A stretch of 36,188 nt of DNA from Sulfurimonas sp. (GTDB taxonomy: Bacteria; Campylobacterota; Campylobacteria; Campylobacterales; Sulfurimonadaceae), in assembly GCA_027063645.1 (NCBI GenBank), contig JAMORK010000016.1, forward strand, positions 1 to 36,188. Direction: 5' to 3'. Positions 1 to 36,188 of the stretch are shown here, piece after piece. Under the pieces are notes generated by a model. The model was not told where the DNA came from. It worked only from the letters and a program-made list of their open reading frames with translations, and searched no databases. The position numbers and the translations under genes were made by a program. Every line of letters begins with the position of its first letter. The stretch's first letter is position 1.

Positions 1-800
1 TTATACTTACTTAAAGATCTTCCCGCTTCATACCCTGCTGGGTAATCTTTTGCATCTCCGTAAATATCTGCCATACTCTGTGTCTCTAAACGTTTATCAC
101 GGTTTCGCATATGACACTGCAAACACACCTCATTTTGACGGATAGGATCACTCAAAGATGCGAGGTATACTTTTGACTCTGGCTCTTTGACATGCTTGGA
201 GGCTGGACCATGACAAGCCTCACAAGAGATACCACTCTCCACCCGTTTTGATTCTGACATAAAACCTGTAAAATGGCATCCATCACAAGCTCTTGAAGTT
301 GGCAACTCTTGATTATCATGCGGATAAGCCTCTTTGTACCAGTACTTCCACGGTTTGAAATGTTGCCATTTTTGAGTTTGAACATTCCATTGATAATTTC
401 CTAAAACATAATCTTCTGTACCATTGATATCTTTTCGCATCATAAAACGCTGTTTAAATTTTCCACCTACGGTATACACAGCATCTTTAAGTGTAAAGTC
501 TGCATCATCTGGAAGTTGTGAGAAGTCTGCTACTACAACAGAAGGGTTCTCTTGTGGGCTTTGAATCATCTTAGGATGGCGAGAGTGTGACCATGCCTCA
601 TGTTTTTCTTTATGACACTCTAAACATTTTGACGAGCCTACAAAATGGGCCTCTTTTTGAGCACTCTCTTGTAAGTCTAATTTATCCCCTACTCTCTCTT
701 GTGTCAACTGCTGATAATAAGGTAAAATCTTACCCCCATTAAGATAAGCAAAATAAACACCTACAAACGCTACGATAAATATAAAAATAATTTTTTTCAA
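1..800 (-). CDS. multiheme c-type cytochrome, C-terminus cut off by window edge
   Basis: Reading leftward from a TTG at 800, 266 codons stay open to the window edge, so the gene is partial. The protein starts with one hydrophobic N-terminal segment (about residues 4-22, rich in I, F, V), which looks like a signal anchor or signal peptide. It then carries four heme-binding CXXCH motifs: CLECH, CDGCH, CEACH and CLQCH. The stretch VGSSKCLECHKEKHEAW resembles the first heme site of cytochrome c554-like multiheme proteins. Such proteins carry electrons in the periplasm or at the inner membrane surface; partner and substrate cannot be read here. The TTG start is chosen because AGGGG lies 8 bases upstream and a TATAAT box precedes it; an in-frame GTG at 809 would overlap that ribosome site. 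More hemes may lie beyond the edge. The gene is divergent from the hydrolase gene. Confidence 0.85.
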   Translation of the reverse strand, partial: MKKIIFIFIVAFVGVYFAYLNGGKILPYYQQLTQERVGDKLDLQESAQKEAHFVGSSKCLECHKEKHEAWSHSRHPKMIQSPQENPSVVVADFSQLPDDADFTLKDAVYTVGGKFKQRFMMRKDINGTEDYVLGNYQWNVQTQKWQHFKPWKYWYKEAYPHDNQELPTSRACDGCHFTGFMSESKRVESGISCEACHGPASKHVKEPESKVYLASLSDPIRQNEVCLQCHMRNRDKRLETQSMADIYGDAKDYPAGYEAGRSLSKY

Positions 801-827
801 AAAGAACACCCCTAATATTTTTCAATA

Positions 828-833
828 ATTATA
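828..833 (-). promoter_or_regulatory. -10 box of the multiheme cytochrome gene
   Basis: TATAAT on the minus strand, about 28 bases upstream of the TTG start, with AGGGG between. No convincing -35 is seen, which is normal for Campylobacterota sigma-70 promoters. Confidence 0.55.
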
Positions 834-850
834 TCATTAGAATTCTTTGA

Positions 851-856
851 TATACT
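851..856 (+). promoter_or_regulatory. -10 box of the alpha/beta hydrolase gene
   Basis: TATACT on the plus strand, 22 bases before the ATG at 879, followed by the ribosome site AGAGG. It lies only about 18 bases from the opposing cytochrome -10, so the two promoters are back to back. Confidence 0.45.
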
Positions 857-878
857 TACTTAAAAAGAGGTATACACT

Positions 879-1424
879 ATGGCAAAAAAAATATTACTGC
901 TTCATGGTTGGGGAGGAAGTGATTTTCCCCATTGGCAAAGTTGGCTTGCTGGTGAGATTGCCAAAGATTATGGGGAGGTATGTTTCTTAAAGTTTAACAA
1001 TTTTGACACACCAAAACTCTCCGTTTGGAAAGAACAACTTCAAGAAAGACTACAAAGTTTTCAACCTGACATTGTTATATGCCATTCACTTGCAAACACT
1101 TTGTGGATGCACCTGTGTCATACAAACTCTCTTCAAAAAATTGAGTACCTTTACCTTGTAGCCCCACCAAGTCTTACTTGTCAAATACAAGAGCTTCAAG
1201 AATTTTTCCCTCTTACTCCCCCTCCTCATCTTTATGCACAAAACACCCTGCTTGTATGCTCAGATAACGATCCCTATATGACACTAGAAGAGGCTTACAC
1301 TTTAGAAAAAAAGTTAGGCATAAAAATGTTATGTATAAAAAATGGTGGACATCTCAATGCTGAGAGTAATTATGGAGAGTGGCCTTGGATGCTCCAAGAG
1401 ATAAAAAGTAAAATCAACCCTTAG
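879..1424 (+). CDS. RBBP9/YdeN-family alpha/beta hydrolase
   Basis: A 181-residue single-domain serine hydrolase. The N-terminal strand runs into LLHGWGG (about residues 6-12), the oxyanion-hole loop of the family. The nucleophile elbow reads ICHSLAN, a Cys-containing variant of GxSxG. The acid is probably the Asp in SDNDPY, and the base is the His in GGHLNAES. Length and the C-terminal NYGEWP pattern fit the small RBBP9/YdeN group, whose physiological substrates are mostly unknown. No signal peptide is visible, so it should be cytoplasmic. It has its own promoter and an AGAGG ribosome site 8 bases before the ATG. Its TAG stop overlaps the stop of the convergent small gene. Confidence 0.88.
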   Translation: MAKKILLLHGWGGSDFPHWQSWLAGEIAKDYGEVCFLKFNNFDTPKLSVWKEQLQERLQSFQPDIVICHSLANTLWMHLCHTNSLQKIEYLYLVAPPSLTCQIQELQEFFPLTPPPHLYAQNTLLVCSDNDPYMTLEEAYTLEKKLGIKMLCIKNGGHLNAESNYGEWPWMLQEIKSKINP

Positions 1425-1639
1425 GCATATAAATCTAAGTGTTGATTTGTTGTCACAGTGGGACTTACATCTTGTGTTTGTGCTGCTTGAAAAGATTTTA
1501 CCTCTTGTAAGGTTTGGTTAGTATTTTCAAGTGTTTGGGTATCACTCCCTTGAGAGTCTTGTTTTGCACTTGGATCAGGTCTTCCAATCTGCACTTGGCT
1601 TGAGTAAGGTGATTGGAATATATAGCTTTGCACTGTCAT
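1421..1639 (-). CDS. small Gln/Ser/Thr-rich protein, 72 aa, unknown
   Basis: A 72-residue protein I do not recognise. It is rich in Gln, Ser and Thr, has no Cys or Trp, and no signal peptide or membrane segment; it is probably largely disordered. It looks real because AGGAG lies 7 bases before the ATG. It also sits 30 bases behind a second small gene with the same low-complexity character, with no promoter visible between them, so the two probably share a transcript. The stop codon overlaps the hydrolase stop tail to tail (bases 1421-1424). No function is proposed. Confidence 0.6.
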   Translation of the reverse strand: MTVQSYIFQSPYSSQVQIGRPDPSAKQDSQGSDTQTLENTNQTLQEVKSFQAAQTQDVSPTVTTNQHLDLYA

Positions 1640-1669
1640 AATATTCTCCTTCTCGGTTAAACAACAAAC

Positions 1670-2086
1670 CTAATTAAGTGCAGGTTTGTAATTTTCTCCA
1701 GCTTGATACTGAGCATAAGCTTCAACAGCAGCATTTTGTTTTTGCACATCTCTTAATGCACTCACTATATTTGCTGTTGAATCATCAGAATCACTTGCCA
1801 CAGCAAGATAAATCTCCACTTGAGATTTTTTAGAACTATATGCTAAATAATCCACAGCATTAGCACGAGTATCATCCCGTTTTTCCTGTGTTTGAGCTTG
1901 AGCTTCAGTTGTTGCTTCTTCTTTGGCATTATTGAGATTGGTTTCCCCTTGTGGAGTAAGTTGTAAATCTCCACTCTCACCGCGAATAACATTGCCTTGA
2001 CTAGCATCATAAACCTCTTTATTGCTATATGTTGGCGTTTGAGGTACTGGCTGTATAGAAGGTGGTTGTGTCGCTGTTACTTGCAT
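1670..2086 (-). CDS. small acidic Ala/Gln-rich protein, 138 aa, unknown
   Basis: An unrecognised 138-residue protein. A longer reading from an ATG at 2161 is possible, but the start at 2086 is preferred. GAGGG lies 7 bases before that ATG, and a TATAAT box at 2120-2125 lies inside the longer version, so a transcript from it could not encode the extra residues. The N-terminal third is Pro/Gln/Thr-rich and looks unstructured. The middle is Glu/Ala/Gln-rich and probably helical. The C-terminal half (SQVEIYLAVASDSDD onward) looks like a short folded helical unit. It has no Cys or Trp, no signal peptide and no membrane segment. It is the first gene of a probable two-gene unit with the 72-residue protein. 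Confidence 0.65.
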   Translation of the reverse strand: MQVTATQPPSIQPVPQTPTYSNKEVYDASQGNVIRGESGDLQLTPQGETNLNNAKEEATTEAQAQTQEKRDDTRANAVDYLAYSSKKSQVEIYLAVASDSDDSTANIVSALRDVQKQNAAVEAYAQYQAGENYKPALN

Positions 2087-2119
2087 AATCTTACCCTCAC
2101 TTTCTTTTGATATGTAATA

Positions 2120-2125
2120 ATTATA
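2120..2125 (-). promoter_or_regulatory. -10 box of the small-protein pair
   Basis: TATAAT on the minus strand, preceded by TTTGTGG and 33 bases upstream of the ATG at 2086. The predicted transcript start near 2113 precedes the GAGGG ribosome site and decides the start codon of the 138-residue protein. Confidence 0.6.
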
Positions 2126-2178
2126 CCACAAATATAGATAAAAATCACTAAGAAATTTCATCTCAAACCATTACCTGA

Positions 2179-2184
2179 TATAAT
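2179..2184 (+). promoter_or_regulatory. -10 box of the ABC-F/GNAT pair
   Basis: TATAAT on the plus strand, 32 bases before the ATG at 2217. The ribosome site is weak (AAAAAAGAG). Confidence 0.55.
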
Positions 2185-2216
2185 GTCAAAAATACTTTTC
2201 ATTAAAAAAGAGCATC

Positions 2217-4094
2217 ATGATTCAACTACAAAATATCAACAAAAGTTTCACCACCCAAGAGATTTTCAAAGATCTCAATTTTAAACTCAATGCCGGTAAT
2301 CGTGTCGGTTTAGTGGGGAGAAACGGAAGTGGAAAATCAACTCTGTTTAAGATGATACTAGGGGAGGAGACTCCCGATAGTGGGGAGATAATCATCCCAA
2401 AAAACTACAAAATTGGGACACTTAAACAACATCTTACTTTTAGTAAAACAACTCTTAAAGAGGAAGCCGCTTTAGCTCTAAGTGAAGAGATGCAGTATGA
2501 GCTCTATAGAGTGGAAAAAATTCTTTTTGGTTTAGGATTTACCCAAGCAGATTTAGAAAAAGACCCTCTTTCTTTTTCTGGTGGTTATCAGATACGTATC
2601 AACCTTGCAAAGCTTCTTGTGACTGAACCAAATTTACTTTTACTTGATGAGCCTACCAACTACCTTGATATCGTGTCACTTCGTTGGCTAAGTAGCTTTC
2701 TTCGCAGTTTTGATGGGGAGATTATACTCATAACCCATAACCGTGACTTTATGGATAGTGTTTGTACTCATACCATGGGTATTGTTCGCAAAAATATAGA
2801 GATTCTTCAAGGCAATACTCACAAATTTTATGCACAACTCCATCAAAATGATGAACTCTACCAAAAACAAAAAATTGCCCAAGACAAAAAGGTTAAAGAG
2901 CTCGAAGAGTTTATAGCAAAAAATAAGGCACGTGCATCTACTGCAGCTCTTGCTCAATCAAAAGTAAAACAGCTAGAGAAGATGCAACTCCTTGATGATT
3001 TAAGCTTTGACAACACCCTCGCGTTTGATTTTAACTTTAAAGAATCTCCTGCAAAAATTATGTTAGAGGTAGAAAATCTCAGCTTTGGTTACACCCCTGA
3101 AAAACTTCTTTTTAAAGATATAAATTTTCATATAAAACGTGGTGAATGCATAGGGATCATAGGGAAAAATGGAAAAGGAAAATCAACTCTACTTAATGTT
3201 TTAGCTCGTGAATTAAAACCTCTAAGTGGTGATATTAGCTCCCATCCATCCGTAAGTTTTGCACACTTTGGGCAAACAAATATAGACCGACTTCATAAAG
3301 ATGCCATCCTCACCGATGAGATACACTCAGCAAACCCTAAACTCTCAACTCAAAGCATACGAAGTATCGCCGGAGCGATGATGTTTAGTGGAGAGAGTGC
3401 CGATAAAAAGATCTCCCTTCTCTCAGGTGGAGAAAAATCTCGTGTAATGTTAGGGCAGATTTTAGCCCAAGAGGTTAATCTCTTATTTCTTGATGAGCCA
3501 ACCAATCACCTAGATATGGAAAGCATCGAAGCACTTACCGAAGCCATCATCAACTTTGAGGGAGCAACTATTATCGTCACCCACTCCGAAGAGTTACTTC
3601 GTCGCGTTTGTGACCGTCTTATCATCTTTGCCAAAGAGGGTGCTGAGTATTTTGATGGCGGATATGATGAGTTTTTAGAAAAAATTGGTTGGGAAGATCA
3701 AGGTGAATCTGGCAAAGCCAGAGAGAGGGACCACCTGGGTGGTGAAGAGGAGCAAATAACTCAAAAGTCTGCTCCAAAATCTTCCACCAAAGAGAATAAA
3801 AAACTTCGTGCCGAACTAGTAAGACAACGCAACAAAGAGGCATCTCCTCTGAAGAAAAAAGTGGAAAAACTTGAGGAGAAGATAATGAAAACAGAAGAGC
3901 TAGTCTCTGAACTTCATGCAGAACTTATAGAGCTTTCAAACAGTGGAGATAGTGCTTCACTTATGGAGGTTTCTAAAAAAGTTGCAGAGGAAGAGAACAA
4001 GGTAGAAGAACTTTTTGAAGAGTTTGAAGAGGTACAAACACAACTCGATGAGATACTTGAGAGATACAACACACAGATAGAGGAGTTAGTATGA
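2217..4094 (+). CDS. ABC-F family ATPase (Uup/YheS type), ribosome-associated
   Basis: A 625-residue protein with two ATP-binding cassettes and no membrane segments, which defines the ABC-F class. The first cassette has Walker A GRNGSGKST (34-42), signature FSGGY and Walker B LLLLDEPTNYLD. The second has GKNGKGKST, LSGGEKSR and LLFLDEPTNHLD. A charged linker between them (KKVKELEEFIAKNKARAS) is the P-site tRNA-interaction region that marks the family. The last 100 or so residues are Lys/Glu-rich and predicted coiled coil, as in Uup-like members. ABC-F proteins act on ribosomes in translation or quality control; which subfamily this is cannot be settled by eye. The stop overlaps the next start in ATGA, so translation of the acetyltransferase is probably coupled. 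Confidence 0.93.
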   Translation: MIQLQNINKSFTTQEIFKDLNFKLNAGNRVGLVGRNGSGKSTLFKMILGEETPDSGEIIIPKNYKIGTLKQHLTFSKTTLKEEAALALSEEMQYELYRVEKILFGLGFTQADLEKDPLSFSGGYQIRINLAKLLVTEPNLLLLDEPTNYLDIVSLRWLSSFLRSFDGEIILITHNRDFMDSVCTHTMGIVRKNIEILQGNTHKFYAQLHQNDELYQKQKIAQDKKVKELEEFIAKNKARASTAALAQSKVKQLEKMQLLDDLSFDNTLAFDFNFKESPAKIMLEVENLSFGYTPEKLLFKDINFHIKRGECIGIIGKNGKGKSTLLNVLARELKPLSGDISSHPSVSFAHFGQTNIDRLHKDAILTDEIHSANPKLSTQSIRSIAGAMMFSGESADKKISLLSGGEKSRVMLGQILAQEVNLLFLDEPTNHLDMESIEALTEAIINFEGATIIVTHSEELLRRVCDRLIIFAKEGAEYFDGGYDEFLEKIGWEDQGESGKARERDHLGGEEEQITQKSAPKSSTKENKKLRAELVRQRNKEASPLKKKVEKLEEKIMKTEELVSELHAELIELSNSGDSASLMEVSKKVAEEENKVEELFEEFEEVQTQLDEILERYNTQIEELV

Positions 4095-4636
4095 GTTTAG
4101 AACTTTACTTTTTACGCTCGAGTGAACAAAAGATAGTGAACGATATGCTTTACTATGCCCAAAAACTAGATGTGAGCAATAAAACCATAGAAGATATACC
4201 TCAGCTTGAAATCTACCACAATTTTTATGGTTTAACACGAAAAGATTTAGGTCTTTATGCGATGAAAGATGCTCAAGTATGTGGAGCTATCTGGTGTAGA
4301 AAACTCAATAAAGAGCATAACTCTAATGGCTTTGTAGATGAAGAAACTCCAGTGATGCAGATCGCTGTAAAACCTGAGTTTAGAAACCAAGGTGTGGCTA
4401 CTTTTATGATGGATCAATTCTTGCAAGAGGCAGCAAGCCAACATAAAAATCTTAGTATTTGTCTGAGTCCTGAAGATAAAAAGTTTTTTGAAAAATTTGG
4501 ATTTGAAGAGGTAGTAGGTGCACAAAGAGAGTCTTATATTGATAAAACTCCTTGTATTGTAATGACTAAAGCATTAGAGCTTAAAGAGGTTGTCCGTCCA
4601 AGTGATGGGTATGACCCTTCGAAATGGCTAGATTAA
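4091..4636 (+). CDS. GNAT-family N-acetyltransferase
   Basis: A 181-residue GNAT protein. The acetyl-CoA loop is VKPEFRNQGVATFMM, matching the R/QxxGxG/A signature. The later FFEKFGFEEV is the usual beta-strand end of the fold. The middle segment (VMQIAV) gives the core strand before the loop. The acceptor substrate is unknown; small molecules, tRNA or protein N-termini are all possible. It overlaps the ABC-F gene by 4 bases and so probably shares its transcript. The C-terminal tail (RPSDGYDPSKWLD) is conserved-looking but unassigned. It ends 9 bases from the convergent dbpA stop. Confidence 0.85.
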   Translation: MSLELYFLRSSEQKIVNDMLYYAQKLDVSNKTIEDIPQLEIYHNFYGLTRKDLGLYAMKDAQVCGAIWCRKLNKEHNSNGFVDEETPVMQIAVKPEFRNQGVATFMMDQFLQEAASQHKNLSICLSPEDKKFFEKFGFEEVVGAQRESYIDKTPCIVMTKALELKEVVRPSDGYDPSKWLD

Positions 4637-4646
4637 AACACTAGCC
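4626..4646. terminator. weak hairpin between convergent GNAT and dbpA genes
   Basis: GGCTAG and CTAGCC, separated by 9 bases, form a 6-bp stem that covers both stop codons. There is no U-run on either side, so termination here is only a possibility. Confidence 0.25.
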
Positions 4647-6001
4647 TATAAAACCCATACACTAAATTTTTTCTTTTTAATCTGACCATATTTGAGTTTT
4701 TTCTCTGCGATATCAACAAACTTACTTTGTATCGCTACATAAGCTTGTCTATCATAGATATCAATCTTACCTATCGCATCACCAGTTAAATCTTTTGTAG
4801 CAGTTAATGCTCCCAAGATATCACCTGCTCTAAGTTTATCTTTTTTACCACCCTCTATAACTAAAGTGATAAACTCTGGCTTCATCTCAAAACCCTCCTG
4901 AGCAACTAAACTATGAGCATCTAAGAACTCTCGAGAAGCACCCTTATACTCATCAGCCTTCTCAATTTCGAATGCCTCATATAGGCTTATAGCGATCCCC
5001 TTTGCTCCTGCTCGTCCTGTTCTTCCTATGCGGTGTGTATATGTTTCTACACCATGTGGCAGATCATAATTGACAACCATACTAAGCTCTTTGATGTCAA
5101 GCCCACGAGCAGCAACATCTGTCGCTATAAGTACAGGACATGACTTATTTGCAAACTGTACTAAAACATCGTTGCGTTCATACTGCTCCAAGTCTCCATG
5201 AATTGCAAGGGCATCTATCTTATTTTTTTGAAGACTCTGGGCTAACTCTTTGGCTGCTACCTTTGTGTTTGTAAAGACTATCACATTTTGAGGTTTATAT
5301 GTTGAGAAAAGTTTAACAAGAGTGTCTGCTTTATCGCTACACTCATAAAATATCTCCTCTATCTCATTGGCTAGCTCATCTTGAGATGCCTTCACTATGA
5401 CAGCATCATCTTGAAACTTCTTACTAATCTCTAAAACCTCATCATCATATGTTGCAGAAAAAAGAAGTGTTTGTCGCTCTTTAGGTGCAAAAGAGAGTAC
5501 AGATTCTATCTCTTCTATAAAACCCATATCTAACATTCTATCTGCCTCATCAAGAACAAGAGTTTGAAGGTTTTCTAAACTGAGGCTCTCTTTATTAAGG
5601 TGCTTTAAAACGCGACCAGGAGTTCCTACAATGATATGAGCCTGATGGGAGAGGGAGCCAAGTTGTTTCCCAAAACTCTCTCCACCACAAAGGATTAAAA
5701 TCTTGATATTGTGTTTAAATCTCGCAAGGCGACGGAGCTCTTTAGCTACTTGGTCTGCGAGTTCACGAGTAGGACAAAGAACAAGAGACTGCACACGGAA
5801 TTTTTTTACATCTAGGGCTTCAAGTAGTCCTATACCAAAGGCAGCAGTCTTCCCACTTCCTGTCTTTGCCTGAGCTATAAGATCTTTTTTTTGAAGTATA
5901 TGGGGAAGAGCTTCAGCTTGGATGGGTGTTGTCTCATTATACTCTAAGGCATCAAGGTTTTGGAGCATCTCATCAGAGAGAGGGAGTGTAGAAAATTTCA
6001 T
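4646..6001 (-). CDS. dbpA: DEAD-box RNA helicase DbpA (23S rRNA-directed)
   Basis: A 451-residue DEAD-box helicase. Motifs in order: Q motif TPIQAEALP, Walker A AKTGSGKT (45-52), PTRELADQ, TPGR, DEAD (151-154), SAT (182-184), and HRIGRTGR in the second RecA lobe. The C-terminal domain (about 375-451) contains LRAGDILGAL, IGKIDIYDRQAYVAI and LKYGQIKKKKF. This matches the DbpA RNA-binding domain, which in the known enzyme binds hairpin 92 of 23S rRNA during 50S assembly. The N-terminal half also follows E. coli DbpA closely (AKTGSGKTAAFGIGLLEAL). It has its own -10 box and a poor ribosome site. Upstream on the same strand lies an RNA methyltransferase of the rRNA/tRNA class, which fits a role in ribosome maturation. 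Confidence 0.93.
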   Translation of the reverse strand: MKFSTLPLSDEMLQNLDALEYNETTPIQAEALPHILQKKDLIAQAKTGSGKTAAFGIGLLEALDVKKFRVQSLVLCPTRELADQVAKELRRLARFKHNIKILILCGGESFGKQLGSLSHQAHIIVGTPGRVLKHLNKESLSLENLQTLVLDEADRMLDMGFIEEIESVLSFAPKERQTLLFSATYDDEVLEISKKFQDDAVIVKASQDELANEIEEIFYECSDKADTLVKLFSTYKPQNVIVFTNTKVAAKELAQSLQKNKIDALAIHGDLEQYERNDVLVQFANKSCPVLIATDVAARGLDIKELSMVVNYDLPHGVETYTHRIGRTGRAGAKGIAISLYEAFEIEKADEYKGASREFLDAHSLVAQEGFEMKPEFITLVIEGGKKDKLRAGDILGALTATKDLTGDAIGKIDIYDRQAYVAIQSKFVDIAEKKLKYGQIKKKKFSVWVL

Positions 6002-6020
6002 ATTTATATCTTTTTTTGAA

Positions 6021-6026
6021 ATTATA
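6021..6026 (-). promoter_or_regulatory. -10 box of dbpA
   Basis: TATAAT on the minus strand, 19 bases upstream of the ATG at 6001. It lies within the 41-base gap behind the EAL-HDOD gene, so dbpA can be transcribed on its own. Confidence 0.55.
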
Positions 6027-6042
6027 CCATTATCTACATAGT

Positions 6043-7278
6043 TTACTTATTTTCAAACTTATGAACCTCTTTCATACTCTCTAATACTATAGCATTAATA
6101 GCACCCGGTTTAAGATTGTACCTTTGCTCAAACTTTACCACAGCAGAGGTGTTAAAATTTTCTACATACCTAACTAAGCGATAGATATTTCCAAGAGCTC
6201 CTTTTTCTTCTAAAAGAGCCTCTTTTACCTTATCTGAGACATTAATAGTTTCTAAAATACTTTCTAAACTAACTCCAAAAACACTATCCATCAAAGATAA
6301 AACACCTACAAGGTAAGCTTCACCAAGAGCATTACTTCGCACATTTGGTTTTAAAAGTTTCAGCACTCTCTCCATCATCTCAGTTCTATTTTTCACCATG
6401 AGCATTAAAGGTGATTGCTCAGAGGATTTAGAAACAGATTTTGAGTAGATCATAAGCATCAGCCATTGGGCTATAGAAACACGACCAACAAGAGTTAAGA
6501 CATGGTGAATTGAAGATATTCTTTGCCTAAAATGAAAAGTCCCAGAGTTTATAAACTGTAAAAGTTGCACTGTAATCTCAGGATTGTTCTCAAACTCATT
6601 TGTTATCTCATCTATATTTACATCTTGCATTAAAAGATTATAGAGTTTTAAGATTTGCATCTGTTGTGGTTCGTATCTTTCATTTTCTAAAATCTGTGGT
6701 TTAGAGAAAAAATAACCCTGATACCAGTCACAACCGTATTCACGGGCATGTTTATATGTTTTAGCATCTTCAATCTTTGTCGCTATAATAGTAATATTAT
6801 GTTTTTTAAAACCCTCACATATACCTTTTTCACCATCTACATCATATACATTAAAATTTATCTTTACATAATCAATAAAAGGGAGAATCGGCTCATACTT
6901 TAAAAGAGTTTTCTCATCCAAGGAGATATCGTTTATAGAAAGAATATAACCTTTATCGTGAAGTTGCTCTATACGTTCAACAACCTTTTCGCTCATCTCA
7001 ATCGTTGCAAAGAAAGAAAACACAAAGAACTCTTTTGGGATACTAAAGATAAGGTCATGCATCAAAAACTTTTCATCAATTTTGACAAATGCTCGTCTAC
7101 TTCCTAGCAATGTTTTTGTACCAAATTTATTTAAAATACTGTTGATAACAGCTGCACTTGCATGTCTATCATCATTGATACTTGCACTCTTTTGTGAGTT
7201 TCTATAAAGAATCTCATAAGCACAAAGTTTTGAGTTTTGGTCTAAAATAGGCTGTCGCCCAATATACACATGATCCAA
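6043..7278 (-). CDS. EAL-HDOD domain signalling protein, EAL part degenerate
   Basis: A 411-residue protein of the YuxH-like EAL-HDOD group. The N-terminal 205 or so residues follow the EAL fold: RQPILD, YEILYR in place of the EAL/ELL motif, and DWYQGYFFSKP near the end. Most metal and catalytic positions of active c-di-GMP phosphodiesterases look altered: DDFG is replaced by NDIS, and the Glu-Gly-Val-Glu motif reads ATKIED. It is therefore probably a binding or scaffold domain. The C-terminal half is an HDOD domain (QLLQFINSGTFHF, ISSIHHVLTLVG). The start is TTG at 7278, with AAGGAG 5 bases upstream; no better ATG exists. Its role is unknown; related proteins act in taxis, biofilm or stress signalling. 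Confidence 0.85.
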   Translation of the reverse strand: MDHVYIGRQPILDQNSKLCAYEILYRNSQKSASINDDRHASAAVINSILNKFGTKTLLGSRRAFVKIDEKFLMHDLIFSIPKEFFVFSFFATIEMSEKVVERIEQLHDKGYILSINDISLDEKTLLKYEPILPFIDYVKINFNVYDVDGEKGICEGFKKHNITIIATKIEDAKTYKHAREYGCDWYQGYFFSKPQILENERYEPQQMQILKLYNLLMQDVNIDEITNEFENNPEITVQLLQFINSGTFHFRQRISSIHHVLTLVGRVSIAQWLMLMIYSKSVSKSSEQSPLMLMVKNRTEMMERVLKLLKPNVRSNALGEAYLVGVLSLMDSVFGVSLESILETINVSDKVKEALLEEKGALGNIYRLVRYVENFNTSAVVKFEQRYNLKPGAINAIVLESMKEVHKFENK

Positions 7279-7304
7279 AAGAACTCCTTAGATTATATAC
7301 AAGC

Positions 7305-7310
7305 ATTATA
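7305..7310 (-). promoter_or_regulatory. -10 box of the EAL-HDOD gene
   Basis: TATAAT on the minus strand, 26 bases before the TTG start. A second TATAAT at 7292-7297 is too close to the ribosome site to leave a usable leader. Confidence 0.45.
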
Positions 7311-7318
7311 TAACAATT

Positions 7319-8107
7319 TTAATTTTTTAGTGATACTTTTCTTTGAAACTGATACATTATAAGTGATGCAGCAACCCCAACATTAAAACTTTTAACATTC
7401 TCTTGCATCTCTATAGTAACTACCTCATCACATAATGCCAAAATATCTTCTGCGATACCTCGCCCCTCATGTCCCATCAAAAGGGCCCATTTCTCTGCTA
7501 CATCTACCTCTGCCAAAAAAGAGCTATCTTCACTCACCTCAGCCGCATACACCTTATAACCAAGCTCTTGTAAGGCTGGAATAAGAAGCTTTATATCATC
7601 AAAAATATGTGTTTGCAAATAGGAGGCATACCCCATCGAAACGCGGAGGGCACGTCTGTTAAAAGGGTGAGGAGAGCTCTTTGGTAAAAGGTAACTCTTG
7701 ACACCAAGGGCGGCTGCACTTCTTGCTATTGAGCCTACATTTTCACTTGAGGTGATATTGTCCAAGATAATCAATTCATCCCCTAAATCCTCTAAGGGTG
7801 TTAATGAAGGACGGATGCCGTGCATCATACAATTGTGGTGTATCTTATGCCCTACAATCTTCCCCATCTCCTCTTTTGTTGTCACATAACATCGAGGTAT
7901 CTTTTTTTTCTCTACAAGAGTTAGATACTCATCATAATACTCTTGTGTCGCTAAAATACTTCGTATCTCCAAGTCACCCTCTAAAAGTAAGTTCACCACT
8001 TTTGGGCTATCGGCTATGAAACTATTATCGCTACGAAAAGCATTCTCTCTAAGTTCTTTGTATATCTTTATATCATCATTATTTATATCATCTATCTTTA
8101 TAAGCAT
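7319..8107 (-). CDS. SpoU/TrmH (SPOUT) family RNA 2'-O-methyltransferase
   Basis: A 262-residue SPOUT methyltransferase. The three family motifs are present: NVGSIARSAAALG (motif 1), LLMGHEGRGI (motif 2) and MQENVKSFNVGVAASLIMYQ (motif 3). The last includes the knot residues that hold S-adenosylmethionine. The first 100 residues match the separate substrate-binding domain of RlmB/TsnR-type rRNA enzymes, so 23S rRNA is a likelier target than tRNA, but the exact nucleotide cannot be read. There is no ribosome site before the ATG at 8107, and a TAAAAT box lies only 5 bases upstream, so the message may be leaderless. EAL-HDOD and dbpA follow on the same strand. Confidence 0.88.
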   Translation of the reverse strand: MLIKIDDINNDDIKIYKELRENAFRSDNSFIADSPKVVNLLLEGDLEIRSILATQEYYDEYLTLVEKKKIPRCYVTTKEEMGKIVGHKIHHNCMMHGIRPSLTPLEDLGDELIILDNITSSENVGSIARSAAALGVKSYLLPKSSPHPFNRRALRVSMGYASYLQTHIFDDIKLLIPALQELGYKVYAAEVSEDSSFLAEVDVAEKWALLMGHEGRGIAEDILALCDEVVTIEMQENVKSFNVGVAASLIMYQFQRKVSLKN

Positions 8108-8112
8108 TATGT

Positions 8113-8127
8113 ATTTTACGCTAAAAT
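8113..8127. promoter_or_regulatory. two opposed -10 boxes in a 39-base divergent gap
   Basis: TAAAAT on the minus strand (8113-8118) faces the methyltransferase gene, and TAAAAT on the plus strand (8122-8127) faces the response regulator. They are 3 bases apart, so one polymerase would block the other. The boxes are simple in AT-rich DNA, hence the modest confidence. Confidence 0.4.
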
Positions 8128-8146
8128 AGATAAAGAAAGGGATACT

Positions 8147-8800
8147 ATGAAGATACTTTTAATGGAAGATGATGCTGTTTTATCCGATATATTACTCGAT
8201 TTTTTACAAGAGAGTTTTCATGTTGAGTATGCTTATAACTCCCAAGAGGTTCATAAACACTTAGAGACAAAGAAGTATGATCTTTTTATCTTTGACATCA
8301 ATGTTACAGGGCAAAATGGTCTTGAACTGCTAGAGGAGCTTCGCTCTTTTAGTGATAATACCCCAACCATTTTCATCACCGCCTATACCGATACAAACTA
8401 CCTCCAAAAAGCTTTTGACATAGGGGCACACGACTACATCAAAAAACCTTTTGAGCTTGAAGAGCTTCATGCTCGTATATTAAACACCAAACGACTCTTT
8501 AATATTGAGACTAATCAAGAGATAACAATAGATGAGGGGATTGTTTTTTATGCAAACTCTAAAAAAATCATCAAAAACAAAAAAGAGTTTACTCTTGCTA
8601 CGAAAGACACTCTCCTTCTCAACTACTTTTTAAATAACAAAAAAAGACTTATCTCCTCAGAGGAGTTGATGCAAAATATCTGGGATTTTGAGACACTCCC
8701 TAGTGATGCAACACTGCGTTCACACATTAGAACACTCCGTGAGATTATAGGCAAAGAGAAGATTCAAACCATTCGAGGGGAGGGATATCTTTATGAATAA
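8147..8800 (+). CDS. OmpR/PhoB-type response regulator
   Basis: A 217-residue two-domain regulator. The receiver domain has the acidic cluster EDD (7-9), the phosphorylation site Asp50 (FIFDIN), the switch Thr in ITAYTD and the Lys in IKKPF (about 99-100). The C-terminal winged helix (about 125-217) shows the family pattern SSEELMQNIWD and LRSHIRTLREIIG, ending in the wing motif IRGEGYLYE. It overlaps the kinase gene by 8 bases, so the two form one unit. AAAGGG lies 6 bases before the ATG. Target genes are unknown. No repeat of a likely binding site is evident in the short upstream gap. Confidence 0.93.
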   Translation: MKILLMEDDAVLSDILLDFLQESFHVEYAYNSQEVHKHLETKKYDLFIFDINVTGQNGLELLEELRSFSDNTPTIFITAYTDTNYLQKAFDIGAHDYIKKPFELEELHARILNTKRLFNIETNQEITIDEGIVFYANSKKIIKNKKEFTLATKDTLLLNYFLNNKKRLISSEELMQNIWDFETLPSDATLRSHIRTLREIIGKEKIQTIRGEGYLYE

Positions 8801-9944
8801 AATCACCAAAAAATCTTTTTATTCCTTTTTAGCACTCTATCTTATCTCCTCTTTTTTATTTTTAGCACTTGCTGCTTACTGGTTTTTTAACTCCCAAGTA
8901 AGCATGGAGATGAATAACAACTACTATAAGATGACAAACATAGCAGACAAGGTAAGCTCACAAATCATCCAAGCTGATATGATGCATAAAGAGTACAAAC
9001 TTGAGCATTTTCCCTATGCTTTAGTTGCCCTTTATGACAAAGAAAAAAAACTTTTAGATGGTGAGATACAACAAGAGGTAGATTTCTCTAAAGATTTCTA
9101 TATGCAAGGAAGTTTTTTCACCCTTGTTTCTCGCCATGTAGCTGGACACCTTGGGGTTGAATATGTCGTAGTACAAAGCTCTCAATGTAGTCGTAACATT
9201 ATGAATCTTAAAAATAAAATCGCCTACACTGTCATCTTTACCGCTTTTTTTATCATCATAATCTCTGTCTTTTTATCTTATATGTTTCTTCGGCCTATTC
9301 GTGATAAGATGCAGGAGATTGAGGAGTTTGTTAAAGATACAACTCATGAACTCAATACACCTATTACGGCACTAATGATGAGTACTTCAAGATTAAAATC
9401 TAAAAAAACTTATGATGAAAAGATTGTAAAAAATATCAGCATCAGCACCAAACAACTTTATGATATCTACTCCTCTTTAAGTTACATCAGTTTTGATACA
9501 AAACAAGAGAGTGCTGTGGAGATAGACTTTAGTACTACTGTTGCAGAAGCGATAGCTTACTTTGGTGAACTTTTAGAGAAAAAAAATATTCAACTTAAAA
9601 CACAACTGCAACCTTGCTTTATCACTATCACTCCTATCAAAGCAAAAATGCTTGCAAACAACCTCATCTCAAATGCTATCAAGTACTCAAACCCTCATGG
9701 GACTATGAGTATTGCAACAAGTCACAATAGTTTTATAGTTGAAGATACAGGGATAGGGATAGCCAAAGAGAAACTTAAAATAATTTTCAAACGCTTTGTA
9801 CGAGCAAACTCTTATGCTGGTGGATTTGGTGTGGGGTTAAACATTGTGGAGAGTATCATCAAAGAGTACGATTTTCGCATAAAAATCGACTCTATTGAGG
9901 GGGAGGGAACAAAAGTAAAGATTACTTTTTCACCACCCCAATAA
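8793..9944 (+). CDS. sensor histidine kinase, partner of the preceding regulator
   Basis: A 383-residue membrane kinase. Transmembrane segments lie at about 10-32 and 143-166, enclosing a small periplasmic sensor of about 110 residues with no recognised domain. The H-box is DTTHELNTPITAL with His185. The N-box reads NNLISNAIKYSN, G1 VEDTGIGIA, the F-box FKRFVRANS, and G2 GGFGVGLNIV. The phosphoacceptor helix starts directly after the membrane, with no clear HAMP domain. A lone Cys (QSSQCS, about 132) lies near the outer membrane face. The stimulus is unknown. The 8-base overlap with the regulator gene makes the pairing very likely. Confidence 0.92.
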   Translation: MNKITKKSFYSFLALYLISSFLFLALAAYWFFNSQVSMEMNNNYYKMTNIADKVSSQIIQADMMHKEYKLEHFPYALVALYDKEKKLLDGEIQQEVDFSKDFYMQGSFFTLVSRHVAGHLGVEYVVVQSSQCSRNIMNLKNKIAYTVIFTAFFIIIISVFLSYMFLRPIRDKMQEIEEFVKDTTHELNTPITALMMSTSRLKSKKTYDEKIVKNISISTKQLYDIYSSLSYISFDTKQESAVEIDFSTTVAEAIAYFGELLEKKNIQLKTQLQPCFITITPIKAKMLANNLISNAIKYSNPHGTMSIATSHNSFIVEDTGIGIAKEKLKIIFKRFVRANSYAGGFGVGLNIVESIIKEYDFRIKIDSIEGEGTKVKITFSPPQ

Positions 9945-9982
9945 ATTTAATCATTTTCTACTTATATCTCTATATGAAGAGC

Positions 9983-11047
9983 TTAAAATATAGAAGTGAT
10001 CACTTTAGTTACAACAAAACCACCAACAACAAGCCATATAAACATACTTCCTGCTGTATAAAGAGGTGCTAATCCAAGCCCTTTAAATTTTGCAAAAATT
10101 GTTCCCATACCAAGGGCTGTCATAGCCATTGTAAGTAAGAATGTATCAATTTCGTTGATAGTAGCCACAATATCATGAGGTACTAAATCAAGTGAGTTAA
10201 ACCCAGCCATACCAACAAAATAAACTGCAAACCAAGGAATTGTAAGTGTAAGACCACCACCTGTTCCACCAGCTTTTTTTGCTTGCATTGAGAGATAAAG
10301 TCCAAGAACTATAAGCATAGGAGCAATCATAATAACACGAGTCATTTTTACAATAACTGCAGAGTTAGCCATAGCTTCTGGAGCACCAACTACAGATGCA
10401 GGAACGGCAACAACTTGTGCAACCTCATGAATAGTACCACCAACATAGATACCAAACTGCTCAGGTGTCATATGTAAAAAACCTGTTGCAGGCTCTATTA
10501 TAGAAGCATAAAGAACTGGGTAAAGAAACATAGAGATAGTACCAAAAAGAACAACCATACTTACAGCAACTGCCGTTTTGTGTCCTTCTGCTTTAAGTAC
10601 AGGTTCTGTTGCAAGAACTGCAGCTGCACCACAAACTGATGCTCCTGAAGCTGTTAGCATTGAAGTATCTCTATCCATCTTAAAGATTTTAATCCCTAAG
10701 TATGTTCCTAAGATAAATGTAGTTGAGAGCATAATGAGTGAAACCATAAAACCACTCATACCCACTTCCATAATTTGTTGAAATGTTATACGAAAACCGT
10801 AAAAAACGATTGCAAAACGAAGAATCTTTTTCCCACTAAATGTTATACCAGTTCCCCATTCGCTTGGAATATGTTGGTGCAAAGTATTTGCATAAAATAT
10901 ACCCATAACAATACCGATAACAAGAGGAGAGATTCCTAATGCTTTCACAGGAGCTAAACCTGCAATCATAGTTGCAGCAGCAGCAAAAATTGCTACAAAT
11001 ATGATACCAGAGATGGTCCCCTGTCTATTTTCTTTTGAAAACGCCAT
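9983..11047 (-). CDS. YeiH-family integral membrane protein (UPF0324, putative anion exporter)
   Basis: A 354-residue polytopic protein with about ten hydrophobic segments. It carries the family signatures SGASVCGAAAVLA and GGTIHEVAQVVAV. These mark the YeiH/UPF0324 group, often labelled putative sulfate exporters, though the transported substrate is not well established. Export of a sulfur anion would make sense in a sulfur-oxidising organism, but that is inference. It has its own TATAAT box and AAAGG 6 bases before the ATG, so it is probably transcribed separately from the large gene upstream. It faces the histidine kinase gene convergently. Confidence 0.87.
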   Translation of the reverse strand: MAFSKENRQGTISGIIFVAIFAAAATMIAGLAPVKALGISPLVIGIVMGIFYANTLHQHIPSEWGTGITFSGKKILRFAIVFYGFRITFQQIMEVGMSGFMVSLIMLSTTFILGTYLGIKIFKMDRDTSMLTASGASVCGAAAVLATEPVLKAEGHKTAVAVSMVVLFGTISMFLYPVLYASIIEPATGFLHMTPEQFGIYVGGTIHEVAQVVAVPASVVGAPEAMANSAVIVKMTRVIMIAPMLIVLGLYLSMQAKKAGGTGGGLTLTIPWFAVYFVGMAGFNSLDLVPHDIVATINEIDTFLLTMAMTALGMGTIFAKFKGLGLAPLYTAGSMFIWLVVGGFVVTKVITSIF

Positions 11048-11083
11048 AAAATACCTTTAATTTAAAATTGAAATTAAGAGCGA

Positions 11084-11089
11084 ATTATA
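11084..11089 (-). promoter_or_regulatory. -10 box of the yeiH-like gene
   Basis: TATAAT on the minus strand, inside the 50-base gap behind the DUF748 gene and 36 bases before the ATG. Confidence 0.55.
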
Positions 11090-11097
11090 GCGAAAAA

Positions 11098-14000
11098 TTA
11101 TTTTACTTCCACTTGTAGTTTCATTTGCACAAGCTTATTTTCAGAACCATCAACTTTTTGCAACTCGAGATGTAAGACTCTTTGTGGTTCAATATTTTTC
11201 CCTTGTACAAGATACTCTACAAGTACTTTTTCCCTTGCTTTAGCTAAGGAAACTAAGTCAGCCTCGCTAACAACTTGAAGATTTCGTGTCATATTTATAA
11301 GTGTTAGAAGGTATGCTCTATCAAATTCACTCTCTTTACCCTCATACTCTTTTTCTAATTTTTCTTTTGTTGCATCAAGAAGATCTTCATCCCCTTTGAG
11401 TTCATCATAGATATCTTCTAGCATATCTATAGTCATCGCATTTTTATGATCTTTTTTATTTTTAATACCACTTTTTTCCATCACAAATGCTATAAGTTTA
11501 TTGAGCTGTAGAGCTTCTTTATCTACTACTGCATCATAAGTTGGGGCAATAGCAAGATCAATTTTAGGGCGCTTAAGCATCATTTTAGCAATGTTATCAA
11601 GTTTCTCTTTCTCTGTTGGAAGAATCTCTGTCGATCCTGCTTCAAACTCTGCATACTCCAGTGCATCTCCATCCATACCCATCATAGAACCTAAGAACTT
11701 AAAGGGAGAGCTTACCGCCTTAGCGATAAGATTTCCTATAGTTTTCCACACAAGAGCCCCATACTTAAAATCAGGCTCATCAAGATTACCCTCCACTGGC
11801 ATATCTATGTCAATAATTCCATTGCTATCTTCTAAAAGAGCAATCACAAAGCCTAAAGGTAGTTTTGTGACATTTTCATCTTCAGATTCTTTTCCAAGCT
11901 TAATCTTCTTAATGATAACACTGTTTGCACCTTGAAGTTGAGAGTTATTTATCTTATAGCCTAGATCAAGATAGAGTTTTCCAGAATCTATCTCATAGCC
12001 TGCAAAAGAGGAACTATAACCACTCATCGCATTAAGCTCAAGATTTTTAAAGTTAAAGCTTAAATCTGTAAACTCTTTAGGGTTTGCACTGTTTATACTT
12101 CCTTTGAGTTTTGTTGATCCATACTCATCAACATCCCCTTTTAAATCAACAAAAGTTGTCTCTCCTGCAACATTACCCACAGAGTAGATCTCCCCATTGA
12201 GGTTATGTATATTTGTTCTAAACTGAATAGGGATAGAGAGGTCTGCAAATTTTGCATTCCCCTCAGAGATATTTATCTTCGCTATTTTTATAGGGAAGCT
12301 TGGTTCTTTTGTCGCGTTTACATCTTCTGCTATGGCCACATCTTCTGTAACTGTTTCTTGTGTTGCATTGGTATCTTCAACTTTGACAAGTTTTGAGAAA
12401 TTGAGCTGTTTATTTTGATCTATAAGAACATCTACATAAAAACTTCCTATGTTCATCGTATCTATATAGAGTCTGTTTGGAAAAAGCTCGAAAGTAAAAG
12501 CTTTTAAATCTACATCTGAAAAAGCGAGTAATGGACTCTCATCTCGTGAATCTGTAACATATAAATTATTCAAATTAAAAGAACCATTAACACTAAGGTC
12601 AGGTTTTGTTTTTGAAACACTATAGGATGTTTTTGTTTTTAAAGAGATTGTTCCATCATCAATACTTACATATGCTTTCTCCTGTATATAAGGTGTTAAC
12701 TCTGTAAGGGAGATTTGTTTTAGTTCTAAACTTCCCTTTTGTTTTAAAGGGGTATGTCTTAGGCTACCGCGAGATTTAACATAACCTTTTTTATTGACTC
12801 TCATCGAAAATCTATACTTTAACCAAGAATTTTTTTCGATATCTATACCGTAAGCATTCAAGTAGATTCTATCAAGTCTGCTTGTCACACTCTTTGGTAG
12901 TGCTTTATCTTTAAAACTTACTCTTGCATTGTTAAGTGCAAAATGTTTGAGTTTCAACCCTAGCTTTTTTGCATCTTTTTGTTTGAGTTTTTTCTTTGTT
13001 TTCTTTGTCTTTTTGGGTTCCACTAAGCCATCAAGATTTATCTTTCCATTTTTATATCTTGCTCCATTGAGGTACAGATTATTTAAGGCGATAGTATCTA
13101 CCCCTGCTTTATTTGTCAGTGTAGAGTAATTGACACCCGAGATATCTAAGGCCTTAAAACCACTCAATTTTTCTCGAGTACTGCGTTTCGCAATAGAGAA
13201 TTTGTCTATAGAGAGGTTTGTATCTTCTACAGAAAAAACCATCTCTTTATCTTTTTCCTCTATGTTTACCTCTGTATGAAAACCAACTATAGCACTTAAA
13301 AGTTTGAGATCATAAGTTTTAAGATTTTGTTTTGCAGCTTGATCAATATATGGTCTATAATGCACAAGATTAAATCCTGAACAGTCAGTTTGTGTTCTTA
13401 TATCTAAGTTTGCATGGACAATCTCCCCTTGAGAACGACACTTAAAAGTTTTATTGAGTTGTAAATTAAGCTGGTAAGGGATCGCCTCTTTCCCTGCTAG
13501 GGTTATATTATTCAAATAGATATCAAGATCATTAAGTTGTGTTAGTACTTTTGGTGAAACTCCATTATCATCAAACTCTAATGCTATATTTTCTAATGCA
13601 AGTTCATCTACTCTTACATCCCAAGGTGTAGTTACATTTTGATCCTCTTGCACTTCTGGAGTTTGAGTAGTTTCAAAATTTGTTTTTATATAAGCAAGCC
13701 AGTCTATATCTCCACTTTTTGCTCTTTTTACTTTTACATCTAAAGTATCTAGTCCAACTTTTTCTACATGAACTTTTTGCATAAGTGGAAGTATCGTCGC
13801 GTTTTGAACATAAGCATGTTCTAAATTTAAGACATCTTTTGGTTTTGACTTGGGTTTGATTCTTAATTTATCAAGAGAAAGATAAAGTTTATCAATTTTT
13901 GTAGCATTAAGATCTGCTAGATTAAAAGCATAATGTGCCCCAAAAGATATCTTTCCATCAGCTACTTCAAGATTAAGATTTTCTTGCAAATATTTCCACT

Positions 14001-14694
14001 CTGTGTAGAGTTTGCTCGCTTCAAAAGTGATATCTCCACTCATGGCAAAAGGTTCAAGCGATTCTATATCACCCTTAAGGTCTAAAAATCCCCCATCACC
14101 AAGGTTTGTATGAAATCTTAGCTTTGCACCTTTTTTCTTAAAATCGTTCGTATCTATATCTTTCAAGACAAATCCGATACGACCAAAAGAGAAATCAAAC
14201 TCATGTTTAAGTGAAAAATCTTTATAACTTATATAACCATCACTCAGTTTCACTTTATCAATAACAATATGAGGAATCTCTGTTTTAGTTGTCTCTTGTG
14301 TAGCTGAAGTATTTTCATCTGGAGAAGATTTTACAATACCCAAAAGATTTAGTTCTTTGTTTTTGGAGAGTTCAACAAATATTTTAGGTTCATCAAGCAC
14401 TATATTTTTGAGATGAATAGCTCCTCTAAAAATGGAGTAAAGCTCAAAATCAATAAAAAACTTTCTAAAACTTATAAGCTTATTGTTTTGTAAATCGCTT
14501 AGTACAACCCCGTGGAGAGATAGATTGAATATAAAAGGATTAAAATAGATCTTTTCACAACTCAACTTTGCATTAGTTTGCTCTTCAACAATTTTAATGA
14601 TTTGAGGTTTGAGGACAAGAGGAAGGATGATAAATCCAACTACAGCATAAATAGCAAGGGTGTAGAGGATATATTTTTTAAATTTACTAAGCAA
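11098..14694 (-). CDS. AsmA-like DUF748 protein, 1198 aa
   Basis: A very large envelope protein with one N-terminal transmembrane helix (about residues 8-30) and a long periplasmic part of repeating beta-strands, as in AsmA/DUF748 proteins. Known relatives of this fold bridge the envelope and are linked to lipid transport or outer-membrane integrity. Near the C-terminus is the stretch FEAGSTEILPTEKEKLDNIA, with an OmpA-like look that is common in DUF748 proteins. A Lys-rich run (KKTKKTKKKLKQKDAKK) interrupts the middle. The start is set at TTG 14694, with GGAG 6 bases upstream; a TTG four codons earlier would place that GGAG inside the gene. The ribosome site lies in the arm of a 12-bp hairpin. 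It follows ccoG on the same strand. Confidence 0.85.
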   Translation of the reverse strand: MLSKFKKYILYTLAIYAVVGFIILPLVLKPQIIKIVEEQTNAKLSCEKIYFNPFIFNLSLHGVVLSDLQNNKLISFRKFFIDFELYSIFRGAIHLKNIVLDEPKIFVELSKNKELNLLGIVKSSPDENTSATQETTKTEIPHIVIDKVKLSDGYISYKDFSLKHEFDFSFGRIGFVLKDIDTNDFKKKGAKLRFHTNLGDGGFLDLKGDIESLEPFAMSGDITFEASKLYTEWKYLQENLNLEVADGKISFGAHYAFNLADLNATKIDKLYLSLDKLRIKPKSKPKDVLNLEHAYVQNATILPLMQKVHVEKVGLDTLDVKVKRAKSGDIDWLAYIKTNFETTQTPEVQEDQNVTTPWDVRVDELALENIALEFDDNGVSPKVLTQLNDLDIYLNNITLAGKEAIPYQLNLQLNKTFKCRSQGEIVHANLDIRTQTDCSGFNLVHYRPYIDQAAKQNLKTYDLKLLSAIVGFHTEVNIEEKDKEMVFSVEDTNLSIDKFSIAKRSTREKLSGFKALDISGVNYSTLTNKAGVDTIALNNLYLNGARYKNGKINLDGLVEPKKTKKTKKKLKQKDAKKLGLKLKHFALNNARVSFKDKALPKSVTSRLDRIYLNAYGIDIEKNSWLKYRFSMRVNKKGYVKSRGSLRHTPLKQKGSLELKQISLTELTPYIQEKAYVSIDDGTISLKTKTSYSVSKTKPDLSVNGSFNLNNLYVTDSRDESPLLAFSDVDLKAFTFELFPNRLYIDTMNIGSFYVDVLIDQNKQLNFSKLVKVEDTNATQETVTEDVAIAEDVNATKEPSFPIKIAKINISEGNAKFADLSIPIQFRTNIHNLNGEIYSVGNVAGETTFVDLKGDVDEYGSTKLKGSINSANPKEFTDLSFNFKNLELNAMSGYSSSFAGYEIDSGKLYLDLGYKINNSQLQGANSVIIKKIKLGKESEDENVTKLPLGFVIALLEDSNGIIDIDMPVEGNLDEPDFKYGALVWKTIGNLIAKAVSSPFKFLGSMMGMDGDALEYAEFEAGSTEILPTEKEKLDNIAKMMLKRPKIDLAIAPTYDAVVDKEALQLNKLIAFVMEKSGIKNKKDHKNAMTIDMLEDIYDELKGDEDLLDATKEKLEKEYEGKESEFDRAYLLTLINMTRNLQVVSEADLVSLAKAREKVLVEYLVQGKNIEPQRVLHLELQKVDGSENKLVQMKLQVEVK

Positions 14695-14697
14695 AAC

Positions 14698-14726
14698 ACA
14701 CTCCAAAATTCAATATTTTAGAGTGT
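14698..14726 (-). terminator. 12-bp hairpin after ccoG that also contains the DUF748 ribosome site
   Basis: ACACTCTAAAAT and ATTTTGGAGTGT (minus-strand reading) form a 12-bp stem with one G-U pair and a 5-base loop, followed by GTTTTG. It could end ccoG transcripts. The GGAG ribosome site of the DUF748 gene (14701-14704) is in the 3' arm, so in a read-through message it would be paired. Confidence 0.45.
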
Positions 14727-14750
14727 ATCTTGTTTTAGATTAAATTTTAG

Positions 14751-16193
14751 TTATTTTGCACGTTCTAAAACACTTTTCTTAGGAAAGACAAATGTTGTAT
14801 GACGGATAACAGAAATTTTTTCACTTTTCTTACCATCTTTATCGAGTGCATATGCATGGATAGTGATAGGGATAATAGTATCTTTTCTATCATTTTCAAC
14901 AAGCACATCAGTAGTACTTAGTGTAACAATTTTTTTCTTTTTCGTACCTGGTATAACTCTAAACGGTTTTGTAGGTTTTACAATAGAGATCTTACCGTTA
15001 ATACCTTCTGGTTGTATAATCTCAAAAAAGAATTCCATTGGCTCATTCTCAGTATTTTGAAGCAAGAAGATATATGAATTATCTACTTTTACTTTTCCAT
15101 TGTCAAGTGCTTTTTCTGAGTAAAGACGTGTCTCTTTATTGATATTTAAAAGCATATGCTCTTTTGTACTACCCATAAATCCAAGCATAATAGTGATGGC
15201 AACGAGTAACACCATATAAGCTATAACCTTAGGTCTAAAGTACTGAGTTTTCCCTTTTCGATCAACTATCTCATAATCACTTGACCATGTTACAAGAGAA
15301 GGTTTCCCAAGTTTACCCATAACTGTCGTACAAGCATCAACACACTCTAAACAGTTGATACACTCAAGTTGTAAACCTTGACGAATATCGATATGTGTAG
15401 GACAAACAGTTACACATGCTTCACAAGCTGTACACTCTGCATTTGGCTGATCTGCAAGTAAATCTTTTTGTTTTGAGTATTTTTTCTCATGCCCATCATA
15501 GATATCTCCACCACGGTGCATATCATAAAGTGCCATAACGGTATGCTCATCATAAAGAACTGATTGTACACGTGAATAAGGACAAACATAGATACAAAAG
15601 TTTTCTTGTAAGAATACAATATCATAAATCAAAAATGCTGCTATACCAAGTACAGCACCAATAAGAGTCCAGTGTTCAGTAGGATTTTGAAGATAAGCAA
15701 AGAAATCTTCAGGTGGAACAAAAAACCATAAGAGATCTGATGCAGCAATAATCGCTAAAACAGTCCAAATAAGAATCGCAACAACTTTTTTCACCTTATT
15801 TTCAGGCTTAGACATATCTGGTTCTTGTTGTTTATTTTTAATACGTTTACGTAAACCTAAAAGCTTTGTTTCAATAAGATCACGATAGATAACACGGAAC
15901 ACTGTTTGGGGACATACCCACCCACAAAACACACGACCACCCATCACTGTCATACCAAAAATTCCAAGGAACATTAGCATTAACAAGAAAGGCATAAGAT
16001 ATAACTCTTGCATATCAAATTGGATAAATGCCAAGTGTAGTTTTAGTTTATCAAAACTTAAAAGGAAGAAATGATTCCCTCCAACTGTAATCCATGGTAA
16101 GATTAATGCTATAGCAGTCATTATTGCATACACATAGTATCTTTTTATTCTCCATGGTGTAGGTATCTTTATACCTGTTTTCTCTTTACTCAT
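14751..16193 (-). CDS. ccoG: cytochrome c oxidase accessory protein CcoG (RdxA/FixG)
   Basis: A 480-residue membrane iron-sulfur protein. It has an N-terminal hydrophobic region with GRVFCGWVCPQTVFR (cysteines 90 and 94) and then NFCIYVCPYSRVQSVLYDE. A dicluster ferredoxin domain has cysteines at 254, 257, 260, 264 and 278, 281, 284, 288 (CTACEACVTVCP, CINCLECVDAC). The C-terminal 150 residues form an Ig-like periplasmic domain after the last membrane helix. CcoG is known to reduce copper for cbb3-type oxidase assembly. No cco structural genes are in view, so they lie elsewhere. GGGAG lies 6 bases before the ATG. The gene follows the recombinase-like gene by 15 bases, so the two are probably co-transcribed. 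Confidence 0.95.
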   Translation of the reverse strand: MSKEKTGIKIPTPWRIKRYYVYAIMTAIALILPWITVGGNHFFLLSFDKLKLHLAFIQFDMQELYLMPFLLMLMFLGIFGMTVMGGRVFCGWVCPQTVFRVIYRDLIETKLLGLRKRIKNKQQEPDMSKPENKVKKVVAILIWTVLAIIAASDLLWFFVPPEDFFAYLQNPTEHWTLIGAVLGIAAFLIYDIVFLQENFCIYVCPYSRVQSVLYDEHTVMALYDMHRGGDIYDGHEKKYSKQKDLLADQPNAECTACEACVTVCPTHIDIRQGLQLECINCLECVDACTTVMGKLGKPSLVTWSSDYEIVDRKGKTQYFRPKVIAYMVLLVAITIMLGFMGSTKEHMLLNINKETRLYSEKALDNGKVKVDNSYIFLLQNTENEPMEFFFEIIQPEGINGKISIVKPTKPFRVIPGTKKKKIVTLSTTDVLVENDRKDTIIPITIHAYALDKDGKKSEKISVIRHTTFVFPKKSVLERAK

Positions 16194-16208
16194 TTTACTC
16201 TCCCTAAT

Positions 16209-16844
16209 TTAATTTGGACATACTATTGTATTTATTACCTGCTCTTCAGCATCTTTTGGAGCTTTTGGTAAAAGTGAACCAAATGCTACCTGTTTAAGTT
16301 CTCTCGATTCTATATAATCTTTAAGTGAACTACGACTTACACCGAGGAGTCGTGCCATCTCGCTAACACTTTTTTTCTCTCTAATGTATGAGATAATCTC
16401 ACTAATATATATATCAAATTTAGAACTAGACTTACTGCCCTTTGGTCGACCAATCACTCTCTTGAGTTCATTTTGCAACACTTGGCGTAATTGATCTATA
16501 AGACCAAGAACCAACATAACACTACTCGCTTGAGTAATAGTTACAGACTGCTTAATAAAGTGAACACTAAATTCATTTCTTAGTAAACAGCTAAACATTT
16601 GAACGATATCTTCCATATCGGTACTTAAAACCCACACATCATAAATAAGAAGTGTCGATTTTGGTTTCGATTGAAAATAGGATGTTACCTCTTCACGTTC
16701 ACTCAAACGTTTATTTTGCGAAGTATAATCGATAAATTCATCATCAATTGTCAAATTATTAGCCATTGCATAAGAGTTTATGTGTTGTAATTGTTCATGG
16801 ACAGCATCAAAGTGTTTATCTGGACGAATGTATGCAATTACCAT
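16209..16844 (-). CDS. serine-recombinase-like protein with HTH, catalytic residues missing; probable regulator
   Basis: A 211-residue protein with the layout of a resolvase/invertase: an N-terminal catalytic-type domain (1 to about 110), a long helix (112-131), a GRPKGSK hinge (132-138) and a C-terminal helix-turn-helix (about 159-181, SVSEMARLLGVSRSSLKDYI). Active enzymes read YARVS at the start, with the Ser as nucleophile; here it reads YIRPD. The DRLGR motif of active enzymes is DVWVL here, so an essential Arg is also gone. It is therefore unlikely to cut DNA. No recombination sites or mobile genes flank it. The position directly before ccoG and the repeats around its own promoter suggest a domesticated, self-regulating DNA-binding protein. 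The ribosome site is weak (GAGAGG, 14 bases upstream). Confidence 0.8.
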   Translation of the reverse strand: MVIAYIRPDKHFDAVHEQLQHINSYAMANNLTIDDEFIDYTSQNKRLSEREEVTSYFQSKPKSTLLIYDVWVLSTDMEDIVQMFSCLLRNEFSVHFIKQSVTITQASSVMLVLGLIDQLRQVLQNELKRVIGRPKGSKSSSKFDIYISEIISYIREKKSVSEMARLLGVSRSSLKDYIESRELKQVAFGSLLPKAPKDAEEQVINTIVCPN

Positions 16845-16880
16845 AACTAACGATTAAACCTCTCATATTTTCTAATTTCA

Positions 16881-16937
16881 TCGTCATTATAGCAACATCT
16901 GACGAAATAAGTCAAGAGTTTTTTACTTTTTTCGTCA
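16881..16937. promoter_or_regulatory. three TGACGA repeats around the promoter (operator-like)
   Basis: TGACGA cores lie at 16881-16886 (minus, overlapping the end of the -10), 16900-16905 (plus, in the spacer) and 16932-16937 (minus, upstream of the -35). The outer two are part of an identical 10-base repeat, TCGTCATTAT. The middle and upstream copies extend to TGACGAAA. Centres are 19 and 32 bases apart, near two and three helical turns. Confidence 0.5.
16886..16915 (-). promoter_or_regulatory. near-consensus sigma-70 promoter of the recombinase-like gene/ccoG
   Basis: TTGACT (16910-16915) and TATAAT (16886-16891) on the minus strand, spaced 18 bases, with a predicted start near 16879. A recognisable -35 is unusual in this window. 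Confidence 0.75.
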
Positions 16938-17069
16938 TTATGTCTAGAATTTTAATCCTTTACACTTCAATTATTAGATTTACTAATATTCTATACTTTT
17001 AATTACTAATATAAACTTAATCCTTCTCAAAACTCTCCAAATAACAGAAATTCTTAGGCCCAAAGATGC

Positions 17070-17075
17070 TAAAAT
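17070..17075 (+). promoter_or_regulatory. possible -10 box of metH
   Basis: TAAAAT on the plus strand, 36 bases before the metH ATG. The leader is too short for a known SAM or cobalamin riboswitch, and none is apparent in the 267-base gap (16845-17111). The rest of that gap is AT-rich with no gene. Confidence 0.35.
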
Positions 17076-17111
17076 ATCTTTATATTTTATTACCATAAAG
17101 ATTTTAAAGAT

Positions 17112-20100
17112 ATGAATACAAAAAATTACATCTTAGATACAATCAAAAAACGCCCACTCATCATAGATGGTGCTATGGGAACACAGCTACAACAACGTGA
17201 TGACAAGATCCCAAAAGAAGCTTGGGAAGGAAACGAGGGGTGTAATGAACTCCTTAATGTCACTGCACCTGATGTGATGGAGGAGATTTTCCATGCCTAC
17301 CTCACCGCAGGAGCTGACCTTATCACTACCAATACCTTTGGATCTTTTTCATGGGTACTCGATGAGTATCAAATCTCTGAGCGAGCTTATGAGCTTACAA
17401 AAGCAGGTGCCCAGCTTGTAAAACGTAAATGTGAAGAGTTTTCAACACCAGAGCATCCCCGTTTTTGTCTAGGGAGTGTAGGGCCTGGTACAAAACTCCC
17501 ATCCCTTGGACATATCACTTATGATGTGATGTTTGAAGGCTATACAGACTTTTGTAAGGCACTCATTGATGGTGGAGCAGACATCTTTTTACTAGAAACT
17601 TGTCAAGATCCTCTTCAAATTAAAGCAGCCCTTCATGCTTGTGAAGAAGCAAACCGCCAAATGGGTACAGAGTTACCTATTATGGTTTCTGTAACTATTG
17701 AGCTTAGTGGTACGATGCTTATTGGGACAGATGCAACAACCATCGCTACAATTATGGAGCCATTTGACATACTTTCTCTTGGATTTAACTGTGGAACAGG
17801 ACCAGAGCAAGTTCTTAAACATGTAAAAACACTCTCAGAACTTTGGCACAAGCCTATCTCAGTCCATGCCAATGCGGGACTCCCACAAAACCGTGGAGGT
17901 TACACATACTACCCAATGGGACCAGAAGAGTTTGTAGAGCAACAACAAAAGTTTTTAGAACTAGATGGCGTTTCCTTTTTAGGTGGCTGTTGTGGAACAA
18001 CACCTCAGCATATTCGTGCACTTGTTGATGCAGTAAGTAATAAAACACCAAAAACACCTACAGGGAGTCATGAAACTTCCATCGCTTCTCTTTTTAACAC
18101 CGTACCACTTATGCAAGAGCCAGCACCTTTGCTTGTAGGTGAGCGTTCAAACGCGACGGGAAGCAAAGCCTTTAGAGAACTTCTTTTAGCAGAAGATTAC
18201 GAGGGTACCCTCTCAGTAGCACAACAACAAGTTCGTGCAGGAGCTCATGTAGTCGATGTCAATGTAGGCTTTGCAGGACGTGACGAAACAAAAGATATGA
18301 CCGCTGTTATGGCAATGTATGCACAAAAAATTGCTCTACCACTTATGCCAGACTCTACACAAACAAAAGGTTTAGAGACTGCCCTTAAACACATAGGTGG
18401 AAAAGCTATCTTAAACTCAGTCAACCTTGAAGATGGCGAAGAGAAATTTGATGCAGTGTGTCAACTAGCTAAAAAGTTTGGAGCTTCTCTTGTTTGTCTT
18501 ACTATTGATGAAGTGGGGATGGCAAAAACAGTTGAAGAGAAACTCAAAGTTGCTGATCGCATTATAGACCTTGCAACAAACCGCCATGGAATTAAAAAAG
18601 AAGATTTAGTCTTTGATGTTCTTACCTTTACACTTGGAAGTGGTGATGAGGAGTATTTTGAAGCAGGTATCAACACCATTGAAGCGATCCGTCAACTTCG
18701 TCAAAAGCACCCTGAAGTTGGAGCTATTCTAGGTCTTTCAAACATCTCTTTTGGACTCGATAAAGATGCACGACCATACCTTAATTCTATGTTCTTGCAC
18801 CACTGTATTCAAGCAGGATTAACAGCAGTTATTATCAATGTAAAACATATTATTCCCCTTAACAAAATCCCAGAAGAAGATCAAAAAATTTGTGATGATT
18901 TAATCTTTAATCGTCTTCCAAATGGGGAAGCTCTTTTTGCCTTTATAGAACATTTTTCTACGAAAGAAGCGGTAGATAATGATGCAGTAGATGAAGAGTA
19001 CTTAGCGATGAGTTATGAAGAAAAAATTGCTAAACTTCTCATGGATGGAGATAAAGATAGAATGATCCCTCTTGTAGAGGAGGCTCGCCACACCATAGCC
19101 CCAGAAAAAATTGTAAATGAGATTCTTATCGATGCTATGAAAGTGGTAGGGGAACTCTTTGGAAGTGGGCAAATGCAACTCCCATTTGTACTCCAATCAG
19201 CAGAAACCATGAAAAAAACAGTAGATCATCTTAACCCTTACCTTCCAAAAGTGGAAAAAGAGGTAGATACAACACTAACTCTTGGAACAGTTAAAGGTGA
19301 TGTGCATGATGTTGGAAAAAACCTTGTAGATATCATCCTCTCTAACAATGGCTATAAAGTAAATAATCTGGGCATTAAAGTGGAACTTGACCAGTTTTTA
19401 CAAACCATTGAAGATGGACATGTCTCAGCCCTTGGAATGAGTGGACTCTTAGTAAAGTCAACCCAAGTGATGTTAGAAAACCTTAGCACTCTTCAAGAAA
19501 AAGGGATTACCATCCCTATCTTACTCGGTGGAGCAGCACTTACACGTAGTTTTATAGATGACTTTTGTCGTCCCGCTTATGATGGTCCTATATTTTACTG
19601 TAAAGATGCCTTTGATGGTGTTACAGCTATGAGCCGCATCGAAGCTGGAAATATGGACACCAACCTTCACCCTGATGCACCAAGAACAGAGAAAAAAGAG
19701 GAGATTGAGTATATCATCCCCCCTTTTGAAGAGATTAAAATGCCTAGCCGTGATGTCAAAGTCCCTACCCCACCATTTTGGGGCAGAAGAGAGATAAAAC
19801 TGACACAACAACAAATAGAGATGGCGTTTGATTGGATAAACCACAAGCTACTTTTTAAATCTCGTTGGGGCTATAGCTCGAAAGGGATGAGTAAAGAGGC
19901 TTACCAAAAACAACTCGATACTGTGGTATGGCCAGCTTATGAAAAACTCAAAAAGAGATTTATTGAAGAGAAACTTTTTGAGCCAACTATCCTTTATGGC
20001 TACTGGCCTTGTCGTAGTGATGATAACTCTTTACTTATCTTTGATGAGAGTGAAGGCTACTTTAGTGAAGATCAGATCAATCGCGAACCACTTAAAGATG

Positions 20101-20600
20101 TAATGGGAAGAGCAGAAAAGATTTTTAATTTTCCAAGACAAAGAAAAGCACCTCACCGTGCACTTAGTGACTTTTTTCATGCCGATAGACATGATGTAAT
20201 TGCCCTTACTTGTGTAAGTGCTGGGAGCAAACTAAGTGATGCAGAACGTGAAATTTATGAGAGGGGTGACTATACTGAGTATTATCAATTTCATGGTTTA
20301 GGTGTTGAACTTGCTGAAGCCCTCGCAGAGATAGCTCACAAGCAGATTCGCCTTGACTTAAACATTGCAGAGGGGGAGAAACCCACACTCGCAGATGTTC
20401 AGATGAATAAATACCAAGGAAGCCGTTATTCATTTGGCTATGCGGCATGTCCAGACCTAGAGTTAAATCGACCACTTTTTGATTTACTCAAACCAGAAGA
20501 GTTTGGAATAGAATTGAGTGAGACTTTTCAAATTCACCCAGAGCAATCTACTTCGGCACTTGTAGTCTACCATCCAAATGCAACTTACTATAATGTCTAA
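17112..20600 (+). CDS. metH: cobalamin-dependent methionine synthase MetH
   Basis: A full-length 1162-residue MetH, which moves the methyl group of methyltetrahydrofolate to homocysteine through cobalamin. The homocysteine domain (1 to about 310) has zinc ligands Cys227, Cys293 and Cys294 (GFNCGTG, GGCCGTTP). The pterin-binding domain follows (about 335-600), with GERSNATGS and VDVNVGF. The cobalamin cap and binding region (about 635-870) has DVHDVGKN, with His732 as the expected lower cobalt ligand. The C-terminal activation domain (about 890-1162) binds S-adenosylmethionine for repair: LYGYWPCRSDD and the GSRYSFGYAACPDLE segment. All key residues are present. The ribosome site is weak. It is divergent from the recombinase-like gene and convergent with comM, 14 bases from its stop. 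Confidence 0.97.
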   Translation: MNTKNYILDTIKKRPLIIDGAMGTQLQQRDDKIPKEAWEGNEGCNELLNVTAPDVMEEIFHAYLTAGADLITTNTFGSFSWVLDEYQISERAYELTKAGAQLVKRKCEEFSTPEHPRFCLGSVGPGTKLPSLGHITYDVMFEGYTDFCKALIDGGADIFLLETCQDPLQIKAALHACEEANRQMGTELPIMVSVTIELSGTMLIGTDATTIATIMEPFDILSLGFNCGTGPEQVLKHVKTLSELWHKPISVHANAGLPQNRGGYTYYPMGPEEFVEQQQKFLELDGVSFLGGCCGTTPQHIRALVDAVSNKTPKTPTGSHETSIASLFNTVPLMQEPAPLLVGERSNATGSKAFRELLLAEDYEGTLSVAQQQVRAGAHVVDVNVGFAGRDETKDMTAVMAMYAQKIALPLMPDSTQTKGLETALKHIGGKAILNSVNLEDGEEKFDAVCQLAKKFGASLVCLTIDEVGMAKTVEEKLKVADRIIDLATNRHGIKKEDLVFDVLTFTLGSGDEEYFEAGINTIEAIRQLRQKHPEVGAILGLSNISFGLDKDARPYLNSMFLHHCIQAGLTAVIINVKHIIPLNKIPEEDQKICDDLIFNRLPNGEALFAFIEHFSTKEAVDNDAVDEEYLAMSYEEKIAKLLMDGDKDRMIPLVEEARHTIAPEKIVNEILIDAMKVVGELFGSGQMQLPFVLQSAETMKKTVDHLNPYLPKVEKEVDTTLTLGTVKGDVHDVGKNLVDIILSNNGYKVNNLGIKVELDQFLQTIEDGHVSALGMSGLLVKSTQVMLENLSTLQEKGITIPILLGGAALTRSFIDDFCRPAYDGPIFYCKDAFDGVTAMSRIEAGNMDTNLHPDAPRTEKKEEIEYIIPPFEEIKMPSRDVKVPTPPFWGRREIKLTQQQIEMAFDWINHKLLFKSRWGYSSKGMSKEAYQKQLDTVVWPAYEKLKKRFIEEKLFEPTILYGYWPCRSDDNSLLIFDESEGYFSEDQINREPLKDVMGRAEKIFNFPRQRKAPHRALSDFFHADRHDVIALTCVSAGSKLSDAEREIYERGDYTEYYQFHGLGVELAEALAEIAHKQIRLDLNIAEGEKPTLADVQMNKYQGSRYSFGYAACPDLELNRPLFDLLKPEEFGIELSETFQIHPEQSTSALVVYHPNATYYNV

Positions 20601-20614
20601 GTGCTAGGGTAAAG

Positions 20615-22123
20615 CTATCGTCTTCGGTAGCTGAGTGCTTCTAAGAGATGAGACTTTTGTATCATCTCACTCTCCTCCAAATCAGCAATGGTACGTGCTA
20701 CTTTTTGAAGTTTTTTTATACTTCTAAAGGAGAGGGCAAACCTATTAATTGCCATCTCTAAAACAGCTTTTGCATTATCATCCATGACACAGTATTGTGC
20801 TATCTCAGAGTCACTCATTTTCCCATTAAAACTTTCTTGTCCCCTTTGTTTAGCAAAGATATGAGCTTGAACTACCTTTTTATGCATCTCCTTAGAACTC
20901 AAACTTGGCTTATCAGAACTACTTACATTTTGCATTACTACATTTAAATCAATTCTATCTAAAAAAGGTTCAGAGAGACGGTTTTTATATCGTTGTATCT
21001 CAAGCTCATTACAACGACACTCCTTGTGCTCATCAAGTAAGTTTCCACAGGGACAAGGGTTCATAGCTGCCACAAAAAGAAAGCTTGTAGGGTAAGAGAT
21101 TCTTTGGTTTATTCTCCCTATTCGTATTTTATTCTCTTGTAAAGGTTCCCTTAGCGATTCTAAAATCTTACTTGAAAAGTGAGGAATTTCATCAAAGAAG
21201 AGTATCCCATTGTGGGCAAGTCCAACCTCCCCTATTTTTCCATTACCACCACCAAGTACACTTGCAGGTGTAGAGCTACAATGTGGAGAGAGCATCGGTC
21301 GTCTTGGTGCAAAAATTGGCTCTTTCATATTTAAGGCATCAAGTTTAGCTACATCTAAAATCTCACTTATGGTCATAGGTGGTAAAATATATCGTAACCT
21401 TTGTGCTATCATACTTTTCCCGCATCCGGGGCTTCCTTCTAACAAGATATTGTGAAACCCTGCAGCAGCAATCAATGCTGCTCTTTTTGCTACCTCTTGC
21501 CCCTTCACATCGATAAAATCTTCATCATACTCTTTCATATAGTAGTATTTTTGTTGTGCTATTTCATAAGAGGGAAAATCTATTGAAGCTTCTGCAACAC
21601 TAGGGAGAGATTGTGAGAGATTTTCAAACATCTCTTTGGCCTCTTTGAGTGTTTCAACACCATAGAGTTCTATATTGGGTATCTTGGAGAGTTTTGCTAA
21701 AGCTTCTTTAGGAACAACAGCCTTTGTTATAAGTTTTTGGTTTGCTAAAGATAAAAGAAGAGGGTAAAGTTGAGTATTTTCTTTTACAGAGCCATCAAGC
21801 CCTAGTTCACCAAAAACAAACCAAGAGCTAAAATCTTCCTCTATCTTTTCCAAAGAGATAAGAAGTGCAATACTCAAATCAAATTGACTTCCACTCTTTT
21901 TAAAGTCATCACTTGGTGCGAGGTTTATAGTTATACGTTTAGGGGGAAATTTGTATTCATTACTTAAGAGGGCTGATTTAATCCTCTCTATAGAACCCGA
22001 GGCATGGAGTGCATTTGCTGAACCCACAATAGAAAAAGATGGCAATCCTTTTGTTAAGGTAAGTTCAACATCTACTTTTTTTGCATCAAGCCCTTCATAA
22101 GTAGCACAAAGAAGTTTTGTCAT
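20615..22123 (-). CDS. comM: ComM/YifB-family Mg-chelatase-like AAA+ ATPase
   Basis: A 502-residue protein with an N-terminal ChlI-like domain (1 to about 170, starting TKLLCATYEGLDAKKVDVE). An AAA+ core follows, with Walker A EGSPGCGKSM and Walker B ILFFDEIPHF. A CxC zinc-type cluster lies in the middle (NPCPCGN, KECRCNE), and the C-terminal part is Mg-chelatase-like. ComM is a hexameric helicase that promotes branch migration of incoming DNA in natural transformation in other bacteria. It lies downstream of def, as in Helicobacter pylori. A perfect inverted repeat sits in the 79-base gap between the two. AAGG lies 8 bases before the ATG. Confidence 0.93.
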   Translation of the reverse strand: MTKLLCATYEGLDAKKVDVELTLTKGLPSFSIVGSANALHASGSIERIKSALLSNEYKFPPKRITINLAPSDDFKKSGSQFDLSIALLISLEKIEEDFSSWFVFGELGLDGSVKENTQLYPLLLSLANQKLITKAVVPKEALAKLSKIPNIELYGVETLKEAKEMFENLSQSLPSVAEASIDFPSYEIAQQKYYYMKEYDEDFIDVKGQEVAKRAALIAAAGFHNILLEGSPGCGKSMIAQRLRYILPPMTISEILDVAKLDALNMKEPIFAPRRPMLSPHCSSTPASVLGGGNGKIGEVGLAHNGILFFDEIPHFSSKILESLREPLQENKIRIGRINQRISYPTSFLFVAAMNPCPCGNLLDEHKECRCNELEIQRYKNRLSEPFLDRIDLNVVMQNVSSSDKPSLSSKEMHKKVVQAHIFAKQRGQESFNGKMSDSEIAQYCVMDDNAKAVLEMAINRFALSFRSIKKLQKVARTIADLEESEMIQKSHLLEALSYRRR

Positions 22124-22181
22124 AGGAGCAACCTTGTTTAAGTTGCATAAAGTGTAACCTGATTTTTTTAGCAGAGGGAAT

Positions 22182-22202
22182 TATATGGCATATTGCCATA
22201 TA
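22182..22202. repeat. perfect inverted repeat directly after def
   Basis: TATATGGCA and TGCCATATA, separated by 3 bases, form a 9-bp perfect stem that starts immediately after the def stop codon (minus strand). There is no U-run after it, so it may be a processing or stabilising hairpin, a weak terminator, or an operator for comM. Confidence 0.4.
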
Positions 22203-22724
22203 TTAAGAGTTTTTTCTCTCTTTTTGAAGACGTTTGTACTCTTTTTCAAACTTTTTACGTCGAGCATAAGAGAGTTTATCTATAAAGAGTATCCCCTCTA
22301 AATGATCCATCTCATGCTGAATAGCAATTGCAAGAAGTCCATCAGCATCAAGGGTATGGGTATTACCATCTCTATCTTGGTAGTTGATAGTGATTGTCTC
22401 ATGGCGTTTTATATCTTCATAAAACTGAGGTACACTCAAACACCCCTCTTGATACACAGTTTCACCAGCTTGCTGAACCATAACAGGATTTATAATCTCT
22501 AAAAGATTCTCTCTTGGCTGCTCCCCATCTTCATCTGGGATATTTAGAATCAATGCACGAACAGGCTGAGCAACTTGAATTGCAGCAAGTCCAATACCAT
22601 TGGTGTTCATCATTATTGGATACATTGCATCCAATAATTTATGAAGTTTTGCATCAAAATTCTTAACTTCTACAGATTTTTGACGGAGTTTTTTATCTGG
22701 GTATTCTACTATTTTTAGTTTCAT
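22203..22724 (-). CDS. def: peptide deformylase
   Basis: A 173-residue enzyme that removes the formyl group from the N-terminal methionine of new proteins. All three family motifs are intact: GIGLAAIQ (43-50), EGCLS (93-97, with metal ligand Cys95) and QHEMDH (136-141, with His137, Glu138 and His141). Length is typical of type 1 deformylases. It is the last gene of the tig-clpP-GGDEF-like-def run and follows the GGDEF-like gene by 5 bases. Confidence 0.97.
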   Translation of the reverse strand: MKLKIVEYPDKKLRQKSVEVKNFDAKLHKLLDAMYPIMMNTNGIGLAAIQVAQPVRALILNIPDEDGEQPRENLLEIINPVMVQQAGETVYQEGCLSVPQFYEDIKRHETITINYQDRDGNTHTLDADGLLAIAIQHEMDHLEGILFIDKLSYARRKKFEKEYKRLQKERKNS

Positions 22725-22729
22725 ATTTT

Positions 22730-23791
22730 TTATATCTCTCTTAATGATACTGCATAGTCAATATTTTTTTTCTCATATGCTTTTTCAATTCCATCCATTG
22801 CACTTACAACAATCTCTTCTACAGAGTGAAGAGAATCAAGATTTGTTACACCTATAGAGATTTTGAGTTGTATCTCACGATCAGCTAAAAAGAAGTTGGA
22901 GTTAGATACAAGATAAGAGAGTCTCTCACTAGCTTTTTTTGCACTCTCTATATCTGTATGCTTAAGAAGCATTGAGAAAACACCATTTCCATAATGTGCC
23001 ACAATATCACTACGTCTTGAAGTTTTTAAAAGTAATCTAGCAATTGTACGAGTCATCAAGATGACTGCTTTTTCATTTTTTACACTTTTTTTCAAATCAC
23101 GATCTAGCTCTATCATAATGAGTGAACTCTTATGACCAAACTCACGTATAAGACCCATCTCTTGTTCTATCTTAGAAAGAAGGTAACGACGATTATAGAC
23201 ACCAAACTGATTATCAAATATAGTTTCATTCTCTACATTTTTAACAATCTGAGCAGTCTCATCATAGACACCCTTCATCTGAGTACTTTGTGTTTTTAAA
23301 ATAGTACTAAGCTTGGAAACATCACCCTCTAGTGCAGTCATAACACTCATGGCGTTTTGAAGTTCTTTGTTTTCACTCAACTCTTTTTTACGCTTCTCTA
23401 AAATCTTTGTCATTAAAGCCATGTTTTTATAGAGGTTTGCCGTAGATGTTAAAATACTTTTAATCGCTGCAAAACCCTTTTTAAGACTTTGTTCAAGAAC
23501 TATAGTATTTTCATCATCATTTGCTTCTTCAAGTTCAAGCATAGAGATGATCTGTTTACGAAAACTTTCACTTTTATCTTCAAGGAGTCTGTCAAAATAA
23601 AGTGAGAAGTTATTTGGAGTGGGAGGCAAGTTGTCAGCTATGAGGGCATTAAGAACCTCTTTAGAATATATCTCTATATCACTAGAGGGGCTTTCCATAT
23701 TTAAAGATTTTGAAGGGCTAGATACTGCTACCTCACCACTCCCTGCATCATCAATATTTCTGCGTTTTTTAGCTCTTAATGTTCCTGACAT
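22730..23791 (-). CDS. GGDEF-like domain protein with degenerate active site
   Basis: A 353-residue cytoplasmic protein. The first 40 residues are Ser-rich. Residues of about 45-200 are helical and unassigned, with a likely coiled coil. The C-terminal part (from about 190) follows the GGDEF fold: FGVYNRRYLLSKIEQE replaces the DxLTGLxNRR entry motif, and the later strands match (LIMIELDRD, KISIGVTN). The signature loop reads YGNGVF instead of GGDEF/GGEEF, so nucleotide cyclisation should be lost. It may bind nucleotide or act as a scaffold. AGGAG lies 6 bases before the ATG. It sits 9 bases behind clpP and 5 before def, so it belongs to that operon. Confidence 0.85.
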   Translation of the reverse strand: MSGTLRAKKRRNIDDAGSGEVAVSSPSKSLNMESPSSDIEIYSKEVLNALIADNLPPTPNNFSLYFDRLLEDKSESFRKQIISMLELEEANDDENTIVLEQSLKKGFAAIKSILTSTANLYKNMALMTKILEKRKKELSENKELQNAMSVMTALEGDVSKLSTILKTQSTQMKGVYDETAQIVKNVENETIFDNQFGVYNRRYLLSKIEQEMGLIREFGHKSSLIMIELDRDLKKSVKNEKAVILMTRTIARLLLKTSRRSDIVAHYGNGVFSMLLKHTDIESAKKASERLSYLVSNSNFFLADREIQLKISIGVTNLDSLHSVEEIVVSAMDGIEKAYEKKNIDYAVSLREI

Positions 23792-23800
23792 AGTAACTCC

Positions 23801-24391
23801 TTACTCTTTATCGTTCTTTATAAGAACCTCATCAATCATACCATATTTTTGAGCTTCTTCTGCACTCATAAAGTTATCACGGTCTGTATCTTTTTCTACT
23901 TGTTTTACACTCTGACCTGTATTTTTAGCCAAGATTGCATTGAGTTCAGCTTTCATACGAAGAATCTCTTCTGCTTGAATCTGAATATCAGTTGCCTGAC
24001 CTTGAGCACCACCTAAAGGTTGGTGGATCATAATACGAGCATGTGGAAGAGCATAACGTTTTCCTTTTTCACCTGATGAAAGAAGAAAAGCACCCATAGA
24101 AGCAGCTTGACCTATACAGATAGTAGCAACATTTGGACGAATATAATTCATCGTATCAAAAATTGCCATACCTGAAGTCACAACACCACCCGGAGAGTTA
24201 ATGTAGAAGTAGATATCTTTTTCTGGATCTTCTGCTTCTAAAAATAAAAACTGTGCCACAATAGTAGAAGCAACTTGATCATTTACCTCTCCACTAAGCA
24301 TAACAATTCTATCTTTTAAAAGACGTGAATAGATATCGTAAGAGCGTTCACCACGCCCTGTTTTTTCAACTACATAAGGGATATAGCTCAT
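23801..24391 (-). CDS. clpP: ATP-dependent Clp protease proteolytic subunit ClpP
   Basis: A 196-residue serine peptidase that forms the two-ring barrel used by ClpX or ClpA. The triad is visible: Ser98 in GQAASMGAF, His123 in RIMIHQP, and Asp171 in TDRDNFMSA. The substrate-binding loop YINSPGG (about 63-69) is present, and the N-terminal [14 protein letters not shown] is typical. It lies 4 bases downstream of the trigger factor gene, the common bacterial tig-clpP order, but clpX does not follow, as usual in Campylobacterota. Confidence 0.97.
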
Positions 24392-24395
24392 AATA

Positions 24396-25694
24396 CTACT
24401 TTTCTAACTTTGCATTAAGAAGACCAGAAAGAACTCTATCTTCTACCATTGACATTTGAATTGCTGGAATATATCCTGCCTCTTTATATTGCTCAAATGC
24501 TTTTTGTGGATCTTGACCTGTTTGCATCGCTTCGTAATAAATAGTTTGCATAACTTCTTGCTCTTCTACCTTGATCCCTTTTTCTTGTGCTAAAGCATCG
24601 ATGATAAATGTTGCACGAACTGATTTTTCAGCTTCTTCACGGAAAGTTTCACGAAGCTCTGTTAATTTTTCTGCATTTTCACGAAGCTCTTTAATCTCAT
24701 CTTCACTCATACTTGAAGCTTTTTTGTTAAGAGCCATATCGATCTCTTGTTCAACAACAAACTCTGGTAAGTCAAAAACCATTTTAGAAACAAAAGTCTC
24801 AAGAAGTGCTGGTTTTAAATCTTCATTGTAAAGTTTAGCAAGTTGCTCTTGCTCCATAGATTTTTTTACTTCCTCTTTAAGAGTCTCAACTGTAGCATCT
24901 TCGTTACCTGGAAGCATTTTTTTCGCAAGCTCGTCGTTTACTTCAACTTCGCCTTTTACTTTGATACCGTTTACTTTCACTTTAAACATCGCATCTTTAC
25001 CAGCAAGTTTCTCCCCACCGTAGTTCTCAGGGAAAGTAACATTGATCTCAACTTCTTCGTCGCGTTTTACACCAACAAGTTGGTCTTCAAAACCTGGAAT
25101 AAATTGACCGCTTCCAAGTTCAAGTGAAAAGTTTTCAGCTTTTCCACCTTCAAAAGGCTCTCCATCAACAAAACCTTCAAAGTCGATAACAGCAGTATCA
25201 CCAAGTTTCATTTTACGGTTACGTTTGATATCTTCAAGTGGAGCTGAAGTCTCAGCAAGTTCTTTGATACGTGCATCAACATCTTTATCACTTACTTCTG
25301 GTTTTTTGAAGTCTGGTACTAAAGAATCAGCATCTTTAAGATCAATCGTTGGACGCATAGCAACTTTAACAGCTACTTCTATCTTATCATCACTCTTATC
25401 AAACTTAGTAATATTTGGTTCACCAATTAAAGACTCATTTGAGATCTCTAACTCTTCTAAACCTTTGTTTAATACTTCACGAAGTGCTTCAGCTTCTGCA
25501 TCTTGAACAAGTTTTTCACCATATTGTTTTTTGATGATTGCTACAGGAACTTTCCCTTTTCTAAAACCTTGAACATTTGCAGTTTTACTCAATTGTTTTG
25601 CAATTTTTTCTATATTTGCATTTACTTCATCCATAGAGATTACAGCTTCAATCTCCGCATTAGCACTATTAATTTTGTTTGATTTGATTTCCAT
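24396..25694 (-). CDS. tig: trigger factor (ribosome-associated chaperone)
   Basis: A 432-residue chaperone. The N-terminal ribosome-binding domain carries the signature FRKGKVP (GFRxGKxP motif, about 41-47). The FKBP-type peptidyl-prolyl isomerase domain lies at about 150-240 ([23 protein letters not shown]). The C-terminal helical domain (about 250-432) is charged and forms the substrate cradle. The ATG at 25694 is preferred over a TTG one codon earlier, because AAAGGA lies at a normal distance from it. It is the first gene of the tig-clpP-GGDEF-like-def run. Confidence 0.96.
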
Positions 25695-25738
25695 CAATTT
25701 CCTTTAATTATGATTATTTCTTTAGTCATTCAACTATT

Positions 25739-25761
25739 ATTTTGGGCAATAATACCAAAAT
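25739..25761 (-). other. 7-bp hairpin in the lspA-tig gap
   Basis: ATTTTGG and CCAAAAT with a 9-base loop lie 12 bases after the lspA stop, in the gap (25695-25772) before tig. There is no U-run. It may be a weak terminator of glmM-lspA or part of the tig leader. Confidence 0.25.
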
Positions 25762-25772
25762 TCTTCTTTTAT

Positions 25773-26228
25773 CTAGCTTTTACATATATGGGGTTTAAAA
25801 TTGAGAATTAAAAACCACACTACTGCAAGATCTATCATTACATCTGCGAAGTTAAACACTGCAAAATTAAATCCACAATGCCAGTACACCATATCTACTA
25901 CACCCTCATGGATAAATCTATCGTATATATTAGAGAATGCTGCTCCAAGGAGTATCCCCCCTGGTAAGGCATAACAAAGCTCTTTGAGGTAAAAAAGGTA
26001 AAGTAAAACGCCACTCACCATTACAAGTTGTATATATTTGAGATACTCATCTAAAAATGCAAACATAGAAAACGCCACACCCTTGTTATAGACTAAAATG
26101 AGATCAATACACTCAGTATAGTAACGAAACCCCTCTACAAATAGTGTTTTAATATTTTGATCAACTATAAAAACACCCACCAAGGCAAAAAGAAGTACAA
26201 CAGAAAATCTTAGCGACTGATTAGGCAT
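25773..26228 (-). CDS. lspA: lipoprotein signal peptidase (signal peptidase II)
   Basis: A 151-residue inner-membrane aspartyl protease with four hydrophobic segments. Family blocks are present: VDQNIK (22-27), [10 protein letters not shown] (48-56), SNIYDR with catalytic Asp103, and FNFADV with catalytic Asp129. The usual GN before the first catalytic Asp reads SN here, a mild variation. It overlaps the 3' end of glmM by 8 bases, so it depends on the glmM transcript. The same order is known in Helicobacter pylori. Confidence 0.95.
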
Positions 26229-27570
26229 TGAGAGCTTTTTGAAAAAATTCTACTAAAATATCCATCTGTTTATTCATCTCTTTTGCATCTTTAGCTTCAA
26301 GAAGTACTCGAAGTTTATGTTCCGTACCAGAGTAACGAATAAGATGACGCATCCCCAGTTTTTCTAAATGCTCTAGTCTCCCACTAAGTTCAGCTATCTC
26401 CTCTAAGGGTTTTTTCACTTTTACATTTAGATTCACAAGCTTTTGAGGGTAAAGAGGAAATGGACGAAGTACTTCGGATGCTTTAGCACCTTTATCTATA
26501 AGTAAAGAGAGCACAGCTAAAGCACTTACTAGGCCATCACCCGTTTTTGCAAAATCACTCATAATGACATGACCACTTTGCTCTCCACCAAAATTGATGT
26601 TCTCTTTTTTCATTATAGAAAGAACATGCTTATCCCCTACATCAGAGCGAAGTAGTTTTAAACCCTTCGCCTGCATAAACTCATCAAGACCACCATTACT
26701 CATTACAGTAGCTACAATCGCTCCACCTTTAAGGTTTCCTTTTTCTGCTAAGTGTGCTCCAAGTGCTCCAAGAAGTTGATCCCCATCAACCACTTCACCT
26801 TTTTCATCTATTACCACTAGTCTATCTGCATCACCATCAAGAGCAATCCCTAGATCTGCTCTATATTTCACTACTGCTTCGCTTACATCTCTAGGATGCA
26901 GTGCTCCACACCCTTCATTGATGTTAAAACCATCTGGTTCATTGTGAAGCACTATAACATCAGCACCAAGCTCTTCAAGTACAGTTGGTCCAACCTTATA
27001 AGCTGCTCCATTAGAGGTATCAAGAACAATTCTCATCCCCTGAAGTGTTTTACATACATCAAAAGAGTTTTTTAGCTGTACTATATAGCGACCTATCACA
27101 TCATCTATACGTTTTGCTTTTCCTATGTACTTTCCAGTGACCTGTGCTTCTTTGAGTTTTTCTTCATTAAAGTAGATCGATTCTATCTCTTTTTCTACAC
27201 GTGTTGAAAACTTATTACCATGTCCATCAAAAAGTTTTATCCCATTATCTTCATAAGAGTTATGAGAAGCAGATATCATAATCCCAGCATCACAACGCAT
27301 ATTTTCAGTGATAAACGCGATGGCAGGTGTTGGCATAGGTCCAACCTCAACCACATCAAATCCTATAGCAGTCAAACCACTCACAATCGCATTTTCTATC
27401 ATATAACCACTACGACGTGTGTCTTTTCCTACTAAAATCCTATTTGTTACAGCTTTCCCTTTTAAGAAGATTCCCGCTGCCATAGCCACTTTCATAGCCA
27501 CCTCAGCACTCAAAAATGAGCCGGCTTCACCCCTTACTCCATCTGTTCCAAATAGTTTCAATGATTTCAT
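26221..27570 (-). CDS. glmM: phosphoglucosamine mutase
   Basis: A 449-residue enzyme that converts glucosamine 6-phosphate to the 1-phosphate for peptidoglycan and LPS precursors. The active-site serine is Ser102 in MISASHN, the same number as in the E. coli enzyme. The magnesium loop is DGDADR, and the phosphate-binding loop near the end is [11 protein letters not shown]. The reading frame is open to 27609, but the ATG at 27570 is chosen. A TAAAAT box at 27600-27605 lies inside the longer version, GGA sits 7 bases upstream of this ATG, and family members begin with [10 protein letters not shown]. It is co-transcribed with lspA and divergent from rpsT. Confidence 0.96.
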
Positions 27571-27599
27571 GTTTGTTTCCATTTTTGTTAAATTAGTGT

Positions 27600-27605
27600 A
27601 TTTTA
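27600..27605 (-). promoter_or_regulatory. -10 box of glmM-lspA
   Basis: TAAAAT on the minus strand, 29 bases before the chosen glmM ATG. It rules out the start at 27609. Confidence 0.5.
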
Positions 27606-27639
27606 CCACCCTTTAACTTAATTTTAATTATTTTTAAGC

Positions 27640-27645
27640 TAATAT
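27640..27645 (+). promoter_or_regulatory. possible -10 box of rpsT-prfA
   Basis: TAATAT on the plus strand, 33 bases before the rpsT ATG, followed by the strong ribosome site GAGAAGGA. Confidence 0.4.
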
Positions 27646-27678
27646 TGCGCACTAAATTTTCATGAGAAGGACTCATTA

Positions 27679-27939
27679 ATGGCAAATCACAAGTCATCAA
27701 TTAAGAGAATTCGTCAAACAATCGTTCGTACAGAACGTAATCGTTTCTACAGAACTCGTCTTAAAAACATCGTAAAAGCAGTAACAACTGCAGTTGAAGC
27801 TGGTAACAAAGAAGAAGCGCAAGCTGCATTTAAAGTTGCAAATCAACAAATTCATAAATTCGTAAGCAAAGGTATTCTTAAAAAAGAAACTGCTGCTAGA
27901 AAAGTTAGCCGTCTACACAAATCTGTAAACGCTATATAA
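27679..27939 (+). CDS. rpsT: 30S ribosomal protein S20
   Basis: An 86-residue, strongly basic helical protein that starts [13 protein letters not shown], the hallmark of S20, which binds 16S rRNA early in 30S assembly. Length is typical. A strong GAGAAGGA ribosome site precedes the ATG. prfA follows 14 bases later on the same strand. Confidence 0.98.
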
Positions 27940-27953
27940 TTAGAGCATAAATT

Positions 27954-29021
27954 ATGCTTTCAGATAAACTTACACCGTTTATCAACCGCTATAACGAACT
28001 TAGCGAATTGCTAAGTTCACCTGATATCACCTCTGACATCAAACGGATGACAGACCTCTCCAGAGAACAATCAAATCTTTTACCAATCGTTGAAAAAGCA
28101 AGAGAGTACAAAACTCTTATACAAGATATTTCTGATACAAGAGAGATGTTAAGTGATGCTGAGATGGGTGAGATGGCTAAAGAGGAGCTCAAAGAACTTG
28201 AACCTCGCAAGCCAGAGATTGAGGAAGAGATTAAGATGCTACTTCTCCCTAGAGATCCAAATGATGATAGAAATATCATTGTTGAGCTTCGTGCTGGAGC
28301 TGGTGGAGATGAAGCAGCTATCTTTGTTGGAGATCTTTTTGATGCCTATACTCGCTATGCAGACCTACGTGGATGGAAGATAGAGCTTATCTCCACATCC
28401 CCTAGTGATGCTGGTGGATATAAAGAGGTCACCGCACTTATCAAGGGTGAGCAGGTTTATAGTCGGTTGAAATATGAAGGTGGGACACATAGAGTTCAAC
28501 GTGTTCCAGCGACAGAATCACAAGGGCGTGTACACACTTCAGCTATTACAGTTGCAGTGATGCCAGAGGTAGATGATGTTGAGATTGAGATTAGTGAAAA
28601 CGATCTTAAAATCGATGTTATGCGTTCTTCTGGATGTGGTGGACAATCAGTAAATACTACCGATTCTGCTGTTCGTATCACTCACTTGCCAACAGGCTTG
28701 GTTGTAACCAATCAAGATCAAAAATCACAGCATAAAAACCGTGAAAAGGCGATGAAAGTTCTCAAAGCAAGACTTTATGACCTAGAGATGCAAGCTCAAC
28801 AGTCTGAGAATGCAGCTGAACGTGCCGCTCAAGTAGGAACTGGAGATAGATCTGGACGTATTCGTACATACAACTACCCACAAAACCGTATGAGCGATCA
28901 TCGTATCAACCTTACTCTCTATAGATTAAATGAGATCATGAATGGTGGACTTCTAGATGAAGTTATCGAGCCACTTATTGCAGATCATCAAGCAAAAATT
29001 GTTGAAGCAGCAGGGCTTTAA
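27954..29021 (+). CDS. prfA: peptide chain release factor 1
   Basis: A 355-residue class I release factor. The catalytic GGQ is at 229-231 ([14 protein letters not shown]). The stop-codon recognition tripeptide is PAT at 185-187 (RVPATESQG), which marks RF1 (UAA/UAG) rather than RF2. The N-terminal helical domain and the [10 protein letters not shown] segment are typical. It is probably transcribed with rpsT, with only a weak ribosome site of its own, and it ends 29 bases from the convergent dapF stop. Confidence 0.98.
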
Positions 29022-29050
29022 GCCTCGCTTCTTCACAACTTCTTTACTCT

Positions 29051-29809
29051 CTAAACTTCCCACTCTGTATTAAAAGTATTTTTTACACGACCTTTAAAAG
29101 TTATGGTTCTCTCATTGACACCTAAGTAAAGTGTTTCACCACTCGTAGGATAAACTTCTATGTTCTCTTTTACCTTTTTCTCTTGTAAAGCTCTGTAAAA
29201 ACAAGCTGCCATCCCTGTGCCACAAGCAAGTGTTTCATTTTCAACACCACGCTCATAGGTTCTTACTCGCATGTTTTCACCCTCTAGTGCACAAATGTTG
29301 ACATTAGCATTGTATTTGTAACGAAGCTCTCGAGCCTCTTCTATATCAAACTCTTCAACACTCTCTTTTATGCAAACTAAATGGGGAACACCCGTATTGA
29401 GAAGCCACCAGCTTTGTCCATTATGCTCTATAGAGGAATCTAAGAGCTTAGGAGGGGTAAGTTCACTTAGAACCATTGCACTTCGCTCATCACCCTCCTC
29501 CACCACTGCATGAATCACTCCAGCACCAGTAAGAAAAGCCATCTCTTTAGGTGCAAGCTCATTCACATAGGCATAATGAGCACAAGCACGACTTCCATTA
29601 CCGCACATATCTGCATGACTTCCATCAGAATTATAAAATAGCCATTCAAAATCGTACTCACTGTGGGGAATTATAACAATGAGGCCATCTGCGCCTATCC
29701 CATCTTGACGATGACAAAGCTCACGAGCAAGTTGTGTAAAATCATCTCGCATAGGGGTATGAAAAAGTACAAAATCATTTCCATTTGCACTATATTTTGC
29801 TATTTGCAT
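29051..29809 (-). CDS. dapF: diaminopimelate epimerase
   Basis: A 252-residue cofactor-free epimerase that makes meso-diaminopimelate for lysine and peptidoglycan. The two catalytic cysteines are visible: Cys69 in ADMCGNGSRA and Cys196 in LACGTGMAA. The N-terminal YSANGNDF is the usual substrate-binding opening. It is slightly shorter than the E. coli enzyme (274 residues), as in other Campylobacterota. It is the third gene of the speE-like-coaE-dapF run, 10 bases behind coaE. Confidence 0.97.
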   Translation of the reverse strand: MQIAKYSANGNDFVLFHTPMRDDFTQLARELCHRQDGIGADGLIVIIPHSEYDFEWLFYNSDGSHADMCGNGSRACAHYAYVNELAPKEMAFLTGAGVIHAVVEEGDERSAMVLSELTPPKLLDSSIEHNGQSWWLLNTGVPHLVCIKESVEEFDIEEARELRYKYNANVNICALEGENMRVRTYERGVENETLACGTGMAACFYRALQEKKVKENIEVYPTSGETLYLGVNERTITFKGRVKNTFNTEWEV

Positions 29810-29819
29810 CTTGAATCCT

Positions 29820-30416
29820 TTAAAGGTACTTCTTTTTAATTATGGCAACAAAATCCTCCACCTCTTGTTGAAGATGTTTGAGATTTTTTGAGTTATCTAT
29901 CACCCAGGTTGCTTTTTTCTTTTTTTCATCTATTGGCATCTGTGAAGCTATACGATTTAAAGATTCCTCTTTTGAGTAGCCATTGCGTTTCATAAAACGC
30001 TCTAGTTGTACATCACGAGGAGTGTATACCACTACAGAATCTTTTATATTATAGTTGTTGTTTTCAAAGAAAAGGGGAATGTCTATAAGGTAAGGAAATT
30101 TAAAACTATCTTGTTTTTCACTGCGTTTTTCTATCTCAGAGCGAATTTTTGGATGAAGATACTCTTCTAAAGTTTGCTTAGCATTCTCATCTGAAAAAAC
30201 AAGCTCACCAAGTTTTGTACGATCTACTTTTTTAGAGCCTTTAAGATACTCATCCCCATAGGTTTCACTCACCCAAAGAGAAGATGCATCTAAAATCTCA
30301 TGTGAGATTGTATCGGCATCGATAACCCGCATGCCATTTAAGGCCATCAAAGATGCCACAGTACTTTTTCCTGTAGCAATACCACCGGTTAAAGCTATGG
30401 CATACTCAAATGCCAT
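29820..30416 (-). CDS. coaE: dephospho-CoA kinase
   Basis: A 198-residue kinase for the last step of coenzyme A synthesis. The P-loop GGIATGKST (11-19) follows the first strand directly, and DADTISHEI and the LIDIPLFFEN segment are family features. The start codon overlaps the stop of the speE-like gene by one base (TAATG), which suggests coupled translation. Together with dapF and the nearby purM it matches a gene neighbourhood known in Campylobacter. Confidence 0.95.
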   Translation of the reverse strand: MAFEYAIALTGGIATGKSTVASLMALNGMRVIDADTISHEILDASSLWVSETYGDEYLKGSKKVDRTKLGELVFSDENAKQTLEEYLHPKIRSEIEKRSEKQDSFKFPYLIDIPLFFENNNYNIKDSVVVYTPRDVQLERFMKRNGYSKEESLNRIASQMPIDEKKKKATWVIDNSKNLKHLQQEVEDFVAIIKKKYL

Positions 30417-30961
30417 TAGTTTTTAATTACACCCAAGTATGCTTTACGTATGTTGTTACCCATTGCAAAGGCTGCAGGATGAACATCACAATTGTAAAAA
30501 TCTAAACCATCAAGCATATCACTACGCTGTAAGATAATATCTGCAGTTGGATGATACTCTTTAGAAGCTAAAAGAGCAGTCTCTCCATTACCTAAGTTAT
30601 AAGGCATAATAATTTTCGCATACTTCCCTAAGATTTGCATCATAGTTGTATTTGCATCTACATTATCTAAAGATGGATGTGTTGTAACAAGTAAGCCATC
30701 CTCTTTTAAAACACGATTCAGGTGTGCCAAAACTGCTGCATCTGCATCTATCTCAGAGATAACTACATCATACTCATTATCTGCTGCTCCACGAAGAGCA
30801 TCGATATTTGCAGCCAGTGCTTCAGATGCAATATTGTCATGCTTTGCAACTTCTGCTTCAAATGCATCTGTATTATCACTTAAAATTAACACTTTTTGAG
30901 GGTCTTTTGATGTACAAAGTGGTACATGCACCATCATTTCATTGTAAATAAAATTTTTCAT
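30416..30961 (-). CDS. reduced spermidine-synthase-like (SpeE-related) protein
   Basis: A 181-residue protein that follows the spermidine synthase fold but is much shorter than functional enzymes (about 260-290 residues). The C-terminal YNCDVHPAAFAMGNNIRKA matches the end of SpeE proteins, and YDVVISEIDADA corresponds to the strand after the cofactor site. The glycine-rich GGGDGG motif that binds decarboxylated S-adenosylmethionine is replaced by VLILSDNTDA. The N-terminal beta domain is also mostly absent. A polyamine synthase activity is therefore doubtful. AAGGA lies 9 bases before the ATG. It is the first gene of an operon with coaE and dapF. Confidence 0.75.
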   Translation of the reverse strand: MKNFIYNEMMVHVPLCTSKDPQKVLILSDNTDAFEAEVAKHDNIASEALAANIDALRGAADNEYDVVISEIDADAAVLAHLNRVLKEDGLLVTTHPSLDNVDANTTMMQILGKYAKIIMPYNLGNGETALLASKEYHPTADIILQRSDMLDGLDFYNCDVHPAAFAMGNNIRKAYLGVIKN

Positions 30962-30988
30962 ATTTAAAATTCCTTATATTTGAAATGG

Positions 30989-30994
30989 ATTTTA
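30989..30994 (-). promoter_or_regulatory. -10 box of the speE-like-coaE-dapF operon
   Basis: TAAAAT on the minus strand, preceded by ATGC and 27 bases before the ATG at 30961. Confidence 0.45.
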
Positions 30995-31026
30995 GCATAT
31001 TTGGATTAATTTTACTTAATTAAAGA

Positions 31027-31032
31027 TATAAT
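31027..31032 (+). promoter_or_regulatory. -10 box of the DUF2892-purM pair
   Basis: TATAAT on the plus strand, 34 bases before the ATG at 31067. The leader contains the palindrome ATTAATATTAAT (31041-31052) and the ribosome site AAAGG. Confidence 0.55.
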
Positions 31033-31066
31033 TGCATCAAATTAATATTAATCTAAAGGTAATTGA

Positions 31067-31264
31067 ATGGATTTCAATAAAATCAGAAAAATATGTAGAC
31101 CAATTAGAATTGTTTTAGGACTTGGACTTATTGCTACAGGTGTTATTATAGGCAATCCTTGGTTTTATTTAGGTGTCATACCTCTTATTGCAGGTCTTGC
31201 CAACTTTTGTCCATTATGCATCATTTCAAAGAAATGTGATTTACCTGAACAAAAGGAAGACTAG
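31067..31264 (+). CDS. small DUF2892 membrane protein
   Basis: A 65-residue protein with two short hydrophobic stretches (about 14-30 and 31-46) joined by a GNPWFY turn. It has the features of DUF2892, the small membrane unit also found fused to rhodanese domains in YgaP-like proteins. After the membrane part comes FCPLCIISKKC, with a CxxC pair and a third Cys that could bind metal or act in thiol chemistry. Function is unknown. AAAGG precedes the ATG, and its TAG stop directly abuts the purM ATG, so the two are co-transcribed. Confidence 0.8.
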   Translation: MDFNKIRKICRPIRIVLGLGLIATGVIIGNPWFYLGVIPLIAGLANFCPLCIISKKCDLPEQKED

Positions 31265-32263
31265 ATGAGTCAAATTAGCTATAAAGATGCTGGTGTAGAT
31301 ATTGATGCTGGAAACAGTTTTGTAGAGAACATTAAACCCTTAGTAAAAGCGACTAAAATTCCAGGTGTCATGGGTGGAATTGGCTCTTTCGCTGGTGCAT
31401 TTGAGTTACCAACTGGTTTTAAAGAACCTGTTATGCTTGCTGCAACAGATGGAGTTGGTACAAAACTTAAACTTGCAATTGATAGTGGCATTCATAATAC
31501 TGTTGGAATTGACTTAGTTGCTATGTGTGTAAATGACTTACTTTGTAACTTTGGAACACCCTCATTTTTCTTAGATTATTATGCAACAGGTAAACTTGAT
31601 GTGAAAAACGCGACGAATGTAGTTGCAGGGATCGCTGAGGGGTGCAAACGCTCTGAGTGTGCCCTAATAGGTGGTGAAACAGCTGAGATGCCTGGTATGT
31701 ACTCTGAAGATGATTATGACCTCGCTGGTTTTGCTGTAGGTGTTGCTGAAAAATCAGAGATGGATAGAGTAAGCTTGGTTCGTGCAGGACATAAGCTTAT
31801 TGCACTTCCATCATCTGGTCTTCACTCAAATGGTTTCTCACTTGCAAGAAAAGTACTTTTTGAAAAAATGGGCATGAAATTTGAAGATGAGTTCAATGGC
31901 AAGCCATTAATTGAAACTCTCCTTGAGCCAACAAATATCTATGTAAAAATGTTTAAAGAGCTTAAAGGTGAGATAGTGGCTATGGCACATATCACTGGTG
32001 GTGGTATAGTTGAAAACCTTCCACGTGTACTTCCTGAGAACTTAATGGCAGAAGTGAAAAAAGATGCTATTAAAGTACTTCCAATCTTTGAACTTATGAG
32101 TGAACATATCGACCGTGATGAGATGTTTAGAGCATTCAATATGGGTGTTGGTATGATACTTGTAGTTGAAGAGAAAAATGTTAACACAGTCTTAGCAAAA
32201 GCTGAAGGCTCTTACCTTATTGGTGAGATTAAAGAGGGAACTCGCGAAGCAAAAATGGTATAG
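31265..32263 (+). CDS. purM: phosphoribosylformylglycinamidine cyclo-ligase (AIR synthetase)
   Basis: A 332-residue enzyme of purine synthesis. It begins ISYKDAGVDIDAG, the typical PurM opening, and contains GVGTKLKLA, LIGGETAEMPGMY and SSGLHSNGFSLAR, which form the ATP and substrate sites. The late HITGGGIVENLPR is also diagnostic. Length is close to the E. coli enzyme (345). It starts directly after the DUF2892 stop codon, with AAGGA inside the end of that gene as its ribosome site. Two hairpins follow its stop, before the convergent lipoprotein gene. Confidence 0.97.
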   Translation: MSQISYKDAGVDIDAGNSFVENIKPLVKATKIPGVMGGIGSFAGAFELPTGFKEPVMLAATDGVGTKLKLAIDSGIHNTVGIDLVAMCVNDLLCNFGTPSFFLDYYATGKLDVKNATNVVAGIAEGCKRSECALIGGETAEMPGMYSEDDYDLAGFAVGVAEKSEMDRVSLVRAGHKLIALPSSGLHSNGFSLARKVLFEKMGMKFEDEFNGKPLIETLLEPTNIYVKMFKELKGEIVAMAHITGGGIVENLPRVLPENLMAEVKKDAIKVLPIFELMSEHIDRDEMFRAFNMGVGMILVVEEKNVNTVLAKAEGSYLIGEIKEGTREAKMV

Positions 32264-32279
32264 GTTTTTTACCTATACC
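32257..32279. terminator. hairpin over the purM stop codon
   Basis: GGTATAGGT and ACCTATACC form a perfect 9-bp stem around a run of five T. On the minus strand the stem is followed by ATTTTT, so it may end the DUF302 lipoprotein transcript. Confidence 0.55.
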
Positions 32280-32295
32280 AAATAAATTCAATATA

Positions 32296-32323
32296 ATTTT
32301 CAGGGAATCTCTTCCCTGAAAAT
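32296..32323. terminator. hairpin between convergent purM and lipoprotein genes
   Basis: ATTTTCAGGGAA and TTCCCTGAAAAT form a perfect 12-bp stem with a TCTC loop, between the two stop codons. It is the best terminator candidate for purM, although the U-run after it is poor. Confidence 0.6.
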
Positions 32324-32335
32324 CAATTTAGATAC

Positions 32336-33193
32336 TTACTTTTTAAAAGCTTTCTCTAGATCTTTAGTAATTGCACCTGGAACAGTTGCAATCCCCATAA
32401 ATCCACCCATATCAAGTAGTGGATATGAAATAGCAATATAATACTTCGCATTTAAAGCTTTTGCCTGACCATTTTCAATAGCGACAGTCCATGGAAGGAG
32501 TGCTGCATTTTGACGACCAATTTTCTTAACAAATTTCTTTGTACGTTTTCCAAGGTCATATCCAAGCAAAGTTGTAGTATCTGAGAGTTTAAGCTCAAAA
32601 ATCACAGCCTTACCTTTTTTATAGTTCATCGCTTTTGCTACAGCATCTGCAGTTGTAGGATTTGGCTTACCAAGAACATCTTGATCTTGATAATATGGCA
32701 TACCCATCATAAAGTGGTATCCTGCAAGAGCATCAAAATCTAACTGATCAGGAGATGCTTTTAATCCAGGAAATGTAGCATTAATTTTTTCTAATGCTCC
32801 ACCAAATACTTCATGGTTATACTCATCTTGCATAAATGCTTTTCCAAAATAAACAGGGTTTGTAAAACTGATCATTTTAGCTTTATCATCCACAAAAACA
32901 CGACAAACTGTCGCAGCAAATGCACGACCTGGTTTAGCCGCTTCTGCTTTAATTGCATCATTTGTAAATACTAAAGTAGAGCCTTTTTTAACAGATGGGT
33001 AATCTGCTAAAACACTAAAACCAGCAGCTTCAAGCTTAGCTTTTACACTTGCCTTGTCTTGATATTCACCTACTAAGTAAGTATTTACCTTTGTACCCTC
33101 TAAACCACTCTTCGCAGTTCCAGTTTTTGCTGATGTACAGGCACTAAAAAAGAGTACTGATAGTGATGCAACAAGTACTAATAATTTTCTCAT
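32336..33193 (-). CDS. DUF302-like lipoprotein
   Basis: A 285-residue lipoprotein: a signal peptide ending in LFFSAC with Cys19 as the lipid-modified residue. The mature part has a beta-alpha domain with VCRVFVDDKAKMISFTNPVY, which resembles the core of DUF302 (Cys, then alternating strands ending near a Pro). A second half (PYYQDQDVLGKPNPT onward) contains strands ending MGIATVPG and is unassigned. DUF302 is an uncharacterised family, so no function is given; the location is probably the outer or inner membrane facing the periplasm. It overlaps the upstream gene by 4 bases (ATGA), so the two are translated together. Confidence 0.75.
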   Translation of the reverse strand: MRKLLVLVASLSVLFFSACTSAKTGTAKSGLEGTKVNTYLVGEYQDKASVKAKLEAAGFSVLADYPSVKKGSTLVFTNDAIKAEAAKPGRAFAATVCRVFVDDKAKMISFTNPVYFGKAFMQDEYNHEVFGGALEKINATFPGLKASPDQLDFDALAGYHFMMGMPYYQDQDVLGKPNPTTADAVAKAMNYKKGKAVIFELKLSDTTTLLGYDLGKRTKKFVKKIGRQNAALLPWTVAIENGQAKALNAKYYIAISYPLLDMGGFMGIATVPGAITKDLEKAFKK

Positions 33194-34179
33194 ATCTCTT
33201 TTGCTCCTAAATCTTTCATGATGCCAATAATTTCATCATCAATTTTTTTAATCCAGTCAAGTTTCGCTGGATCTTTCATCTCCATCACAGCAGCCCATAC
33301 AGAAAGACGAGGCATACCAACTACCATTTTGTTACTTCCCTCTTTAATGTAAAAATACATTGCACAAGGAGCAAAAACACCAGCATCAGGACGACCTTTG
33401 TTAAATACATTGTATGAGAATGTAAAGTGACATAAACCATATACAAAGAACTGGTCATACTCACCAAAAGGCATCTCTAAATCTTCTTCGTAAGTCTCTT
33501 TAAAGTTTTTAAATCCAGCAATAATATAGTGCTTCTCTTCAAATGCAGCTTCAAACTCTTCTTGGAAAGCTTCAGCCCACTCAACAACATCACCACTTCT
33601 ATCTACTTCAAACTCGAAAGTCATCATAGGTTGAGCAGGAAGTTTGTCGTATGTAGTGTTAAGAATTTTTCCACCAAACTCTTTTGTTACATATGCATCA
33701 AGAGGTTTGAACATTTCTACATAAGCTTTTCTATCAGCTTCATTCGTTACACCTGTAATATCTAACATAGCTTCTGGTGCTAAATGTCCAATATATGTTA
33801 CATTTTCAGCTTTTGTTTTATAGATATGAAGGTTAAAAGGTTGAAAACCAGCAGCTTGAGGAGAAGATATTAATATATCGTGTAATGCTGCATCATTAGA
33901 GATTGAGAAAAAACCTAAATTATCGAGGTTAGTTGTCCAAGCTTTATCGTAATCTGGGTCTTCAGGGTTACCATAACGCTTCTCATAAGCATCATTAATC
34001 TTTTCATGTGGATCAGAAAGAGAGAAACCTGTTGCATCTTCTAAAGATGGTAAGAACTCTTTTTCATATTTTTCTTCTTGATCACCATCAATCACATTAA
34101 AGTGAGCGGCAGGAGCTCCATAAAGTGCAGCAGCAGCAAATGAAAGTGCAAGAGTTGATTTTATTAGATTTTTAATCAT
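33190..34179 (-). CDS. exported DUF302-like protein
   Basis: A 329-residue protein with a cleavable signal peptide (residues 1 to about 24, ending near LYGAPAAHF). The mature protein is acidic. The C-terminal third has FVYGLCHFTFSY and VFAPCAMYFYIKEGSNKM, followed by VVGMPRLSVW, which fits the DUF302 pattern. The cysteines may pair or bind metal. It shares this pattern with the lipoprotein encoded immediately downstream, so the two may be distant paralogues. AAGGAA lies 5 bases before the ATG. The FadL-like outer-membrane gene lies upstream on the same strand but is separated by a terminator and 190 bases. Confidence 0.75.
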   Translation of the reverse strand: MIKNLIKSTLALSFAAAALYGAPAAHFNVIDGDQEEKYEKEFLPSLEDATGFSLSDPHEKINDAYEKRYGNPEDPDYDKAWTTNLDNLGFFSISNDAALHDILISSPQAAGFQPFNLHIYKTKAENVTYIGHLAPEAMLDITGVTNEADRKAYVEMFKPLDAYVTKEFGGKILNTTYDKLPAQPMMTFEFEVDRSGDVVEWAEAFQEEFEAAFEEKHYIIAGFKNFKETYEEDLEMPFGEYDQFFVYGLCHFTFSYNVFNKGRPDAGVFAPCAMYFYIKEGSNKMVVGMPRLSVWAAVMEMKDPAKLDWIKKIDDEIIGIMKDLGAKEI

Positions 34180-34319
34180 ATTATTTCCTTATATTAATTA
34201 TTTTAGACAATTATCACATAATAGTCACAAATGAACTCCGGATATTTTAGCATAAATTTTTATGAATATTCTATTATTGACTCTTAAATAAATATATTTG
34301 ATAGTCATATAAAGATAAA

Positions 34320-34340
34320 TACCGCCAAGAGAAGGCGGTA
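34320..34340 (-). terminator. rho-independent terminator of the fadL-like gene
   Basis: TACCGCC and GGCGGTA form a GC-rich 7-bp stem with a 7-base loop, 31 bases after the stop codon, followed on the minus strand by TTTATCTTTATA. This is the clearest intrinsic terminator in the window. The remaining gap (34180-34319) is AT-rich and should hold the DUF302 promoter, perhaps TAAAAT near 34201. Confidence 0.75.
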
Positions 34341-34370
34341 ATGAATAGAAAGGAGAAATTTCTAAATATT

Positions 34371-35648
34371 TTAGAAGTTGAACTTAATAGCTAATGTAAG
34401 TGCTTGCTGAGCATGTTTTGTTGTAATATCACCAACTCCTACTGTTGCTGCACTAACAGTATCGCTTACCTCTGGAGAATATGTATATGCTGCATTTAAA
34501 GCAAGATTTTCAGAAAATGAATAACCACCACCTATTGTGATTGTTGATTCAACAGTTGCAGGGAACATTGCATAATTAAATAAGTTCATAGTATCGCCAT
34601 CTGTATTTGGAGCAAAACCACCAGTAACATTCGCTGTACTTTTATTGTTAGGTACCGGATTTTCTCCATAGTTATACCCTATACCTGCCCAATAAGATGT
34701 TGCCGTATATTTAACACCTAATGCATAAACAGTTTGATCATCCCAACCAAAATCTTTATATCCTTTTGCATCAGACCATTTTATCTCTTTAACATCAGCT
34801 GTCATTGTAAATGCATCCATATCATATGATACACCTACACCATATTCAGCAGGTTGTTCTAAATGATCTGATTTTCCTGGTAGAGCAGCAGGGTTTGAAC
34901 CGTAACCAAAAGCTGCAGCTGCTTGAGATATTTGATCTTTATATTCCATATCAATAGCAGACTTATAAACAGCACCAATAGTTAAAGTTTCTATAGGGTT
35001 GTAATATCCACCAACTTGAAATCCAAATCCAAAATCATTTGAAACACCACTACCAATATGATTGGTATCAGATGTATCATAATCAACACTTAATGCACCA
35101 TATTGTACAATCGCTGTTAAACCAATACCAAAAGTCTCATTACCATATGCTAAAGATGGTGCAAATTGCATTAACATTAGTGAACTTCTCATATTATATA
35201 GGTCAACTTTACCTAGCATATTGTTTAGTCCTCTGCTTCCTCGCCAATCAGTACCCATACCAGCAGTACCATACATACCAAGACCAAGTACAAGATCATC
35301 ATTGATTCTGTGTGCCAAAGAGATTGCAGGAATAACACTTATACCCTCATCACTTGTTTTACTTACACCAACACCAGGATTAGCTGCACTACCAGCAGTA
35401 GTACTTGCCTTCACATCTGCATCAAAAATTGTTCCTGCAAAAATAAATTCATCCTTTCCTTTCATTTTAGCTAAAAGAGCAGGATTCGTTAATGCATTTG
35501 CAGAACCCATATAGTGTGCAATACCTGTTCCACCAAGTGCTCTTGATTCAGCACTTAGTCCTATCATGTGATCACCATTTGTTGCGAATGCAGATGTTGC
35601 ACCTAAAGCCAATGCAGCTACTACTGCTAATTTAATTGTTTTTTTCAT
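34371..35648 (-). CDS. OmpP1/FadL-family outer-membrane protein
   Basis: A 425-residue beta-barrel protein. The signal peptide ends at AFA (about residue 22). The mature N-terminus, with NGDHMIGLSAESRALGG, followed by ANALTNPAL, is the hatch region typical of OmpP1/FadL proteins. The rest is alternating strands with Gly/Tyr/Asp-rich loops, and the protein ends in the aromatic KFNF needed for barrel insertion. FadL relatives let hydrophobic compounds cross the outer membrane; in a chemolithotroph the substrate could be fatty acids, hydrocarbons or hydrophobic sulfur species, which cannot be told from sequence. GAGGAG and a TATAAT box precede the ATG, and a terminator follows the stop. Confidence 0.9.
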   Translation of the reverse strand: MKKTIKLAVVAALALGATSAFATNGDHMIGLSAESRALGGTGIAHYMGSANALTNPALLAKMKGKDEFIFAGTIFDADVKASTTAGSAANPGVGVSKTSDEGISVIPAISLAHRINDDLVLGLGMYGTAGMGTDWRGSRGLNNMLGKVDLYNMRSSLMLMQFAPSLAYGNETFGIGLTAIVQYGALSVDYDTSDTNHIGSGVSNDFGFGFQVGGYYNPIETLTIGAVYKSAIDMEYKDQISQAAAAFGYGSNPAALPGKSDHLEQPAEYGVGVSYDMDAFTMTADVKEIKWSDAKGYKDFGWDDQTVYALGVKYTATSYWAGIGYNYGENPVPNNKSTANVTGGFAPNTDGDTMNLFNYAMFPATVESTITIGGGYSFSENLALNAAYTYSPEVSDTVSAATVGVGDITTKHAQQALTLAIKFNF

Positions 35649-35705
35649 TTTCTCTCCTCAGAGTAATTATTATTGAAACAGAAATTATCTATTTCGACTG
35701 CAAGC

Positions 35706-35711
35706 ATTATA
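35706..35711 (-). promoter_or_regulatory. -10 box of the fadL-like gene
   Basis: TATAAT on the minus strand, 57 bases before the ATG, followed by TGCTTGC. The leader of about 50 bases ends with the strong ribosome site GAGGAG. The stretch from here to about 35911 is AT-rich with no gene seen. Confidence 0.55.
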
Positions 35712-35911
35712 TGTGATAAAATTTTAATACAATCTTAAACGAAAATATATAACTATAACAATTATTTATACTTTAAATGCATAAAATCTATTTTTAGGTC
35801 TTTATTTATCAACAACATAAGCAAATGATATATAAATGACTAAATAAGGCTATTTATGAAGAGTTTTGATAAAAATCATTAGATATATATAATAAAAAAG
35901 AAATAATGAAT

Positions 35912-35960
35912 TTGTGATAAAAATATAACATTGTGCATATTTGTAACATTTTAATCACAA
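35912..35960. repeat. imperfect inverted repeat upstream of the fadL-like gene
   Basis: Two 18-base arms (35912-35929 and 35943-35960) match at 15 positions, starting TTGTGAT and ending ATCACAA, with a 13-base centre. A third half-copy, TAATCACA, follows at 35963-35970. It could be a terminator of the gene at the window edge or a regulator binding site. Confidence 0.35.
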
Positions 35961-35971
35961 ACTAATCACAT

Positions 35972-36188
35972 TTATGGGATTGTATCCAAGTAGTTACTAA
36001 AAAGCTTTCTCAATGAAATAGTTGTATATTCAGACAAAAGAGAGCTATTTTTAGGGAATAAAAGAAGAAATAATAAAAAAGTTACAATAATTAGCTTACA
36101 AATAAAGCCAACAAAGATCAATATAGATAGAATGGTAGTAAAAGTAAAAAGTGTTAATGATAAAAAATAAAGTGATTGGTAGAATAAG
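35972..36188 (-). CDS. possible C-terminal end of a membrane protein (partial)
   Basis: On the minus strand 71 codons stay open from the window edge to a TAA at 35972-35974. The reading begins with hydrophobic stretches (SLTLFTFTTILSILIFVGFI and LIIVTFLLFLLLF), which look like two transmembrane helices. It ends in a polar tail (LLSEYTTISLRKLFSNYLD). Because this strand is very T-rich, a chance open frame rich in Phe and Leu is quite possible. No family is recognised. Confidence 0.35.
   Translation of the reverse strand, partial: LFYQSLYFLSLTLFTFTTILSILIFVGFICKLIIVTFLLFLLLFPKNSSLLSEYTTISLRKLFSNYLDTIP

Follow-up and report, generated by a model that had tools for sequence, protein, structure and literature searches.

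The question raised by this locus is what a protein with the domain order of a DNA resolvase, but with other residues at the catalytic positions, does immediately upstream of a gene for the assembly of cytochrome oxidase. The window analysed here is the whole stretch of 36,188 nucleotides from Sulfurimonas sp. (contig JAMORK010000016.1), in which the gene pair is laid out as follows:

16209..16844, minus strand: gene of the dead serine-recombinase-like regulator ('REC'), 211 amino acids (open reading frame, Pfam and alignment)
16491..16841, minus strand: resolvase N-terminal (former catalytic) domain, residues 2-118 (Pfam PF00239 match)
16293..16451, minus strand: GRPKGS arm and helix-turn-helix, residues 132-184, the best-conserved part of the family (alignment)
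14751..16193, minus strand: ccoG, for a cupric reductase / cbb3 oxidase assembly factor; starts 15 bp after the regulator gene

An earlier note on this DNA had recognized in the protein, whose N-terminus reads MVIAYIRPD, the domain order of a resolvase or invertase. This reading is borne out by Pfam analysis, in which residues 2-118 match the Resolvase family (PF00239) with E=8.5e-7, exceeding the curated cut-off, and helix-turn-helix models are matched in the C-terminal part. The top NCBIfam match over the whole length is the Mpi invertase family NF009949 (E=5e-12), at 45.9 bits far below the family cut-off of 272 bits. The structure prediction suggested in the note gave an AF2 model of low confidence (pLDDT 62.5, pTM 0.41), in which the elements follow one another in resolvase order and a long helix (residues 105-131) precedes the helix-turn-helix; Foldseek searches with this low-confidence model rank Tn3 and gamma-delta resolvases first in PDB (E=5e-6). 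By profile match and predicted structure, the protein has a resolvase fold with a C-terminal helix-turn-helix.

Homologues with E below about 5e-46 are present in 156 of 399 sampled Campylobacterales genomes (tallied by hand), while a phylum-wide sample yields matches at E<=1e-40 in 98 of 397 genomes, every one within Campylobacterales, where the gene is maintained in about ten families. Its carriers include a cultivated species, Sulfurimonas indica NW8N (locus L004). The gap of 15 bases between the regulator reading frame and the start of ccoG (position 16193), already pointed out in the earlier note, belongs to a linkage that extends across the order: ccoG is the next gene on the same strand in 97 of the 101 distinct copies, three others end at contig edges, and the sole copy lying away from ccoG without a contig edge is L057 of family f17. 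The phylogenetic tree of CcoG requires at least 11 changes between presence and absence of the regulator, six of which are forced by well-supported branches; for two f17 genomes labelled 'absent', which carry the gene elsewhere, the label means 'not next to ccoG'. Many genomes of the Sulfurimonas clade keep ccoG without the regulator gene, and the regulator is thus not needed for the expression of ccoG as such. No relatives of the regulator were found in phages or viral contigs and the plasmid matches are distant recombinases only (24-29% identical), in agreement with the lack of mobile-element signs reported from the window. A distribution mostly in mobile elements, which the earlier note had named as the contrary outcome, was not what we found.

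Two loci of the Sulfurimonas clade (L025 and L038) have a repeat-like insert of roughly 180-230 bp that separates the regulator from ccoG, and the adjacent ccoG of L045 (G097, family f4) is only 33% alike and lies on an extremely long branch, possibly being frameshifted or replaced. Elsewhere in the window, positions 8147-9944 (plus strand) hold an ordinary-looking response regulator / histidine kinase pair.

The region preceding the regulator gene contains an operator-like repeat and a promoter, with these predicted elements:

16900..16937, no strand assigned: operator site I, TGACGA-N26-TCGTCA, a 38 bp inverted repeat (predicted by motif search)
16910..16915, minus strand: -35 box TTGACT of the predicted promoter, within operator site I
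16886..16891, minus strand: -10 box TATAAT of the predicted promoter, 18 bp from the -35 box and adjoining operator site II
16848..16886, no strand assigned: predicted operator site II, a degenerate copy, TGACGA-N27-TCGTTA, with 3 bp between its end and the start codon

The number of chance occurrences of TGACGA-N26-TCGTCA expected in the window is 0. The inverted repeat, with spacers N26, N27 or N28 (38-40 bp overall), precedes 100 of 101 copies of the regulator and encloses the -35 box; its score within 200 bp upstream is at least 10 in 100 of the 101 copies and at least 15 in 94. Both half-sites are exact in 42 of the 61 upstream regions first examined, with spacers of 26-28 bp, compared with none of 1200 shuffles. 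A promoter of the form TTGACT-17/18-TATAAT, pointing at the regulator gene from a fixed position and with its -35 box inside the repeat, was recognized in 56 of 58 cases. Where a core base has changed, the two half-sites tend to have changed symmetrically to an identical base, in 7 cases against 2.2 expected (P=0.003), as is to be expected when a symmetric dimer reads both halves, and we found no conservation at the centre of the repeat. Site II, which follows about 51 bp on and abuts the -10 box, stands out clearly in the Sulfurimonas clade alone, where 33 of 42 regions show it with two mismatches or fewer.

When 99 genomes were searched with a profile of the repeat, those bearing the regulator reached E 1e-10 at its promoter, whereas none of the genomes lacking it gave a hit below E 1e-3. 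Exact patterns in six regulator-less genomes (G004, G037, G039, G055, G069 and G090) were set aside, since they lie in or beside unrelated genes and have no -35 layout. In G052, where the regulator was not found, an exact operator-like repeat (L106:1155-1192) precedes genes for a DUF2249 protein and a large membrane protein by ~100 bp; this may be due to chance or to the regulator being missing from the assembly.

The same motif search of 99 genomes indicates that the repeat recurs away from the regulator gene. The main second site precedes an operon of a membrane protein of roughly 70 residues and an M48 peptidase, and was found in 11 of 20 regulator-bearing genomes of the window's genus with a readable upstream region, compared with none of 20 regulator-less genomes of the Sulfurimonas clade, in which the best score upstream of M48 was 3.7 (shuffles reach 15.1 at most). 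A simple count of the 34 genomes placed in a tree gives Fisher P=7e-4, but the tree contains four changes of the regulator and only 2-4 independent contrasts, which cannot reach significance after correction for ancestry; none of them goes in the wrong direction. At ccoG loci not preceded by the regulator, the operator was found in 0 of 29. At the M48 operon about 115 bp separate the site from the small gene and no -10 box is evident, so that repression by occlusion is not obvious there.

Other recurrences of the site, together with the genes sharing the operon of the regulator, concern a short series of functions. The site precedes TehA (SLAC1) and DUF302 genes in two genomes of the Sulfurimonas clade; TehA comes after ccoG in families f14 and f20, and in f17 the genes of TehA and the regulator are divergent, with an operator between them. 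In f18 and f6, ccoG is followed by the small membrane protein (E 1e-10 to 1e-12). In f18 (L055) the gene run comprises regulator, ccoG, NifX-like protein, small membrane protein, SQR-like flavoprotein, DUF4492, cydA and cydB, while in f17 an operator (L104:1645-1683) overlaps the near-consensus promoter of an operon with NifX-like, DUF4492 and cydA genes; cydAB is therefore within the regulator-ccoG operon in one family and under an operator in the other. Shared site and shared operon are two independent routes leading to the same short list of predicted target genes. The NifX-like protein of f17 ends with a His/Cys-rich tail that is possibly metal-binding.

We consider it likely that a serine recombinase, now catalytically dead, has been domesticated here as a repressor that regulates its own gene together with ccoG and a small terminal-oxidase regulon, probably with a cysteine sensor. 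A dimer would bind the 38-40 bp inverted repeat, with the C-terminal helix-turn-helix reading the outer TGACGA half-sites and the GRPKG arm the A/T-rich inner flank. Since the site at its own promoter encloses the -35 box, and reaches between this and the -10 box, binding should shut off the regulator-ccoG operon, much as TnpR does from res. The same protein may control the operons of the small membrane protein with the M48 protease and of TehA with DUF302, and, in some families, those of the SQR-like flavoprotein and cydAB. Release of the repressor, by a signal to which the cysteine pair responds, would then induce ccoG and its partner genes under conditions in which the oxidase requires copper supply or an alternative. 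The earlier suggestion of a recombinase fold reused as a transcription regulator, perhaps of cbb3 oxidase assembly, has thereby gained a conserved operator-like repeat, at the regulator's own promoter and at other, respiration-related operons, and a near-constant linkage to ccoG, from which we infer binding and repression.

An opposite sign of control, namely an activator that binds near the -35 box and aids RNA polymerase, for instance by bending DNA on cue, would suit the M48-operon sites, which lack a clear -10 box and are a long way from the start codon. We hold it to be unlikely, if worth weighing, because at the regulator's own promoter and that of cydAB in f17 the site covers the -35 box and spacer of near-consensus sigma-70 promoters, the classical position of a repressor, and TnpR represses tnpR and tnpA from the same kind of arrangement, with sites in res that overlap promoters (PMC7157771).

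The repeat might instead belong to a different transcription factor, the recombinase-like protein being a passenger or having another role, for example structural or co-regulatory. Binding by the recombinase-like protein is deduced from the arrangement of gene and site, and neighbours of conserved operators are sometimes targets rather than regulators; nevertheless, we regard this explanation as improbable. In regulator-less genomes the site is absent both from M48 operons and from ccoG loci, and in f17 it stays with the regulator even though that gene is no longer next to ccoG. Moreover, the long inverted-repeat layout suits a dimer of the resolvase type, and the DNA-binding end is the best-conserved part of the protein, with an arm and helix-turn-helix consensus GRPxGSxSxSKFD...SVSxxARxLxVSRSSLKDYIxSRxL among the homologues.

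That the protein no longer cuts DNA is indicated by its active site. In the alignment with gamma-delta resolvase, S10 corresponds to D9, and R68 and R71 to V70 and L73; the segment D67-R68-L69-G70-R71 reads D69-V-W-V-L73, with D67 retained, and R8 and R45 are likewise retained as R7 and R50. The replacements noticed earlier in the window protein, YIRPD at the position of the catalytic serine and DVWVL in place of DRLGR, extend to the whole family. None of the 101 distinct homologues has Ser at the aligned S10 position, which is occupied by D, K, L, R, A, M, E, V, I, Q, T, F, H, N or Y, and none has the R68 or R71 arginines, which are replaced by V/L/I/T/A and L/F/I, respectively. The equivalent of R45 is kept in 101 of 101 and that of R8 in 89 of 101; an intact set of Ser and Arg elsewhere in the protein, which the earlier note had considered as the opposite result, was not encountered. 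Five weak homologues (L058-L062, E 1e-4 to 1e-8) were rejected as other recombinases outside the ccoG-linked family, and three of them (L059, L061 and L062) retain YxRVST and RLGR, so that the alignment is a fair test of catalytic loss.

A recombinase still active with another nucleophile, for example one that inverts or resolves DNA at the promoter of ccoG, could draw upon the largely retained equivalents of R8, R45 and D67 and upon the copies that have Ser one residue before (14 copies) or one after (13 copies) the S10 position. Such activity appears highly improbable, given that R68 and R71 are lost together with S10 in every copy, the promoter is aimed at the gene with an almost invariant layout, the repeat has no conserved centre and there is no mobile-element or phage context. 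Finally, a decaying gene that adjoins ccoG by chance would be in keeping with the lost catalytic site, yet it is hardly credible and already refuted by conservation, for codon-position differences of 30/11/98 from one close relative denote purifying selection, 17 residues are invariant among 22 diverse copies and so many families have kept the gene. The loss of the active site, the order-wide retention before ccoG and the conserved target over its own promoter very probably signify an undescribed switch of respiratory-oxidase genes.

The signal of this switch may be connected with two conserved cysteines:

16587..16589, minus strand: Cys86 codon, with Cys kept in 100 of the 101 distinct homologues
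16218..16220, minus strand: Cys209 codon, near the C-terminus and before a Pro, with Cys kept in 99 of the 101

Proline usually follows the C-terminal cysteine and exactly two cysteines are present in 62 of the 101 proteins; in the AF2 model, which is weak and had only close relatives as input, the Cys86-Cys209 distance is not reliable. Conserved cysteine pairs in cytoplasmic repressors are typical of CsoR, CstR and SqrR, two-cysteine sensors of thiols or metals. Their fold is unrelated to that of the regulator, and the likeness consists of the cysteine pair, to which a similar response can be ascribed only by analogy. Judging from its conservation, the pair probably forms a sensor of copper, reactive sulfur or oxidants, with copper slightly favoured. 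Copper is the most natural signal, since CcoG serves cbb3 assembly as a cupric reductase and Campylobacter jejuni loses half of its Cco activity when ccoG is deleted (PMC8267372); sulfide or redox state is plausible too in view of the SQR-like and bd-oxidase partners. The f17 copies, the gene of which lies away from ccoG, have lost both cysteines and kept the operator. In one f17 genome (G108; L299:2157-3543, minus strand), the regulator is convergent to genes that read as PCuAC- and Sco-like copper chaperones.

Comparison with known systems places the regulator close to the resolvases, of which active members are already known to autoregulate by binding DNA. With TnpR of Tn3 and gamma-delta at res it shares fold, domain order and dimer-type inverted-repeat sites that overlap its own promoter. 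In contrast to TnpR, it lacks the serine and two arginines, is not carried by a transposon and has chromosomal respiration genes as predicted targets, with sites of 38-40 bp, whereas sites I-III of res measure 28, 34 and 25 bp. Mpi-type DNA invertases are similar in the C-terminal arm and helix-turn-helix, but the regulator lacks active-site residues and scores 46 bits against the 272 of their family (NF009949). Hin and Gin invertases, in which a GRPR/GRPK arm precedes the helix-turn-helix, have the same layout of small serine recombinases; unlike Hin, which inverts DNA at hix, the regulator has no catalytic serine and we saw no inverting segment. The known respiratory regulators of Campylobacterota resemble it in controlling respiratory genes within the same phylum, and the text of a review on them (PMC6682613) mentions neither recombinase nor resolvase nor ccoG. 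A review of recruited mobile-element enzymes describes regulation by serine recombinases through inversion or excision, and our search of the open-access full-text literature brought up no dedicated family of regulators formed by small serine recombinases that are catalytically dead.

The wider reading has in our view an even chance: a dedicated family of transcription factors, derived from a dead small serine recombinase, may sense copper, reactive sulfur or redox state with its two cysteines and set ccoG, and in some lineages cytochrome bd, across Campylobacterales. If this is true, the recombinase fold would join the families of bacterial transcription regulators, clearly exemplifying how an enzyme that cuts DNA can be domesticated for regulation, and a regulator would be named for ccoG, and for cydAB in some families, in a microaerophile phylum with poorly known oxidase control. 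Its defined DNA site and two cysteines render it directly testable.

A second recombinase-like family was seen in f9, upstream of rplI-hslV-hslU (L058 and L060, match region about 7974-8612, minus strand). Its active site is altered as well, with S10 changed to N and R68 to V while R71 is kept, and many f9 genomes give similarly weak matches, so that another domesticated recombinase may exist in this family.
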